From positions 1-64,000 of the forward strand of contig NZ_VAWA01000005.1 of the NCBI RefSeq assembly GCF_005771565.1: a stretch of DNA of 64,000 nt. The letters are read 5' to 3'. This DNA is from Nesterenkonia sphaerica. Its GTDB lineage: Bacteria > Actinomycetota > Actinomycetes > Actinomycetales > Micrococcaceae. A program made the position numbers and the translations under genes. Under the pieces are notes generated by a model. It ran no database searches and was not told where the DNA came from. It saw nothing but the letters and a program-made list of their open reading frames with translations. Position 1 is the first letter of the stretch. Every line of letters begins with the position of its first letter. This document shows, piece by piece, positions 1 through 64,000 of this stretch.

Positions 1-4
1 GTTG

Positions 5-715
5 CTACACCCTCATCTGCGATGAGCCGGTAAAGGTAACAATGTCCAACTGACGGTCGATCACCGCGCTGATCATCTTCAACAATTCGGAATCTTCAGC
101 GGGCTTGGTCCAGGTGTACGGCATCACCGTTAAGACTTTGGCTCCCGCCGCCTCGATACGGTGGACCTGCTGGTGGTTAAGCATTCCGTGGAGCTGGAAG
201 GCGATCGTCTTGCCGCTGATATCCCTTTCCAGAAGCATATCCAGCATCGTGTCAGTGCGTTCGTCCTCAGCGGCCCCGTCATCGTCCAAACCCGCAGCGC
301 GAATCGCGCCGCGTGCTTTGGGTCCGCGCACCAGGATGCTTGCACGGCTCAGCGCCTCGTGGAGCTCCGGCCAGACCCCGTATGTCTCGGCCGCCTCCAC
401 CCATCGGCGCATGCCGTAAGCCGTGGTGATGATGGCGTAATCCGGGGGCGAGGAAATCACGGCGTTGGTGTCCTGCTGCAGGGTCACAGACTCCGTCAGT
501 GACGCGATGCGCAAAGCCGGGGCGTGGATCACCTCCGCCCCACGCCGCTGAAACGCGGCAATGAGCTCATCGCTGCGCCGATCAGAGGTCACCCCGATGC
601 GGAACCCAGAGAGCGTCTGCGGCAGCAAAGTCGCGGCGACAGCCGCTCGGGAGGGGACTTCTGGGGTCTGTCGAAGGTGCTGGGGAGGATCGTCAGAGGA
701 TGCTGGAGAGATCAC
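5..715 (-). CDS. hemD: Uroporphyrinogen-III synthase-like, truncated frame
   Basis: HemD closes hydroxymethylbilane to uroporphyrinogen III, the precursor used by CobA next door. The segment GFRIGVTSDRR followed by an AFxRRGAEV stretch is typical of actinobacterial HemD, as is the later IVTFTGSS. The frame then ends at TAG (7-5), where relatives normally continue for the second half of the fold and often a winged-helix tail. A one-base frameshift or real truncation cannot be separated because the window ends here. An ATG at 793 would overlap cobA by 56 bases. I prefer GTG at 715, just after the cobA stop (738) and preceded by GGAAGGACC. Family is fairly sure, intactness is not. Confidence 0.7.
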   Translation of the reverse strand: MISPASSDDPPQHLRQTPEVPSRAAVAATLLPQTLSGFRIGVTSDRRSDELIAAFQRRGAEVIHAPALRIASLTESVTLQQDTNAVISSPPDYAIITTAYGMRRWVEAAETYGVWPELHEALSRASILVRGPKARGAIRAAGLDDDGAAEDERTDTMLDMLLERDISGKTIAFQLHGMLNHQQVHRIEAAGAKVLTVMPYTWTKPAEDSELLKMISAVIDRQLDIVTFTGSSQMRV

Positions 716-737
716 CGTGGATGGAGGTCCTTCCGTG

Positions 738-1541
738 TCAGAAATCGGCTGCAGCGGGTGCTGCGGCTGAAGCCGCCTGAAGGACCCTGCCATAGACCGC
801 GGAGGCCTCTCCGGTCTCGGGGCCTTCAGCAGCTAGGGTGACGACTTCCCCGATCACCAGGACCGCGGGTGAACGCAGTCGCCGCGTGGCAGCGATTGTG
901 TGAACAGCATCCAGCTGAGTCACTGTGACACGTTGTTCAGGGCCATATCCGTTCTCCACCGTTCCTACCGCCGTGTGACGAGGCAGCCCATGCCTCATCA
1001 GACCCTCCACGGTGTGACCCAAGGTTCCGATCCCCATCAGGAGAACGATGGTCCCCCCTAAGGTGACCAGCCCCCTCAGCTCATCCTCGGTGAGGGGATC
1101 ATGGGCTGAGATCACGGTGAAGGCGCGGTTGATACCCCGCGCTGTCACAGGTATCCCCGCAGCGGCGGGCACCGAGACCGCCGATGTGACGCCTGGCACA
1201 ACTGTGACCGGGACACCGGCTTCTCGGCAGGCCGCCACCTCCTCACATCCGCGGCCGAAGACGAACGGGTCGCCCCCTTTGAGGCGCACCACATGTTTGC
1301 CCTCGCCGGCCCAACGCAGGATCATCTCATGGATGTTCGCCTGGGAGACCCGGTGGTGGCCAGGCCGTTTCCCCACGTCGAAGAGCTCTGCATGCGGTGC
1401 CCATGAGCGCAGTTCATCCGTCGGAGCCAACCGGTCGTAGAGCACCGTATCGGCGGTGGTCAGCACATCACGAGCCCGAACGGTCATCAGGTCCATGGCG
1501 CCGGGTCCCGCGCCGACCAAAGTCACCCGCCCAACACTCAT
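738..1541 (-). CDS. cobA: Uroporphyrinogen-III C-methyltransferase (SUMT)
   Basis: This enzyme uses two S-adenosylmethionine molecules to convert uroporphyrinogen III into precorrin-2, the branch point to siroheme. The 267-residue length is normal for a stand-alone SUMT. The N-terminus has VTLVGAGPGAMDLMTVRA, the classic SAM-methyltransferase P-loop-like motif. LKGGDPFVFGRG near residue 90 and VPGVTSAVSVPAAAGIP near 125 are SUMT signatures. There is no fused precorrin-2 dehydrogenase/chelatase domain, unlike CysG. Its ATG overlaps the nirB stop as ATGA (1538-1541), so it is translationally coupled to nitrite reductase, which needs siroheme. The hemD-like gene follows in the same direction. 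Confidence 0.95.
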   Translation of the reverse strand: MSVGRVTLVGAGPGAMDLMTVRARDVLTTADTVLYDRLAPTDELRSWAPHAELFDVGKRPGHHRVSQANIHEMILRWAGEGKHVVRLKGGDPFVFGRGCEEVAACREAGVPVTVVPGVTSAVSVPAAAGIPVTARGINRAFTVISAHDPLTEDELRGLVTLGGTIVLLMGIGTLGHTVEGLMRHGLPRHTAVGTVENGYGPEQRVTVTQLDAVHTIAATRRLRSPAVLVIGEVVTLAAEGPETGEASAVYGRVLQAASAAAPAAADF

Positions 1542-4207
1542 GCCCCTATCTCCTGCACTGCCACACCCGGGGTGAGCGAATCGCCGGCGGCGTAGTCCCG
1601 GAGCTCTTCGCGAACGGGAATTGTGGGTCCGATAAGCACAAGATCCGCCGAATCGCGCTCCTGCTCTGTCGCCGGACGGATCTGTCCGCGTTCGAGAACA
1701 TACTTCAGGTCGGTATCAGGTGACTCAGGGGCATTGACGAAGCTGCGGAACCGGCGCAGCTTCTCCGGGTCTCGCAGAGTGGCCGCCCACTCGTCCTCGT
1801 ACCGGTCCACATGATCGGCGATGCTTCGCTCCAGATCTGCCGCGACCCCAAGTGAATCGTGCACCACCACGTCCGCAACATGTTCGACGCCACCGGGAAG
1901 CTCTTCGATCCACCGGGCGGTGCGCTGTAGACGATCAGCTGTGCGGATGTAGTACATGATGTACCGGTCGATGTAGGCCACGAGTGTGTCGTCGTCGAGG
2001 TCCTTGGCCAGGAGCTGGCCATGTACCGGGGTCGCACCCCCGTTTCCACCGACGTACATGTTCCATCCGTCCGACGTGGCGATGATACCTACGTCTTTGG
2101 CGCGAGCTTCGGCGCATTCCCTGGCGCATCCGGAGACGCCAAACTTCATCTTGTGTGGGGAACGTAGACCCTTATAGCGGTTCTCGAGGAAGATGCCCAT
2201 GGCCACTGAATCCTGGACCCCGTACCGGCACCAGGTGCTGCCCACACAGGACTTTACGTTCCGCAAAGCCTTGCCGTATGCCTGTCCCGACTCGAATCCG
2301 GCATCGACAAGGCGCGCCCAGATGCTGGGCAGCTGCTCAATTCGAGCACCGAAGAGGTCGATCCGCTGAGCGGCTGAAATCTTCGTGTAGAGGCCGAAAT
2401 CAGTGGCGACTTCTGCGATGACTGCCAGTTTTGCAGGTGTGATTTCCCCCGCGGGAATACGGGGCATGACTGAATAGGTGCCGTTTTTCTGCAGATTCGC
2501 CAGCGCGCGGTCGTTGGTGTCCTGCAGGCCGCCCCTGCCCGTGCCCAAGATATATTCGTCATGCATCGCAGCGAGCATCGAGGCTACGGCAGGTTTGCAC
2601 ACGTCGCAGCCCAGATTCACCGCGGAGTCTGCCGGGGCACCAAAGTGGTCCACGATTTCGGTGAACGAACGCAGCTGCGCTGCGCGGACGCGGTCGAAAA
2701 GTTCCGAGCGGGACTGCGGGAAGTGTTCGCACATTGCCCGAGAAACTTCCACCCCCTGGGAGAGCATCTCCTTCTCCATGACTTTCTTGGCCAGCGGAAT
2801 GCAGGAGCCGCACTGAGTGCCCACCGCAGTGCAGGCCTTGAGAGATCCCATATCAGTGCAGGAGGCTTCGCCGCCCTGCCCTGATACCGCTTCACGAACG
2901 GCGCCGGCCGAGACGTCCTTGCAGGAGCAGATCTGCGCCTCATGCGGCAGCTCAAGGTCTACCTCGCCGCCGCCGGAGGACGAGAGGAATGCACTCGGCT
3001 CAGCCGGAAGTTCACGCCCCAGCAGGGGGCGCAGTGATGTATACGGCCCGGCATCACCAACGAACACTCCACCCAGCAGGATTCGGGCATCATCGGTGAC
3101 AACCAGTTTCTGATACAGCCCCTGAGCGGGGTCGGCGTAGACGACCTCCAGCGCGCCGGGGGTCTCCCCGAAGGTGTCACCGAAGCTCGCGACGTCCATC
3201 CCGGCCAGCTTGAGCTTGGCGGCGGTGTCGAATCCCTCGAAGCTGGCCTGACCACCGCATAATCGGTCCGCCACCACTTCCGCCATGGCATTGGCTGGGG
3301 CTACAAGGCCCATGCAGGTGTCTTCGAAACTGGCCACCTCCCCGATCGCCCACACATGGGGCGCGGAGGTCAGGCAGGTCTCATCAATGACGACGCCACC
3401 GCTGGCACCTACTCGAAGGCCAGCCGCGCGGGCGAGCTCATCACGGGCGGTGATGCCCACGGCGGCCACCACCAGGTCACAGGGGAGGCTGTCACTGTGC
3501 TGAAATTCAAGGGTGTACCCATAACGCCCGGCGGCGTTGCTGCGCAGAGCCACAGGGCGCTCTCCTAGCTGCAGATGGTACCCCTGGCCAGCCAGCAGGC
3601 GATTCAGCGCCCGACCGCCGCCCTCATCCAACTGCGCGTTCATGAGATGTCCACGTGAGTGCACAATGCTGACGTCTGCGCCACGTCCAGCCAGTCCGCC
3701 GGCAGCCTCCAAGCCGAGGAGCCCGCCGCCGATGACAGCGCAGTGCGGAACCCGGCCCAGTTGGTGTTTCAGCTTCTCCACGCGGCGGACCAGCCAGTCC
3801 ACATCCTCGATAGTGCGATACACCGCGATGTCCTGATTGCCAGGGATGGGCGGCCGGGGCGCGGAGGAGCCGGTGGCGAGGACAGCGTCGTCGTACTCCA
3901 CCGCGGTACCGTCGGCCAGCGTGACTGTTTTTGTCCCCGGATCCAACTCCACCACAGCCTGACCGGTGTGCAGCCTCACCCGAGGGTCATCCCATAAGGC
4001 GACGGTACCCAGCAGAAGGGTGTTCTCCGGTTCCTCGAACCGCGTCGACAGTGCCACACGGTCGTAGGGCGGTGAACTCTCTTCGCAGTACACGCTGATG
4101 CGCAATGCGGGATTATCCCGGGCCAGTAGGGCTTCGGTGAGGCGGTGAGCGGCGGGCCCGCCGCCGACCACCACTACATGGTGGGTGAAGGCTGGGGCAC
4201 CAGACAT
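1538..4207 (-). CDS. nirB: Assimilatory nitrite reductase [NAD(P)H], large subunit
   Basis: NirB reduces nitrite to ammonium with NAD(P)H through FAD, a [2Fe-2S] centre and siroheme/[4Fe-4S]. Domains in order: FAD/NAD(P)H disulfide-reductase fold (VVVVGGGPAAHRL near residue 10, second nucleotide motif AVIGGGLLGLEAA near 150), BFD-like [2Fe-2S] domain (CSCKDVS, then CTAVGTQCGSC), a second cysteine pair in GCDVCKP, and the sulfite/nitrite reductase half (CVGSTWCRYG and GVSGCARECAE, the four cluster/siroheme cysteines). I chose ATG 4207 because it is preceded by GAGAGG and starts just before the Rossmann motif; an in-frame ATG at 4345 would add 46 residues of no recognisable character. 889 residues is a normal length. 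It is divergent from nirD. Confidence 0.96.
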   Translation of the reverse strand: MSGAPAFTHHVVVVGGGPAAHRLTEALLARDNPALRISVYCEESSPPYDRVALSTRFEEPENTLLLGTVALWDDPRVRLHTGQAVVELDPGTKTVTLADGTAVEYDDAVLATGSSAPRPPIPGNQDIAVYRTIEDVDWLVRRVEKLKHQLGRVPHCAVIGGGLLGLEAAGGLAGRGADVSIVHSRGHLMNAQLDEGGGRALNRLLAGQGYHLQLGERPVALRSNAAGRYGYTLEFQHSDSLPCDLVVAAVGITARDELARAAGLRVGASGGVVIDETCLTSAPHVWAIGEVASFEDTCMGLVAPANAMAEVVADRLCGGQASFEGFDTAAKLKLAGMDVASFGDTFGETPGALEVVYADPAQGLYQKLVVTDDARILLGGVFVGDAGPYTSLRPLLGRELPAEPSAFLSSSGGGEVDLELPHEAQICSCKDVSAGAVREAVSGQGGEASCTDMGSLKACTAVGTQCGSCIPLAKKVMEKEMLSQGVEVSRAMCEHFPQSRSELFDRVRAAQLRSFTEIVDHFGAPADSAVNLGCDVCKPAVASMLAAMHDEYILGTGRGGLQDTNDRALANLQKNGTYSVMPRIPAGEITPAKLAVIAEVATDFGLYTKISAAQRIDLFGARIEQLPSIWARLVDAGFESGQAYGKALRNVKSCVGSTWCRYGVQDSVAMGIFLENRYKGLRSPHKMKFGVSGCARECAEARAKDVGIIATSDGWNMYVGGNGGATPVHGQLLAKDLDDDTLVAYIDRYIMYYIRTADRLQRTARWIEELPGGVEHVADVVVHDSLGVAADLERSIADHVDRYEDEWAATLRDPEKLRRFRSFVNAPESPDTDLKYVLERGQIRPATEQERDSADLVLIGPTIPVREELRDYAAGDSLTPGVAVQEIGA

Positions 4208-4436
4208 TGGACGACCTCTCTCGAGATGGCTTACCGAGCGTGGACTCACAGTACGTAGCGTGCGTTTCAGCCCAGTGTCCGGAATGTGATGCCTATGTGA
4301 CGGCGTCCTCACATGGGTGTTCACACAGGGTGAGCAACGCTTCATGCGGACGTTACACCGCAGTGTTCCTCCAGTAATTCGAGGCTCCTAAGGTGGATTC
4401 GCGACAAGGACCCCCGCCCGAATTGAAGGAGACCTC
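4208..4436. promoter_or_regulatory. nirB/nirD divergent control region with GlnR-like site
   Basis: This 229-base gap holds the start signals of both nitrite reductase subunits. GTTTC (4264-4268), six bases and GTGTC (4275-4279) resemble the inverted form of the actinobacterial GlnR box (GTnAC, six bases, GaAAC) with one mismatch. A GTTAC at 4353 begins a weaker match. A glnR-like gene lies at 33.2-33.9 kb. nirD has a clear GAAGGAG ribosome-binding site just before its ATG. The operator assignment is an inference from consensus memory only. Confidence 0.35.
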
Positions 4437-4811
4437 ATGGCGACTGCAGTTGTGGAACGGTTGAGCGGCACGACGTTCGAGGACGGTCACCGCCCGTGGC
4501 TGACCGTCTGCTCACTGGATGAGCTCGAGCCGCTCTGGGGTGAGGCCGCCCTGCTGCGCGGAACGCAGATTGCACTGGTGCGGCTTCCCGATGATCGCGT
4601 GTTCGCTGTGGACCACTGGGACCCACGCGCCCAGGCCAATGTGATGGCCCGGGGGATCGTCGGCTCGGCAAAGGGCCGAGCCACCCTGGCGTCGCCCATC
4701 TATAAGCAGGTCTATGACCTGGAGTCCGGCGAATGTTTGTCGGAGACCGGAGCTGCACTCAACGTCTACCCGGTGAGGGTGGTCGGCGGAGCGGTGCAGG
4801 TGTCTCACTGA
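4437..4811 (+). CDS. nirD: Nitrite reductase [NAD(P)H], small subunit
   Basis: NirD is the small Rieske-fold subunit that pairs with NirB. The 124-residue protein has the expected size and pattern: WLTVCSLDELEPLWG at residues 20-35, LVRLPDDRVFAVDHWDP around 55-70, and a late ASPIYKQVYDLESGECL segment. The classical Rieske CxH/CxxH cluster ligands are absent, as is usual in NirD, so it is probably structural rather than redox-active. The start is an ATG with GAAGGAG eight bases upstream. In many relatives nirD lies directly downstream of nirB; here it is divergent and leads a pair with cbiX, whose ATG follows its stop by one base. Confidence 0.93.
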   Translation: MATAVVERLSGTTFEDGHRPWLTVCSLDELEPLWGEAALLRGTQIALVRLPDDRVFAVDHWDPRAQANVMARGIVGSAKGRATLASPIYKQVYDLESGECLSETGAALNVYPVRVVGGAVQVSH

Positions 4812-4812
4812 T

Positions 4813-5574
4813 ATGCCCGTCACCGCCGGTCTGAACACCGCAGCTTTGGCGGCGATCTCCCACGGCACGAACTCCCCCGCAGGCCAAATTGCGGTTCAGG
4901 GCCTCTTCACGCAGCTCGTTCTCAGGACTGCGGGACTGGGGAACCTCACCGACATTCGGCTCGGCCACGTCGACGTCGAACAGCCCGATACCGCGGCCAC
5001 CCTGACCAGCCTCTCCGGAGATGGCCCAGCGGTCCTGGTTCCCCTGCTGCTCTCGGCAGGTTTTCACGCCAAGGTAGACCTTCAGGAGGCGGCGGACGCG
5101 AGCGCACGGTCCGTAGTCGTCGCCGGAGCACTCGGACCTGATGCGCGGCTGGTAGATGCCCTGGAACAGCGGCTCCATGAGTCAGATGCCGACCCGTTCT
5201 CGGACATCATTATTCTCGCAGCGGCTGGTTCTTCCGACAGTGGTGCCGTCCGCGACGTCAACACCACTGCAGCAATGCTCGCTGATCGCCTGCGCTGCCC
5301 CGTCCAGCCAGGCTTCCTGTCCTTCGCCGGGCCCACGGTGGGCCAGGCTGTCTCAGCAGCCCGCCGCGCTCATCCGCACCGCCGTGTGGTGCTTGCCAGT
5401 TATCTGCTGGCCCCCGGATACTTCCGGCGCCTGCTCTCTCAGCAGGGAGCAGACCTCGTGACCGCACCGCTGCTGCAGGTGACCGACGACGGCGCCGATA
5501 TTCCGCCGGGGCTGCCGGAAATCATCCTCGACCGATTCCAGCAGGGGGCTGCGAGACTCTCGCCGGCCAGCTGA
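4813..5574 (+). CDS. Sirohydrochlorin chelatase (CbiX/SirB type)
   Basis: The protein probably inserts ferrous iron into sirohydrochlorin as the last siroheme step, supplying NirB. It is about 253 residues with two tandem CbiX-like halves. The first has the catalytic-histidine context AAISHGTNSPAG near residue 15 and PLLLSAGFHAKVDL near 80. The second has IILAAAGSSDSGA near 140 and VVLASYLLAPGYF near 200, where the histidines are lost. That asymmetry is common in the long actinobacterial form. It sits one base behind nirD and was probably co-transcribed with it. Cobalt chelation is an alternative, but no cobalamin genes are visible here. Confidence 0.85.
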   Translation: MPVTAGLNTAALAAISHGTNSPAGQIAVQGLFTQLVLRTAGLGNLTDIRLGHVDVEQPDTAATLTSLSGDGPAVLVPLLLSAGFHAKVDLQEAADASARSVVVAGALGPDARLVDALEQRLHESDADPFSDIIILAAAGSSDSGAVRDVNTTAAMLADRLRCPVQPGFLSFAGPTVGQAVSAARRAHPHRRVVLASYLLAPGYFRRLLSQQGADLVTAPLLQVTDDGADIPPGLPEIILDRFQQGAARLSPAS

Positions 5575-5599
5575 GGCATACGGGTAGGATATTCCCACC

Positions 5600-5848
5600 A
5601 TGACTGACAAACCGTTCGACCCCTGGGCCTCCGGGACGCCTGCATACCGTGCCGCGCTGGTCACCGGGATGGTCTGCAGCTTCGTGGGCGTGGTGATCCT
5701 CGTCGTCGCTGCGATGAACGATTCGAGCGCTTTCCGCACCATCGGCATTGTTCTCATCTGCCTGGGTCTGGTCAGTCATGTGACCGGCATAGGCCTCCGC
5801 AAGCGCCAGGCCCTTCACATCATCCGCGAGAGAAAGAGCCAGGGATGA
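5600..5848 (+). CDS. Small two-helix membrane protein, unknown function
   Basis: I do not recognise this 82-residue protein. It has a short polar N-terminus, two hydrophobic segments (about residues 18-40 and 46-64) and a basic tail ending in a KRQ/RERK-rich stretch, so it is likely an inner-membrane hairpin with both ends cytoplasmic. It starts at ATG 5600. A TAGGAT hexamer at 5585-5590, nine bases upstream, could be a -10 box giving a very short leader. Its stop overlaps the next start as ATGA (5845-5848), which ties it to the dehydratase pair downstream. In related genomes this position is often occupied by rpmG, but this is not a ribosomal protein. Confidence 0.7.
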   Translation: MTDKPFDPWASGTPAYRAALVTGMVCSFVGVVILVVAAMNDSSAFRTIGIVLICLGLVSHVTGIGLRKRQALHIIRERKSQG

Positions 5849-6294
5849 GTATCAATACTGCGCGGGAGGGCCATACCTATCCCGCGGTCACCTACCAGGT
5901 GGGCCGGGAAGCGGTGCGTGAATTCGCCCGCGCCGTCAAGGCAGAGCACCCCGCCCACTTCGAATCCGAGGCCGCCGCTGATCTGGGTTACCCGGACGTG
6001 GTGGCACCCCCGACCTTCGCGGTGGTCGTCTCGCAGCGGGCCGAAGCGGCGATCATCGCTGATCCGGAGGTCGGCATCGACTTCTCCCGAGTAGTCCACG
6101 CCGACGAGCGATTCGTCCACCATCGTCCCATCACCGCAGGGGAGACCCTGAGCGCGGCCACCACTCTCCAGCGGATCCGAACCATGGGTGCAGGTGCCAT
6201 GGTGACCACAGTCACCGAAATCACTCACGACGACGCCCCGCGTGCCACGGTGACCTCGACGCTGCTGGTCCGCACTGAGGAGGAAGCCGCATGA
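5845..6294 (+). CDS. HadA-like MaoC-fold dehydratase subunit
   Basis: This 149-residue protein resembles the FAS1-type dehydratase N-domain / HadA-UPF0336 family, which pairs with HadB-like subunits to form a hotdog-fold (R)-hydroxyacyl dehydratase. Typical features are YQVGREAVREFARAV near residue 17, DVVAPPTFAVVVSQRA near 50 and VHADERFVHHRPITAGETL near 85. The hydratase-2 catalytic motif is absent here and present in the neighbour, as expected for the partner subunit. ATGA overlaps on both sides make a tightly coupled trio with the membrane protein and the HadB-like gene. In mycobacteria such proteins act in FAS-II; the role in a Micrococcaceae-like cell is unsettled. Confidence 0.85.
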   Translation: MSINTAREGHTYPAVTYQVGREAVREFARAVKAEHPAHFESEAAADLGYPDVVAPPTFAVVVSQRAEAAIIADPEVGIDFSRVVHADERFVHHRPITAGETLSAATTLQRIRTMGAGAMVTTVTEITHDDAPRATVTSTLLVRTEEEAA

Positions 6295-6746
6295 CGCCGT
6301 CACTGACGGACCTGGAGAAGGGCCAGAGCATCGGACGGCGCACCGTGGAGCTCTCCCGCGCGGACCTCATCCGCTACGCAGCTGCCTCAGGAGACCACAA
6401 CCCCATTCACTGGAATGACCGGTTCGCCGCTGAGGTGGGCCTCGACGGCGTGATCGCCCACGGGATGCTCACCATGGCTGTGGCGGTGGAACTGGTCATC
6501 GCCTGGGCCGGCGACCCCACCAAGGTGGTGGACTATCAGACCCGGTTCACCCAGCCGGTGCCCGTCCCCGAGCCCGAGCACGGCTCCCCGGAGACTCCCA
6601 CGGCCGCTCTGGAGGTCTCCGGGAAAGTCGGCCGGGTCGACGCCGAGTCCCAGACCGCGCGGATTGATCTGAGCGTGGAACTGGCCTCCGGTGACGCACG
6701 GAGCAAGGTCCTTACCAAAGCCCAGGCCGTCGTCGTTCTAAACTGA
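6291..6746 (+). CDS. HadB-like MaoC-family dehydratase
   Basis: This 151-residue hotdog-fold subunit carries the hydratase-2 motif: YAAASGDHNPIHWND near residue 24, whose Asp and His are the catalytic pair, and GVIAHGMLTMA near 50. It should be the catalytic half of the heterodimer with the gene it overlaps by four bases. The expected activity is dehydration of 3-hydroxyacyl thioesters. In many actinobacteria murB follows immediately; here about 5.8 kb carrying two ABC transporters separates them. Family is certain, substrate is not. Confidence 0.88.
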   Translation: MTPSLTDLEKGQSIGRRTVELSRADLIRYAAASGDHNPIHWNDRFAAEVGLDGVIAHGMLTMAVAVELVIAWAGDPTKVVDYQTRFTQPVPVPEPEHGSPETPTAALEVSGKVGRVDAESQTARIDLSVELASGDARSKVLTKAQAVVVLN

Positions 6747-6756
6747 ACGCACTGAT

Positions 6757-6783
6757 ACTTTTCACGCAGTCACTTTTCACGCA
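6757..6783. repeat. Tandem 12-base repeat upstream of ABC transporter
   Basis: The sequence ACTTTTCACGCA occurs twice (6757-6768 and 6772-6783), start to start 15 bases apart, just after the HadB-like gene and about 70 bases before the binding-protein ATG. Two identical direct copies at this spacing could be a regulator site or the residue of a small duplication. No function is demonstrated. Confidence 0.6.
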
Positions 6784-6854
6784 CCACCCAGCCCAGCTGG
6801 CAACCGCTCGCATTCGCAAAGGCGCGCTGCGCTCACGTTCAAGGGAGAGACCAC

Positions 6855-7793
6855 ATGCCCAGCATGAATCAACTGACTGAAAAGCCATGGCTGAAGCCGT
6901 TGGCGCTGGCTTCCGCAGCGGCGCTGGTGCTCACGGCATGCGGCGACGACAACGGCGACGACGAGGACTCCGCCGAAGCTGAGGCTGAAGTCGAGACTCA
7001 GGTGGAGATCGACGCTGAGGTCGACACCCTGGAGGAAGGCGTCCTGCAGGTCTGCTCCGACGTACCGTACCCGCCCTTCGAGTACTACGACGCTGACGGC
7101 AATGTGGTCGGATTCGACATCGACATCGCCACCGCCATTTCCGACGCGCTGGGTCTCGAGCTGGAAATCATCGAATCTTCCTGGGACGGGATCGAATCCG
7201 GGGTGGCGCTCAATGCCCAGGACTGCGACCTCGCCATCTCCGGGATGACGATCACCGAAGAGCGCGCCGGCAACATGCTCTTCAGCGAGCCCTACCTTGA
7301 TGACAACCTCGGGCTGCTGGCCACCGCAGACTCCGGCATCACCTCCACGGACGATTTGGACGACGTCCCGGTGGGCGTCCAGGCGGCCACCACCGGTCAC
7401 GACTACGCCCAAGACGAGCTCGGTTTGGACGACGTCACGCAGTACGAGGACTCCGGGCTGATGCTGCAGGGTCTGGAAGCCGGTCAGGTGGAGGCGATCG
7501 TCGGCAACATCTCCATCATCGGCTACCAGGCCGGCGACGATGAGCGGTTCGAGTTCGTCGAGGAGATCGACACCGGCGAGCAGCTCGGAATCGCCGCACA
7601 GCTGGATAACCAGGAACTCATCGACGCGGTGGACCAGGTCCTTGCAGAATTGGAGGAATCCGGTGCGCTGCAGGAGATTGAGCAGGCGTGGTTCCACTCC
7701 GAGACACCTGAAGAGGGAGACGAGGACGGCGGCGACGATGAAGAGGCTGAGGACGCCGAAGAGACCGACGACGCCGACGACGACGGGTACTGA
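6855..7793 (+). CDS. Polar amino-acid ABC transporter binding lipoprotein, acidic tails
   Basis: This is a family-3 extracellular solute-binding protein. A lipoprotein signal ends at the lipobox VLTACG near residue 32. The binding domain starts with LQVCSDVPYPPFEYYDADG near 60, followed by VGFDIDIATAI and DLAISGMTITEERAG, all typical of glutamine/histidine/cystine-type receptors. The mature N-terminus (about residues 34-57) and the last 30 residues are almost entirely Asp/Glu with Ala and Gly. Such low-complexity acidic arms are unusual for the family and fit a protein exposed to salt. It leads a three-gene operon with permease and ATPase. The exact ligand cannot be read from the sequence. 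Confidence 0.92.
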   Translation: MPSMNQLTEKPWLKPLALASAAALVLTACGDDNGDDEDSAEAEAEVETQVEIDAEVDTLEEGVLQVCSDVPYPPFEYYDADGNVVGFDIDIATAISDALGLELEIIESSWDGIESGVALNAQDCDLAISGMTITEERAGNMLFSEPYLDDNLGLLATADSGITSTDDLDDVPVGVQAATTGHDYAQDELGLDDVTQYEDSGLMLQGLEAGQVEAIVGNISIIGYQAGDDERFEFVEEIDTGEQLGIAAQLDNQELIDAVDQVLAELEESGALQEIEQAWFHSETPEEGDEDGGDDEEAEDAEETDDADDDGY

Positions 7794-7816
7794 GGGGCCC
7801 GCAGGCACAGCTGACC

Positions 7817-8662
7817 ATGGCGCTCTCCAACCGGGACCGGGCCCGGCTCTCCCTAGGAATCCAGGCGGCGATCTTCGCGGCCATCGTCGTCGTACTCATC
7901 GTCATCATTGACTGGACGGCGGTTCAGCGCAGCTTCTTCAATGTGGAACCTGTGATGGCGATGTTCCCCGAAGTCATCACCGTGGGGCTGTGGAACACGG
8001 TCCGTTACACCTTCTTCGGTTTTGTGTTCGGGCTCATCGGCGGCACTGTGCTGGCGTTGATGCGCATCGCCTCCTTCCCGGTGTACAGGTGGCTGGCCAC
8101 CCTGTATATCGAGTTCTTCCGGGGAATCCCGGCCATCCTGGTGTTCATCGCACTGGGGTTCGGTGCGTCGCTGGCCTTCGGGCTGAACCTCAGCACACTC
8201 CAGACAGCCTCCACGGCGTTAGCGATTGTGGGTGCGGCCTACATTGCGGAAACCATTCGGGCGGGCCTGCAGGCTGTGCCGAAGGGTCAGATGGAGGCCG
8301 CCCGGGCACTCGGTATGCCGGCCTGGCGGGCCATGCTGACCATCCAGATCCCTCAGGCGTTCCGGATTGTGCTGCCCCCGCTGACCAACGAAGCCATCCT
8401 GCTGACCAAGGACTCCTCGCTGATCTTCGTGGTCGGCATGGCTGGCTCCGCAGCGGAACTGACCAAGATGGGACGCGACGGCATCACCATGTATCAGGCC
8501 GGGATGACTCCGCTGGTGGTGGCCGGAATCTGTTACCTGCTCATCACCGTCCCGCTGTCCATTCTCGCGCGCAGAATGGAGGAGCGCTCGCCGGGGCGCT
8601 CCTCTCGGCGGCGGCCCAAGAAGAAGGCCACCACATCCCCCGTATCCTCAGGAGTGGCATGA
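7817..8662 (+). CDS. Amino-acid ABC transporter permease
   Basis: This is a HisM/GlnP-type inner-membrane permease of 281 residues. It has a first helix near residues 14-34 and four or more further helices. The family segment [17 protein letters not shown] follows the first helix. The EAA loop reads [14 protein letters not shown] near 155, with [16 protein letters not shown] after it. The C-terminus is basic ([10 protein letters not shown]). It sits 23 bases after the binding protein and overlaps the ATPase start as ATGA. Together they import a polar amino acid. Confidence 0.93.
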
Positions 8663-9444
8663 GTGACGAGTCCGCAAATGCCGGCCCTATGAGCACCGCA
8701 CCTGCCGGTGTGGTTATCGAAGGGCTGCACAAGTCCTTTGGTGAGGTCGAGGTGCTCAAAGGCATCGACATGTCCGTCGAACCGGGACAAGTGGTGTGTT
8801 TGATTGGTGCCTCAGGATCCGGGAAGTCCACGCTGCTGCGCTGCGTGAACCGGCTGGAGGACCCTGACGCCGGCAGCATCACCGTCGGCGAATTCGACGC
8901 CACACACGCAGACGTCAATCTGGATGCGATGCGCCAGCACATCGGCATGGTCTTCCAGCAATTCAACCTCTTCCCACACCTGAGCGTGCTGGAGAACTGC
9001 ACGATCACCCCACGCAGGGTGTTGAAGCACTCGCGGGAGAAAGCCGAAGCCGAGGCGCTGCACCAACTGGATCTGGTGGGGCTGAAGCACCTTGCACAGC
9101 GACGTCCCGCTCAGCTCTCCGGCGGGCAGCAGCAGCGGGTGGCGATCGCGCGCGCGCTGACCATGCAGCCGAACCTGATGCTCTTCGACGAGCCGACCTC
9201 CGCGCTGGACCCCGAGACCGTGGGGGAGGTGCTCTCCATCATGCGCGACCTGGCCCGTGCCGGGATGACGATGCTGGTGGTCACGCATGAGATGGGCTTC
9301 GCCCGAGAAGTGGCAGACCGGGTGGTCTTCCTCGACCAGGGGCTTGTGGTGGAAGAAGGACCCGCCGAGCAGGTCATCGGCGCGCCCACCCAGCCGCGGA
9401 CCCAGGACTTCCTCCGAAGGGTACTCAACCCGCTGGGCAAGTAG
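8659..9444 (+). CDS. Amino-acid ABC transporter ATP-binding protein
   Basis: This 261-residue ATPase drives the upstream permease. It has Walker [14 protein letters not shown] near residue 50, the Q-loop [13 protein letters not shown], signature [15 protein letters not shown] near 155, Walker [15 protein letters not shown] and the switch histidine in VVTHEMGFA. The same frame stays open upstream to 7990 across the permease gene, but ATG 8659 with AGGAG at 8650-8654 and an ATGA overlap is the evident start. The GlnQ/HisP-like subfamily matches a polar amino-acid importer. Confidence 0.95.
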
Positions 9445-9555
9445 CCGGGTTCCGGCCCGTGGCGCAGGGCCCTGGCTGTGATCCGCTGAACATATGTGTC
9501 TCTTTGTGACGCACAACTGTCTCCGTTGAGGGGCCCCTTGGGATAAAATTTCTGG
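9445..9555. other. Intergenic: end of ABC operon, start of met leader
   Basis: This is the first part of a 413-base gap without a gene. It contains the perfect palindrome AGGGGCCCCT (9529-9538), which has no loop and so is a poor terminator, and TAAAAT (9544-9549), which fits a -10 box. A -10 there would start RNA near 9556, exactly where the structured leader begins. No convincing -35 was found. Confidence 0.35.
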
Positions 9556-9640
9556 TGCATCACGAGTTGCGGCTGACACGATCCACGCTGAGCCGCACGC
9601 CAACCCCATGTTCACGGGTGGTACGGATCTCGATGTGGCC
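9556..9640 (+). ncRNA. Candidate SAM riboswitch (SAM-IV or SAM-I/IV-like)
   Basis: The leader of the methionine-transporter operon folds like a SAM-family aptamer. GCATCACGAG (9557-9566) pairs imperfectly with CTCGATGTGGC (9629-9639) as P1. TGCGGCT (9568-9574) pairs perfectly with AGCCGCA (9591-9597) as P2. CGCCAACCCC (9598-9607) follows, close to the conserved GGCAACC core, and a CCC/GGG arm with GGGTGGT forms P3. The architecture resembles the actinobacterial SAM-IV element; the P2 internal loop does not match the SAM-I consensus as I remember it. Position before metQNI agrees. A covariance-model search is needed to name the class. Confidence 0.5.
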
Positions 9641-9670
9641 CGCTTCTGGCGCCGATGGGCGCCACTGCCC
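9641..9670 (+). promoter_or_regulatory. Putative riboswitch expression platform
   Basis: Just after the aptamer, TGGCGCC (9647-9653) pairs perfectly with GGCGCCA (9658-9664) around a four-base loop, and is nested inside GCCCGC/GCGGGC arms. The outer arm abuts the P1 3' strand, so the structures could compete. No U-tract follows, so control could be by Rho or by another route. The remaining leader to 9857 shows nothing else I can name; metQ has GCAAGGAG before its ATG. Confidence 0.35.
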
Positions 9671-9857
9671 GGGGCGGGCAAGAGCACCTCCGAAAGGACC
9701 TCAACTCGTTGCGACGCGTGCGTGCGCACCGTGATTCCGCCGCGCCCTTCCGGCACGGCTCCGGTTCTGCTGGCCAGATCCTCTCTCGAAACTCACCCAC
9801 AGCGGGCAGCCTGTCACCGGACTGCCGCCCTGCTGCCGATCGCAAGGAGCGACCGCT

Positions 9858-10754
9858 ATGAAAACTCGCCCACTCATCTCCGCCGCGCTGATCTCCACTG
9901 TCGCGCTGACCCTTGCCGCATGCGGTCAGGACGGTTCCGCAGACGCCGTCGACGAGGACCAGACGTCCTTCACCATCGGTGTCGCCAATGAGCACGAGGC
10001 GCACCGCGAACTGGCTCGCATTGCCGAGGAGGAGTACGGCTACGAGGTTGAGCTGGTGAATTTCACTGCCTACCCAGAGCCGAATCCCGCACTGGCCGCC
10101 GGTGACTTGGACGCCAACTGGTTTCAGCACATCGCTTTCCTGGCTGAGCACAACGTCGCTTCCGGGGACAATCTCCAGCCCATTGCGCCCACCGAAATCG
10201 TGCCGCTGACCCTGTACTCCAACGAATACGACGACGTCAGTGAATTCTCCGAAGGCGACACCGTGGCGATCCCGAACGACCCGGTCAACCAGGGTCGAGC
10301 GATCAATGTGCTCGTCGCCGCCGGACTCGTGGAGCTTGCCGAGGAAATCTCGCAGCCTGAGCCCCGCCATGTGGACCAGGAGGCGTCCACTGTGGAGCTG
10401 CAGCCTGTTGACGCAGCTCAGACCGTCAACGCCCTGCAGTCGGTGGAGGGCTCCATTATCAACAACAACTTCGCCCAGGACGCTGACCTCGACCCGCTCA
10501 GCGACGGCATCTATGCCGATGACCCCTCGGACCCCTCAGCCTTCCCCTATATCAACACTTTCGTGGTGCGGGAAGCTGACGTGGACAACGAGGCACTCCA
10601 GGAGATTGCCTCGATCTATCACGACGAGCGAGTCCTGGAGATCATGGACGACCGTTCCAACGGCACCTCAGTTCCGGTCAGCGATGTCTCCGCTGAGGAA
10701 CTGCAGGAAGCCCTGACCGATTACGAAGACGCCCTGCGTGAAGGTGACAACTGA
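9858..10754 (+). CDS. metQ: Methionine ABC transporter substrate-binding lipoprotein
   Basis: This 298-residue NLPA/MetQ family lipoprotein has a signal peptide ending at LTLAACG near residue 22. The mature part has the family pattern: IGVANEHEAHRELARIAEE, VELVNFTAYPEPNPALAAGDLDAN split across residues 60-85, WFQHIAFL, and later EGSIINNNFAQ, which is close to the canonical ligand-pocket segment. It binds methionine or a derivative at the membrane surface. metN starts three bases after its stop, and metI follows. The candidate SAM riboswitch upstream supports methionine as the ligand. Confidence 0.92.
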   Translation: MKTRPLISAALISTVALTLAACGQDGSADAVDEDQTSFTIGVANEHEAHRELARIAEEEYGYEVELVNFTAYPEPNPALAAGDLDANWFQHIAFLAEHNVASGDNLQPIAPTEIVPLTLYSNEYDDVSEFSEGDTVAIPNDPVNQGRAINVLVAAGLVELAEEISQPEPRHVDQEASTVELQPVDAAQTVNALQSVEGSIINNNFAQDADLDPLSDGIYADDPSDPSAFPYINTFVVREADVDNEALQEIASIYHDERVLEIMDDRSNGTSVPVSDVSAEELQEALTDYEDALREGDN

Positions 10755-10757
10755 TCC

Positions 10758-11809
<1,052 letters not shown>

Positions 11810-11813
<4 letters not shown>

Positions 11814-12487
11814 TCGAGGCATACCGTGAACTGGATTGGGACTACTACGGGCCGGAGCTCCTTGACGCTCTGGCCGAGACCGTCCACATGGTGGTGGTGG
11901 CCTTCGCCATCTCCGCGTGGATCGGTCTGACCCTCGGGCTGCTGCTCTACACCACGCGCGCGGGCGGGTTGCTGGCCAATGCGCCCCTTTTCTGGACGGT
12001 CAACTTCTTGGTGAACACGATCCGTCCTATTCCGTTCATTATCCTCATCGCCGCACTGCAGCCGTTGACCATTCAGATACTCGGAACCGGAATCGGCAAT
12101 ACCGCGGTCATCCACGCCATGGTGTGGGCCTCCAGCTTCGGCATCGCCCGGATTGTGGAGCAGAACCTGGTCACCATCGACCCCGGAGTCATCGAAGCCG
12201 CGCGGGCCATGGGCGCTTCTCGGACACGGATCATCTTCACCGTCATTCTGCCCGAGGCATTCGGGCCGCTGATCCTCGGATTCACGTTCGTGATCATCGC
12301 CATGATTGATATGTCCGCCCTGGCCGGAATCGTCGGCGGCGGCGGTCTGGGCAACTTCGCCATTGTCGAGGGGTACCAGCGATTCCGGCCGGAAGTGACC
12401 TGGCTGGCGGTGGCCGCAGTGATTCTCATGGTGCACCTGCTGCAGATCCTGGGCAACCTGGCAGCGCGGAAGGTGCTGCGGCGGTAG
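11810..12487 (+). CDS. metI: Methionine ABC transporter permease
   Basis: MetI is the 225-residue inner-membrane half-channel of the methionine importer. Five hydrophobic helices are visible. FLVNTIRPIPFIILIAAL near residue 65 is the hallmark MetI segment, and the EAA loop reads EAARAMGASRTRI near 125. GIVGGGGLGNFAI near 165 is also family-typical. It ends the operon 54 bases before murB. No clear hairpin terminator lies in between, only a GC-rich stretch of repeated GGCCGCAGCC-like sequence. Confidence 0.94.
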
Positions 12488-12529
12488 GCCCCGGCCGCAG
12501 CCACGGCCGCAGCCGGGGTGTCGGACAGT

Positions 12530-12541
12530 TAGGCTAAAGGG
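12530..12541 (+). promoter_or_regulatory. -10 box for a probable leaderless murB transcript
   Basis: TAGGCT (12530-12535) is followed by exactly six bases and then the GTG start of murB at 12542. In actinobacteria transcription usually begins about seven bases after the -10 box, so the mRNA would begin at or next to the start codon. No Shine-Dalgarno sequence is evident. The same geometry recurs in this window at 31045, 32134, 33177 and 34874. Confidence 0.55.
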
Positions 12542-13699
12542 GTGAGCACAGCGCAAATCCTCGCCGACCACACCACCGCACGGGTCGGCGGACCAGCAGC
12601 AGAATGGACAGTCGCCCGCAGTGAAGCTGAGGCCGTGGATGTCCTGCAGACGCACCCGCTGCCGGAGGAATCAGTGCGCGCCACCGGTCAGGACACTCTC
12701 CTGGTGCTGGGCGGCGGGTCCAACCTGCTGGTCAGTGACCGCGGCTTCTCCGGCGCAGTGCTTCAGTTGGCATTCAGCGGGATCTCCGCCGAGCCCATCG
12801 GGGACGACGCTGTCGACCTCCAGGTAGCCGCCGGTCATGACTGGGACAGCGTGGTGGCGTGGACTGTCGAGCGCGGGCTCTGTGGGCTGGAGACGCTCTC
12901 CGGCATTCCCGGTGCCGCCGGTGCGGTGCCCGTTCAGAACGTCGGAGCTTATGGGTCAGACGTTTCGGAGACTATCGTGCAGGTGCGGGCATGGGACCGG
13001 GCCGTCGGCGACGCGGTGGTGCTGACCAATGACGATCTCAAGTTCGGATACCGGGACTCCATGCTCAAACGCAGCACGATCTCCGGCTCCCCCCGGTACG
13101 TGGTTCTCTCCGTGACGTTCCGCCTCACCCATCAGCCAGGTCCGGCGCTGTCTGCACCGGTGCGCTACGCGGAGCTGGCGCGAGCCCTGGGACTGGACCC
13201 CACCGCGGAGGACTCCGCTCGTCGTGCCCCGCTGGACCAAGTGCGGCGGACCGTCTTGGACCTCAGGGCGAAGAAAGGGATGGTACTCAACGCCGAAGAT
13301 CACGACACGTGGTCCACTGGCAGTTTCTTCACCAATCCGATCATCGCGCAGGCTCAGCTTGCGACCCTGCCCGAACGCACCCCCCGGTTCTCCGCCGGCA
13401 CCAGCAGGGACGGTCAGGCGCTGGTCAAACTCTCCGCCGCCTGGCTGATCGACCAGGCGGGATGCGGCAAGGGCTTCGGCCTGCCCGATGGCCCCGAGCT
13501 GGGCCGCGGTGCTGCGGGGGCGGGGCTCGTCGGGGGCAGAGCGGCCCTGTCGACCAAACACACTCTGGCTGTGACCAACCGCGGTGAGGCCTCCACCGAG
13601 GATCTGCTCACCGTGGCACGCGCTGCGCGTGACCGGGTCCGCGACACCTTCGGCATCACCCTCCACCCGGAGCCGGTCCTGATCGGCTGCGAGCTCTAG
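12542..13699 (+). CDS. murB: UDP-N-acetylmuramate dehydrogenase (MurB)
   Basis: MurB is a cytoplasmic FAD enzyme that reduces UDP-GlcNAc-enolpyruvate to UDP-MurNAc for peptidoglycan. The 385-residue protein starts with LADHTTARVGGPA near residue 6. The FAD-binding core has LVLGGGSNLLVSDRGF near 55 and LSGIPGAAGAVPVQNVGAYG near 115. The C-terminal substrate domain includes GSFFTNPI near 260, containing the catalytic Ser, and an SAAWLIDQAGCGKG segment near 300. It is the longer actinobacterial form. The HadA/HadB-like pair that usually abuts it is 5.8 kb upstream. Confidence 0.95.
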   Translation: MSTAQILADHTTARVGGPAAEWTVARSEAEAVDVLQTHPLPEESVRATGQDTLLVLGGGSNLLVSDRGFSGAVLQLAFSGISAEPIGDDAVDLQVAAGHDWDSVVAWTVERGLCGLETLSGIPGAAGAVPVQNVGAYGSDVSETIVQVRAWDRAVGDAVVLTNDDLKFGYRDSMLKRSTISGSPRYVVLSVTFRLTHQPGPALSAPVRYAELARALGLDPTAEDSARRAPLDQVRRTVLDLRAKKGMVLNAEDHDTWSTGSFFTNPIIAQAQLATLPERTPRFSAGTSRDGQALVKLSAAWLIDQAGCGKGFGLPDGPELGRGAAGAGLVGGRAALSTKHTLAVTNRGEASTEDLLTVARAARDRVRDTFGITLHPEPVLIGCEL

Positions 13700-13841
13700 A
13701 GCGGCAAGGGGGACTGGCCCGCCCCAGCCTGGCGTGGCACTTCTGCAGATCCCTAATTTCTTGTCTGCGGCCATGGTCCGCGGCTCGTCGTGCGGTATAT
13801 CATCGGGTCATCAAGGTCGCCCAGCAGTGGTGGTGAGAGCC

Positions 13842-16394
13842 GTGGAGAATCTTCCTGACCGTGCACATGTGGTCGTCATTGGAGCGGGCATCGTCGGCAG
13901 CTCCATCGTGAAACACCTTGCCGAACTCGGCTGGCGGGACATTCTGCTGATTGACAAAGGCCCACTGCCCGAGCCCGGCGGGTCCACCGATCACGCGTCC
14001 AACTTCGTGTTCCCGGTGGACCATTCCAAGGAGATCACCGAGCTCACGCTGGATTCGCTGCGCCAATACACCGTCCTGGGGGTGCTCGCCGAATGCGGCG
14101 GTATTGAGGTCGCTCGGACCCCGGAGCGGCTCCAGGAGCTGCGCCGCCGGATGAGCTCTGCGACTGCGTGGGGTGTCGACGCCGAACTGCTCAGCCCCGC
14201 CGGTGTCAAGGAGCACATGCCCTGGATCCGCGAAGATCTGCTGCTGGCAGGCTTTCACACCCCCACCGGAGCGATCGTCGACGCCGTGCGCGCCGGTGAG
14301 CAGATGCGGCGCCGGGCCGCAGACCTCGGCGCGCTGCAGGTCGCTGACTGCACCGAAGTGACCGGTGTAGCCGTGGATGCCGGGCCGCAGAGCGGGGTTC
14401 CGGGCCGGGTGAGAGCGGTGGAGACTGACCGTGGGCGGGTGGAGACGGAGTACGTCGTCGTTGCCTGCGGGGTGTGGAGCCCGCAGATTGCCGCGATGGC
14501 CGGGGCCAGCATCCCTCTGGTGCCCGCCGTGCACCAGATGATGGACCTGGGGCCCATCCCAGAACTGGCCGCGACCGACGACTGGATCTCGGTGCCACTG
14601 ATTCGGGATATGGACGCCCGTATGTACGCCCGTCAGCGGGGCCCCGACTTGGAGCTGGGCTCGTATGCGCACCGCCCGATGCTTCACGAACCCGCCGGCA
14701 TCCCTCCGCTGGGCGCGCCAGGACAGGCCTCGCCCACTCAGCTGCCGTTTACCGCTGATGACTTCACTCCGCAGCTGGCGCAGGCTCGGCAGCTGTACCC
14801 GGAGCTGCTGGGCGCACACGGGCGCGAGGGCGTCGGCGTCACCCACGCGATCAACGGCCTGCTCTCGCTGACCGCCGACGGCGCCCCACTGCTGGGGGAG
14901 ACTGCCGAGGTTCATGGGCTCTGGTCCGCGGCCGCAGTGTGGATCAAGGAAGGGCCCGGGGTCGGCAGAGCGGTGGCCGAATGGATGACAGAAGGTGCCT
15001 CCGAGGTTGACGTCCATGCCGCAGACATCACCCGCATTCCCCAGCACGGCCGGACTCGCCGCCATGTGCGCGCCCGGGCCGCGGAAGGCTTCCCCAAGGT
15101 CTACGGAATTGCGCACCCGCGGGAGCAGTGGAGCAGCAACCGCCCGCTACGCACCAGTCCCTTCCACCCGCGTACTCAGGCCCTCGGCGGCGAGCACTTC
15201 GAGGTCTCCGGCTGGGAGCGGCCCCAGTGGTATGCCGCAAATGCCTCCCTGCTGCAGGAGTACTCCGGGAGCATCGACCGCCGGGTCCATGAGTGGGACG
15301 CGCGCTGGTGGTCCCCGATCATTGAGGCTGAGCATCTGACCATGCGTGAGCGGGCTGCGATGTTCGACCTCGCCGCTTTCAGCGTCATCGACCTCACCGG
15401 ACCTGGGGCGTTGGAGGGTGCGCAGCGGGTGGCGGTGGCAAATGTGGACCGCGAGGTGGGACGGGTCATTTACACCCCGCTGCTGGACAGCTGTGGCGGC
15501 TTCCGCTCCGATCTCACCATCGTGAGGTTGGCCCGGGATCACTTCAGGTTCATTACCGGGGCCGCCGACGGCGCCCGCGACCTGGCCTGGCTGCACCGGC
15601 ACCTGCGGGCCGAGCTCGCCACGGGTCGCGTGGCCATCCAGGACCTGACCTCGGCGACCTGCGCCATCGGGCTCTGGGGGCCGCAAGCCCGCACGATCGT
15701 TGAGAGACTGACCGACGACGACGTCACTAATGAGGGTTTCCGGTTTGGTACCGCACGCGAGGTGGTCCTGGCCGGGATCCCGACGCTGATGGTGCGCATC
15801 TCCTATGTGGGTGACCTGGGGTGGGAGATCCACCTGCCAGTCGAGCACGGGCTCACGCTGTGGGATGCCTTGTGGGAGGCAGGCCGGCCGTACGGGCTCA
15901 TCGCCGCTGGTGCCGGGGTGTATGGCACCACCGGCAGGCTGGAAAAGGCGCACCGCCTCTTCGGAGCCGAACTCGCCCCGGACCGCGGACCCGTGGAAGC
16001 GGGACTGGCGCTGCCGAAGGTCAAAGAGGCGGATTTCATCGGCAAGGACGCCTACCTGCTGGCCCGAGCCCAGCAGCCGGCCTCAGTGCTGTGCACGATT
16101 GGGCTGACCGGCTCCGGTGCGGCCGAGCCCCGCTTTCCCAGTGGCAGCGAACCGGTGCTCAGCGGGGACGGTTCACCGCTGTTGGATGGCCGCGGACAGC
16201 GCAGCTATGTCACCAGTGCGGGCCCCGCGCCGTCGTTGGGCCGGTACGTGATGCTGGGCTATCTGCCGTGGGAGAGCGCGGAAGCCGGCGCCCGGCTGCA
16301 GATTGAGTATTTAGGTACGCACCTGCCAGCTGAGGTGCTGACAGTGGGGCGGACCGCACCGTTTGACCCCGAGCACACCCGGGTCAAACGCTGA
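13842..16394 (+). CDS. Dimethylglycine/sarcosine dehydrogenase-like FAD oxidoreductase with GcvT domain
   Basis: This roughly 850-residue fusion has an N-terminal DAO-type FAD domain (VVVIGAGIVGSSIVKHL at residues 10-26) and GGSTDHAS with a His near 51 at the covalent-flavin position of dimethylglycine dehydrogenases. A short linker domain (about 375-430) and a C-terminal aminomethyltransferase pair (GCV_T from about 440, GCV_T C-terminal barrel from about 730) follow. Such enzymes demethylate N-methylated amines and pass the carbon to tetrahydrofolate as methylene-THF. The exact substrate is unknown. Start: GTG 13842 is closest to the FAD motif; GTG codons at 13827-13835 or an ATG further up are possible. 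It lies tail-to-tail with the IclR gene. Confidence 0.85.
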   Translation: MENLPDRAHVVVIGAGIVGSSIVKHLAELGWRDILLIDKGPLPEPGGSTDHASNFVFPVDHSKEITELTLDSLRQYTVLGVLAECGGIEVARTPERLQELRRRMSSATAWGVDAELLSPAGVKEHMPWIREDLLLAGFHTPTGAIVDAVRAGEQMRRRAADLGALQVADCTEVTGVAVDAGPQSGVPGRVRAVETDRGRVETEYVVVACGVWSPQIAAMAGASIPLVPAVHQMMDLGPIPELAATDDWISVPLIRDMDARMYARQRGPDLELGSYAHRPMLHEPAGIPPLGAPGQASPTQLPFTADDFTPQLAQARQLYPELLGAHGREGVGVTHAINGLLSLTADGAPLLGETAEVHGLWSAAAVWIKEGPGVGRAVAEWMTEGASEVDVHAADITRIPQHGRTRRHVRARAAEGFPKVYGIAHPREQWSSNRPLRTSPFHPRTQALGGEHFEVSGWERPQWYAANASLLQEYSGSIDRRVHEWDARWWSPIIEAEHLTMRERAAMFDLAAFSVIDLTGPGALEGAQRVAVANVDREVGRVIYTPLLDSCGGFRSDLTIVRLARDHFRFITGAADGARDLAWLHRHLRAELATGRVAIQDLTSATCAIGLWGPQARTIVERLTDDDVTNEGFRFGTAREVVLAGIPTLMVRISYVGDLGWEIHLPVEHGLTLWDALWEAGRPYGLIAAGAGVYGTTGRLEKAHRLFGAELAPDRGPVEAGLALPKVKEADFIGKDAYLLARAQQPASVLCTIGLTGSGAAEPRFPSGSEPVLSGDGSPLLDGRGQRSYVTSAGPAPSLGRYVMLGYLPWESAEAGARLQIEYLGTHLPAEVLTVGRTAPFDPEHTRVKR

Positions 16395-16421
16395 GGCTCG
16401 CAAGGTGGGGGGCTGCACCGT

Positions 16422-17231
16422 TCACTCGGGAACCCGTCCCACATGTCCCAGTCTGCGGGAGAGCGTGTCAGCAGCCCGGATGACTGGATCACGCACCTCG
16501 GGCAGCCGCTCCGGCGGCAGGCGGTAAGCAGGCCCGGCGACGCTGATCCCGGCGATCACCGTGCCGCTGTGGTCGAAGACCGGAGCAGCGACGGCGTTGA
16601 GGCCCTCCTCGAACTCTTCGACGGCGAAGGCCCACCCTCGAGTGCGGATCTTGTGCAGCTCTTCCGACAAGACCTGCGGCGAGGTCAGCGTGTGCTCTGT
16701 GAAGGACATCAACCCCCGGGTCAGCAGTGCGGTGCGGTCCTCCTCCGGCAGATGCGCCAGCAGCACCTTGCCGTTCGAGGTGGCATGCAGTGCGGTGTGC
16801 TGGCCGATCCAGTTGCGCATCGCGACGGTACTTCCTGACTCGGACTGACACACGTTGATGGCGACTCCCTCCCGAGTGATCGCCACATTGGCGGTCTCGC
16901 CGATGGCCGCGGAGAGCGCGTCACACACCGGCTGGGCCTCCTGGCTCAGGTCAAGCCGCGCAGTGGTGGCGCCGGCGAGCCGAAGGCACCCGACACCGAG
17001 CCGGTAGCCGAGGGAACCATTCGGGGCTTCCACCAGATCGTGCCGGAGCAGAGTCTCCACCAGGCGCCCGACGGTGGACTTGTGCACATCGAGTTCTCGG
17101 GCCATCTGGCTGAGCGTGGCTTCGCCCTCGCGCGCCAGAATGTTGAGCACGGTCAGGGCGCGGTCCACCGACTTGACCGCCGGGACGGATGAGTGCCCTA
17201 CCGGGACAGGCGGCGCATTTTCCGTGCTCAT
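16422..17231 (-). CDS. IclR-family transcriptional regulator
   Basis: This 269-residue regulator has an N-terminal winged helix: KSVDRALTVLNILA near residue 19, GEATLSQMARELDVHKSTV near 36, and VGRLVETLLRHDLVE after it. A C-terminal IclR effector domain contains WIGQHTALHATSNGKVLLAHL near 140, AFAVEEFEEGLNAVAAPVFD near 205 and a VAGPAYRLP end. IclR proteins bind small metabolites and usually control adjacent catabolic genes. It is divergent from the DmdA-like gene at 17364 and convergent with the dehydrogenase fusion, so it probably governs the C1 genes. The effector cannot be read from the sequence. Confidence 0.93.
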   Translation of the reverse strand: MSTENAPPVPVGHSSVPAVKSVDRALTVLNILAREGEATLSQMARELDVHKSTVGRLVETLLRHDLVEAPNGSLGYRLGVGCLRLAGATTARLDLSQEAQPVCDALSAAIGETANVAITREGVAINVCQSESGSTVAMRNWIGQHTALHATSNGKVLLAHLPEEDRTALLTRGLMSFTEHTLTSPQVLSEELHKIRTRGWAFAVEEFEEGLNAVAAPVFDHSGTVIAGISVAGPAYRLPPERLPEVRDPVIRAADTLSRRLGHVGRVPE

Positions 17232-17272
17232 GATGTCTTGAGCATGCCGGTTCTGCGCTCTGAAGGCAATAC

Positions 17273-17325
17273 TTGGCGTCGCGCATGACGCAACCTATTG
17301 TGTGATACGCGACACGATGTCATGC
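17273..17325 (+). promoter_or_regulatory. Promoter and inverted-repeat operator of the DmdA-like operon
   Basis: TTGGCG (17273-17278) and TATTGT (17296-17301) are spaced 17 bases apart, a good sigma-70 promoter for the gene at 17364. Inverted arms overlap it: GCATGAC (17283-17289, inside the spacer) matches GTCATGC (17319-17325, past the start point). Between them lies GTGT-N8-ACAC (17300-17315), and GCGTC/GACGC flank 17276-17291. This nested symmetry next to an IclR gene suggests its operator. Site identity is inferred. Confidence 0.5.
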
Positions 17326-17363
17326 TGGAAGTGTCCCGATGACGTGGCAGCAGGGAGGCTTCC

Positions 17364-18614
17364 ATGACTCTCAACGAGCGAACTTTCGCCATCTCAGACG
17401 GCCCCGGCGCCGTCGTCCCCGACCCACGGATCCTGCTGTACCCCAGACTCCGCAAGTCACCCTACTTCTGGGCCTCGCGGCAGCACGGGGTCGCGATGTA
17501 CAGCGTCTACAACCACACCTACCACCCTCGCCATTACGGGGACCCGGTCGCCGAATACTGGGCTCTCGTCCACGGAGTGACGCTGTGGGATGTGGGAGTC
17601 GAACGCCAGATCGAGATCACCGGCCCCGACGCTTTCGAGTTCACCAATATGCTCGTTCCGCGGGATCTCACCAAGTGCGAGGTCGGCCAATGTAAGTACG
17701 TCTTTCTCACCGGCGCCGACGGAGGCATCCTCAACGATCCCGTTCTGCTCCGCCTGGGGGAGAATCACTTCTGGCTCTCCTTGGCCGACAGCGACATCCT
17801 GCTCTGGGCACGCGGGGTGGCTCACCACTCCGGCATGGATGTCACGATCGAGGAGGCGGACGTCGGCCCCGTCCAGGTGCAGGGGCCGCTCTCGGGGCAG
17901 GTAATGGCGGCCATCTTCGGCCCCGAGGTGTACAACATCGGGTACTACCGGCTCAGGGAATATCAGCTCGATGGCATGGAGGTCATCGTCTCCCGCACCG
18001 GCTACACGGCTGAGCTGGGCTTCGAGATCTACCTCAAGAACGCCTCCCGTGACGGCGTGCGGCTCTGGGACACAGTCTGGGCCGCCGGCGAACCGTTTGG
18101 CATGAAAGTGATTGGCCCCTGCCACATGCGCAGGATCGAAGCCGGAATTCTGGCCCACGGCTGTGACATCACCTACCAGACCAACCCATTCGAAGTCGGC
18201 ATGGGGTATGACTGGATGGTGGACCTGAACCAGGAGGCGGACTTTATCGGCAAGGCCGCGCTGAGCCGCATCAAGGAGCAGGGCGTCCGCCGCAGGCTCG
18301 CCGGCGTGGAAATCGGTGGACCACCGCTGGGGACCTTCAATGATGGCTCGATGATCGAGGCATTTCCGGTCTGGCGCGGCCGGGAACGGGTCGGGGAGGT
18401 CACCTCCGCCTGTTTCTCCCCTCGTCTGGAGCACAACATCGGTTACGCGATGGTGCCGGTGGGGCTCAGTGACATCGGCACCGAGCTGGAGGTGGAGACA
18501 CCTACCGGGGTGGTGCCGGCGGTGGTGGTGCCCAAACCCTTCGTGGACCCCACCAAGCACATCCCCAAGCAGCCATTCACCCCGGGTCGCGGCCACCTGC
18601 CTTCGGAGAACTGA
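17364..18614 (+). CDS. DmdA-like THF-dependent methyltransferase (GcvT family)
   Basis: This 416-residue single-domain GcvT-family protein resembles the DMSP demethylase DmdA more than glycine-cleavage T-protein. Points of likeness are SPYFWASRQHGVAMYSVYNH near residue 32, VTLWDVGVERQIEITGPDA near 70, LNDPVLLRLGENHFWLSLAD near 125, DILLWARGVA after it, and a long C-terminal barrel. DmdA moves a methyl group from dimethylsulfoniopropionate to tetrahydrofolate, giving 5-methyl-THF. Whether this protein uses DMSP, a methylated amine or an aryl methyl ether cannot be told. A MetF-like gene 12 bases downstream would oxidise methyl-THF. An IclR gene diverges upstream. SD AGGGAGG lies before the ATG. 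Confidence 0.75.
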   Translation: MTLNERTFAISDGPGAVVPDPRILLYPRLRKSPYFWASRQHGVAMYSVYNHTYHPRHYGDPVAEYWALVHGVTLWDVGVERQIEITGPDAFEFTNMLVPRDLTKCEVGQCKYVFLTGADGGILNDPVLLRLGENHFWLSLADSDILLWARGVAHHSGMDVTIEEADVGPVQVQGPLSGQVMAAIFGPEVYNIGYYRLREYQLDGMEVIVSRTGYTAELGFEIYLKNASRDGVRLWDTVWAAGEPFGMKVIGPCHMRRIEAGILAHGCDITYQTNPFEVGMGYDWMVDLNQEADFIGKAALSRIKEQGVRRRLAGVEIGGPPLGTFNDGSMIEAFPVWRGRERVGEVTSACFSPRLEHNIGYAMVPVGLSDIGTELEVETPTGVVPAVVVPKPFVDPTKHIPKQPFTPGRGHLPSEN

Positions 18615-18626
18615 GGGTACGAGCCG

Positions 18627-19538
18627 GTGGCCCGTAGGGAACGCGCCATCCCCCTGGGATCTGCTGCCCATCGCGCCAGTGTCCGCCACCTTCTGGAGCG
18701 CCCCAGGTTTGAAGTGATCCCGCTGGCGGGGATCGTCGACGAGGCCGCGAACCACTTGCCAGCTGGTGCCACGGTCACCGTGACTGCCTCACCGACCCGG
18801 GGCCCGGAACCCACCCTGGAGACCGCCGCAGCGCTCGCCAGGGTCGGATTCCATGCGGTGCCCCATCTGGCAGCCACCCAGTACTGCGAAGAGTCCCTGC
18901 CCGAGGCGCTGCAGCAGATCGGCGCTGCCGGAATCCGGGAGGTGTTCATCGTCGGAGGAGATTCCGCACCGCCGAGGGCAGGCGCCGGCCACGACGCCGG
19001 GGACCGTCAGGACCGCTTCGGTGACGGCCTGCAGCTGATCGAGGCGGTGCGACGCCTGGCGCCACAGCTTCACGTGGGGGTGCCGGGCTACCCCGAGGGA
19101 CACCCGAGGATCCCGCAGCAGAGCCTCGAGCAGTCGCTGGCGCGCAAGGCGGAACACGCCGCCTGCGTGGTCGGCCAACTCTGCTTCGACCCGCATACAG
19201 TCACTGACTGGGCGGTGGGACTGTGCGCGCGGGGCCTGCACATGTCCGTCTACGCCGGGCTTCCCGGGGCGGTAGGCTCGGCACGCCTGATGCGCATTGC
19301 CGGTCGAATCGGGGTCGGAGATTCGCTGCGTTTTCTCTCCTCCGGCGGCACCAGGACAGCCTTGAGACTGGTCTCACCGGGGCGTTACGACCCCACACCG
19401 CTGGTGACGGGTCTTGTCAGGGCAGATGGCGGCGTCGTAGTGTCAGGTATCCATCTCTACACCTTCAACGCGCTGCAGGAGACCCAGCTGTGGCGACGGC
19501 GACTGCTGGCGCGGCTCCAGGAGGGGGACCCTCGATGA
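18627..19538 (+). CDS. Methylenetetrahydrofolate reductase-like protein
   Basis: This 303-residue protein is a MetF-type TIM-barrel flavoprotein. Family features are VTVTASPTRGPEPTLETAAAL near residue 50 in two stretches, FHAVPHLAATQY near 75, a VFIVGGDS strand near 110 and GVPGYPEGHP near 150, followed by a K-rich QSLARKAEHA helix. In this setting it probably runs in the oxidative direction, turning 5-methyl-THF from the DmdA-like enzyme into methylene-THF. It starts at GTG 18627 and overlaps the formate-THF ligase start as ATGA. Divergent methionine-pathway MetF is the alternative role. Confidence 0.82.
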   Translation: MARRERAIPLGSAAHRASVRHLLERPRFEVIPLAGIVDEAANHLPAGATVTVTASPTRGPEPTLETAAALARVGFHAVPHLAATQYCEESLPEALQQIGAAGIREVFIVGGDSAPPRAGAGHDAGDRQDRFGDGLQLIEAVRRLAPQLHVGVPGYPEGHPRIPQQSLEQSLARKAEHAACVVGQLCFDPHTVTDWAVGLCARGLHMSVYAGLPGAVGSARLMRIAGRIGVGDSLRFLSSGGTRTALRLVSPGRYDPTPLVTGLVRADGGVVVSGIHLYTFNALQETQLWRRRLLARLQEGDPR

Positions 19539-21307
19539 CGACTGCCCACCACTCCCCAGACCAGCCGGACGGCAAGGCCAAGCCGCAGGCACCACTGACT
19601 GCTCAGGACAGCCTGGGCATCTCTACGCGCACGCAACTGCGCCCGATTCACCAGATCGGTGCCGAATTGGGACTCGATGAGGACCTTATTGAGCCCTACG
19701 GGCGTGGGGTCGGGAAAGTGGACCTAGCGGCGATCGACCGGCTGGCCCAGCGGCCCCGTGCGAAGTACATCCTGGTCACAGCCGTGACGCCCACGCCGCT
19801 GGGGGAGGGCAAGACGACAACGGCTGTCGGGCTCGGCCAGGGGCTGCAGCACACCGGGCGCCGGGCTGCGGTGGCAGTCCGCCAGCCGTCACTGGGCCCC
19901 ACCATGGGCATCAAAGGTGGAGGTACCGGCGGGGGCTGGAGTCAGGTGGTTCCCATGGATCGGCTGAATCTGCACCTCACCGGTGACCTGCACGCGGTCA
20001 CCGCCGCCCACAACCAGCTGGCCGCGATGGTCGACAATCACCTGCATCGCGGCAGTCCTTCCGGTCTGCACCCGGAGCGGGTGACCTGGCGGCGTGTCAT
20101 GGACGTCAACGACCGGTCTCTGCGGCAGATCATCACCGGTCTCGGTCCACCCGGGGGTGGCCCTGCGTCGAATGGGCCCCTCCGCCAGTCCGGCTTCGAC
20201 ATCACCGCCGCCTCAGAAGTGATGGCCACACTGTCATTGGCGCGCTCGCTGGAGGAACTGCGCGCCAGGCTGGGTCGGATCGTGGTCGGCGCAACCGGTG
20301 ACGGTGAGCCGGTCACCGCTGAGGACCTCAAGGCTGCCGGGGCGATGACTGTGCTGCTGCGCGAGGCGCTGCAGCCAAACCTGTTGCAGACCGTGGAGCA
20401 CACCCCTGCGCTGGTCCACTGCGGGCCCTTCGGCAATATCGCCACCGGCAACTCCTCAGTGGTGGCTGACCTCATCGGCACCCGCGCCACTGACTACCTC
20501 ATCACCGAGGCCGGGTTCGCCGCCGATATGGGTGCGGAGCGGTTCTTCAACATCAAGTGCCGCGTCTCCGGGCTCGAGCCCGACGCTGCGGTGGTGGTCA
20601 CCACTGTACGTGCGCTGAAAGTCCACTCAGGCCGCCACCGCGTGGTGGCTGGCAAGGCTCTCCCGGAAGGCATGGGGCAGGAGAACCCGGAGGAAGTCCG
20701 TACCGGGGCTGAGAACCTGCGTGCTCAGCTGCGCATCATCCGCCGCCACGGGGTGACCCCGGTAGTGGCCGTCAACTCCTTTCCCACCGACTTCGCCTCC
20801 GAACACCAGGTGATTGCGGAGGTGGCTGCTGAGGAGGGGGCCCGATGTGCGGTCTCCACTCACTTCTCCGACGGTGGGGCCGGCGCCGCCGAACTTGCCG
20901 AGGCAGTGGCGGAGGCCGCAGCAGAGCCCGGAGAGTTCCAGTTCCTCTACCCAGAAGAGGCCTCCCTGGCCGAGAAGATCGAAACTATCGCCACAGAGGT
21001 CTACGGGGCCGAGGGGGTAGACCTGTCCCCCGCAGCCACGAAGCACCTGGCCGCCTACACGGATGCCGGTTATGGGCACTTGCCGGTCTGTGTGGCCAAG
21101 ACGCACCTCTCCATGTCAGCGGATCCAAAACTGGTCGGAGCGCCGACCGGATGGCGGCTGCCGGTGCGGGAAGTCCGGCTCTCTGCGGGGGCAGGGTTCG
21201 TCTACCCGATCTGCGGGACCATGCAGACCATGCCGGGACTGGGGGCCTCCCCGGCCGCGGAACAGATCGACATTGACAGCGAAGGTCGCACGGTCGGCCT
21301 TTTCTGA
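19535..21307 (+). CDS. fhs: Formate-tetrahydrofolate ligase
   Basis: Fhs interconverts formate, ATP and THF with 10-formyl-THF; run in reverse it yields ATP while releasing formate. The 590-residue protein contains the ATP loop VTPTPLGEGKTTTAVGLGQG near residue 85, PSLGPTMGIKGGGTGGG near 120, DLHAVTAAHNQLAAMVDNH near 150, FDITAASEVMATL near 225 and the late FVYPICGTMQTMPGL near 560. The family is usually about 556 residues; the first 30 here are extra. The start is ATG 19535, overlapping the previous stop, with a GAGGGGG site. It closes the methyl-THF branch. folD is not in the window. Confidence 0.95.
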   Translation: MTTAHHSPDQPDGKAKPQAPLTAQDSLGISTRTQLRPIHQIGAELGLDEDLIEPYGRGVGKVDLAAIDRLAQRPRAKYILVTAVTPTPLGEGKTTTAVGLGQGLQHTGRRAAVAVRQPSLGPTMGIKGGGTGGGWSQVVPMDRLNLHLTGDLHAVTAAHNQLAAMVDNHLHRGSPSGLHPERVTWRRVMDVNDRSLRQIITGLGPPGGGPASNGPLRQSGFDITAASEVMATLSLARSLEELRARLGRIVVGATGDGEPVTAEDLKAAGAMTVLLREALQPNLLQTVEHTPALVHCGPFGNIATGNSSVVADLIGTRATDYLITEAGFAADMGAERFFNIKCRVSGLEPDAAVVVTTVRALKVHSGRHRVVAGKALPEGMGQENPEEVRTGAENLRAQLRIIRRHGVTPVVAVNSFPTDFASEHQVIAEVAAEEGARCAVSTHFSDGGAGAAELAEAVAEAAAEPGEFQFLYPEEASLAEKIETIATEVYGAEGVDLSPAATKHLAAYTDAGYGHLPVCVAKTHLSMSADPKLVGAPTGWRLPVREVRLSAGAGFVYPICGTMQTMPGLGASPAAEQIDIDSEGRTVGLF

Positions 21308-21407
21308 ACCCCAGTTCAGCTCCCAGCGTCATCAACGTTAACCTGGGTGCACAGTGGTGTCTCCGCTGTGGCACATTGAAGGCAACCCAATTGAGAGGCA
21401 GGCCACC

Positions 21408-22286
21408 ATGTCCAAGGATCTGACGCAGTACGCCAACCCGCATGCCCTGGTGAGCACCGACTGGCTCGCCGAGCACAAGGACGAGCCGAACGTGGTGGTC
21501 CTGGAGTCCAATGAGGATGTTCTGCTCTACGAGACGGGGCACATCCCCGGCGCGGTCAAGATCGACTGGCACACTGACCTGAACGACTCGGTCACCCGGG
21601 ACTTCATCAACGAACAGGAGTTCGCTGAGTTCGCCGCTTCCAAAGGCATCACGCCCGAGACCACCGTGGTGTTCTACGGAGACAAGTCCAATTGGTGGGC
21701 CGCCTACGCGCTCTGGGTCTTCACCCTCTTCGGGCACCGCGACCTGCGGCTGCTCGACGGTGGACGACAGAAGTGGATCGACGAAGGCCGTGAGCTCACT
21801 ACTGAGGTGCCCAATCCAGCTCGCACCCAGTACCCGGTGCCGGCGCGGCGGGAGGACGACCAGTGGCGGGCCTTCCGGGAGGACGTGCTCGCCCACATTG
21901 GCAGCGGCCCGCTGGTGGATGTTCGGTCTCCTGCCGAATACACCGGCGAAGTCACCTCCGCACCCGGGTTCGAGGACAAGGAGGGTGCCCTGCGCGGCGG
22001 TCACATCCCCACCGCAGCCTCTGTGCCCTGGGCGCGTGCGGCGAACGACGACGGTACCTTCAAGTCTCGTGCGGAGCTGGAGGAGATTTACAAGGAGGAA
22101 GCCGGGGTGGGGGAGTCCCAGGACGTCATCGCCTACTGCCGGATCGGCGAACGGTCCAGCCACACGTGGTTCGTCCTCAGTCACCTCCTCGGGTACAAGA
22201 AGGTTCGCAACTACGACGGCTCCTGGACCGAATGGGGCAACGCAGTGCGTCTACCCATCGCAGTAGGGAACGAACCGGGAAGCTGA
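21408..22286 (+). CDS. Thiosulfate sulfurtransferase (CysA/SseA rhodanese)
   Basis: This 292-residue protein has two rhodanese domains. The first is inactive ([17 protein letters not shown] near residue 43, [16 protein letters not shown] near 88). The second carries the catalytic loop [11 protein letters not shown] near 244, identical in type to mycobacterial CysA2. It transfers sulfane sulfur from thiosulfate or a similar donor to cyanide or a thiol. Start ATG 21408 follows GAGAGG; an ATG at 21354 would add 18 poorly family-like residues. It lies 100 bases after fhs, with the aldo/keto reductase 14 bases downstream. Its place between C1 and uptake genes suggests a sulfur link. Confidence 0.93.
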
Positions 22287-22300
22287 GGAGCTGAAGCCCT

Positions 22301-23326
22301 ATGGCGCTGCGCACCGTGGACCTCGGCACCGGTCCACACACGCTGACCACCACCTCTTTCGGCTATGGTGCGATGTCGCTGGCCGGTGCCTACGGTCCCA
22401 TCGGGGAGTCTGCTGCCATTGCTCTGCTTCACCAGGTCTGCGACCGTGGAGTCCGTCATATAGATACTGCGAACATCTATGGGTTGGGTCTGAGTGAGAC
22501 CATACTGGGCAAGTTCCTCAACGGACGCAGAGACAGCGTCACTCTGGCTACCAAATGCGGCATCGAACCCAAGGGGCAGGCCGGGCAGCGCAGCACCAAC
22601 GGACGCCCTGAGCACATTCGCGAGCAGATCGAGCTCTCGCTTCGGCGCTTAGGCACCGACTATGTGGACCTCTACTACCTGCACCGACCTGATCCAAAGG
22701 TTCCGATCGAGGAATCAGTGGGTGCACTCGGGGAGCTGGTCAGCGCCGGCACGGTCCGCAGCATTGGGCTCTCCGAGGTCACTGGTGAGGAGCTGCGCCG
22801 CGCACACCGGACGCATCCGATCAGTGCGGTGCAATCCGAATGGAGCATCTTCGCCCGGGACGTGGAGCACTACGTCATCCCTGCCTGCGCGGAACTCGGC
22901 ATCGGATTTGTGGCGTTCTCGCCGGTGGCGCGGGGGCTGCTGACTGACGGGTTCGACCCGGAGGCTTTGGGGGAAAATGACGCGCGCCACAAGTTTCCCT
23001 GGTTCGCGCCGGAAAACCTGGGTCACAACCACCAACTGGCGGAAGCAGCAAGGGCCATGGCAGCTGATGCGGGAACGCCCACCGCCTCGCTGGCCCTGGC
23101 CTGGCTGTACGCCAAAGCTGATGATGCGGGTCTGAAGCTTGCGGCCATCCCCGGAACTCGGTACTCCGCCCACCTCGACGAGCTGCTTGCCGGACTGGAC
23201 ACTCAGCTGAATGCCGCGCAGATGGCGGTCCTGGACGCGCTCGCCGACGAGATCGCCGGTGATCGCAGCTTTGCTCCGGACTGGGTCTCTGGGGGCCGCG
23301 AAGGCCTGATCCCACGGGCGGGCTGA
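22301..23326 (+). CDS. Aldo/keto reductase
   Basis: This is a 341-residue NADPH-dependent TIM-barrel reductase. The catalytic tetrad context is visible: DTANIYGLGLSE near residue 50 (Asp, Tyr), LATKCGIEPKG near 78 (Lys) and YYLHRPDPKVPIEESVGAL near 124 (His). The NADP end has AIPGTRYSAHLDEL near 275, the usual (I/P)GT/S-R recognition region. It most resembles the YakC/AKR13 type acting on aldehydes and ketones. Its 14-base distance to the sulfurtransferase suggests one operon. Substrate is unknown. Confidence 0.92.
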   Translation: MALRTVDLGTGPHTLTTTSFGYGAMSLAGAYGPIGESAAIALLHQVCDRGVRHIDTANIYGLGLSETILGKFLNGRRDSVTLATKCGIEPKGQAGQRSTNGRPEHIREQIELSLRRLGTDYVDLYYLHRPDPKVPIEESVGALGELVSAGTVRSIGLSEVTGEELRRAHRTHPISAVQSEWSIFARDVEHYVIPACAELGIGFVAFSPVARGLLTDGFDPEALGENDARHKFPWFAPENLGHNHQLAEAARAMAADAGTPTASLALAWLYAKADDAGLKLAAIPGTRYSAHLDELLAGLDTQLNAAQMAVLDALADEIAGDRSFAPDWVSGGREGLIPRAG

Positions 23327-23431
23327 CGATCGCTCTAATTTGTTTCGGCAGATTACATCGAAATGTTCAAAATGGACTTGCTCCCCTAGCATTCTCGGAA
23401 AGATTCAACCGAGACGTCAGGGAGAAGCCCC

Positions 23432-23983
23432 ATGAGTGAGACCACTGCCCAGCTCGTAGGCGTAGACGCCCAGGGCCTTGAGGAACTTTCCCTCAAGAAC
23501 AGAGAGAACCCGAGCCAGGGTCACAAAGTCATCCGGACCCGGACGGTCGCCGAATCGGGTTTCCGCAACCTGAACCATGTGCGCGGCCACCAGCCCTTCC
23601 TGATCTCGGAGCCGCACAAGCTACTGGGCGACGACGAGGCACCCAATCCCACGGAGTTCGCCTTAGGGGCGTTGGGGTCGTGCATCTCTGTGGGTTTGAT
23701 GGCCAACGCGACCCACCGTGGTGTGAGGTTGACCAAGATCGAGGTGGATCTCGAAGGTGAGATAGACATTTCAGCCACCTGGGGGACAGGCGACCTGGAC
23801 CCGGAAAAGGTGCTTGGTGTCTCTCACGTGCGCGTCAACGTGATCCTGGACGGTGACGCCGACCGGGCAACGCTGGAGGAGATCACGGACAACGCCATCA
23901 AATGGTCTCCAGTGGTGAACACCTTCACCAGGCCTGCGACCTTTGAGACGCGGCTGAGCGTCGGTGACGGTGCTGGTGGTTGA
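23432..23983 (+). CDS. OsmC-family protein
   Basis: This is a 183-residue OsmC/Ohr-fold protein. It has the conserved GALGSCISVGLMANA near residue 88, containing the first reactive Cys, an EVDLEGEIDISATWG strand near 108 and a late SPVVNTFTRPA segment. The second peroxidatic Cys of Ohr is not in the usual place: VVNTF stands where a Cys is common, so thiol-peroxidase activity is doubtful. The start is ATG with a GGGAGAAG site. It overlaps the flavoprotein gene by four bases. OsmC homologues often accompany organosulfur or sulfonate uptake clusters. Confidence 0.88.
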   Translation: MSETTAQLVGVDAQGLEELSLKNRENPSQGHKVIRTRTVAESGFRNLNHVRGHQPFLISEPHKLLGDDEAPNPTEFALGALGSCISVGLMANATHRGVRLTKIEVDLEGEIDISATWGTGDLDPEKVLGVSHVRVNVILDGDADRATLEEITDNAIKWSPVVNTFTRPATFETRLSVGDGAGG

Positions 23984-25095
23984 GCAACGTGTCTACCGAA
24001 ACTCCGCCACCTGTTGACAGCACACTGGCAGCGGTTGAAATCCCCGCCGATCTGCTGGCACAGGTTGATGACAGCGCTGAGGCTATCGACGCCGGGACTG
24101 TCGCTGCGCGTGAGATCCTTCCTCAGCTGGCTGCGGCGGGTTTGCTTGACTTGGGTGCGCCTTCCAACAACAGTGGCGGACTGGTCAAGCAGGCGGCGGT
24201 TATTGAGGCTTTGGGGCAGCGGTCCCTGAGCGCGGCATTTGCCGTCTGGGGCCACCGGATGAGCATCGAATATCTCTGCCTCGCAGGCGGCACCTACGCG
24301 GAGTCGCTGCTGCCGGCAATGCGTTCAGGAGAAGTTCCAGGGGTCTCGGGCATGGCCTCGGCCTTCAAGACCTACGCCGGGGCGGGAGAACTTGGCCTGC
24401 GGCTCACTCGCGACGGTCAAGGCCGGCTGCTGCTGTCCGGAAAGCTGCCTTGGGCCTCGAACCTGCACCCGGACGCCGTCGCCGTCACGGCGGCCTACGG
24501 GCCGGAGGGAGAAGGCGACGGTGACCGAAGCAAACTGATCATCGCGGTGCCTCTCTCGGCACCCGGTGTGCAAGTCGGCACACGATTGAATCTCTTGGCT
24601 CTGCAGGGCACTGCCTCCACCTCGGTGACACTGGATAATGTGCCGCTGAGTGAGGAGCAGGTTCTCAGCACTGACTTCGAAGGGTTCATGACTCGGTGCC
24701 GGCCGACCTTCGCCGTGCTGCAGTCAAGCTTCTGTCTGGGTCTGGCCGCAGCCAGCCACCGGCACACCCGCGCGAACATCTCCGGCATCAACGAGGTTTT
24801 CCGGCAGGAATTGCACCAACTCGGCGACGAACTCGAGGCGCGAACAAAGCAGCTCCGTGACTATGCCGAACGCGTGGCCACCAGCGCACCGCCGCAGCGG
24901 CAGGAGGTGCTGAGCCTGCGGCTGGCAGTCGGGCACCTCGCCCTGGCGCTGGCGACCCTGGAAGTCAAGACCGTAGGCGGTAAGGGGTACATCAGTAACT
25001 CAGACCCCAACCGCCGCTATCGAGAAGCTACCTTCATTCCGGTCCAATCCCCCTCAGAGGCACAGTTGCGCTGGGAACTGGCCCAAGGCCGATGA
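23980..25095 (+). CDS. Acyl-CoA-dehydrogenase-like flavoprotein, unknown substrate
   Basis: This 371-residue protein has the three-part acyl-CoA dehydrogenase pattern: an N-terminal helical domain (LPQLAAAGLLDLG near 45, HRMSIEYL near 95), a beta domain (LSGKLPWASNLHPDAVAV near 155, GVQVGTRLNLLALQGTAS near 195) and a C-terminal helical bundle (KTVGGKGYISNSDPNRRYRE near 340). I see no clear catalytic Glu, and the C-terminus is short, so a monooxygenase of the SfnB/DszC kind is an alternative to a dehydrogenase. TTG 23980 overlaps the osmC stop as TTGA; GTG 23989 is possible. The ABC transporter follows within 20 bases. Confidence 0.72.
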   Translation: MSNVSTETPPPVDSTLAAVEIPADLLAQVDDSAEAIDAGTVAAREILPQLAAAGLLDLGAPSNNSGGLVKQAAVIEALGQRSLSAAFAVWGHRMSIEYLCLAGGTYAESLLPAMRSGEVPGVSGMASAFKTYAGAGELGLRLTRDGQGRLLLSGKLPWASNLHPDAVAVTAAYGPEGEGDGDRSKLIIAVPLSAPGVQVGTRLNLLALQGTASTSVTLDNVPLSEEQVLSTDFEGFMTRCRPTFAVLQSSFCLGLAAASHRHTRANISGINEVFRQELHQLGDELEARTKQLRDYAERVATSAPPQRQEVLSLRLAVGHLALALATLEVKTVGGKGYISNSDPNRRYREATFIPVQSPSEAQLRWELAQGR

Positions 25096-25114
25096 GTCTT
25101 CCCTGGAAGAGGAC

Positions 25115-26380
25115 ATGAGACGTATCCACCCACCGCGGACGGATGTCCCGCCACACGCTGCGCCGTCGCTGAGCCGCCGCAGGCTCTTCAGCCTCGGCGC
25201 GGGAATCTCAGCGGCGACGATGCTGAGCGCCTGCACATCTGGAGCTCCCACCGGCTCAGGAACTGCCTCGGCCGGATTGCGGCCTATTCCCGCAGCAGAG
25301 GCAGACCTCGAGCAGCGTGAGATCACCATCGGCTTTTTCCCGATCACCTGCTCCTCTCCCATAGTCAACGCCGCCGCCATGAGCATCTTTGAGCAGTACG
25401 GACTCGACGTCACCCTGCGCCGCTACACCGGTTGGGCCGAGCTGTGGATCGCATTTGTGGCAGGGGAGGTGGACGCTACACAGTTCTTGGCGCCGATGCC
25501 GCTGGCGATCCACCATGGGTTCGCCTCAGGGCAGCGGGCCCTTCGTTTGCCCTACGTCACGAACACCAACGGCAATGGCATCACCGTCTCCCAACGACTG
25601 GCCGGGCAGATGAGCGGGCCCGGAGACTTCCGCGGGCTGCGGCTGGGGCTGCCGTTCGACTACTCCGTGCACAATCTCCTGGCCCGCGACTACCTGGTCT
25701 CCGGCGGGCTGGACCCCGAGGAGGATGTGGATCTGCGCATCATGCGCCCAGCGGATATGGTCACCGCGCTGGCGGTGGGTGAGATTGACGCTTTCTGCCT
25801 GCCTGATCAGTTCAACCAGCGGGCGGTGGCCGAAGGCGTGGGTTTCATCCACGTGCTCACCAAAGACCTCTGGGCGGACCATCCCTGCTGCAGCTTTGCA
25901 GTGGCTGAGGACTTCGCCGCCCAGAATCCCAACGTTTACATGGCGTTGCTGCGCGCGATCGGAGAATCAGCGTTGTACGTCGATGATCCGGAGCACCGCG
26001 CGGACACCGCTGCGCTGATGTCTCAGCCGGCGTATCTCGGGCTTCCCGAACCAGTACTGAACTCGGTGCTGACGGGAGACTTCCCCGACGGCACCGGTAA
26101 CGAGCACTCCATTCCCGACCGAATCGGGTTCCAGCCCTACCCGCATGAGTCCTACGGCATCTGGATTCTCAACGCCCTGCAGCGGTGGGGCCTGACCGGA
26201 GACCATAGCTTCACGACCGGTGCGGAATACTCCAGAGCGGTCTCCGAGGTCTTCGACTCGCAGTCAGCCGGCTCGGTGCTGAGCGATTTCGGTGGTGTCA
26301 CTGACGAACGGACCGAGGAGACCGTGCTCGGCGCACCCTTCAACCCCCAACGCCCCGCCGAGTGGAGTGAACGACTATGA
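25115..26380 (+). CDS. NrtA/SsuA-like ABC substrate-binding protein (Tat lipoprotein)
   Basis: This 421-residue binding protein has a twin-arginine signal, SRRRLFSLGAG near residue 20, running into a lipobox MLSACTS near 40. It is thus probably exported folded and lipidated. The mature part fits the NMT1/NrtA-CmpA class: ITIGFFPITCSSPIVNAA near 70, FAQYGL-type helix, DATQFLAPMPLAIHHG near 120 and NTNGNGITVSQ near 150. That pattern is nearest to nitrate/bicarbonate receptors, but sulfonate and other oxyanion receptors share it. It overlaps the permease as ATGA. Ligand is uncertain. Confidence 0.85.
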   Translation: MRRIHPPRTDVPPHAAPSLSRRRLFSLGAGISAATMLSACTSGAPTGSGTASAGLRPIPAAEADLEQREITIGFFPITCSSPIVNAAAMSIFEQYGLDVTLRRYTGWAELWIAFVAGEVDATQFLAPMPLAIHHGFASGQRALRLPYVTNTNGNGITVSQRLAGQMSGPGDFRGLRLGLPFDYSVHNLLARDYLVSGGLDPEEDVDLRIMRPADMVTALAVGEIDAFCLPDQFNQRAVAEGVGFIHVLTKDLWADHPCCSFAVAEDFAAQNPNVYMALLRAIGESALYVDDPEHRADTAALMSQPAYLGLPEPVLNSVLTGDFPDGTGNEHSIPDRIGFQPYPHESYGIWILNALQRWGLTGDHSFTTGAEYSRAVSEVFDSQSAGSVLSDFGGVTDERTEETVLGAPFNPQRPAEWSERL

Positions 26381-27198
26381 CGACGACACCCCGCGCGCTC
26401 CAGCACCGAGCCAGGCGAGAGCGCACCGTGTTTCAGCTGAAGTCCGCAGGGGGCATGGTCCTTTTCGCCGCGTCGTTCATCGCAATCTGGCACGTTGCCA
26501 CCGCTGGGTATGAGGACGGCGGGCTGGCCCCGACTCCACTGGCCAGCGGGCAGCGCCTGATTGAAGTACTCTCCTCCGCCTTTGTGCATAATCCACCCAA
26601 TGAGGTGGGCATTGTTTTCCACCTGGCTGCGTCGTTGCAGCGGGTGGTCCTCGGATTCGGCATGGCCGCACTGGTGGCGATCCCGCTGGGGCTGCTGTTA
26701 GGCACAAGTCGCGTGATCCACGATGCGTTGGATCCCGTCATCCAGGTACTGCGCCCGGTGTCCCCGCTGGCGTGGCTACCATTGGGACTGGCCCTGCTGC
26801 GCGACTCCCAAGCCACTGCGATTTTTGTGATTTTCATGGCAAGCCTCTGGATTATCCTTGTCAACACCATCGACGGGGTCCGCCGGGTCAACCCGCTCTA
26901 CTTGGATCTTGCCCGCACTCTGGAAGCGACAACGGCCAACCGCGTACTCAGAGTTCTGTTGCCGGCTGCGTTGCCCGGGGTGGTGACCGGCCTGCGCACC
27001 GCCCTGTCTACTGCCTGGCTGGTCATCGTCGCGGCAGAGATGATCGTAGGGGACCGCGGGATGGGAACCTTCGTGTGGACCGAATGGAACGCCATGAACA
27101 TCAACAGCATGGTAGTAGCCATCCTTGTCATCGGAGTGACCGGACTAGTACTGGACCGCTCGATCGCCCAACTGCATCGACTCATTCCTGCGAACTGA
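26377..27198 (+). CDS. NrtB/SsuC-like ABC transporter permease
   Basis: This 273-residue inner-membrane permease has about six helices. LRPVSPLAWLPLGLALL near residue 128 is the hallmark of the NrtB/SsuC/TauC group. The EAA-like loop reads DLARTLEATTANRVLRVLLP near 185, with ALPGVVTGLRTALSTAW after it. The N-terminus is basic and cytoplasmic. The gene is coupled by ATGA to the binding protein and followed by the ATPase 14 bases later. It completes an importer for an oxyanion- or sulfonate-like compound. Confidence 0.92.
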   Translation: MTTTPRALQHRARRERTVFQLKSAGGMVLFAASFIAIWHVATAGYEDGGLAPTPLASGQRLIEVLSSAFVHNPPNEVGIVFHLAASLQRVVLGFGMAALVAIPLGLLLGTSRVIHDALDPVIQVLRPVSPLAWLPLGLALLRDSQATAIFVIFMASLWIILVNTIDGVRRVNPLYLDLARTLEATTANRVLRVLLPAALPGVVTGLRTALSTAWLVIVAAEMIVGDRGMGTFVWTEWNAMNINSMVVAILVIGVTGLVLDRSIAQLHRLIPAN

Positions 27199-27212
27199 CT
27201 GAGGAGTCCACT

Positions 27213-28031
27213 ATGGGTACCACCATCGAGACGGACGCGCAGCTGCCTGGCAAGCCCCCGGCCCTGGAAATATCGAAAGTCACCAAAGGCTTCGCCCACC
27301 GACGCAGGGGCTTTCAGCAGGTCCTCGGGGAGGTCTCCTTCTCCGTTGACGAGGGAGAATTCATCAGCATCATCGGCCCTTCGGGGTCTGGAAAATCGAC
27401 GCTGCTGAAGCTGATCGCTGGTCTGGAGTCGCCAGATCAGGGCCATGTGAGGCTCACCGATGAGCAGATCGCCGCGCCCAGCCGGCGGCTCGGGGTCGTC
27501 TTCCAGCAGCATGTGCTGCTTCCCTGGCTCACAGCGAAACAGAATGTGCTTTTCGCACTGCAGGCCCACGGTGCCAGCCGACGCTCGGCGGCTGAACGTG
27601 AAAGCTTGGCCGAGCACTGGTTGGGCCTGGTCCAGCTCTCAGAGGCCCAAGACCTCAAACCCGGGGAACTCTCCGGTGGTATGCAGCAGCGCGTGGGCAT
27701 CGCGCGAGCCTTCGCACTCGAATCAGAGGTATTGCTGCTTGACGAACCTCTGGGGGCGTTGGATGCCCTCACTCGGCATGCACTGCAGCTTCAGCTGCTG
27801 CGTCTGTCCGAGCAGCAGCGCCGCACATTCGTGCTGGTGACACACGATGTCGATGAAGCACTCCTGCTCTCGGACCGCATCCTGGTCCTCTCCCACGGTC
27901 CGCAGGCGAGGATTCAGCAGGACCTCCGGGTGCCTTTCCGGCGTCCCCGCGACCGCACCGCTATCGAGAGCAGCGAGGACTACCTCACGCTGCGTCGCGA
28001 ACTGCTGGAGTCATTGACCGCCCAGCCCTGA
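27213..28031 (+). CDS. NrtD/SsuB-like ABC transporter ATP-binding protein
   Basis: This 272-residue ATPase has Walker [17 protein letters not shown] near residue 55, Q-loop VVFQQHVLLPWLTAKQNV (the LLPW form is typical of nitrate/sulfonate/taurine ATPases), signature LSGGMQQRVGIARAF near 155, Walker B VLLLDEPLGALDAL and the switch histidine in LVTHDVDEALLL. The frame is open upstream to 26772 through the permease, but ATG 27213 with GAGGAG at 27201-27206 is the start. It ends six bases from the convergent asd stop and closes the accessory region. Confidence 0.94.
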   Translation: MGTTIETDAQLPGKPPALEISKVTKGFAHRRRGFQQVLGEVSFSVDEGEFISIIGPSGSGKSTLLKLIAGLESPDQGHVRLTDEQIAAPSRRLGVVFQQHVLLPWLTAKQNVLFALQAHGASRRSAAERESLAEHWLGLVQLSEAQDLKPGELSGGMQQRVGIARAFALESEVLLLDEPLGALDALTRHALQLQLLRLSEQQRRTFVLVTHDVDEALLLSDRILVLSHGPQARIQQDLRVPFRRPRDRTAIESSEDYLTLRRELLESLTAQP

Positions 28032-28037
28032 TCGCGA

Positions 28038-29237
28038 TCAGAGCTTGCCGATGGCGATCAGCAGCATCCGGCGCAGCGGTTCGGCCGCGCCCCAGAGCAG
28101 CTGATCTCCGATGGTGAAGGCGGAGATGTACTCCGGGCCCATCTCCAGTTTGCGGATGCGGCCCACGGGGATGGTCAGCTCCCCGGTGGCAGCGACAGGA
28201 GTCAGCTGCTGCATGGTCGCCTCCTTCTCATTTGGCACCACCTTTGCCCACGGGCTTCCCTCAGAGATGATCTGTTCAATCTCATCCACCGGCAGGTCCC
28301 GGCGAAGCTTCAGCGTCAGCGCCTGGGAGTGCGACCGCAGCGCGCCCACCCGGACGCAGAGCGACTCAAACGGGATGCTGTCCCCGCGGCGCTGCACACC
28401 GGGGGCCAGTGACTCCCCGCGGCCGAGAATCTTATTGGTCTCATCCGAGCCTTTGCGCTCCTCTTTGGACATTCCGTTGCCCAAATCAGCGTCGATCCAC
28501 GGGATGAGCGACCCAGCCAGCGGCACGCCGAACTGGGAGGCGTCCAACTCCCCGCGCTGGGAATGTAGGACACGCCGGTCGATTTCGAGGATGGCGCTGG
28601 CCGGGTCCGCCAGTTCAGTCTCCACCGCCGAGCCGAGGTGTGCGAACTGGTTCAGCAGCTCTCTCATGTGACGGGCACCGCCGCCGGAGGCGGCCTGATA
28701 GGTCATCGCAGTGCCCCACTCCACCAGGTCCTGCTTGAACAGCCCGCCTAGGCCCATCAGCATGCAGCTGACCGTACAGTTGCCGCCCACATACTCTTTT
28801 ACGCCGGCATCCAGACCCGCATCGATGGAGTCGCGATTGATGGGGTCCAGCACAATGATCGACTCATCAGACATGCGCAGTGCGGAGGCCGCGTCAATCC
28901 AGATGCCCTGCCATCCCGCAGCGCGCAGCTTCGGGTAGACCTCCTTGGTGTACTCCCCGCCCTGCATGGTGACGATGATCGGCAGCTTGCTCAGCGTGTC
29001 GACGTCGTAGGCGTCCTGCAGGGTGGGCGTCTCCGGTGAGGCTCCCTCGTACTCTGGGGCCGGTTTCCCGGCGGCCGAGGTGGAGAAGAAGACAGGATTG
29101 ATATGCGCCAGGTCACCTTCGTCGACCATGCGCTGCATCAGGACTGAACCCACCATGCCGCGCCAGCCGATCAGACCGACCGACGGGGCGGTTTCGGAGT
29201 GAGCGGACAGGACTGGGGAGGCAGATGCAGATGTCAT
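28038..29237 (-). CDS. asd: Aspartate-semialdehyde dehydrogenase
   Basis: Asd reduces aspartyl phosphate to aspartate semialdehyde for lysine/diaminopimelate, threonine and methionine. The protein is about 399 residues. [17 protein letters not shown] near residue 22 is the NADP motif of the long (E. coli-like) class, as found in other Micrococcaceae. The active-site Cys lies in [14 protein letters not shown] near 155, followed by [18 protein letters not shown] 29237 is preferred over an upstream ATG at 29411 because the extra 58 residues are unlike the family. TACTCT seven bases before this ATG could make the transcript leaderless. Confidence 0.94.
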
Positions 29238-29295
29238 AACTTCTAGAGTAACGAAATGTGCTGCGCAGTGTGGCCCCGGCTCCGCTGGGACCAGC

Positions 29296-29838
29296 TCAGC
29301 GCCGCCGATACGTGTCGAATCGGTACCCGAGGCCCGTCGAGGAGATCTGCCACCCCTGCTCCGGCTCGGATTCCACCAGTACCCACTGTTCAGGGTCCAG
29401 ACGCGGAGCATATGTGTCCCCGGAAGCGTCCAGGTCCAGCTGGGTCACTGATGCCAGCTGAGCGATACCGGCATCCACTGCCTCCGCATACACGGACCCC
29501 CCGCCCATGATCCACACCGTGTGGGCTCCTCCAGCGTGGCTCTGCGCGATCTCCACCGCCTCCGGCAGCGAGTGAGCGGGCAATGCCCCGGAGTCGGTGA
29601 GTCTGCCGAAGGTGGCTGCGTCGCCGGTGATGACCACGTTGGTCCGCTGCGGCAGCGGCCGGAACCGCTCAGGCAGCGAGTCCCAGGTCTTGCGACCCAT
29701 CACCACGGGGCAGCCCTGTGTGCTGTGACGAAAGTGCGCCAGGTCCTCCGGCACATGCCACGGCATGGCGCCCCCGGCGCCGATCACCCCGCTGCGGGCC
29801 TGCGCCCAGATCATGCCCACTGGGAGGTTTCCGTTCAT
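29296..29838 (-). CDS. folA: Dihydrofolate reductase
   Basis: FolA regenerates tetrahydrofolate from the dihydrofolate made by thymidylate synthase, whose gene lies just upstream in the same direction. The 180-residue protein has [20 protein letters not shown] near residue 10 (substrate loop), the acidic residue in [30 protein letters not shown] near 45 and the NADPH-binding [14 protein letters not shown] near 108. It has a clear GAGGAG site before ATG 29838. All hallmarks of a functional enzyme are intact. It also keeps the folate pool supplied for the C1 genes. Confidence 0.96.
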
Positions 29839-29876
29839 CGATGTGCTCCTCAGGCCGGTCTCCGGTGGCGTGCCGC

Positions 29877-30683
29877 TCAGACTGCGACCGGAGCCTTGAT
29901 GGTGGGGTGCGGATCATAGTTGAGGACCTCAAAGTCCTCGTACGCGTAGTCAAACAGCGACTCCGGTGCGCGTCTGAGGCGGAGCTGCGGGTATGGCCGA
30001 GCTTCCCGGCTCAGCTGCTCACGCACCTGGGCCTCATGGTTGCTGTAGATGTGGCAGTCGCCGCCGGTCCAGATGAACTCGCCCGGCGTGAGGCCCGCCT
30101 GCTGGGCGACCATCAGGGTCAGCAGCGAGTAGCTGGCGATGTTGAAAGGCACGCCCAAGAACATGTCTGCGCTGCGCTGATAGAGCTGGCAGGACAACCG
30201 GCCGTCGGCCACGTAGAACTGGAAGAGGATGTGGCAGGGCGGCAAGGCCATCTCCGGGAGCTGTCCGGGGTTCCACGCCGTGACCACGTGCCGGCGCGAA
30301 TCGGGGTTGTGGCGCAGCTGGTCCACCAGCCCGCTGATCTGGTCTACCTCGCCACCGCCGGGGGTGGGCCAGGATCTCCACTGCACGCCGTAGATGGGTC
30401 CGAGATCCCCGTTGGTGTCCGCCCACTCGTTCCATATACGCACACCGCGTTCCTGCAGCCACCGGACATTGGAGTCACCGCGCAGGAACCACAGCAGTTC
30501 CAGCGCGACTGACCGGAAGTGCACGCGCTTGGTGGTGATCAGCGGGAAAGAATCAGCGAGGTCAAAGCGGATCTGCCGGCCGAAGAGGCTGCGCGTCCCA
30601 GTGCCGGTGCGGTCGGATTTCTGGGCTCCGTGGGCGAGGACTTCAGCCAGCAGGTCTTCGTACGGGGTGGGGGTCGGCATCAC
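29877..30683 (-). CDS. thyA: Thymidylate synthase
   Basis: ThyA methylates dUMP with methylene-THF to give dTMP and dihydrofolate. The 268-residue length is standard. Visible motifs: [21 protein letters not shown] near residue 20 in two parts, [17 protein letters not shown] near 55, and [17 protein letters not shown] near 145, containing the nucleophilic Cys. The C-terminal PTIKAPVAV end is typical. The start is GTG 30683 or the ATG directly after it. TAGAAT eight bases upstream may be the -10 box. folA follows 38 bases later. Confidence 0.96.
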
Positions 30684-30694
30684 GGTAGGTGATT

Positions 30695-31045
30695 CTACGC
30701 CAGCAGCGCCTGGTGCTTGCGGTACTCGGGATAGCGGCTCAGGTACTGATCAATGTAGGTGCACTCAGAGGTGAAGCGCTTGCCCTCCGCCGCCAGCCTG
30801 TCCAGCAGCAGCGTGACCAGTGCACGGGCGTAGCCCTGCCGGCCGAAGCGGTCGTTGACAATGGTGTGCATGAGCAGCCACACCGGCTCACCGCCGATGG
30901 TCTCCTCGGCGTAGCCGACGAACCCGATGAACGTCCGCTCTCCCTGCACGGTGTCCCACAGCTCGGCCCGGCACCGGTCATGGTCGATCACCAACTCTGC
31001 CGCCGGATGAACGTTCTTCTGCTCGTGTCTGCGGTGTGTGCCCAT
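30695..31045 (-). CDS. GNAT-like N-acetyltransferase, short YjdJ-type
   Basis: This 116-residue protein has the compact YjdJ/GtlF-like acetyltransferase fold: [20 protein letters not shown] in the middle, [20 protein letters not shown] near 65 (acetyl-CoA loop R-x-G-x-A) and [18 protein letters not shown] near the end. Substrate is unknown. I chose ATG 31045 over 31105 because TACTCT lies exactly six bases before it, the leaderless geometry seen repeatedly here, and because the longer form has no family-like residues. It is 11 bases from the thyA start. Confidence 0.78.
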
Positions 31046-31117
31046 ACAGCAAGAGTAGCCCTCCGCTGTGAAACATGTCACCGGGCCGGAGCGGCGGCCG
31101 GGCACCCGGGAAGCGGC

Positions 31118-32134
31118 TCAGTCGTCGTGCGGTTCGTACACCTCAAGGGAGACGATGCGCCCGCCTCGGTCCAGAGCCTGCTGCGCCACCACCACACCAC
31201 CGGGACGTAAGTAGGGATCCTGCTGGGGGAGAGCGTCGCTGAGGGAGGCATCGTCCAACCACCCTCCGACCTCGCCGAGCACAAGGGGCAGCACGGGCCG
31301 GTGGGTGCACAGCAGCGAGGGGTGCATCCACTCCAGGGAGCGGCGCACCCGGGAGGCGGCCTTCTCCGGCTTCTGCTTCGCCCGCTTCTCCGTCAGGGAC
31401 TTCCGGTACTTGATCCGATGGTGGTGCTTCTTCACATAAGGTGCAATGGTTTCGGCACACCTTCTCCAGGGGCTGGAGTGGATCTGGCGAGGACGCCAGG
31501 CTGTCAGCAGCTGCTCGACAGCCTTGGCCTGCCGCTTGCCGGTGGCCGCCAAGGGCCGCTCCGCCTCGGCCTTTGACCAGGAAGAGCGTGGTTTCGCTTT
31601 GGCGTGGCGAAGGACCACGAACGGCACGGTGCGCAGGCAGTTCTGGTTGTACAGCTCCACCAGAGCCGCCAGGGGCTCACGGTCTCCCGGGTTGGTCAAC
31701 ATCTGCTGTGCCTGCTCCGGGTCTGCCCAGACGGCGTCGTCAGCCTCCTCGCCGTCGGGGCGGGGGCGGCCCTGCAGGACTTCGGCAGCCCAGTACCAGA
31801 CTTCCTTCTGCAGGGAGACTGGGCCTCGCTTGGACTTCTTGGTGATCTCGTAGCGAGTCACCGGCAGGGGGACGCCGAGGCGCACCTTCAGCTGAATCTC
31901 CTCAGCCACCTCGCGGACGGCGCACTCGGGCAGGGTTTCACCGGGGTCAAGCTTCCCTTTCGGAAATGACCAGTCGTCATAGCGCGGCCGGTGGATCAGC
32001 AGCACCTGCAGCTGGCCGCGATGGACCCGCCAGACCAGGGCGCCGGCAGCCAGCACATCAGCCTGTGTTCCATTGTCGGCGACAGAGGCGCTGCGCCGGC
32101 GAGGTACCTCAGTCATGAACTCCGAAGTGGTCAC
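31118..32134 (-). CDS. Nudix hydrolase fused to histidine phosphatase (MutT1-like)
   Basis: This two-domain protein resembles mycobacterial MutT1. The N-terminal Nudix domain has the box GKLDPGETLPECAVREVAEE near residues 60-80. The C-terminal histidine-phosphatase domain begins VPFVVLRHAKAKPRSSW near 170, where RHA replaces the usual RHG, and contains SSPWRRCAETIAPY near 225. Such proteins hydrolyse 8-oxo-(d)GTP or diadenosine polyphosphates and so sanitise nucleotide pools. Start choice: GTG 32134 sits six bases after TATCTT (leaderless geometry); ATG 32116 with GGAG four bases upstream is the alternative, and ATG 32164 is less likely. Confidence 0.88.
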   Translation of the reverse strand: MTTSEFMTEVPRRRSASVADNGTQADVLAAGALVWRVHRGQLQVLLIHRPRYDDWSFPKGKLDPGETLPECAVREVAEEIQLKVRLGVPLPVTRYEITKKSKRGPVSLQKEVWYWAAEVLQGRPRPDGEEADDAVWADPEQAQQMLTNPGDREPLAALVELYNQNCLRTVPFVVLRHAKAKPRSSWSKAEAERPLAATGKRQAKAVEQLLTAWRPRQIHSSPWRRCAETIAPYVKKHHHRIKYRKSLTEKRAKQKPEKAASRVRRSLEWMHPSLLCTHRPVLPLVLGEVGGWLDDASLSDALPQQDPYLRPGGVVVAQQALDRGGRIVSLEVYEPHDD

Positions 32135-32211
32135 CGTTGAAAGATACCAGGGCGCCTGCTGCACGGTCCGGTGCGCGTTCCGCGTTCCCTTAGGCGGGCT
32201 TCGCCCCAGCT

Positions 32212-33177
32212 TCAGGCTGCGGGGGCGTACTGCGTGTCTGTGGCGCTGACGGTGAACCCGAGCTTCTGGTACAGCCGTACCGCAGCAGTGTTGTCGGCAT
32301 CGACGTAGAGAATGACGGAGTCGACCCCCTGTGCTCTGAGGTGCTCGATTCCAGCCACGGTCAGTGCCGCTCCCAAGGATCGCCCCTGAGCCTCCGGAGC
32401 GACTCCCACTACGTACACTTCCCCCTCCCGGTGGCCGTCCGGGTGGGTATGGATCTTGGTCCAGTGAAACCCGAGCAGGTGATCTGCAGCGTCGTCGTGG
32501 CTCTCCCAGGCCAGCAGGAACCCTTCAGCGGAGAACCAGTCCTCAGCCATGCGGGCTTGGAGATCCTCGAGGCCGAGACGGCCCTGCTCCGGATGATCGG
32601 CGAAGGCCGCGGCATTCACCGACAGCCACGCCTGGTCATCCTCCCCGGGGCGGAAACTCTGCAGCCTGACCCCGGCGGGCAGTTCCGCTGCCGGCAGCCG
32701 CACGACGTTCTCAAGGCGCATCTGCCACAGCTGGCGCACCGGCGCCCAGCCGAAGTGAGCGGCCAGCTGCGGCCCGCCCGGGTGCCCGCCGTGGGCCCAC
32801 GCCCGGACGCCCGGCGACGCCTGCTGGGTCAGGGGAGAGGAGCTCAGGGCGCTGCCCAGCCGCCGGGCCACCCCCTGCTGACGGCACTCGGGGTGGACCA
32901 CCAACTCCAGGGTGTGCGGCACTGCCTCCTGGGCAGCGTCCTCAGTCTGGCCCAGGACGACGACGCCGGCTCCGGCCAGTCGCTCCGCTCCGGTCACCGG
33001 CTGCCAGGCATAGCAGACGGCCACGCCAGAGGCTCGGCTGAGCTCCACCCACGTCTGGTCGCCGAATGGAGGCGCACCGTCCACGGACTGGGCGGCCGTG
33101 GCCACTTCGCGCAGGGCGTGCAGCTGATCGGCGGAGGGAGCCGCCTCGCTGAATTCGATTCTGAGGTCGGAGCACAT
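32212..33177 (-). CDS. mshD: Mycothiol synthase
   Basis: MshD acetylates Cys-GlcN-Ins with acetyl-CoA, the last step of mycothiol synthesis, a thiol found only in actinobacteria. The 321-residue protein holds two GNAT domains: a degenerate N-terminal one with TLELVVHPECRQQGVARRLG near 90, and the catalytic C-terminal one with VYVVGVAPEAQGRSLGAAL near 250 and YVDADNTAAVRLYQKLGF near 290. It lies 33 bases downstream of the GlnR-like gene, the same pairing as in mycobacteria. TAGGCT (33189-33184) stands six bases before ATG 33177, so an own leaderless transcript is likely. Confidence 0.93.
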   Translation of the reverse strand: MCSDLRIEFSEAAPSADQLHALREVATAAQSVDGAPPFGDQTWVELSRASGVAVCYAWQPVTGAERLAGAGVVVLGQTEDAAQEAVPHTLELVVHPECRQQGVARRLGSALSSSPLTQQASPGVRAWAHGGHPGGPQLAAHFGWAPVRQLWQMRLENVVRLPAAELPAGVRLQSFRPGEDDQAWLSVNAAAFADHPEQGRLGLEDLQARMAEDWFSAEGFLLAWESHDDAADHLLGFHWTKIHTHPDGHREGEVYVVGVAPEAQGRSLGAALTVAGIEHLRAQGVDSVILYVDADNTAAVRLYQKLGFTVSATDTQYAPAA

Positions 33178-33189
33178 GCTCTGAGCCTA
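33178..33189 (-). promoter_or_regulatory. -10 box for a leaderless mshD transcript
   Basis: On the minus strand TAGGCT is followed by six bases (CAGAGC) and the mshD ATG. The site lies within the 33-base gap behind the glnR-like stop, so mshD may have an independent promoter inside what looks like an operon. The same TAGGCT hexamer and spacing precede murB. Confidence 0.5.
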
Positions 33190-33210
33190 CTTCGCAGCGG
33201 TGCGGACTGC

Positions 33211-33912
33211 TCACGGAGTCTCAGCGGCGTCGTCGTTTTCTGCCGCTTGGTGCCGGGCGCTGCCCTCAGCGACCAGCCGGTATCCCACATTCCGGACCGT
33301 GCCGATCAGCGATTCGTGCTCCGGGCCGAGCTTGGCGCGCAGACGCCGGATGTGAACATCGACGGTCCGGGTGCCTCCGAAGTAGTCGTAGCCCCACACA
33401 TCGTGAAGCAGCTGGTCCCGGGTGAAAACTTGTCCGGGGTGCAGCGCCAGGTGCTTCAGCAGCTCGAACTCCTTATAAGTGAGGTTCAGCAGCTTGCCGT
33501 GAATGGTGGCCATGTAGGTGGTTTCATCGATCAGGATCGCCCCGGCGCGGATTTCGCCCACCGGCCCGTCTTCCTCCACTTCGGCAGCCGCCAGGCGGAT
33601 GCGGGCATCGACTTCACCGGGGGAGGCTTCTGTGAGCACAAAGTCATCGGCCTGCCACGCCTCGTTCAGCGTCGGAAGGCCCGTCTCAGTCACCACCACG
33701 ATCACGGGGGAAAGGATTGAGGACTTCACCAGCTGGCACAGGGAACGAGCGTGGGCCAGGTTGGTCCTCGCATCGATGAGCGTAATGTCCACAGTCGGTG
33801 CGCGAACAATGGAGGAGGCCTCACAGGGAAAGCGGCGAACACGGTGGTTCAGCAGCTCCAAAGACGGCAGGCTGTCTTCCGGGGCGTCAGAGAGCAACAG
33901 CACCTGCGCCAT
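33211..33912 (-). CDS. glnR: GlnR-like OmpR-family response regulator
   Basis: This 233-residue protein has an atypical receiver domain (VDITLIDARTNLAHARSL near residue 42, with Asp as the possible phospho-site) and a C-terminal winged helix (LTYKEFELLKHLALHPGQVF near 145, RDQLLHDVWGYDYFGGTR, VDVHIRRLRAKLG, IGTVRNVGYRL). No partner kinase lies nearby, as usual for GlnR. Its position directly before mshD matches mycobacterial glnR. GlnR activates nitrogen-assimilation genes including nirBD in streptomycetes and mycobacteria; nirBD is in this window. A good GAGGAGGAT site precedes ATG 33912. Confidence 0.8.
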   Translation of the reverse strand: MAQVLLLSDAPEDSLPSLELLNHRVRRFPCEASSIVRAPTVDITLIDARTNLAHARSLCQLVKSSILSPVIVVVTETGLPTLNEAWQADDFVLTEASPGEVDARIRLAAAEVEEDGPVGEIRAGAILIDETTYMATIHGKLLNLTYKEFELLKHLALHPGQVFTRDQLLHDVWGYDYFGGTRTVDVHIRRLRAKLGPEHESLIGTVRNVGYRLVAEGSARHQAAENDDAAETP

Positions 33913-34012
33913 GAGCGGATCCTCCTCACATCACCGTCCGCCGCCCGGTGAAATGCACCAGAGCGAACGTGTTGAGTATAGCCATGCTGGCCGCTCTGGC
34001 AGGATGGACTAT

Positions 34013-34855
34013 GTGAAATACCTGCCCGTCGCGCTCACCTCCGCGGTCAGCGCCGCCGCCATCGCATCTGCCTCCTGGCTGGGGGTTGCTGCGCTGCTGG
34101 TGGTGGTGTGTGCCCTGTGCGGTGCAGTGGCGCTGGGGTGGCCGCAGCTGATGGGCGTGACCGCAAGGAAGTCCCTCTCAGCTGTGATCATGGCTGCAGG
34201 CATCGTCGCTGCCCTGGGCGCAGCGGTGGTCAATCAGGTGGAGGCGCTGTTCTTCTGGTCCTCAGTGTCGCTGGCCTTCGGAGTCATGGTGGTCTTCGCC
34301 ATTCAGGTGTTGCGCGGATCTGGCCGACCGCATCGGCTCGAGTCGACTTTGGGAGCATGCACCGGGGTGGTCATCACCACCACCGCAGCGGGGTGGATAG
34401 CCGGTCTGCGGTATCCGGCCGGAATGATGGAAACTGCCAACGGGGACGGACTCTCAGGGCTGCGGGTGCGCGGTCTCGTGCCTTATGAAGACTGGGAATT
34501 CTGGGGTGCCACTGGTCCGGGCGGAGAACTTTCCGTGGTGGCGCTCTCGGCATTTGTTATGTGCGTCGGCACAGCGGTGGCTTGTGTGCCCGGCCGAGAC
34601 GCGCTGGTGCTGCCCCTGGTGGTTCTGGCCTCGGCGGCCACGTCCATCACCGTTGCGCTGCTGTGGGGCGAGCTGACCCTGCTCTTTGCAGGGGTGCTCG
34701 GCCTGGCCGGGGGAGTGCTGCTGGCCAGTTTCCGGCGGCTCCTCATCCTGCAGGGCCCCCCGGAGCAGCTGCTCTCCCGGCTGGCAGTGGGTGCGGCTCC
34801 CGTCGCAGCGATGGGCGCCCTGGTGTATTTCACAGAACGACTTCTCATCACTTAG
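34013..34855 (+). CDS. Polytopic membrane protein, unknown function
   Basis: I do not recognise this roughly 280-residue protein. It has seven or so hydrophobic segments, starting directly at the N-terminus (alanine-rich helix) and ending in VAAMGALVYFTERLLIT. A polar, possibly external loop near residues 125-165 contains RYPAGMMETANGDGLSG and PYEDWEFWGATG. It has no obvious enzyme motif. It is divergent from the GlnR-like gene. The start may be ATG 34004 or GTG 34013; GTG is favoured by AGGA at 34001-34004 at proper spacing. The 40-residue peptide and ygfZ follow in the same direction. Confidence 0.7.
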   Translation: MKYLPVALTSAVSAAAIASASWLGVAALLVVVCALCGAVALGWPQLMGVTARKSLSAVIMAAGIVAALGAAVVNQVEALFFWSSVSLAFGVMVVFAIQVLRGSGRPHRLESTLGACTGVVITTTAAGWIAGLRYPAGMMETANGDGLSGLRVRGLVPYEDWEFWGATGPGGELSVVALSAFVMCVGTAVACVPGRDALVLPLVVLASAATSITVALLWGELTLLFAGVLGLAGGVLLASFRRLLILQGPPEQLLSRLAVGAAPVAAMGALVYFTERLLIT

Positions 34856-34861
34856 TTCCGC

Positions 34862-34873
34862 TAGGATGGCCTC
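34862..34873 (+). promoter_or_regulatory. -10 box for a leaderless small-peptide transcript
   Basis: TAGGAT (34862-34867), six bases, then the ATG at 34874. The spacing equals that at murB, mshD and the GNAT gene, and no Shine-Dalgarno sequence is placed correctly. The promoter would drive the peptide gene and the coupled ygfZ. Confidence 0.5.
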
Positions 34874-34996
34874 ATGAGTGACGCACAGATTCTTGCGCTG
34901 GAGGTCTTCTTCATCGGCCTGCTGGTCCTGTCCGTGATTACGATCAGCTGGATCGGCTTCGTGGTGCTCTCCCGCCTGTTCAAGGGACAGCGCTGA
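34874..34996 (+). CDS. 40-residue single-helix membrane peptide
   Basis: This short gene encodes a 40-residue peptide: a polar start (MSDAQ), one long hydrophobic helix (about residues 7-33, rich in Leu, Val, Ile and Phe with one Trp), and a basic end (RLFKGQR). It is probably an inner-membrane peptide with a cytoplasmic C-terminus. It has a matching -10 box six bases upstream and its stop TGA overlaps the proposed CTG start of ygfZ by three bases, so its translation may be needed to start ygfZ. I know no family name. Its features look like a real micro-gene rather than chance. Confidence 0.6.
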   Translation: MSDAQILALEVFFIGLLVLSVITISWIGFVVLSRLFKGQR

Positions 34997-36198
34997 TCGC
35001 CACCCCGCGCACCTCACCCCTGCTGGGCCGCGCCGGCGCGGTCGCGGCCACGGGGCCGGACGCTGGAACAGCCGCGCACTACGGCAGTCCCACCCGAGAG
35101 CAGCGTGCCCTGGAGGCCGGCTCCGCAGTGGTGGACCTCTCCACTCGTGCGGTGGTGACCGTGTCAGGCCCGGACCGGCTGAACTGGCTGACCACTCTCT
35201 CCTCCCAGCAGGTGACCGACCTGCGCGCGGGAGACTGTTCGGAGCTGCTGCTGCTGGACATCGCCGGCCGCATTGAACACGCCCCGGCCATCGTGGACGA
35301 TGGCGAGACCGCATGGCTGATTACCGAAGCCAGTCACGGCCCCGCTCTTCGCCAGTGGCTGGAGTCCATGAAGTTCGCCCTGCGGGTGGAGGTCGCCGAG
35401 CGCACTGACGACTATGCCGTGCTGGGCAGTACGGCCGCGCTTCCGGAGTCCCTGCCCTCCACCCCGGCCGCGCAGTGGACCGACCCCTGGCCGCAGCTGG
35501 GGCCAGGCGCTGAGTCCTACGCAGCCACCGAGGAGGCTGACCATCCTGGCAAGGAGTTCAGCTGGCACCTGACCCTGGTACCCCGGGAACAGCTCGACGA
35601 CGCCGTGACGCATCTGGAGAGCCAGGGCTGGCTGCTCGCCGGGGCCATGGCAGCCGAAGCGCTGCGCATTGCTGCCTGGCGGCCCCGACTGGCTTTCGAC
35701 GTTGATGCCAAGGCCATTCCCCACGAGCTGGACCTTATCCGTACCGCGGTACACCTGAGCAAGGGGTGCTACAAGGGGCAGGAGACGATCGCCCGGGTGC
35801 ACAACCTGGGGCATCCTCCCCGCCGGCTGGTGTTTCTGCACCTCGATGGTTCCGAGCACACTTTGCCCGCCCCTGGCGCCGACGTGCTGGCGCCCGCCAC
35901 CACCGCCGACCGTGCTGCACTGGCAGCAGAACGCGCGGTGGGAGTGGTCACCTCGGTGGCCCGCCACCACGAGGCCGGCCCGATTGCGCTGGCCCTGGTC
36001 AAACGCAAAGTGGACCCAGAAGCAGCACTGGTGGTGCGGGACACTGCCCCCGCCGAGGCTGATGATGCCCCGCAGGAGCAGCCCGCCGAGCCTGTGTTCT
36101 ACGCGGCGTCCCAGGAGGTCATTGTGCGCCCGGACGCGGGGAAGACCGTGGGTCGCCCGCAGGGGGATTTCCTCCGCGGGCCCCGGCGCCAGCCCTAG
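34993..36198 (+). CDS. ygfZ: YgfZ/GcvT-like folate-binding protein, non-canonical start
   Basis: YgfZ proteins bind folate and help maintain or repair certain Fe-S enzymes. The signature KGCYKGQETIARVHNLGHPP lies at the expected place, and the C-terminal barrel ends in a long acidic/proline linker. Homology-like N-terminal sequence (TSPLLGRAGAVAA, AHYGSPTREQRALEAG) precedes the first GTG (35128) by 44 codons. Between the upstream stop (34879) and 35128 no ATG, GTG or TTG exists in this frame. CTG 34993, overlapping the TGA of the 40-residue gene and five bases after AAGGGA, or ATC 34996 at eight bases, are the likely starts. NirB and other Fe-S enzymes nearby are possible clients. Confidence 0.85.
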   Translation: MIATPRTSPLLGRAGAVAATGPDAGTAAHYGSPTREQRALEAGSAVVDLSTRAVVTVSGPDRLNWLTTLSSQQVTDLRAGDCSELLLLDIAGRIEHAPAIVDDGETAWLITEASHGPALRQWLESMKFALRVEVAERTDDYAVLGSTAALPESLPSTPAAQWTDPWPQLGPGAESYAATEEADHPGKEFSWHLTLVPREQLDDAVTHLESQGWLLAGAMAAEALRIAAWRPRLAFDVDAKAIPHELDLIRTAVHLSKGCYKGQETIARVHNLGHPPRRLVFLHLDGSEHTLPAPGADVLAPATTADRAALAAERAVGVVTSVARHHEAGPIALALVKRKVDPEAALVVRDTAPAEADDAPQEQPAEPVFYAASQEVIVRPDAGKTVGRPQGDFLRGPRRQP

Positions 36199-37226
36199 CG
36201 GCCGAAGAGGATCTTCGCCTCCTCATAGCGTTCGGCGGGAACCTCTTTGAGTCCGTCCAAGGCCTCCTGCAGGTCCACCTTCACAATCTCGGTGCCGCGC
36301 AGCGAGGCCATGTGTCCCCAGGCCCGTTCGTGCACCAGGTCCAAAGCCTTGATGCCGAACCTGGTGGCGAGCACGCGGTCATAGCCGGTGGGGTTGCCGC
36401 CGCGTTGGATGTGCCCCAATGTCGTGTTGCGCGTTTCGATGCCTGTGCGCTCTTCAATCAGGGTGGTGATGAAATCCCCGATGCCGCCAAGCCGGGGCCG
36501 GCCGTCGGCTTCCTGTCCCTTGCCGGCCAACGCCTCATCGGCGTTCTCCGGAATGAAGCCCTCGGCGACCACCACCAGCGGCGACCGGCCTCGTGAGTGG
36601 ACCTGCTCGACCCATTCGCACAGCTGATCAATGCTGACCTTCTGCTCAGGAATGAGAATCGCGTGGGCACCAGCAGCCATGCCCGAGTGCAGGGCGATCC
36701 AACCGACATGACGGCCCATCACCTCAGAGACCATGCACCGGTGGTGGGATTCACCAGTGGTGCGCAGGCGGTCCATGGCGTCGGTGGCAATGGATATCGC
36801 GGTGTCAAACCCGAAAGTGTAATCAGTGGCCTTGAGGTCATTGTCGATGGTCTTGGGGACCCCCACCACAGGTATGCCATCCTCAGCTAACCGTCTGGCA
36901 CCTGCCAGGGTGCCTTCGCCCCCGATGGCGATCACCGCATCCACATCGTGGCGCTTCAGCTGCTGAGCGATCTTCACCGGTCCGCCCTGCGGATGGTTGT
37001 AGGGGTGGGTCCTGGAGGTGCCCAGGATGGTGCCTCCCTCCCGGGCGATGCCGCGCACGTCCTGTCGCGTCAGATCAATGTAGTCGGCTTCGATCATGCC
37101 TTTCCAGCCGGACTTGAAACCGACAAACTCGTCGCCGTAGGACTTGATGCCGTGCAGCACGGCTGAGCGGATGACGGCGTTGAGTCCGGGGCAGTCGCCT
37201 CCGGAGGTGAGGAGTCCAATGCGCAT
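36195..37226 (-). CDS. pfkA: 6-phosphofructokinase
   Basis: PfkA phosphorylates fructose 6-phosphate to the 1,6-bisphosphate, the committed glycolytic step. The 343-residue protein has MRIGLLTSGGDCPGLNAVIR at the start, IGGEGTLAGARRLAEDG near 100 and GVPKTIDNDLKATDYTFGFD near 122, MVSEVMGRHVGW near 165 and a late GHIQRGGNPTGYDRVLA. Gly in GGEGT, where PPi-dependent enzymes have Asp, favours ATP as donor, although the Lys of PKTIDND is shared with PPi types. ATG 37226 fits the family; GTG 37238 adds four residues. Its stop overlaps the convergent ygfZ stop within CTAG. Confidence 0.94.
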   Translation of the reverse strand: MRIGLLTSGGDCPGLNAVIRSAVLHGIKSYGDEFVGFKSGWKGMIEADYIDLTRQDVRGIAREGGTILGTSRTHPYNHPQGGPVKIAQQLKRHDVDAVIAIGGEGTLAGARRLAEDGIPVVGVPKTIDNDLKATDYTFGFDTAISIATDAMDRLRTTGESHHRCMVSEVMGRHVGWIALHSGMAAGAHAILIPEQKVSIDQLCEWVEQVHSRGRSPLVVVAEGFIPENADEALAGKGQEADGRPRLGGIGDFITTLIEERTGIETRNTTLGHIQRGGNPTGYDRVLATRFGIKALDLVHERAWGHMASLRGTEIVKVDLQEALDGLKEVPAERYEEAKILFGR

Positions 37227-37351
37227 GGGATGTGTCACTTCTTTCTCGCGTGGCGCGAAACGTCATGGTCCTGACATCCTCGGCAGGTGGTTCAGCCACC
37301 AGTCTATTACCGGCGTGCGGGCCCGCGGTGGCGTGACCGGCCCCTGCGGCG

Positions 37352-38557
37352 TTACTTGCTGCCCAGGAGCCTCTCGATGCGCTCAATACCTTCGGCCAGG
37401 TCCTCGTCCCCCAGTGCGTAGGAGAGCCGGAGATAGCCTGAGGGGCCGAACGCCTCTCCGGGGACCACGGCGACCTTGGCTTTCTCCAGAATCACTTCGG
37501 CCAGCTCCGCAGTGGAGGTGGGCGTGGTGCCGTCGATCTCGCGGTTCAGCGCGCCCCGACCGTCGACATAGGCGTAGAACGCCCCCTGCGGCACCGGCGT
37601 TTCGAAGCCCGCAATCCTGTTGAGCTTCTCCACGATGGTGGTGCGCCGCCGGTCGAAGGCTTCGCGCATCTGGTCCACCGGCTCCTGCGGGCCGGTGATC
37701 GCAGCAAGTGCGGCCCGCTGGGAGACGTTGGCCACGTTAGAGGTCAGATGGGTCTGCAGGGTGCTGGCGGCTTTGATCACATCCGAGGGGCCGACCATCC
37801 AGCCGACTCGCCAGCCGGTCATCGCGTAGGTCTTGGCCACTCCGGACAGTATGACGACCTGGTCTGCAAGCTCCGGCACCGAGGCAATGGAGGTGAAGGG
37901 AACCCCGTCGTAGGTCAGCTTCTCGTAGATCTCATCAGTAATGACCCACAGCCCCTGCTCGGCAGCCCACCGGCCGATCGCCTGCGTCTCCTCGGGGGTA
38001 TACACCGCCCCCGTGGGGTTCGACGGTGAGACGAACATCAAGGCTTTCGTACGCTCGGTGACAGCGTCCTGCAGCTGCTCCACGGTGACCTTGTAACCCT
38101 GTTCCGGACCGGCGAAGACCTCCACAGTGGAGCCACCGGCGAGCTTGATGGCCTCCGGGTAGGTCGTCCAGTACGGGGAGGGGACGATGACCTGATCACC
38201 GGGGTCCACCAGAGCGGCCAGGCTGGCATAGACCGCGTGCTTTCCGCCATTAGTCACCAAGACCTGGGAAGCCTCCGCCTGGTACCCCGAATCCCGGGCG
38301 GTCTTCTCCGCGATGGCCTGCCGGAGCTCCGGGAGCCCTGCTGCAGGCGTGTACTTATGATTCTTGGGGTCCTTCGCTGCGGCCACCGCAGCTTCAACAA
38401 TGTGCTCAGGAGTGGGAAAGTCGGGCTCACCGGCGCCGAAACCGATCACATCCTCACCGGAGGCTTTCAGTGCCTTGGCCTTGGCATCGACTTTCATCGT
38501 GGCGGACTCCGCGATTGACGCGATCCGAGAGGAGACTCGATGGTGGGGAAGCGGCAT
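37352..38557 (-). CDS. Class I PLP-dependent aminotransferase (aspartate type)
   Basis: This 401-residue aminotransferase belongs to the subgroup usually annotated aspartate aminotransferase in actinobacteria, lying next to tRNA-Trp and secE. It has [19 protein letters not shown] near residue 40, [20 protein letters not shown] near 105, [14 protein letters not shown] near 175, [11 protein letters not shown] near 210 and the PLP lysine in [17 protein letters not shown] near 240. The conserved Arg for the substrate carboxylate is in GYLRLSYA near 380. It is divergent from the tRNA. AAGGA precedes the ATG. Broader transamination specificity is possible. Confidence 0.93.
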
Positions 38558-38682
38558 GACAGGTGCGTCCTTTCTGGAGCGGGCACTATGGACCTGGTGA
38601 TTCCCACACTATCGGGCAGCGTCGCCGGCGTATACCGTCAGCGGCCGGCGCAGTTGGTGTTCTGTCAGGGCTCGGCGTAGAC

Positions 38683-38712
38683 TTGACTGCTGGTGTCGTG
38701 AACACCGCTACT
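38683..38712 (+). promoter_or_regulatory. Possible promoter for tRNA-Trp and secE-nusG
   Basis: TTGACT (38683-38688) is followed after 18 bases by GCTACT (38707-38712), a good -35 with a weak -10. RNA would begin near 38720, about 30 bases before the tRNA. No other promoter is obvious upstream of the tRNA. Confidence 0.35.
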
Positions 38713-38748
38713 GGGCATGCCTTTGCACCAGCGGAGGAAATGGCCAAT

Positions 38749-38821
38749 AGGGCAGTGGCGCAATTGGTAGCGCAACGGTCTCCAAAACCGTAGGTTGCAG
38801 GTTCGAGTCCTGTCTGCCCTG
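38749..38821 (+). tRNA. tRNA-Trp (anticodon CCA)
   Basis: A 73-base cloverleaf without encoded CCA tail is read directly. The acceptor stem AGGGCAG (38749-38755) pairs with CTGCCCT (38814-38820), with G as discriminator. The anticodon loop CTCCAAA gives anticodon CCA, flanked by ACGGT/ACCGT arms. The T-loop is GGTTCGAGTCC. It sits directly upstream of secE, as in most actinobacteria. Confidence 0.97.
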
Positions 38822-38962
38822 CGTTGAGCAGTGCCGTGTTGTCAGCGGCGCTGCTTCACGGGAAGGTTCGCTCACGCTTCGGCTGGGCGCGCACCTCGCC
38901 CCACCTGCCCCGACACACGCGGGGGAGCAGCCACACAGTAGCCGAAAGCAGATGGAGTCTTC

Positions 38963-39226
38963 GTGTCCCAGACACCTGTGACAGACCCCGGAGGTCACTC
39001 CGGCGGCAGCTCACGCCCGAAGAATCCGCTCTCCAGGGCCTGGCTGTTTCTGAAGCAGGTTTTTGACGAACTGCGGAAGGTCATCGTTCCCACGCGCCGG
39101 GAGTTGCTGAACTACACCGCCGTGGTCCTGGTCTTCGTGCTGATCGTGATCGGCATCGTGTCACTGCTGGACTGGGGACTCGACAACCTTTCGGAGCTCG
39201 TGTTCGGCGGCGGCGCGGGCACTTAG
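38963..39226 (+). CDS. secE: Preprotein translocase subunit SecE
   Basis: SecE is the small clamp subunit of the SecYEG channel. The 87-residue protein has a polar N-terminus, the conserved amphipathic LKQVFDELRKVIVPTRRELL near residue 30 and a single membrane helix (about 50-72). This one-helix form is normal outside enterobacteria. It starts at GTG 38963 with TGGAG a few bases before it, between tRNA-Trp and nusG in the standard order. Confidence 0.95.
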   Translation: MSQTPVTDPGGHSGGSSRPKNPLSRAWLFLKQVFDELRKVIVPTRRELLNYTAVVLVFVLIVIGIVSLLDWGLDNLSELVFGGGAGT

Positions 39227-39247
39227 CTCAACTGCAACAGCAAACTG

Positions 39248-39266
39248 AATCCGGCTGGGCCGGATT
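39248..39266 (+). other. Perfect hairpin between secE and nusG
   Basis: AATCCGGC pairs perfectly with GCCGGATT around a TGG loop. There is no U-tract, so it is more likely a processing or stability element than a terminator. It precedes the TAGGAG site of nusG by about 20 bases. Confidence 0.45.
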
Positions 39267-39290
39267 ACGCATCACTTACCTAGGAGAAAC

Positions 39291-39992
39291 GTGTCTGATC
39301 AGGAACTGACGCAGGACGACGCAGCTGAGGCTGCAGAGGCCCCCGCGGAGGAGGAGAAGACCTACGAGCAGCGCGCCGAGGAGCTCAAGAGTGAGCTTCG
39401 CCGCGGCCTGGGCGACTGGTACGTGGTGCACACCTACGCGGGGTACGAAAAGCGGGTGAAGTCCAACCTGGAGACTCGCATCCAGACCCAGGACATGGAG
39501 GAACAGATCTACGAGATCGACGTTCCCATGGAAGACGTCGTGGAGATCAAGAACACTCAGCGCAAGGTCGTCAACCGAGTGCGCATCCCCGGATACGTAC
39601 TGGTGCGCATGGAACTCACCGACGAATCCTGGGGCGTGGTGCGGCACACCCCAGGCGTCACCGGGTTCGTCGGCAATGCTCACGACCCACAGCCCCTGGG
39701 CACGGAAGAAGTCTTCAACATGCTCGCCGAGCACCGGTTGGGCAAGCCCGGGGAGCGCAAAGTCGAGGTCGTCGAGGGAGACAGCGGTCCGGCCCCGGCT
39801 CCCGCCTCAGACGTCAAGGTGGACTTCGAAGTGGGCGAGTCCGTCACGGTCACCGATGGTCCGTTCGCCACCCTTCCTGCCACCATTTCAGAGATCAATG
39901 TGGATGCCCGCACCCTGGTGGTGCTGGTCTCGATCTTCGAACGTGAAACTCCGGTGACACTGAACTTCAATCAGGTGGCGAAGATCTACTGA
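39291..39992 (+). CDS. nusG: Transcription antitermination/termination factor NusG
   Basis: NusG binds RNA polymerase, affects pausing and termination and links to ribosomes and Rho. The 233-residue protein has an acidic, Ala/Glu-rich start (residues 1-40), as in actinobacteria. The NGN domain follows ([19 protein letters not shown] near 43, [20 protein letters not shown] near 100, TPGVTGFVG). A linker leads to the KOW domain ([20 protein letters not shown] near 180, and the [19 protein letters not shown] end). The start is GTG 39291 with a TAGGAG site. rplK and rplA follow. Confidence 0.96.
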
Positions 39993-40171
39993 TCTCTGGC
40001 GCGTGAGCGCACACGGCTCTTCCCCGCCCAAAAAACTGAACAAGACTTCGTCGCCGCTTACCGTGCTTTGGGTGACTGGCGGCGATCTGAGCGGCTCGGC
40101 CAGATCCGCTCACCCCTGCACATCTCGCTCCTGAGGGTGCAGGACGCACGAAAACTAGCAAAGGACAGATT

Positions 40172-40603
40172 ATGGCCCCGAAGAAAAAGGTCTCCGGGCT
40201 GATCAAGCTGCAGATCCAGGCTGGTGCTGCCAACCCGGCACCGCCGATCGGCCCTGCGCTCGGCCAGCACGGCGTCAACATCATGGAGTTCTGCAAGGCG
40301 TACAACGCCGCGACGGAAAACCAGCGCGGCAACGTGGTGCCGGTGGAGATCACGGTCTATGAGGACCGCTCCTTCACCTTCATCACCAAGACCCCGCCCG
40401 CAGCCGAACTCATCAAGAAGGCTGCCGGAGTCAACAAGGGTTCCGGTGTCCCGCACACGGAGAAGGTCGGCAAGCTCTCAAAGGCACAGGTCGAAGAGAT
40501 CGCGCAGACCAAGATGGAAGACCTCAACGCCAACGACATCGAGGCTGCGTCCAAGATTGTCGCCGGCACAGCCCGGTCCATGGGCATCACCGTCGACAAC
40601 TGA
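40172..40603 (+). CDS. rplK: 50S ribosomal protein L11
   Basis: L11 forms the GTPase-associated stalk base with 23S rRNA and is needed for RelA activation. The 143-residue protein has the standard start [40 protein letters not shown]-like core near residue 22 and the C-terminal SMGITV end. It is preceded by AAAGGACAG. A 179-base leader after nusG (39993-40171) contains GC-rich inverted segments but nothing I can name with confidence; an L1-type control site is possible there. Confidence 0.97.
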
Positions 40604-40628
40604 GTCGGCACGTCAATACAAGTGAGAA

Positions 40629-40647
40629 GTCCCGAAGCATTCGGGAC
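40629..40647 (+). other. Hairpin between rplK and rplA
   Basis: GTCCCGAA and TTCGGGAC form an eight-pair stem around GCA, about 55 bases before rplA. No U-tract follows. It could be a processing site or part of ribosomal-protein feedback control; neither is shown. Confidence 0.4.
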
Positions 40648-40703
40648 GGTGGGAAGGGTCGAGCGCGGCCCATGTACCACAACTGCTAAGGAGAACAACG
40701 CAG

Positions 40704-41411
40704 ATGGCAAAGCGCAGCAAAGCATATAAGGCAGCAGCCGAGAAGATCGGCGAAGACACTGTCTACACCCCGGCCCAGGCCGTGGCCCTGGCCAAGGAGA
40801 CCAACCCCTCCAAGACTGACGCAACCGTGGAGGTGGCTCTGCGGCTGTCAGTGGATCCGCGCAAGGCTGATCAGATGGTCCGCGGCACTGTGAACCTGCC
40901 GCACGGAACCGGTAAGACTGCCCGCGTGGTCGTCTTCACCCAGGGTGACAATGTGGCCAAAGCGGAGGAAGCCGGTGCCGACTACGTCGGTGGCGACGAA
41001 CTCATCGCCAAAGTCCAGGAGGGGTGGGTGGACTTCGACGCCGCCGTCGCCTCCCCAGACATGATGGGCAAGGTCGGCCGTCTGGGTAAGGTGCTGGGTC
41101 CCCGCAACCTGATGCCGAACCCCAAGACCGGCACCGTGACTCCGGACGTGGCGAAAGCGGTGACCGACATCAAGGCCGGCAAGATCGACTTCCGCGTCGA
41201 CAAGCACTCCAACCTGCACTTCGTAGTCGGCAAGACCAGCTTCGAGCCCAAGCAGCTGGCTGAGAACTACGCTGCAGTGCTGGAGGAGGTCCTGCGTCTG
41301 AAGCCCTCCGCCTCCAAGGGCCGGTACATCAGCAAGGCCACCGTGTCCACGACCTTCGGACCTGGCATCCCCGTAGATCCCAATGTGACCAAGGTCGTTG
41401 TCGCAGAGTAA
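40704..41411 (+). CDS. rplA: 50S ribosomal protein L1
   Basis: L1 is the mobile stalk protein at the E-site and commonly represses its own operon by binding mRNA. The 235-residue protein shows [15 protein letters not shown] at the start, [20 protein letters not shown] near 66, [20 protein letters not shown] near 115 (the family signature) and FGPGIPVDP near the end. AAGGAG precedes the ATG. A strong hairpin follows the gene. Confidence 0.97.
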
Positions 41412-41426
41412 CTGAGGTACGCCTCC

Positions 41427-41463
41427 CAGGAGCCCCGTTCCAGAAGTCGGAACGGGGCTCCTG
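41427..41463 (+). terminator. Terminator-like hairpin after rplA
   Basis: A perfect 15-base stem (41427-41441 with 41449-41463; the arm reads CAGGAGCCCCGTTCC) closes on a seven-base loop, 16 bases after the rplA stop. There is no U-tract, which is common for actinobacterial terminators. It separates rplKA from rplJL. Confidence 0.75.
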
Positions 41464-41650
41464 TGCGTGGTGACGAAAGTCTGCAGCCGCCACCTGGGCG
41501 GACCTCGCCTGCGCCTGGGCGGTGCTGCGACTCAGCCGTATGGGCAGTCCGATGGGACACCTGGGCGGCTGATCAGTCTTGTCCCATCCTGCTGCCCGCA
41601 TGTAGCAGTGGCCCTTCGAAGCGGCCCGTGGTCGGCAAGGCAGTGAGGAT
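41464..41650. repeat. Intergenic with three CCTGGGCGG copies
   Basis: This part of the rplA-rplJ gap has no gene. The 11-mer CACCTGGGCGG occurs at 41491-41501 and 41558-41568, with CGCCTGGGCGG at 41512-41522. The three copies lie within 78 bases on the same strand. I know no factor for this element. Confidence 0.5.
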
Positions 41651-41680
41651 TTGAGGGTCTCCGATGAAGGGGTGTAGAGT
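41651..41680 (+). promoter_or_regulatory. Putative rplJL promoter
   Basis: TTGAGG (41651-41656), 18 bases, TAGAGT (41675-41680). Initiation near 41687 would give a leader of about 250 bases before rplJ, the usual size for an L10-type leader. Confidence 0.5.
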
Positions 41681-41686
41681 ATCCAA

Positions 41687-41853
41687 TTGACCAAAGACCG
41701 CCGGTCGCTTCAGTCGTGCGAGAATCAGTTGGCGCTGACTCTCGCGGTCACCGGGACCCCCGGAGTACGACTGAGCTTTAAAGACCCTCACGGGCGACCT
41801 GCGCAGGTGGACAACGCGCCAACATGAAATACCCGGATTCCGGTGTTGTGTTG
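41687..41853 (+). promoter_or_regulatory. Probable L10-type ribosomal protein leader
   Basis: The untranslated leader before rplJ-rplL sits where the L10 (or L10-L12 complex) autoregulatory RNA lies in many bacteria. It is rich in short complementary segments (for example CGAGAATCAG...CTGACTCTCG around 41719-41744) and ends in an intrinsic terminator. The class is inferred from position and layout. Confidence 0.5.
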
Positions 41854-41885
41854 AGCCCTGTGCAGCTGCGCACGGGGCTTTTTCT
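41854..41885 (+). terminator. Intrinsic terminator/attenuator upstream of rplJ
   Basis: AGCCCTGTGC pairs with GCACGGGGCT (10 pairs, one G-U) around a six-base loop, followed by TTTTTCT. It is the one textbook U-tract terminator I found in the window. Located inside the rplJ leader, 50 bases before the gene, it is best read as an attenuator controlled by the L10 leader. Confidence 0.8.
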
Positions 41886-41935
41886 ATGCCCCGCTCCTGT
41901 GACTCTGGCCGGCACTGTAATTCGGAAGGAGTGCC

Positions 41936-42457
41936 ATGGCGAATCCTGAGAAGGCGGCCGCCGTTGCGGAGCTCAAGGAGCTTTTCAACGCGTCAAACGC
42001 TGCTGTGCTCACGGAATACCGCGGCCTCTCCGTCGGTCAGCTGCAGCAACTGCGGCGGTCCGTGCGGGAGAACGCAAACTACGCCGTGGTGAAGAACACG
42101 CTGACCGAGATCGCAGCCAAGGAAGTGGGCATCGAATCCTTTGAGGGTCAGATGACCGGTCCTTCTGCGATCGCTTTCGTCCACGGGGACGCCGTGGACG
42201 TGGCGAAGGCTCTGCGTGACTTTGCCAAGGACAACCCTCAGCTCATCGTCAAGGGCGGCTACATGGATGGCCGGCCCCTGACCGAGGACGAGGTCAAGAA
42301 GCTCGCGGATCTTGAGTCCCGTGAGGTTCTGCTCGGCAAGCTGGCTGGTGCCTTCATCGGCGCTCAGACCAAGGCGGCCGCTACCTTCCAGGCTCCGATC
42401 TCCAAGATGGTCCGGACCGTGGAAGCCCTGCGCGCGAAGCAGGAAGACGCTGCCTGA
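41936..42457 (+). CDS. rplJ: 50S ribosomal protein L10
   Basis: L10 anchors L7/L12 dimers to form the factor-binding stalk. The 173-residue protein shows AAVAELKELFNASNAAVLTE at residue 8, YRGLSVGQLQQLRR near 30, YAVVKNTLTEIAA near 50 and a C-terminal helix (SKMVRTVEALRAKQEDA) that binds L7/L12. Its start at ATG 41936 follows GGAAGGAG. The upstream attenuator suggests feedback control. Confidence 0.97.
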   Translation: MANPEKAAAVAELKELFNASNAAVLTEYRGLSVGQLQQLRRSVRENANYAVVKNTLTEIAAKEVGIESFEGQMTGPSAIAFVHGDAVDVAKALRDFAKDNPQLIVKGGYMDGRPLTEDEVKKLADLESREVLLGKLAGAFIGAQTKAAATFQAPISKMVRTVEALRAKQEDAA

Positions 42458-42518
42458 CCCTTGTCAGCGCACAACAACGAAAACAAGATCCGTTTCAAAC
42501 ACGTAAGGAACCAATCCC

Positions 42519-42902
42519 ATGGCTAAGTTGAGCCACGACGAACTGATCGAACAGTTCAAGGAAATGAGCCTCATCGAGCTCTCGGAGTTCGTGAAGGTCT
42601 TCGAGGAGACCTTCGACGTCACTGCAGCCGCTCCCGTGGCCGCTGCCGGTGCCGCTCCAGCCGGCGGCGAGGCCGCTGAAGCTGAAGAGCAGACCGAGTT
42701 CGACGTCGTTCTCGAAGCTGCCGGTGACAAGAAGATCGGTGTCATCAAGGAGGTGCGCGGCCTGACCTCCCTCGGCCTGAAGGAGGCCAAGGAGCTGGTC
42801 GACGGCGCCCCCAAGCCAGTGCTCGAAGGCGTGGACAAAGAAGCTGCTGAGAAGGCCAAGGAGGCCCTCGAAGGCGCCGGCGCCACTGTCACTCTCAAGT
42901 GA
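42519..42902 (+). CDS. rplL: 50S ribosomal protein L7/L12
   Basis: L7/L12 is the multi-copy stalk protein that recruits translation factors. The 127-residue protein has an N-terminal dimerisation helix ([20 protein letters not shown]), an Ala/Gly/Pro hinge near residues 44-58 and the C-terminal factor-binding domain ([40 protein letters not shown]). A hairpin terminator follows 50 bases after the stop. Confidence 0.97.
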
Positions 42903-42952
42903 TCACTGCGGCCCACGCCGCACCCGGCAGCTGACACACAGCTTATACGCAG

Positions 42953-42991
42953 GAACCCCGGTCGACTCCACTGCAGGAGCCGACCGGGGTT
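42953..42991 (+). terminator. Terminator hairpin after rplL
   Basis: GAACCCCGGTCG (42953-42964) pairs perfectly with CGACCGGGGTTC (42981-42992, within one base of the given end) across a 16-base loop. It should end rplJL transcription, so rpoB must have its own promoter further on. Its orientation also suits the convergent gene at 43042. Confidence 0.75.
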
Positions 42992-43041
42992 CTTGCTGTG
43001 CTAGGGCCGCCGAAGGGTCGCCAGACAGGTCGGGTGATAGG

Positions 43042-43467
43042 TCAGAGCCGCGTGCCGGGCTTGGGCCGGAGGCCTGCGATGATCAGGCAGCTGCCCGCCG
43101 CGAAGCAGATCACCAGGCCCACCACCAATGGGGAGACCGTCACACCGAATGCGACGGTGGCCACCACCCAGCCTGCCAAGATCAGGCTGATCAGTGCGAA
43201 CACCACGGACCCCCACCGCGCAGCCGGCTTCCCCGGCGCAGCCTCCTTGCTGACCTGACTCACCGCGCCAGCGGCTTCCGCGCGCTCCCACCAGCGTGGC
43301 CTGCGCTCTGGCTCCTTCCACGTGAAGTCCCGCTCCGACTGAGCCTTCAATGATTCGGCCAGCAGTGCGTCGACATCCGCGGGCTCAGCCGCGGACGCAC
43401 CAGTGTCCTCGTCATGCGGATGCTGCGCCGCCCGGTCCCGGGGGTGCTGATGGTCCTGCGCGCTCAT
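43042..43467 (-). CDS. Two-helix membrane protein, unknown function
   Basis: I recognise no family in this 141-residue protein. The first half is polar and His/Asp/Glu-rich (residues 1-60), with PRWWERAEAAG near 57. Two hydrophobic helices follow (about 87-108 and 112-132) and a short basic tail. Both ends would lie in the cytoplasm. Its ATG overlaps the stop of the PspC/LiaF-like gene as ATGA (43464-43467), with GAGGAGG upstream, so it is the second gene of that operon and may be a partner in envelope stress sensing. Confidence 0.75.
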   Translation of the reverse strand: MSAQDHQHPRDRAAQHPHDEDTGASAAEPADVDALLAESLKAQSERDFTWKEPERRPRWWERAEAAGAVSQVSKEAAPGKPAARWGSVVFALISLILAGWVVATVAFGVTVSPLVVGLVICFAAGSCLIIAGLRPKPGTRL

Positions 43468-44894
43468 GAGGCCTCCTCATCGGAGTCGCCCAGCTCTTCC
43501 TGGGCGTACGTTGCCTGGTCATAGATGACCACATTGCCAAAGGCGTTGCTCACTCTGACCTCCACAGGGCCCGCAGCGGACTCCGGCCCGTAGCTCTGCG
43601 GGCTTCCGCCCAGCCCCTGCTGAGTCTGGCGTTCGTGCTGGGTGCGGATATCTATATTGCCCAGAAAGTTGCCGGGGTCCAGCTCCCAGAAGAGGTCGTC
43701 GGGAAGGATCAGTGTGGTGTGGGCAAAGGCGTTGTTGAGCTCCACGGCGGTGTCCACTGCGGGGGCGGGGCCCGCTGTCTCGCCGTCACCGGCGCGGAGG
43801 TCTTCACCCAAATGACGCAGATCCACCGTGGTGTTCGCGAAAGCCGTGTTCACTGTCTCCGCCTGCGTGGTGTAGTTGCCAAGGACGTGGTTGGAGCTGT
43901 TCTGAAGATTCTCCGGCGCAAAGAAGAACACCACCATCATCAGGACAGTGAAGGTCCCCAACAGCCCGGCCCGGCCTCGCTTGCCGCGGATGGCGGCACC
44001 CAGGTGCAGCAGGGCCAACAGCACCACCACCAGTGCCAACCCCAGCAGGACCGCGCTGGTGGCAGCCAGCCCTACCACCGTGGCGAACCACATGGCGCCA
44101 GCAATCGCAGGCACCGCAAGCAGCACGAGCCCGAAGGTGACCATGCGGCGGCGGCGATTCTCCTCTGCGATCCTGGGATTCTCCGGCGTCTTTCGCGCCG
44201 TCTTCTGGGCACCGGCCGCAGAGAGCATCGTGTGATCGGCTCTCGCCGGTGACGAGCGGTCCAGTGACGACTCACCCTGACCCATGGTGTCGGCACCGTT
44301 GGCTGATGCTGCGGAGGGGTCTGCTGCCGGCGGCGGACCCTCCTTCGGGTACCAGGCCGGTTTCCCATCCTTCCGGGGGGCGCGCGTCGGGCGCGGCGCG
44401 ACATCAGCAGATTCCTCGGTGGGGGCCCCACCGTCTGGAGAGGCGGCACGGTCGGCTGCACTGCGCTGGTAGCTGCGGAAGATGGTCCACACCAGCCACG
44501 CCACCAGACTGATGACGACCAGATTCAGCAATATGGCGAACGGGCCCACAATATTCGGGGTAAAGACGTTCACCGCCCCCACCAGGGTCATGGCGCCTGC
44601 ACCCCAGAAGCCGATCGGAAAGGATCCCCGCAGCGCCTGCTGAGCGTGAATCTCCCCCTCCCGGTTTGGCAGAAACAACCATGCCAGCCCGTAGAACAGC
44701 GCCACGGGGGAGAAGAAGATCAGGAAGGCGACGACTGCGATTCCTCTCACCAAGGCGGTGTCCCAGCGCAGCTTCTCCGCCGCTGCGGCACACACTCCGC
44801 CCACCCAGGCGTCGTCGGGCCGGTGGACCCCCAGGGTGCGGACCCAGGAAAAAACGTGATGTCCCGCCTCCGGGCGGTCAGCTCCACTGCTCAT
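43464..44894 (-). CDS. PspC-domain/LiaF-like membrane protein
   Basis: This roughly 476-residue protein starts with a PspC domain (LGVHRPDDAWVGGVCAAAAE near residue 20, then a helix and FYGLAWLFLPNREG near 75). A helix near 110-140, a long Pro/Ser-rich cytoplasmic linker (about 145-245) and several more helices (about 250-335) follow. The C-terminal LiaF-like beta region repeats VNTAFANTTVDLRHLG, VELNNAFAHTTLILP and VRVSNAFGNVVIYD. Such repeats with N-AF motifs are typical of DUF2154/LiaF proteins that restrain a LiaS-like kinase. The kinase gene diverges at 45026. Start ATG 44894 was chosen over 45068, whose extra residues are low-complexity. Confidence 0.82.
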   Translation of the reverse strand: MSSGADRPEAGHHVFSWVRTLGVHRPDDAWVGGVCAAAAEKLRWDTALVRGIAVVAFLIFFSPVALFYGLAWLFLPNREGEIHAQQALRGSFPIGFWGAGAMTLVGAVNVFTPNIVGPFAILLNLVVISLVAWLVWTIFRSYQRSAADRAASPDGGAPTEESADVAPRPTRAPRKDGKPAWYPKEGPPPAADPSAASANGADTMGQGESSLDRSSPARADHTMLSAAGAQKTARKTPENPRIAEENRRRRMVTFGLVLLAVPAIAGAMWFATVVGLAATSAVLLGLALVVVLLALLHLGAAIRGKRGRAGLLGTFTVLMMVVFFFAPENLQNSSNHVLGNYTTQAETVNTAFANTTVDLRHLGEDLRAGDGETAGPAPAVDTAVELNNAFAHTTLILPDDLFWELDPGNFLGNIDIRTQHERQTQQGLGGSPQSYGPESAAGPVEVRVSNAFGNVVIYDQATYAQEELGDSDEEAS

Positions 44895-45025
44895 GCCTCC
44901 AGTCTCCTCCAGCCGCCGTCTCCGCGCTATGCGGGACCCCCCTGATGAGACCCTGATACGACCCCGGCAGCAGGCCAATTCCCTGTCGGGAGGCAGGACG
45001 CGCGTGACACTATGGAGAGGTGGCA

Positions 45026-46366
45026 ATGACGACGCCGGCACGGGACCCCGTGCCCCACCGACCCCCACTGCGCCGGGCCGTGGGGACGCCGATCGCCGGC
45101 GTGTGCCTGGGACTCTCCCGCCATCTGGGGATATCGGTGCCTGTGGTTCGTGTGGCGTTCATCCTGCTCACTCTGGCCGGCGGCGTGGGCCTGCTCCTGT
45201 ACTGCTGGCTGTGGGTTTTCGCTCCGACAGAGAAAGAACCCACCGGCACGGCCGGCGGCCGGGGCCTCAGCGGGCCCGCGCTGGCGGATCAGGAGCCGCG
45301 CCCGCAGGACAACCTCGCTGGTGGGTCCTCCGCCCGCCTCCGGCGCACCCTGGACACATTGACATCCTCGCCGGAGATCCTGCTCGGCGGAGTCTTGGTC
45401 AGTGTGGGTGCCCTCATGCTGGCGCAGCTTCTGGGGGTGGGCATCGACTGGCGGCTGGTGGTGGTGCCGGCCGTGGCCTTGGGTGGGGTGCTGCTGACAT
45501 GGTCCCAGTGGGACCGAATCTACTCCGCCCAGGAACCCCCAGCCTCGGGCCAGCGCAGAGCGGCCCTGTGGCAGGTAAGCCTTGGCGCCTGCCTGGTCCT
45601 GGTGGCCATGCTCATCATCGCTGGCGGCGTGGTGGGACCTGGTGAGCTGATCGCGGGAATCACCGTGGGCGGAATTCTCCTGGCTGGACTGGCGCTGGTG
45701 CTTGCCCCCTGGCTGATCAAGCTCTACCGCACGTCCCAGGTGGAGCGGGAGCGCGCGGCTGCGGAGGCAGAGCGGGCGGACATTGCCGCACACCTGCACG
45801 ACTCAGTGCTGCAGACGCTGGCGATGATTCAGAAGCAGAAGTCGGATCCGTCCGAGGTCGAACGTCTCGCTCGGGGTCAGGAGCGGCAGCTGAGAGCCTG
45901 GCTCTACCGGCAGAACGCTCAGGCCACTGGGACTCTGAAGGACCAGATTCTGGCAGTCGCCGCGGAGCTGGAGGAGCAGCACGCGGTCCCGGTGGAGGTG
46001 ATCGCGGTGGGGCACTCGCACCAGAGCCAGCACGAGCCACTGGTCGCCGCCGCGCGGGAGGCCATCCTCAACGCGGTGCGGCACGCCGGGCCAGCTTCTG
46101 TCTATGTCGAATCCACTGACATTGAAGATGCGGTCTTCGTCAGGGACCGCGGTCCTGGCTTCGATCCGCATGCAATCGCTGAGGACCGAATGGGGGTGCG
46201 GGAGTCGATTATCGGGCGCATGAACCGCAGCGGCGGCAGGGCCACCATCCGCTCGGGTCCCGCGGGTACGGAGGTGCAGCTGATCATGCCGCTGACGCCT
46301 CGGCAGACCGGCCACCCGCCTGCTGATCCGGTTCCGCCACACGACTCAGAGAGGCAGCAGCAGTGA
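45026..46366 (+). CDS. PspC-domain sensor histidine kinase (LiaS-like)
   Basis: This 446-residue protein combines an N-terminal PspC domain (RRAVGTPIAGVCLGLSRHLG near residue 18) with several membrane helices. The transmitter is of the NarL-type family: DIAAHLHDSVLQTLAMIQK near 250 holds the phospho-His, EAILNAVRHAG near 345 is the N-box and RDRGPGFDPH near 370 the G-box. The cytoplasmic linker is Glu/Arg-rich and coiled-coil-like. It presumably senses envelope state and phosphorylates the regulator whose GTG overlaps its stop (46363-46366). ATG 45026 sits a few bases behind GGAGAGG; GTG 45020 is possible. Confidence 0.88.
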   Translation: MTTPARDPVPHRPPLRRAVGTPIAGVCLGLSRHLGISVPVVRVAFILLTLAGGVGLLLYCWLWVFAPTEKEPTGTAGGRGLSGPALADQEPRPQDNLAGGSSARLRRTLDTLTSSPEILLGGVLVSVGALMLAQLLGVGIDWRLVVVPAVALGGVLLTWSQWDRIYSAQEPPASGQRRAALWQVSLGACLVLVAMLIIAGGVVGPGELIAGITVGGILLAGLALVLAPWLIKLYRTSQVERERAAAEAERADIAAHLHDSVLQTLAMIQKQKSDPSEVERLARGQERQLRAWLYRQNAQATGTLKDQILAVAAELEEQHAVPVEVIAVGHSHQSQHEPLVAAAREAILNAVRHAGPASVYVESTDIEDAVFVRDRGPGFDPHAIAEDRMGVRESIIGRMNRSGGRATIRSGPAGTEVQLIMPLTPRQTGHPPADPVPPHDSERQQQ

Positions 46367-47019
46367 ACCCACCGCGCCGCATCGTCATTGTCGATGATCA
46401 CCGTATCTTCCGAGCCGGACTGCGCGCCGAGTTGGGCGGATCCGTCGACGTGATCGGGGAGGCCTCCACCGTCGACGAAGCCGCTGACCTCATCCGCCAG
46501 GTGCTGCCGGAGGTGGTCCTGCTGGATGTGCATATGCCGGGAGGAACTGGCGGCGGGGGGGCCGAGGTGGTGAAACGCTGCCGGGATGTGCTGGAGAAGG
46601 TGAAGTTCCTGGCACTGAGCGTCTCCGATGAGGCATCAGACGTGGTCTCGGTGATCCGCGCCGGGGCTCGCGGGTACGTGACAAAGACCATTGGCACCGA
46701 GGAACTGCTGGCTGCCGTGGAGACTGTGGCCGAGGGCGACGCCGTCTTTTCCCCGCGCTTAGCCGGATTCGTCCTGGATGCCTTCGGGGCCTCCGGGCTG
46801 GTCGACAATGTCCGGGACGAGGAGCTTGACCGGCTCTCAGCTCGGGAAGTCGAGGTGATGCGGCTGATCGCCCGGGGATACACCTACCGGGAAATCGCCT
46901 CGGAACTGTTCATCTCCATCAAGACCGTGGAGACCCATGTCTCCAAAGTGTTGCGAAAACTACAGCTCTCCAGCCGGCACGAGCTCACCCGTTGGGCCGA
47001 ACAGCGACGCATCGTCTAA
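46363..47019 (+). CDS. LuxR/NarL-family response regulator
   Basis: This 218-residue regulator has a receiver domain with acidic pair IVIVDDHRIFRAG near residue 6, phospho-Asp in EVVLLDVHMPGG near 52, and Lys in YVTKTIGTEELL near 105. A Gly-rich insert (TGGGGAE) follows the MPGG turn, which is common in actinobacterial members of this subgroup. The LuxR-type helix-turn-helix reads LSAREVEVMRLIARGYTYRE near 155 and SIKTVETHVSKVLRKL near 185. Translation is coupled to the kinase. Targets probably include the divergent PspC/LiaF-like operon. Confidence 0.92.
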   Translation: MNPPRRIVIVDDHRIFRAGLRAELGGSVDVIGEASTVDEAADLIRQVLPEVVLLDVHMPGGTGGGGAEVVKRCRDVLEKVKFLALSVSDEASDVVSVIRAGARGYVTKTIGTEELLAAVETVAEGDAVFSPRLAGFVLDAFGASGLVDNVRDEELDRLSAREVEVMRLIARGYTYREIASELFISIKTVETHVSKVLRKLQLSSRHELTRWAEQRRIV

Positions 47020-47121
47020 CCGGCGGCTCCGGCCAACACGCCCCGTACAGGGTTCCGGCCCCTCCGGCGAAGGTGCTAATGTGGACGCCATCACCCCACT
47101 CTGGGGCCATGAGGCGTGCAC

Positions 47122-47151
47122 TTGCGTGCGTCCGGATTTCGTGTGTATCCT
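47122..47151 (+). promoter_or_regulatory. Putative rpoBC promoter
   Basis: TTGCGT (47122-47127), 18 bases, TATCCT (47146-47151). The start point near 47158 leaves a leader of about 145 bases before rpoB. The rest of the 283-base gap shows no gene. Confidence 0.5.
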
Positions 47152-47302
47152 AAAACTTCGCGTTTCCCCTCATATCTTCGTGCCTTCATATAGCGGTCGG
47201 CGCAATTGAAGCTGACGCTGCCACACCGGCAGCGCAACCTTCAAGACACCTGTGGAAGCGATCCGGTACGCAATACGTAAAAGGTCTGTGGAAGGATCCC
47301 TC

Positions 47303-50300
47303 TTGGTCGCCTCGAGCACCTCACTCAATACCGCTGCATCGGCCCGCACCCCTGAGTACGCCGGCCGTCTCTCATTCGCAAAGATCCACGAACCCCTCGA
47401 CGTTCCAGAGCTGCTGGCTCTGCAGATCGAGTCTTTCGACCGCCTGGTGGGCAACGACGCCTGGGCCGCTCGCGTGGCCGAGGCCAAGGAGAAGGGCATC
47501 AAGGGGGTCTCCGACACCTCCGGCCTCTCCGACATCTTTGAAGAGATGTCCCCGATCGAAGACTTCCAGGGCACCATGTCGCTGAGCTTCTCCGATCCGG
47601 AGTTCGCCGACCCGAAGTACACCGTGGAAGAGTGCAAGGACCACGACACCACCTACTCGGCGCCGCTGTACGTCAAAGCCGAGTTCATGAACCACAACAC
47701 CGGTGAGATCAAGCAGCAGACGGTCTTCATGGGCGACTTCCCGCTGATGACCAACCGCGGCACTTTCATCATCAACGGCACCGAGCGCGTGGTCGTCTCG
47801 CAGTTGGTCCGTTCCCCCGGCGCCTATTTTGAGTCCGCTCAGGACAAGACCACCGATAAAGAGATCTTCACCGCCAAGGTGATCCCTTCCCGCGGTGCGT
47901 GGTTCGAGCTGGAGATCGACAAACGCGATCAGGTCGGCGTGCGCCTGGACCGCAAGCGCAAGCAGCCGGTCACCGCGCTGCTGAAGGCCATCGGCTGGAC
48001 CGAGTCCCGAATCCTTGAAGAGTTCGGCGGGTACGACTCCATCCGCGCCACCATTGAGAAGGACACCTTCGAAACCCAGGACGAGGCGCTGCTGGACATC
48101 TACCGCAAGCTGCGGCCGGGCGAACCGCCGACCGTTGAAGCCGCTCGCGGTCTCCTCGAAGGGCTGTACTTCACCCCGAAGCGCTACGACTTGGCCAAGG
48201 TGGGCCGCTACAAGCTCAACCGCAAACTGGGCGTGGACAAGGACTTCACCGATGCAGACGCCAGCGTCCTGACCGAAGAGGACATCACGGCGATGATCCA
48301 CTACCTGTGTGCACTGCACGCCGGTCAGCGGAGCATCAAGGGCGTCCGCGACGGAGCTGAGGTTGAGATCCCGGTCACCGTCGATGACATCGACCACTTC
48401 GGCAACCGCCGCATCCGCGCCGTCGGCGAGCTGATCGAGAACCAGGTCCGCACGGGTCTTTCCCGTATGGAACGGGTGGTGCGTGAGCGGATGACCACCC
48501 AGGACGTCGAGGCCATCACCCCGCAGACGCTGATCAACATCCGCCCGGTGGTCGCCTCCATCAAGGAGTTCTTCGGCACCTCGCAGCTTTCCCAGTTCAT
48601 GGATCAGAACAACCCCCTGGCTGGACTGACGCACAAGCGGCGTCTGTCGGCTCTGGGCCCAGGTGGTCTCTCCCGCGACCGCGCCGGTATGGAAGTCCGC
48701 GACGTCCACCCCTCACACTACGGACGCATGTGCCCCATTGAGACTCCGGAAGGCCCGAACATCGGCCTGATCGGCTCACTGGCCACCTACGGCCGGATCA
48801 ACAACTTCGGCTTCATCGAGACCCCTTACCGCAAGGTGGTCGACGGGAAGGTCACCGACCAGATCGAGTACCTGACCGCTGATGACGAGCTCGTCGCCAA
48901 CATCGCGCAGGCGAATGCTCCGCTGGAGGAAGACGGCAGCTTCACCGAGAGCACCGTGCTGTGCCGCGGCAACGTCTCCTCCGGTGAGCAGGGCGAACCG
49001 ATTCTGGTGGAGCCGGCGAGCATCGATTTCATGGATGTCTCCCCCCGCCAGATGGTGTCGGTGGCCACCGCGCTGATCCCGTTCCTTGAGCACGACGACG
49101 CCAACCGCGCACTCATGGGCGCCAATATGCAGCGTCAGGCTGTGCCGCTGCTGGAGTCAGAGTCCCCGCTGGTCGGCACCGGCATGGAGAAGTACGCCGC
49201 AATCGACGCCGGTGACTCCGTCACTGCCGTGAAGCCGGGAACAGTGACCAAGGTTGCCGCCGATCTCGTCATCGTTCAGAACGACGACGGTAGCTACACC
49301 AACTACCCGATCATGAAGTTCCAGCGCTCCAACCAGGGCAATGCGTACAACCAGCGGGTCCGGGTGACTGAGGGCGACCGCGTCGAGTACCAGTCCATCC
49401 TCGCCGACGGCCCCTCCACTGAGCACGGTGAGCTGGCCCTGGGCAAGAACCTGCTGGTCGCGTTCATGTCCTGGGAGGGATACAACTTCGAGGACGCCAT
49501 CATCCTGTCCCAGCGTCTGGTGCAGGACGATGTGCTGACGTCCATCCACATCGAAGAGCACGAGGTCGACGCCCGGGACACCAAGCTCGGCGCTGAGGAG
49601 ATCACCCGGGACATCCCCAACGTCTCCGAGGAGATGCTCGCCCAGCTCGACGAGCGCGGCATCATCCACGTCGGCGCAGAGGTTGATTCCGGAGACATCC
49701 TGGTGGGCCGGGTGACCCCGAAGGGTGAGACGGAGCTCACTCCTGAGGAGCGTCTGCTCCGGGCGATCTTCGGCGAGAAGTCCCGCGAAGTCCGCGACAC
49801 CTCCCTGAAGGTGCCGCACGGCGAATCGGGAACTGTCATTGGTGTGCGCATCCTTGACGACGGCGACGACGACCACGAGCTGCCCCCGGGCGTGAACCAG
49901 GTGGTCCGGGTCTACGTGGCCCAGAAGCGCAAGATCACCGACGGTGACAAGCTGGCCGGACGTCACGGCAACAAGGGCGTCATCTCCCGGATCCTGCCGG
50001 TGGAGGACATGCCGTTCCTCCCCGACGGCACTGCGGTCGACGTCGTGCTCAACCCCATGGGTGTCCCGGGCCGTATGAACATCGGACAGGTCATGGAGCT
50101 GCACCTGGGATGGGCAGCAGCCAACGGCTGGAAGATCGCCGGCAACCCGGAATGGCTGGAGTCGCTGCCGAACCTGCCCAAGGAGACTGGCCCCTGCAAG
50201 GTGGCCACCCCCGTGTTCGACGGCGCCGAGCCAGAAGAGCTCACCGGCATCTTGGAGGCCACCAACCCCTCCCGTGACGGCGAGCAGCTGGTCGGGCCCG

Positions 50301-50824
50301 ACGGCAAAGCGCGGCTGTTTGACGGCCGCTCCGGCGAGCCGTTCCCTGACGCTGTGGCAGTCGGCTACATGTACGTGCTGAAACTCCACCACCTGGTGGA
50401 TGACAAGATTCACGCCCGCTCCACCGGACCGTACTCCATGATCACCCAGCAGCCGCTGGGCGGTAAGGCGCAGTTCGGTGGCCAGCGCTTCGGTGAGATG
50501 GAGGTCTGGGCTCTGGAGGCCTACGGCTCCGCCTACACCCTGCAGGAACTGCTGACCATCAAGTCTGATGACATCCACGGCCGCGTCAAGGTGTACGAGG
50601 CCATCGTCAAGGGCGAGGACATCCCGGAGCCAGGCGTTCCGGAATCCTTCAAGGTGCTCATCAAGGAGATGCAGTCGCTGTGCCTGAACGTCGAGGTGCT
50701 CAATGAGCACGGCGACGCCTTCCAGATGCGCGACGCAGACGCTGACAACTCCGGCTTCTCCGCCGCTGAGGAGCTCGGCATCGACCTCTCCCGGGCAGAG
50801 CCCAGCTCAGTCGAAGAAGTCTGA
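47303..50824 (+). CDS. rpoB: DNA-directed RNA polymerase subunit beta
   Basis: This is the beta subunit, about 1173 residues. [20 protein letters not shown] leads into the rifampicin pocket, with Asp, His (THKRR) and Ser ([10 protein letters not shown]) in the sensitive state. [18 protein letters not shown] and the late [37 protein letters not shown] are universally conserved. I chose TTG 47303 because GAAGGA lies six bases upstream and actinobacterial RpoB proteins start near this point (MVASSTS); an in-frame start at 47252 would add 17 unlikely residues. It has its own promoter upstream and leads rpoC. Confidence 0.97.
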
Positions 50825-50888
50825 ACGACTCCCTTCCGACTCACACGCTTGACGAATTTTTACAGACAGAAAAGAGAGATACCGGACT

Positions 50889-54875
<3,987 letters not shown>

Positions 54876-54904
54876 TCGCCGGTTCACGGCATCACCGTCA
54901 CCTG

Positions 54905-54937
54905 AAGGGCTCGGAAGCACACCGCTTCCGGGCCCTT
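54905..54937 (+). terminator. Terminator hairpin after rpoC
   Basis: AAGGGCTCGGAAGC (54905-54918) pairs with GCTTCCGGGCCCTT (54924-54937), 14 pairs with one G-U, around a five-base loop. It begins 29 bases after the rpoC stop. No U-tract follows. Confidence 0.75.
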
Positions 54938-55254
54938 CGGTGCCTCTGCTGACGTTTGAGTGCCAGCGACGAGCAGCAGTATTCGCTCGAACGCGCCTGA
55001 AGCTGGTATCGTTGACTTGATTGTTTCTGTGTGGCAGTAGGACTCGGTCCGGGTTGCGGGTAAGGTGCGCAACAAATGCCACATATTTTCATGCTCAGCC
55101 GCTTGCGGCAGCAGCAGGCAGGGCCCCGGTGGCCCGCAGCCCTGCGGCGGGCCGGACCGGCCGTGAGTCTGAATCAGTGGCGGAGCTTCACCGGCGCAGA
55201 GACTCGCCCGGCCGGCAACGGCCATACGACCTGAACAACAATGGAGATTGCATA
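54938..55254 (+). promoter_or_regulatory. Promoter and leader region of the rpsL operon
   Basis: This 317-base gap carries no gene. TTGACT (55012-55017) with TAGGAC about 20 bases on, or TTGATT (55017-55022) with a 15-base spacer to it, and TAAGGT (55061-55066) are promoter-like. Further down a GGCCCGC...GCGGGCC hairpin lies near 55129-55152 in a very GC-rich stretch. The leader ends with GGAG (55243-55246) before the GTG of rpsL. Exact promoter choice is unresolved. Confidence 0.4.
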
Positions 55255-55629
55255 GTGCCTACTATTCAGCAGCTGGTGCGCAAGGGGCGCACACCCAAAG
55301 CCGCGAAAAACGCGACTCCCGCTCTGCAGGGATCGCCCATGCGTCGCGGCGTGTGCACCCGTGTGTACACCACCACCCCTAAGAAGCCGAACTCCGCGCT
55401 CCGCAAGGTGGCCCGTGTCCGCCTCGGCGGCGGTGTGGAAGTCACCGCATACATCCCCGGTGAGGGCCACAACCTGCAGGAGCACTCGATCGTGCTCGTG
55501 CGCGGCGGTCGTGTGAAGGACCTCCCCGGCGTCCGTTACAAGATCGTCCGCGGCGCCCTCGACACCCAGGGTGTCAAAGGCCGTGGCCAGGCCCGCAGCC
55601 GTTACGGTGCCAAGAAGGAGAAGAAGTAA
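55255..55629 (+). CDS. rpsL: 30S ribosomal protein S12
   Basis: S12 shapes the decoding centre. The 124-residue protein has [11 protein letters not shown] at the start, [17 protein letters not shown] near residue 41 and [17 protein letters not shown] near 84. Both lysines whose change gives streptomycin resistance are in the wild-type state. It starts at GTG 55255; the frame is open further upstream but that region is the leader. Its stop overlaps the rpsG ATG by one base. Confidence 0.97.
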
Positions 55630-56099
55630 TGCCACGTAAGGGACCCGCGCCCAAGCGCCCACTCGTCCAGGACCCCGTACACGGCTCACCACTGGTCACG
55701 CAGCTGATCAACAAGGTGCTCGTCGACGGCAAGAAGTCCACCGCTGAACGCATCGTCTACGGCGCGCTCGACGGCGTGGCCAAGAAGACCGGTGAGAACT
55801 CCGTGGACACACTGAAGACCGCCATGGACAACGTGCGTCCCGCCCTTGAGGTCCGGTCGCGTCGTGTCGGCGGTGCCACCTACCAGGTGCCCGTTGAGGT
55901 CAAGCCCGGTCGCGCCACTGCACTGGCTCTTCGCTGGTTGGTCGGCTACGCCAAGGATCGCCGTGAGAAGACGATGACTGATCGCCTGATGAACGAAATC
56001 CTCGACGCCTCCAACGGCCTGGGCGCCGCAGTCAAGCGTCGCGAGGACACCCACAAGATGGCCGAGGCCAACAAGGCATTCGCCCACTACCGCTGGTAA
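55629..56099 (+). CDS. rpsG: 30S ribosomal protein S7
   Basis: S7 nucleates assembly of the 30S head and touches the E-site tRNA. The 156-residue protein begins [12 protein letters not shown], continues with [20 protein letters not shown] near residue 20, [17 protein letters not shown] near 76 and ends in [11 protein letters not shown]-like sequence ([11 protein letters not shown]). The TAATG junction with rpsL implies coupled translation. fusA follows 21 bases later. Confidence 0.97.
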
Positions 56100-56120
56100 T
56101 AAGGAATAGGGGAATTCACC

Positions 56121-58238
56121 GTGGCACAACAAGAGGTGCTCACTGACCTCAAGAAGGTCCGCAACATCGGCATTATGGCTCACATCGATGCCGGTAAGAC
56201 CACTGCAACCGAACGCATCCTGTTCTACACCGGCATGAACCACAAGATCGGTGAGACTCACGATGGCGCGTCCACCACGGACTGGATGGAGCAGGAGAAA
56301 GAGCGCGGCATCACCATCACCTCAGCCGCGGTGACCTGCTTCTGGGGCGACAACCAGATCAACATCATTGATACCCCTGGTCACGTGGACTTCACCGTTG
56401 AGGTCGAGCGCTCCCTGCGTGTGCTCGACGGCGCGGTGGCAGTCTTCGACGGCAAGGAGGGCGTCGAGCCCCAGTCTGAGACTGTGTGGCGCCAAGCCGA
56501 CAAGTACAACGTGCCGCGCATCTGCTTCGTCAACAAGATGGACAAGCTCGGCGCCGACTTCTACTACACCGTCGACACCATCAAGTCCCGCCTGGGTGCT
56601 ACCCCGCTGGTGATGCAGCTGCCGATCGGCTCCGAGAACGACTTCGTCGGCGTCGTCGACCTGCTGCAGATGAAAGCCCTCGTGTGGCCCGGCGACGCCA
56701 AGGGCGATGTGACCATGGGCGCCGAGTACGAGGTGCGCGAGATCCCCGACGATCTCAAAGAGCGCGCCGAGGAGTACCGCAACACGCTCATTGAGCAGGT
56801 TGCTGAGGCTGACGACGATCTGATGACCAAGTACCTCGAAGGTGAAGAGATTACCCTCGAGGAGCTCAAGGCGGGGATCCGCAGCCTGACCGTGGCCTCG
56901 GCCGCCTACCCGGTGTTCTGCGGCTCGGCGTTCAAGAACCGCGGCGTCCAGCCCATGCTCGACGCCGTCATTGACTTCCTGCCCACCCCGGCTGATGTCG
57001 AAGCGATGGAGGGCCACAAGCCCAACGATGAGGAGACGATCCTCACTCGCCGCCCCAGCAAGGAGGAGCCCTTCTCCGCGCTGGCATTCAAGATCGCCTC
57101 CCACCCGTTCTTCGGAACGTTGACCTTCATCCGCGTCTACTCCGGCAAGCTCTCCGCTGGCGCACAGATCCTGAACTCCACCAAGGGGAAGAAGGAGCGC
57201 ATCGGCAAGCTGTTCCAGATGCACGCCAACAAGGAGAACCCGGTCGACGAGATCCAGGCCGGGCACATCTACGCGGTGATCGGCCTCAAGGACACCACCA
57301 CCGGTGACACCCTGTGCGATCCGAACAACCCGATCGTGCTGGAGTCCATGAGCTTCCCCGAGCCGGTGATCAACGTCGCGATCGAGCCGAAGTCCAAGGG
57401 CGACCAGGAGAAGCTCTCGACCGCGATCCAGAAGCTGGTGGCCGAGGACCCGACCTTCACCGTCTCGCTGGACGATGAGACGGGTCAGACCGTCATCGGC
57501 GGTATGGGTGAGCTCCACCTGGACGTTTTCGTCGACCGGATGAAGCGCGAATTCAAGGTCGAGGCCAATGTGGGCAAGCCCCAGGTGGCCTACCGCGAGA
57601 CCATCAAGAACAAGGTCGAGAAGGTCGAATACACCCACAAGAAGCAGACCGGTGGGTCCGGCCAGTTCGCGAAGGTCATCGTGGACTTTGAGCCGCTGGA
57701 AACGTCTGAGGACGAGCTCTACGAGTTCGAGAACGCCGTCACCGGCGGTCGCATCCCTCGCGAGTACATCCCCTCGGTGGACGCCGGCATCCAGGACGCC
57801 ATGCAGCTTGGTGTCCTCGCCGGATACCCGATGGTCGGTGTCAAAGCTCGCCTGACAGACGGTCAGTACCACGACGTGGACTCCTCGGAGATGGCGTTCA
57901 AGCTCGCCGGATCCCAGGTCTTCAAGGAAGGCATCAGGCGGGCCAACCCGGTCATCCTGGAGCCGATGATGGCCGTGGAGGTCCGCACCCCTGAGGAATA
58001 CATGGGGGATGTGATCGGTGACCTGAACTCCCGGCGTGGTCAGATCCAGTCCATGGACGACGCCTCCGGTGTGAAGGTCGTCAAGGCGCTGGTGCCGCTG
58101 AGCGAAATGTTCGGCTACATCGGCGAGCTGCGGTCTCGCACCCAGGGGCGCGCAGTGTTCACCATGTCCTTTGACTCCTACGCAGAGGTGCCGAAGGCAG
58201 TCGCTGAAGAGATCATCGAAAAGAACCGCGGCGAGTAG
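56121..58238 (+). CDS. fusA: Elongation factor G
   Basis: EF-G is the translocation GTPase. The 705-residue protein has G1 [15 protein letters not shown] near residue 17, the switch region [12 protein letters not shown] near 60, G3 [20 protein letters not shown] near 85 and G4 NKMDKLG near 138. Domains II to V follow, with [19 protein letters not shown] near 455 and the C-terminal [17 protein letters not shown] near 655. Length and domain order are those of canonical FusA, not of the EF-G2 paralogue. It starts at GTG 56121, with AAGGAATAGGGG upstream. Confidence 0.97.
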
Positions 58239-58368
58239 TTTCGGCGCGGAGCACCAAATTTCACCAAAAACCCGAGAAGTGAGTAGACTTGCGAAAGTTT
58301 CAGCCTGGGAGACCCCTGTGCCTGAATTAAGTCTTACTGACTCAAACCACGTTCTATAGGAGGAACCT

Positions 58369-59559
58369 GTGGCTAAGGCAAAGTTCGAGCGGACTAAGCC
58401 GCACCTGAACATCGGCACCATCGGTCACGTCGACCACGGCAAGACCACGCTGACTGCCGCGATTTCAAAGGTGCTGGCTGATAAGTTTCCTGACCTCAAC
58501 GAGGCCAAGGACTTCGCCGGGATCGACAACGCTCCCGAGGAGCGCGAGCGCGGCATCACCATCAACGTCTCCCATGTGGAGTACCAGACCGACAAGCGTC
58601 ACTACGCACACGTCGACGCACCCGGTCACGCCGACTATGTGAAGAACATGATCACCGGTGCCGCTCAGATGGACGGCGCAATCCTCGTCGTCGCCGCAAC
58701 TGACGGTCCCATGGCACAGACTCGTGAGCACGTGCTGCTGGCCCGCCAGGTCGGTGTGCCGAGCCTGCTGGTGGCGCTGAACAAGTCGGACATGGTGGAT
58801 GATGAAGAGCTTCTCGACCTCGTCGAGATGGAGGTCCGCGAGCTGCTCTCCGATCAGGAGTTCGACGGCGACAACGCACCCGTCATCCGCACCTCAGGCC
58901 TGAAGGCCCTCGAAGGCGATCCCGAGTGGGTCAAGACCGTGGAAGATCTCATGGACGCTGTCGATGAGTTCATCCCGGAGCCGGAGCGTGACAAGGACAA
59001 GCCGTTCCTGATGCCCATCGAGGACGTCTTCACCATCACCGGCCGCGGCACCGTGGTCACCGGTCGCGCCGAGCGCGGCACGCTGAAGATCAACTCTGAG
59101 GTGGAGATCCTCGGCATCCGTGACAAGCAGAAGACCACCGTCACCGGTATCGAGATGTTCCACAAGCAGCTCGACGAGGCATGGGCCGGCGAGAACTGTG
59201 GTCTGCTGCTCCGCGGCCTGAAGCGTGACGACGTCGAGCGCGGTCAGGTGGTGGCAGCACCTGGCTCCATCACCCCGCACACCAAGTTCGAGGCCAACGT
59301 GTACATCCTGTCCAAGGACGAAGGCGGCCGTCACAACCCCTTCTACACGAACTACCGCCCGCAGTTCTACTTCCGTACCACTGACGTGACCGGAGTGATT
59401 GATCTGCCGGAGGGCACCGAAATGGTGATGCCCGGTGACAACACCGAGATGACCGTTGAGCTCATCCAGCCGATCGCCATGGAAGACGGCCTCGGCTTCG
59501 CCATCCGTGAGGGTGGCCGCACCGTCGGTTCCGGCAAGGTCACCAAGATCCTCGCCTGA
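58369..59559 (+). CDS. tuf: Elongation factor Tu
   Basis: EF-Tu delivers aminoacyl-tRNA to the ribosome. The 396-residue protein has G1 [19 protein letters not shown] near residue 16, switch [14 protein letters not shown] near 58, G3 [20 protein letters not shown] near 80 and G4 NKSDMVDD near 135. Domain II/III markers [12 protein letters not shown] and [19 protein letters not shown] are in place. It starts at GTG 58369 behind an AGGAGG site. A 130-base gap from fusA may hold its own promoter. A strong hairpin follows. Confidence 0.97.
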
Positions 59560-59580
59560 TCGACTGCAGAACCCCCTCAG

Positions 59581-59613
59581 TGAGGCCCCGGCACCAGCGG
59601 TGTCGGGGCCTCA
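59581..59613 (+). terminator. Terminator hairpin after tuf
   Basis: TGAGGCCCCGGCACC (59581-59595) pairs with GGTGTCGGGGCCTCA (59599-59613), 15 pairs with one G-U, around a three-base loop, followed by TTTG. It ends the str operon. Confidence 0.85.
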
Positions 59614-59966
59614 TTTGTCAGAGGCGCAGCGGACGCTCTACGCGTTGACTTGCCAGATGTCGCAGAGCATGACAATATAGACAAGTTGCTCAGGATGCGC
59701 TGCGTCGCTGAGCCGAAGCATCCAAAAACATCCCCGGACAACGCGGGTGTCGCTGTACCCAGAGCATCTAAGCGACACGCCCGACCGCGTGGACCGGACG
59801 CCAACAGTGAGAGCACCCCGAAACCATTCGGATTCGCGCTGTTCGGTCAGGCCATAACTGCAGAAGGTGTTTGACAGCTCTTTCTGGGACTCTGCGTCCA
59901 GCCACAGATATGGCCTGACTGATTCGAGGACGTATTGCAAGCCAAGTCAGAAAGAGGCTCAACGCC
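59614..59966 (+). promoter_or_regulatory. Promoter and leader region of the S10 operon
   Basis: This 353-base gap has no gene. TTGCCA (59650-59655) and CAATAT (59673-59678), 17 bases apart, form a plausible promoter; TTGACT (59645) overlaps it. The leader of about 280 bases is the length expected for S10-operon leaders, but I could not identify a defined L4-type RNA. rpsJ has an AGAAAGAGG site. Confidence 0.4.
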
Positions 59967-60275
59967 ATGGCGGGACAAAAAATCCGCATCCGGCTGAAGT
60001 CGTATGACCACGAAGTCATCGATACCTCGGCCCGGAAGATCGTCGACACGGTGACCCGTGCAGGCGCCACAGTCGTCGGCCCAGTGCCGCTGCCGACTGA
60101 GAAGAACGTCTACACCGTCATCCGTTCACCGCACAAGTACAAAGACTCACGCGAACACTTCGAGATGCGCACCCACAAGCGTCTGATCGACATCGTGGAT
60201 CCGACGCCGAAGGCTGTCGACTCTCTGATGCGTCTCGACCTGCCCGCAGACGTCAACATCGAGATCAAGCTCTAG
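59967..60275 (+). CDS. rpsJ: 30S ribosomal protein S10
   Basis: S10 is a 30S head protein and also NusE, the NusB partner in antitermination. The 102-residue protein has [20 protein letters not shown] at the start, [19 protein letters not shown] near 37 and an end in [11 protein letters not shown]. It is the first gene of the S10 operon, and rplC follows 20 bases later. Confidence 0.97.
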
Positions 60276-60295
60276 AAGGGGGTGCTGAGAGAACT

Positions 60296-60958
60296 ATGAC
60301 CAACATTTCCCGCGTAGACACACCTGTCAAGGGCCTGCTGGGCACGAAGCTCGGCATGACCCAGGTCTGGGACGAGGACAACAACTTCGTTCCAGTCACT
60401 GTCATCCAGGCTGACTCCAACGTCATCACCCAGGTGCGCACCGCAGAGACCGACGATTACAGCGCCGTCCAGATCGGCTACGGCCAGATCGACCCGCGCA
60501 AGGTCACCAAGCCGATGGCCGGACACTTTGCCAAGGCCGGGGTCACCCCCCGCCGCCACGTGGTGGAGATCCGCACCTCCGATGCCGCCGAGTACGAACT
60601 CGGCCAGGCACTCTCGGTGGACGCGTTTGAGGCTGGCCAGAAGGTCGATGTCGTCGGAACCACCAAGGGCAAAGGTTTCGCCGGCGTCATGAAGCGACAC
60701 GGCTTCGCCGGCGTCGGTGCCTCCCACGGCCAGCACAAGAACCACCGCAAGCCCGGTTCCATCGGCGGTGCCGCTACCCCGGGCCGCGTGTTCAAGGGGC
60801 TGCGGATGGCCGGCCGGATGGGCAACGTCCGTCAGACCACACACAATCTGAGCCTCCATGCCGTGGACGCCGAGAAGAACCTGCTGCTCATCAAGGGCGC
60901 GGTTCCCGGTCCTAAGGGTGGAGTCATCCTCGTCCGCACCGCAGTGAAGGGAGCATGA
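60296..60958 (+). CDS. rplC: 50S ribosomal protein L3
   Basis: L3 is an early-assembly protein near the peptidyl-transferase centre. The 220-residue protein has [19 protein letters not shown] near residue 12, [18 protein letters not shown] near 122 and [20 protein letters not shown] near 160, the loop that reaches the catalytic centre. A GGGGGTG-like site precedes ATG 60296. rplD begins four bases after the stop. Confidence 0.97.
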
Positions 60959-60962
60959 ACCC

Positions 60963-61583
60963 ATGAGCTCCAAGGTATCGGTCGACTTCCCAGCAGAGAT
61001 CTTTGGCGTTGAGACCAATAACGCGCTGATCCACCAGGTCGTCGTCGCTCAGCAGGCAGCTGCCCGTCAGGGCACCCACAAGACCAAGACGCGCGCCGAG
61101 CGCTCCGGCACCACGGCCAAGCCGTTTCGCCAGAAAGGGACCGGTCGGGCACGTCAGGGCTCCATGATCGCTCCCCACATGATCGGTGGCGGAGTGGTGC
61201 ACGGCCCGCAGCCGCGCAACTACGCACAGCGCACCCCGAAGAAGATGAAGGCAGCCGCGCTGCGCGGTGTGCTCTCGGACCGGGCACGTCACGGCCGCAT
61301 TCACGTCGTCGACGCGCTGGTCTCCGAGAAAGCCTCCACCAAGGCTGCGAAGGAAGCCCTCGCATCGCTGGGCGGACGCAACCGCAACTGGCTGGTCGTC
61401 ATTGACCGCGAGGACGATCTCACAGCCCTGTCGGTACGCAACCTCCCAGAGGTGCACGCGCTCTATGCGGACCAACTGAACACCTACGACGTGCTTGTCT
61501 CCGACGACGTCGTCTTCACTCAGGCCGGCTACGACGCATTCCTGGCCAAGGCCCAGGGCAGCACGAAGGAGGAGGCGGAATGA
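60963..61583 (+). CDS. rplD: 50S ribosomal protein L4
   Basis: L4 lines the exit tunnel and in many bacteria represses the S10 operon. The 206-residue protein contains [20 protein letters not shown] near residue 27 and [15 protein letters not shown] near 53, the tunnel extension. The C-terminal domain has [17 protein letters not shown] near 178. Its stop overlaps the rplW ATG (61580-61583). Confidence 0.97.
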
Positions 61584-61888
61584 GCGTCCTGACCGAAAAG
61601 AATCCCCGCGATGTGATCATCGCCCCGGTGATCTCTGAGAAGTCCTACAACAACATCGACGAGGGCAAGTACACCTTCCTCGTCGCCACCGGTGCGACCA
61701 AGCCCGAAATCAAGGCCGCTGTGGAGCAGATCTTCAGCGTCAAGGTCGAGCGGGTCAACACCGTCAACCGCGCAGGAAAAAGGCGCCGCACCCGCTTCGG
61801 TTGGGGCAAGCGCAATGACACCAAGCGCGCCATCGTGACTCTCAAAGAGGGCTACGCAATCGACATCTTCGGAGGATCCGCTGCCTGA
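61580..61888 (+). CDS. rplW: 50S ribosomal protein L23
   Basis: L23 sits at the tunnel exit and docks trigger factor and SRP. The 102-residue protein has [20 protein letters not shown] near residue 8, [20 protein letters not shown] near 28 and a basic loop [20 protein letters not shown] near 66. It is translationally coupled to rplD, and rplB starts 39 bases later. Confidence 0.97.
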
Positions 61889-61927
61889 GGCAGCCGGAAC
61901 CACTTGATCGAGGAAGAGTAAAAATAC

Positions 61928-62764
61928 ATGGCTATTCGCAATCTCAAGCCGAACACCCCGGGCCAGCGTGGCTCCTCGGTGGCCGACTTTGCGGAGATCA
62001 CCCGGGACACCCCCGAGAAGTCTCTGCTCAAGCCGCTGCACAAGACCGGCGGCCGCAACAGCTCCGGGAAAATCACCACCCGGCACAAGGGTGGTGGACA
62101 TAAGCGCCAGTACCGGCTGATCGACTTCCGCCGCGCCGACCGCGACGGAGTCCCTGCCAAGGTCGCCCACATCGAATATGACCCCAACCGGACCGCACGC
62201 ATCGCGCTGCTGCACTTTGCAGACGGCACCAAGCGTTACATCCTGGCCCCAGCGAAGCTGGTCCAGGGTGCAGTCGTGGAGTCCGGTCCCAACGCGGACA
62301 TCAAACCAGGCAACAACCTGCCGCTGCGTAACATCCCGATCGGTACAGTCATTCACGCCGTGGAGCTGCGACCCGGGGGAGGGGCCAAGCTCGGCCGATC
62401 CGCCGGTGCGTCCATCCAGCTGGTGGCCCGTGAGGGCAAGTACGCCCAGGTCCGTCTGCCCTCGGGCGAAGTGCGCTACGTAGACGTCCGCTGCCGCGCC
62501 ACGGTTGGCCAGGTCGGCAACGCCGAACAGACCAACATCAGCTGGGGCAAGGCCGGACGTATGCGCTGGAAGGGTGTGCGTCCCACAGTCCGCGGTGTGG
62601 TGATGAACCCCGTGGACCACCCACATGGTGGCGGTGAGGGCAAGACTTCCGGTGGACGTCACCCGGTCAACCCCAATGGCAAGCCAGAGGGCCGCACCCG
62701 TCGGCCGAATAAGGAAAGCGACAAACTCATCGTGCGTCGCCGTCGAACGAAGAACAAGCGATAG
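61928..62764 (+). CDS. rplB: 50S ribosomal protein L2
   Basis: L2 is a universal 50S protein needed for subunit joining. The 278-residue protein begins [20 protein letters not shown] and contains [20 protein letters not shown] near 47, [20 protein letters not shown] near 125, and [20 protein letters not shown] near 220 with the conserved His close to the peptidyl-transferase centre. The tail is basic and Arg/Lys-rich. Confidence 0.97.
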
Positions 62765-62776
62765 GAGCCTGGAAAC

Positions 62777-63058
62777 ATGCCACGCAGCCTGAAGAAGGGC
62801 CCCTTCGTTGATCAGCACCTGTACCTCAAGGTCCAGGCTGAGAACGAAAAGGGCACCAAGAACGTCATCAAGACCTGGTCCCGCCGTTCCATGATCATCC
62901 CGGACATGCTCGGCCACACCATTGCCGTGCATGACGGACGTAAGCACATCCCCGTGTTCATCACCGAGTCGATGGTGGGCCACAAGCTCGGCGAGTTTGC
63001 CTCGACCCGCGCGTTCCGCGGACATGTGAAGGACGACAAGAGGGGCAAGCGCCGCTGA
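62777..63058 (+). CDS. rpsS: 30S ribosomal protein S19
   Basis: S19 binds the 30S head with S13 and contacts the A-site side. The 93-residue protein shows [19 protein letters not shown] at the start, [20 protein letters not shown] near 34 and [19 protein letters not shown] near 57. It lies 12 bases after rplB. Confidence 0.97.
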
Positions 63059-63100
63059 CGCGGGGCTTGAACTTCTAGAGAAGACGAGAGAAGGAAAGCA

Positions 63101-63466
63101 ATGGAAGCCAAGGCAATTGCGCGCTATGTGCGTGTGACGCCTATGAAGGCCCGTCGCGTCGTCGACCTTGTCCGGGGCAAACAGGCCAATGAAGCACTGG
63201 CCATTCTGCAGTTCGCCCCACAGGGTGCCTCGGAGCCGGTGTACAAGGTGGTCGCATCCGCCATGGCCAACGCCCGGCAGCATGCCGACAAAGACGGTGT
63301 CGCCTTCAATGAGGACGACTACATCATTACCGAAGCACGCGTGGACGAGGGTCCGACCATGAAGCGGTTCCGGCCACGGGCACAGGGACGCGCGTTTCGG
63401 ATCAACAAGCGCACCAGCCACGTGACCATCGTGGTCGGCACAGAACAGAAAGGTGGGGATCAGTAG
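63101..63466 (+). CDS. rplV: 50S ribosomal protein L22
   Basis: L22 contributes the beta-hairpin at the tunnel constriction. The 121-residue protein has [20 protein letters not shown] near residue 7, [18 protein letters not shown] near 51 and the hairpin region [20 protein letters not shown] near 85. No macrolide-resistance duplication or deletion is apparent in that loop. Its stop TAG shares its last base with the GTG of rpsC. Confidence 0.97.
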
Positions 63467-64000
63467 TGGGACAGAAGATCAACCCCAATGGTTTCCGTCT
63501 GGGCATCACCACTGACCACGTTTCGCACTGGTACGCCGACTCCACGAAGCCGGGTCAGCGCTACAAGGACTTCGTCAAGGAAGATGTTCAGATTCGCGAG
63601 CTGCTGGAGAAGAGCGTCGAGCGCGCCGGCATCTCCAAGGTGGAAATCGAACGCACCCGGGACCGGGTCCGCGTCGACATCCACACCGCTCGTCCGGGCA
63701 TCGTCATCGGGCGGCGCGGAGCAGAGGCTGACCGTATCCGCAGCGAACTGGAGAAGCTCACCAAGAAGCAGATCCAGCTGAACATCCTCGAGGTGAAGAG
63801 CCCGGAGACGGACGCGCAGCTGGTGGCCCAAGGTGTGGCCGAGCAGCTGGCAGCCCGTGTGGCCTTCCGCCGTGCCATGAAGAAGGCCATCTCCTCGGCC
63901 ATGCGTTCCGGGGCCAAGGGTATTCGTATCCAGTGCTCCGGACGCCTCGGCGGAGCTGAGATGTCCCGTTCAGAGTTCTACCGTGAAGGCCGTGTGCCGC
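63466..64000 (+). CDS. rpsC: 30S ribosomal protein S3 (partial, runs off the window)
   Basis: S3 forms the mRNA entry site and helicase. The first 178 residues are present, starting at GTG 63466. [19 protein letters not shown] is the usual start. KH-domain residues follow: [20 protein letters not shown] near 68 carries the GxxG loop. [20 protein letters not shown] near 160 is the C-terminal domain signature. The gene continues past 64000, where rplP would be expected next. Confidence 0.95.

Follow-up and report, generated by a model that had tools for sequence, protein, structure and literature searches.

A membrane peptide ORF and a probable CTG start of ygfZ overlap at a CTGA junction in Nesterenkonia

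The window analyzed here is a 64,000-nt stretch of the genome of Nesterenkonia sphaerica, whose genus is placed by the NCBI taxonomy in the Micrococcaceae, Micrococcales; all features described below are on its forward strand. An ORF for a 40-residue membrane peptide (34874–34996; ATG at 34874, stop TGA at 34994–34996) is followed by ygfZ, a CAF17-like gene of 401 codons counted from a CTG codon (34993–36198). The proposed CTG start (34993–34995) and the TGA of the peptide ORF share the four nucleotides CTGA (34993–34996), and the ygfZ frame is −1 relative to that of the peptide. AAGGGA (34982–34987), a Shine–Dalgarno (SD)-like sequence, is located within the Lys–Gly codons of the peptide. An earlier note on this DNA had placed it five bases ahead of CTG and eight bases ahead of the next codon, ATC (34996–34998), and these spacings proved exact. 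That note had also described YgfZ-like sequence extending 44 codons upstream of GTG 35128 and a frame free of ATG, GTG, and TTG from the in-frame stop at 34879 to that GTG; the former corresponds to the 44 codons from ATC to GTG, and the latter was confirmed base by base. ATGA couplings are common in the window, as had been claimed: nine junctions of −4 nt were found between called neighbours on the same strand, with ATG (seven), GTG (one), or TTG (one) as the start. A sequencing error at the junction was ruled out because six species agree.

The protein read from 34996 matched the YgfZ family (TIGR03317, E = 8.1e-28; 97.1 bits versus the curated cut-off of 49) and PF01571 (E = 1.6e-16), and it contains the conserved KGCYKGQE stretch. 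A profile search of the PDB returned GcvT and YgfZ entries, and the alignment profile matched the T-protein 1yx2 from the helix at residues 33–41 onward; a plain phmmer search of the PDB gave no match. In the structure model, the mean pLDDT was 72.5 with parts below 50, and the block values were 71–93 for residues 1–50 and 83–94 for residues 11–60.

The peptide is of the single-helix membrane type (Kyte–Doolittle 19-residue maximum, 2.7), and at E 0.1 it matched neither Pfam nor NCBIfam. Its profile gave one match per genome in 61/61 genomes, covering 32/32 genera of the family, and matches in 27 of 59 genomes sampled from the order; dN/dS of the peptide was 0.03–0.27 in 15 pairs. A −10-like box, TAGGAT (TANNNT; 34862–34867), stands 6 nt upstream of the peptide ATG and is a probable promoter for a leaderless mRNA. 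Of 86 distinct loci, 85 carry TANNNT 6–8 nt ahead of the peptide ATG; the background in the same loci is 116/6134 ATGs preceded by TANNNT at 5–8 nt. These 86 loci were kept from 109 with the peptide, after removal of duplicates, loci with no near ATG, and loci with too little upstream sequence. A further 18 loci all had TANNNT 6–7 nt before a candidate start. In Mycobacterium tuberculosis, 73% of primary transcription starts are reported to have TANNNT centred 7–12 bp upstream (PMC3898074). This spacing would put the 5′ end at or beside the ATG, and the peptide mRNA is thus probably leaderless. For the ORF preceding the peptide (34031–34855; 274 amino acids from 34031), neither Pfam nor NCBIfam gave a match at E 0.1; several relatives share a YFTER-like end upstream of the peptide.

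The peptide was located in 109/110 relative loci; in the single exception (L028), the stretch ends before the peptide, which sits on another contig. Among the best 80 of 478 relatives, the gene order was peptide–nitrobindin–ygfZ in all 62 loci of Arthrobacter, Pseudarthrobacter, Paenarthrobacter, and Sinomonas, and so it was in the 24 Nesterenkonia loci, counted with duplicates, that lie outside one clade. Nitrobindin also directly follows the peptide in 18/18 further stretches, with ygfZ next within the stretch in 15 of them; these stretches were hand-picked from 61 family and 27 order matches, and the order matches G103, G141, G110, and G126 are among those omitted. Because this order recurs across relatives, peptide, nitrobindin, ygfZ appears to be ancestral. 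The peptide and ygfZ touch in 13 genomes, namely 12 of the 30 searched and N. natronophila, which form one clade (support 98). PF08768 (nitrobindin) was absent from exactly the 12 of 30 genomes with the peptide–ygfZ junction and present in the other 18, in one of which (G010) neither a ygfZ match nor a convincing peptide was found. Nitrobindin was likewise absent in N. natronophila, for which the 7-kb locus was searched. Loss of nitrobindin in one ancestor would have joined the ends and brought ygfZ directly behind the peptide, and because the intervening gene was lost, ygfZ would have been left in some species without an ordinary start, most likely with CTG.

Six of the 13 junctions are CTG-only (the window, N. 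natronophila, N. salmonea, N. haasae, N. alkaliphila, and N. sedimenti): no ATG, GTG, or TTG occurs in them from the TGA of the peptide to the conserved Ser-Pro-Leu-Leu of YgfZ. In five of the six, no canonical codon occurs back to the in-frame stop either. In N. sedimenti, a TTG lies in frame 45 nt upstream of CTG, inside the peptide in the codons for Gly–Trp, and this species is therefore the weakest of the six cases. In the remaining seven junctions, TGA is followed at 5 or 8 nt by a GTG in the CTG frame (N. ebinurensis, N. muleiensis, and N. alba) or at 4 or 7 nt by a GTG or TTG in another frame (N. massiliensis, bin114, G016, and G015). Thus, ygfZ is in the CTG frame in 6/6 CTG-only genomes and in 3/7 of the others, a difference that carries little weight given their shared ancestry. 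The CTG-only species occupy three positions in the tree, each adjoining a relative that carries GTG: a group of four that includes the window (support 100; with its sister N. muleiensis, 100), N. alkaliphila (100), sister to N. ebinurensis, and N. sedimenti (92), with G015 and G016. The deeper nodes within the junction clade are weak (40–67). The tree has 25 rows, of which three lack pfkA and seven lack the aminotransferase, and one species is included twice. CTG use may have had three origins, or it may be old, with GTG gained elsewhere.

Gene finders would ordinarily choose a downstream canonical codon, in the window GTG at 35128–35130, the first in frame and a normal start codon. We consider a start there, or at a CTG of the Leu–Leu pair, very improbable and judge GTG 35128 to be internal (codon 46). 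The six CTG-only species differ in where a canonical codon first follows CTG, namely at codon 46, 49, 22, 22, 17, and 47. Moreover, the residues that such a start would remove are conserved. In an alignment of 22 proteins (the window, 16 other Nesterenkonia, two Arthrobacter, and three Sinomonas), 14 residues encoded before 35128 are invariant: S8, G15, A16, V17, D23, H29, Y30, G31, P33, E36, Q37, R38, L40, and G43, including the HYG and EQR stretches. A YgfZ lacking the first 44 residues, which the earlier note had named as evidence against its reading, was found in none of the 21 aligned relatives. The rows L041 and L044 begin a few codons upstream of their GTG or TTG, and two sequences, N. 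muleiensis (insertion) and Nesterenkonia sp. PF2B19 (frame break), were left out. Across the 39 codons running from Ser-Pro-Leu-Leu to the Asp-Leu-Ser strand in the six CTG-only species, dN/dS was 0.07–0.33 in 15/15 pairs, and differences at codon positions 1, 2, and 3, summed over the pairs, numbered 104, 88, and 306. From this sequence evidence, the stretch upstream of 35128 is protein coding and under purifying selection. A start at 35128 would also delete the modeled helix 33–41. The open stretch before the first canonical start is 82 codons long, but its length was dropped as evidence: 2 of 55 other called ORFs of at least 100 amino acids have a longer one, where calling was crude and based on composition.

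Some irregularities were observed in the excluded and related loci. In N. muleiensis (L035, about 2865–2990), a few dozen extra residues are inserted in frame within the N-terminal part of YgfZ. In PF2B19 (L015 and L047), the N-terminal YgfZ frame seems broken near Ser-Pro-Leu-Leu. The ygfZ matches of G015 (C1:2559961–2561100) fall into four pieces; this genome is 62% complete, and its sequence is perhaps poor.

CTGA is kept in 6/6 CTG-only species, whereas the next codon reads ATC in the window and N. sedimenti, AGA in three species, and AGC in one. When CTG, ATC, ATT, ATA, ACG, AAG, and AGG were considered as near-cognate starts, CTG was the sole such codon before Ser–Pro in N. haasae and N. 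alkaliphila. Ser–Pro itself is written with four different codon pairs across the six species, suggesting that translation begins upstream of it. On these sequences, CTG is the sole start candidate common to all six. The earlier note had proposed a start at CTG or ATC; the relatives support the first alternative, and the second fails as a general start. The window species itself could use ATC 34996 in place of CTG: ATC has a spacing of 8 nt from AAGGGA, occurs also in N. sedimenti, and ranked above CTG (0.2% versus 0.03%) in a mycobacterial reporter selection of SD sequences, in which CTG was not enriched (PMC4633059). Because ATC is replaced in four species, its use would be limited to the window species and N. 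sedimenti, while CTG could serve all six, and we regard a start at ATC as unlikely.

The last codon of the peptide is CGC in 29/29 distinct Nesterenkonia loci, including 13/13 junction genomes (L028 was left out of these counts); the arginine six residues before it uses CGC in 20/29 loci, and in 22 window genes CGC makes up 45.5% of the arginine codons. The synonymous CGA, CGG, or CGT would yield ATGA, GTGA, or TTGA, none of which was seen, and that no junction genome has made this single change weighs against CTG as the start. The invariance of CGC is not taken as proof of selection for CTG because the nitrobindin-bearing loci may just avoid an out-of-frame start. At the end of the peptide ORF, CAGCGCTG (34988–34995) forms a perfect 8-base palindrome that is invariant in 29/29 distinct Nesterenkonia loci; it is also present in some Sinomonas loci and overlaps in part the 3′ arm of the hairpin described below.

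AAGGGA is kept in the relatives, and the Lys-Gly-Gln residues are likewise kept where ygfZ is distant; conservation of the motif is therefore confounded, since it follows from the coding of Lys-Gly-Gln. A hairpin (34963–34994) is predicted from the last 32 bases of the window peptide ORF through the CT of CTG. It lies inside the coding sequence of the peptide, and both the GGGA of the SD-like sequence and the CT of the CTG codon would be paired through its 3′ arm (34984–34994). All six CTG-only species share this predicted hairpin (−8.7 to −15.8 kcal/mol), with z values of −1.9, −2.0, −3.0, −3.2, −1.2, and −0.7, modest in four. A similar hairpin is predicted in several GTG-bearing junction species and none in bin114 and G015. 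It is not predicted in 5/5 hand-chosen nitrobindin-bearing relatives (z +0.7 to +1.3). Opening of a hairpin by the ribosome on the upstream gene is the usual design of translational coupling, and an inhibitory hairpin of this kind is predicted here. The coupling of ygfZ to the 40-residue membrane peptide, already proposed in the earlier note, is strongly supported by the gene order and by the predicted hairpin over the SD-like bases.

Here, we propose a mechanism in which ygfZ starts at CTG 34993 by termination–reinitiation, a reading to which we assign a probability of about 0.7. Transcription from the −10 box at 34862 would yield a leaderless mRNA for the peptide, in which the hairpin is predicted to mask the SD-like bases together with the CT of CTG. 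Ribosomes reading the peptide would open the hairpin, terminate at TGA 34994 without being released, and step back one base, whereupon the initiator tRNA would restart translation on the overlapping CUG. The loss of nitrobindin would have placed ygfZ behind the peptide, leaving some descendants with GTG or TTG 4–8 nt past TGA and others without. CUG is a poor start codon by published accounts: it is quoted as 0.024% of bacterial starts with 0.86% of the AUG yield (PMC11497404), is rare in reconstructed start switches (PMC5622118), and, in place of AUG at the start of an upstream small ORF, strongly reduced the expression of the gene behind it (PMC11260477). These accounts, like the mycobacterial selection, bear on fresh initiation, not on restart at a stop. 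The report on reinitiation in oocytes (PMC4648390) was set aside. A relaxed initiator tRNA was also considered and is unsupported; the initiator-type anticodon arm, sought by a sequence pattern, is ordinary in 30/30 genomes, with one copy with G–C pairs in each.

The main rival to reinitiation at CTG is a −1 fusion, the third possibility of the earlier note, in which suppression of TGA and a −1 slip at CGC–UGA would produce YgfZ fused to the membrane helix and tethered to the membrane; once nitrobindin was lost, a minor leak at NUGA overlaps would then have become the only way of making YgfZ. This reading requires no start codon and would explain why a canonical start was not regained. The AUGA pair of the same geometry, uPPE2–PPE2, indeed yields a frameshifted product, but according to the cited text, it is only minor, and the pair operates mainly by reinitiation (PMC11260477). 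The −1 frame is open across nearly the whole peptide in the window, but it is also open for at least 44 codons in nitrobindin-bearing Nesterenkonia loci, and as it is open in control loci without adjacent ygfZ too, this point was dropped as evidence for fusion. No X XXY YYZ heptamer is present in the peptide frame in 6/6 CTG-only species, and ygfZ is in another frame in 4/13 junction genomes. No consistent pseudoknot-free fold was predicted over 131–137 nt around the junction in the six species (z −2.2 to +1.0); the downstream fold of N. haasae reaches z −2.2 and resembles that of N. salmonea. We therefore consider the fusion improbable, though less so than a start at ATC.

The preferred reading, reinitiation at CTG, can be compared with other genes and gene pairs. 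The window protein is an ordinary YgfZ/CAF17-like (TIGR03317) member by sequence and would be unusual only in its start. infC, with ATT, is a conserved gene kept on a non-canonical start and is autoregulated through that start. The ygfZ junction resembles infC in that a conserved gene would be kept on a weak start across species, and differs in that the start is a CTG overlapping a stop codon. CUG is deemed almost useless as a bacterial start codon, yet a conserved gene in three places of the tree seems to have little else. If this is true, a just-terminated ribosome may use start codons rejected by a fresh one, gene loss can force such a start, and gene finders would truncate proteins that begin in this way.

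The stop/start overlap that characterizes termination–reinitiation pairs is found in CTGA, whereas the canonical start of such pairs is absent: no ATG, GTG, or TTG is present at the junction in the six species. The peptide–ygfZ pair works like a termination–reinitiation pair in which CTG takes the place of the canonical start. Among the matches listed from the open-licence literature, no paper on such a CTGA junction was found. The junction is similar to the ATGA and TGATG reinitiation overlaps, as described in PMC6728339 and PMC10666635, in its 4-nt stop/start overlap, the SD-like sequence within the upstream gene, and the −1 frame, and it differs from them in that the overlapping codon is CTG. 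The uPPE2–PPE2 pair of M. tuberculosis likewise combines an actinobacterial small ORF with a larger gene through an NTGA overlap, and its small ORF is described as acting as a landing pad (PMC11260477). That pair differs in having an AUG start and a small ORF behind a B12 riboswitch (PMC11260477), whereas the small protein in Nesterenkonia is a conserved membrane peptide, its mRNA is probably leaderless, and the pair appears to have arisen by gene loss.
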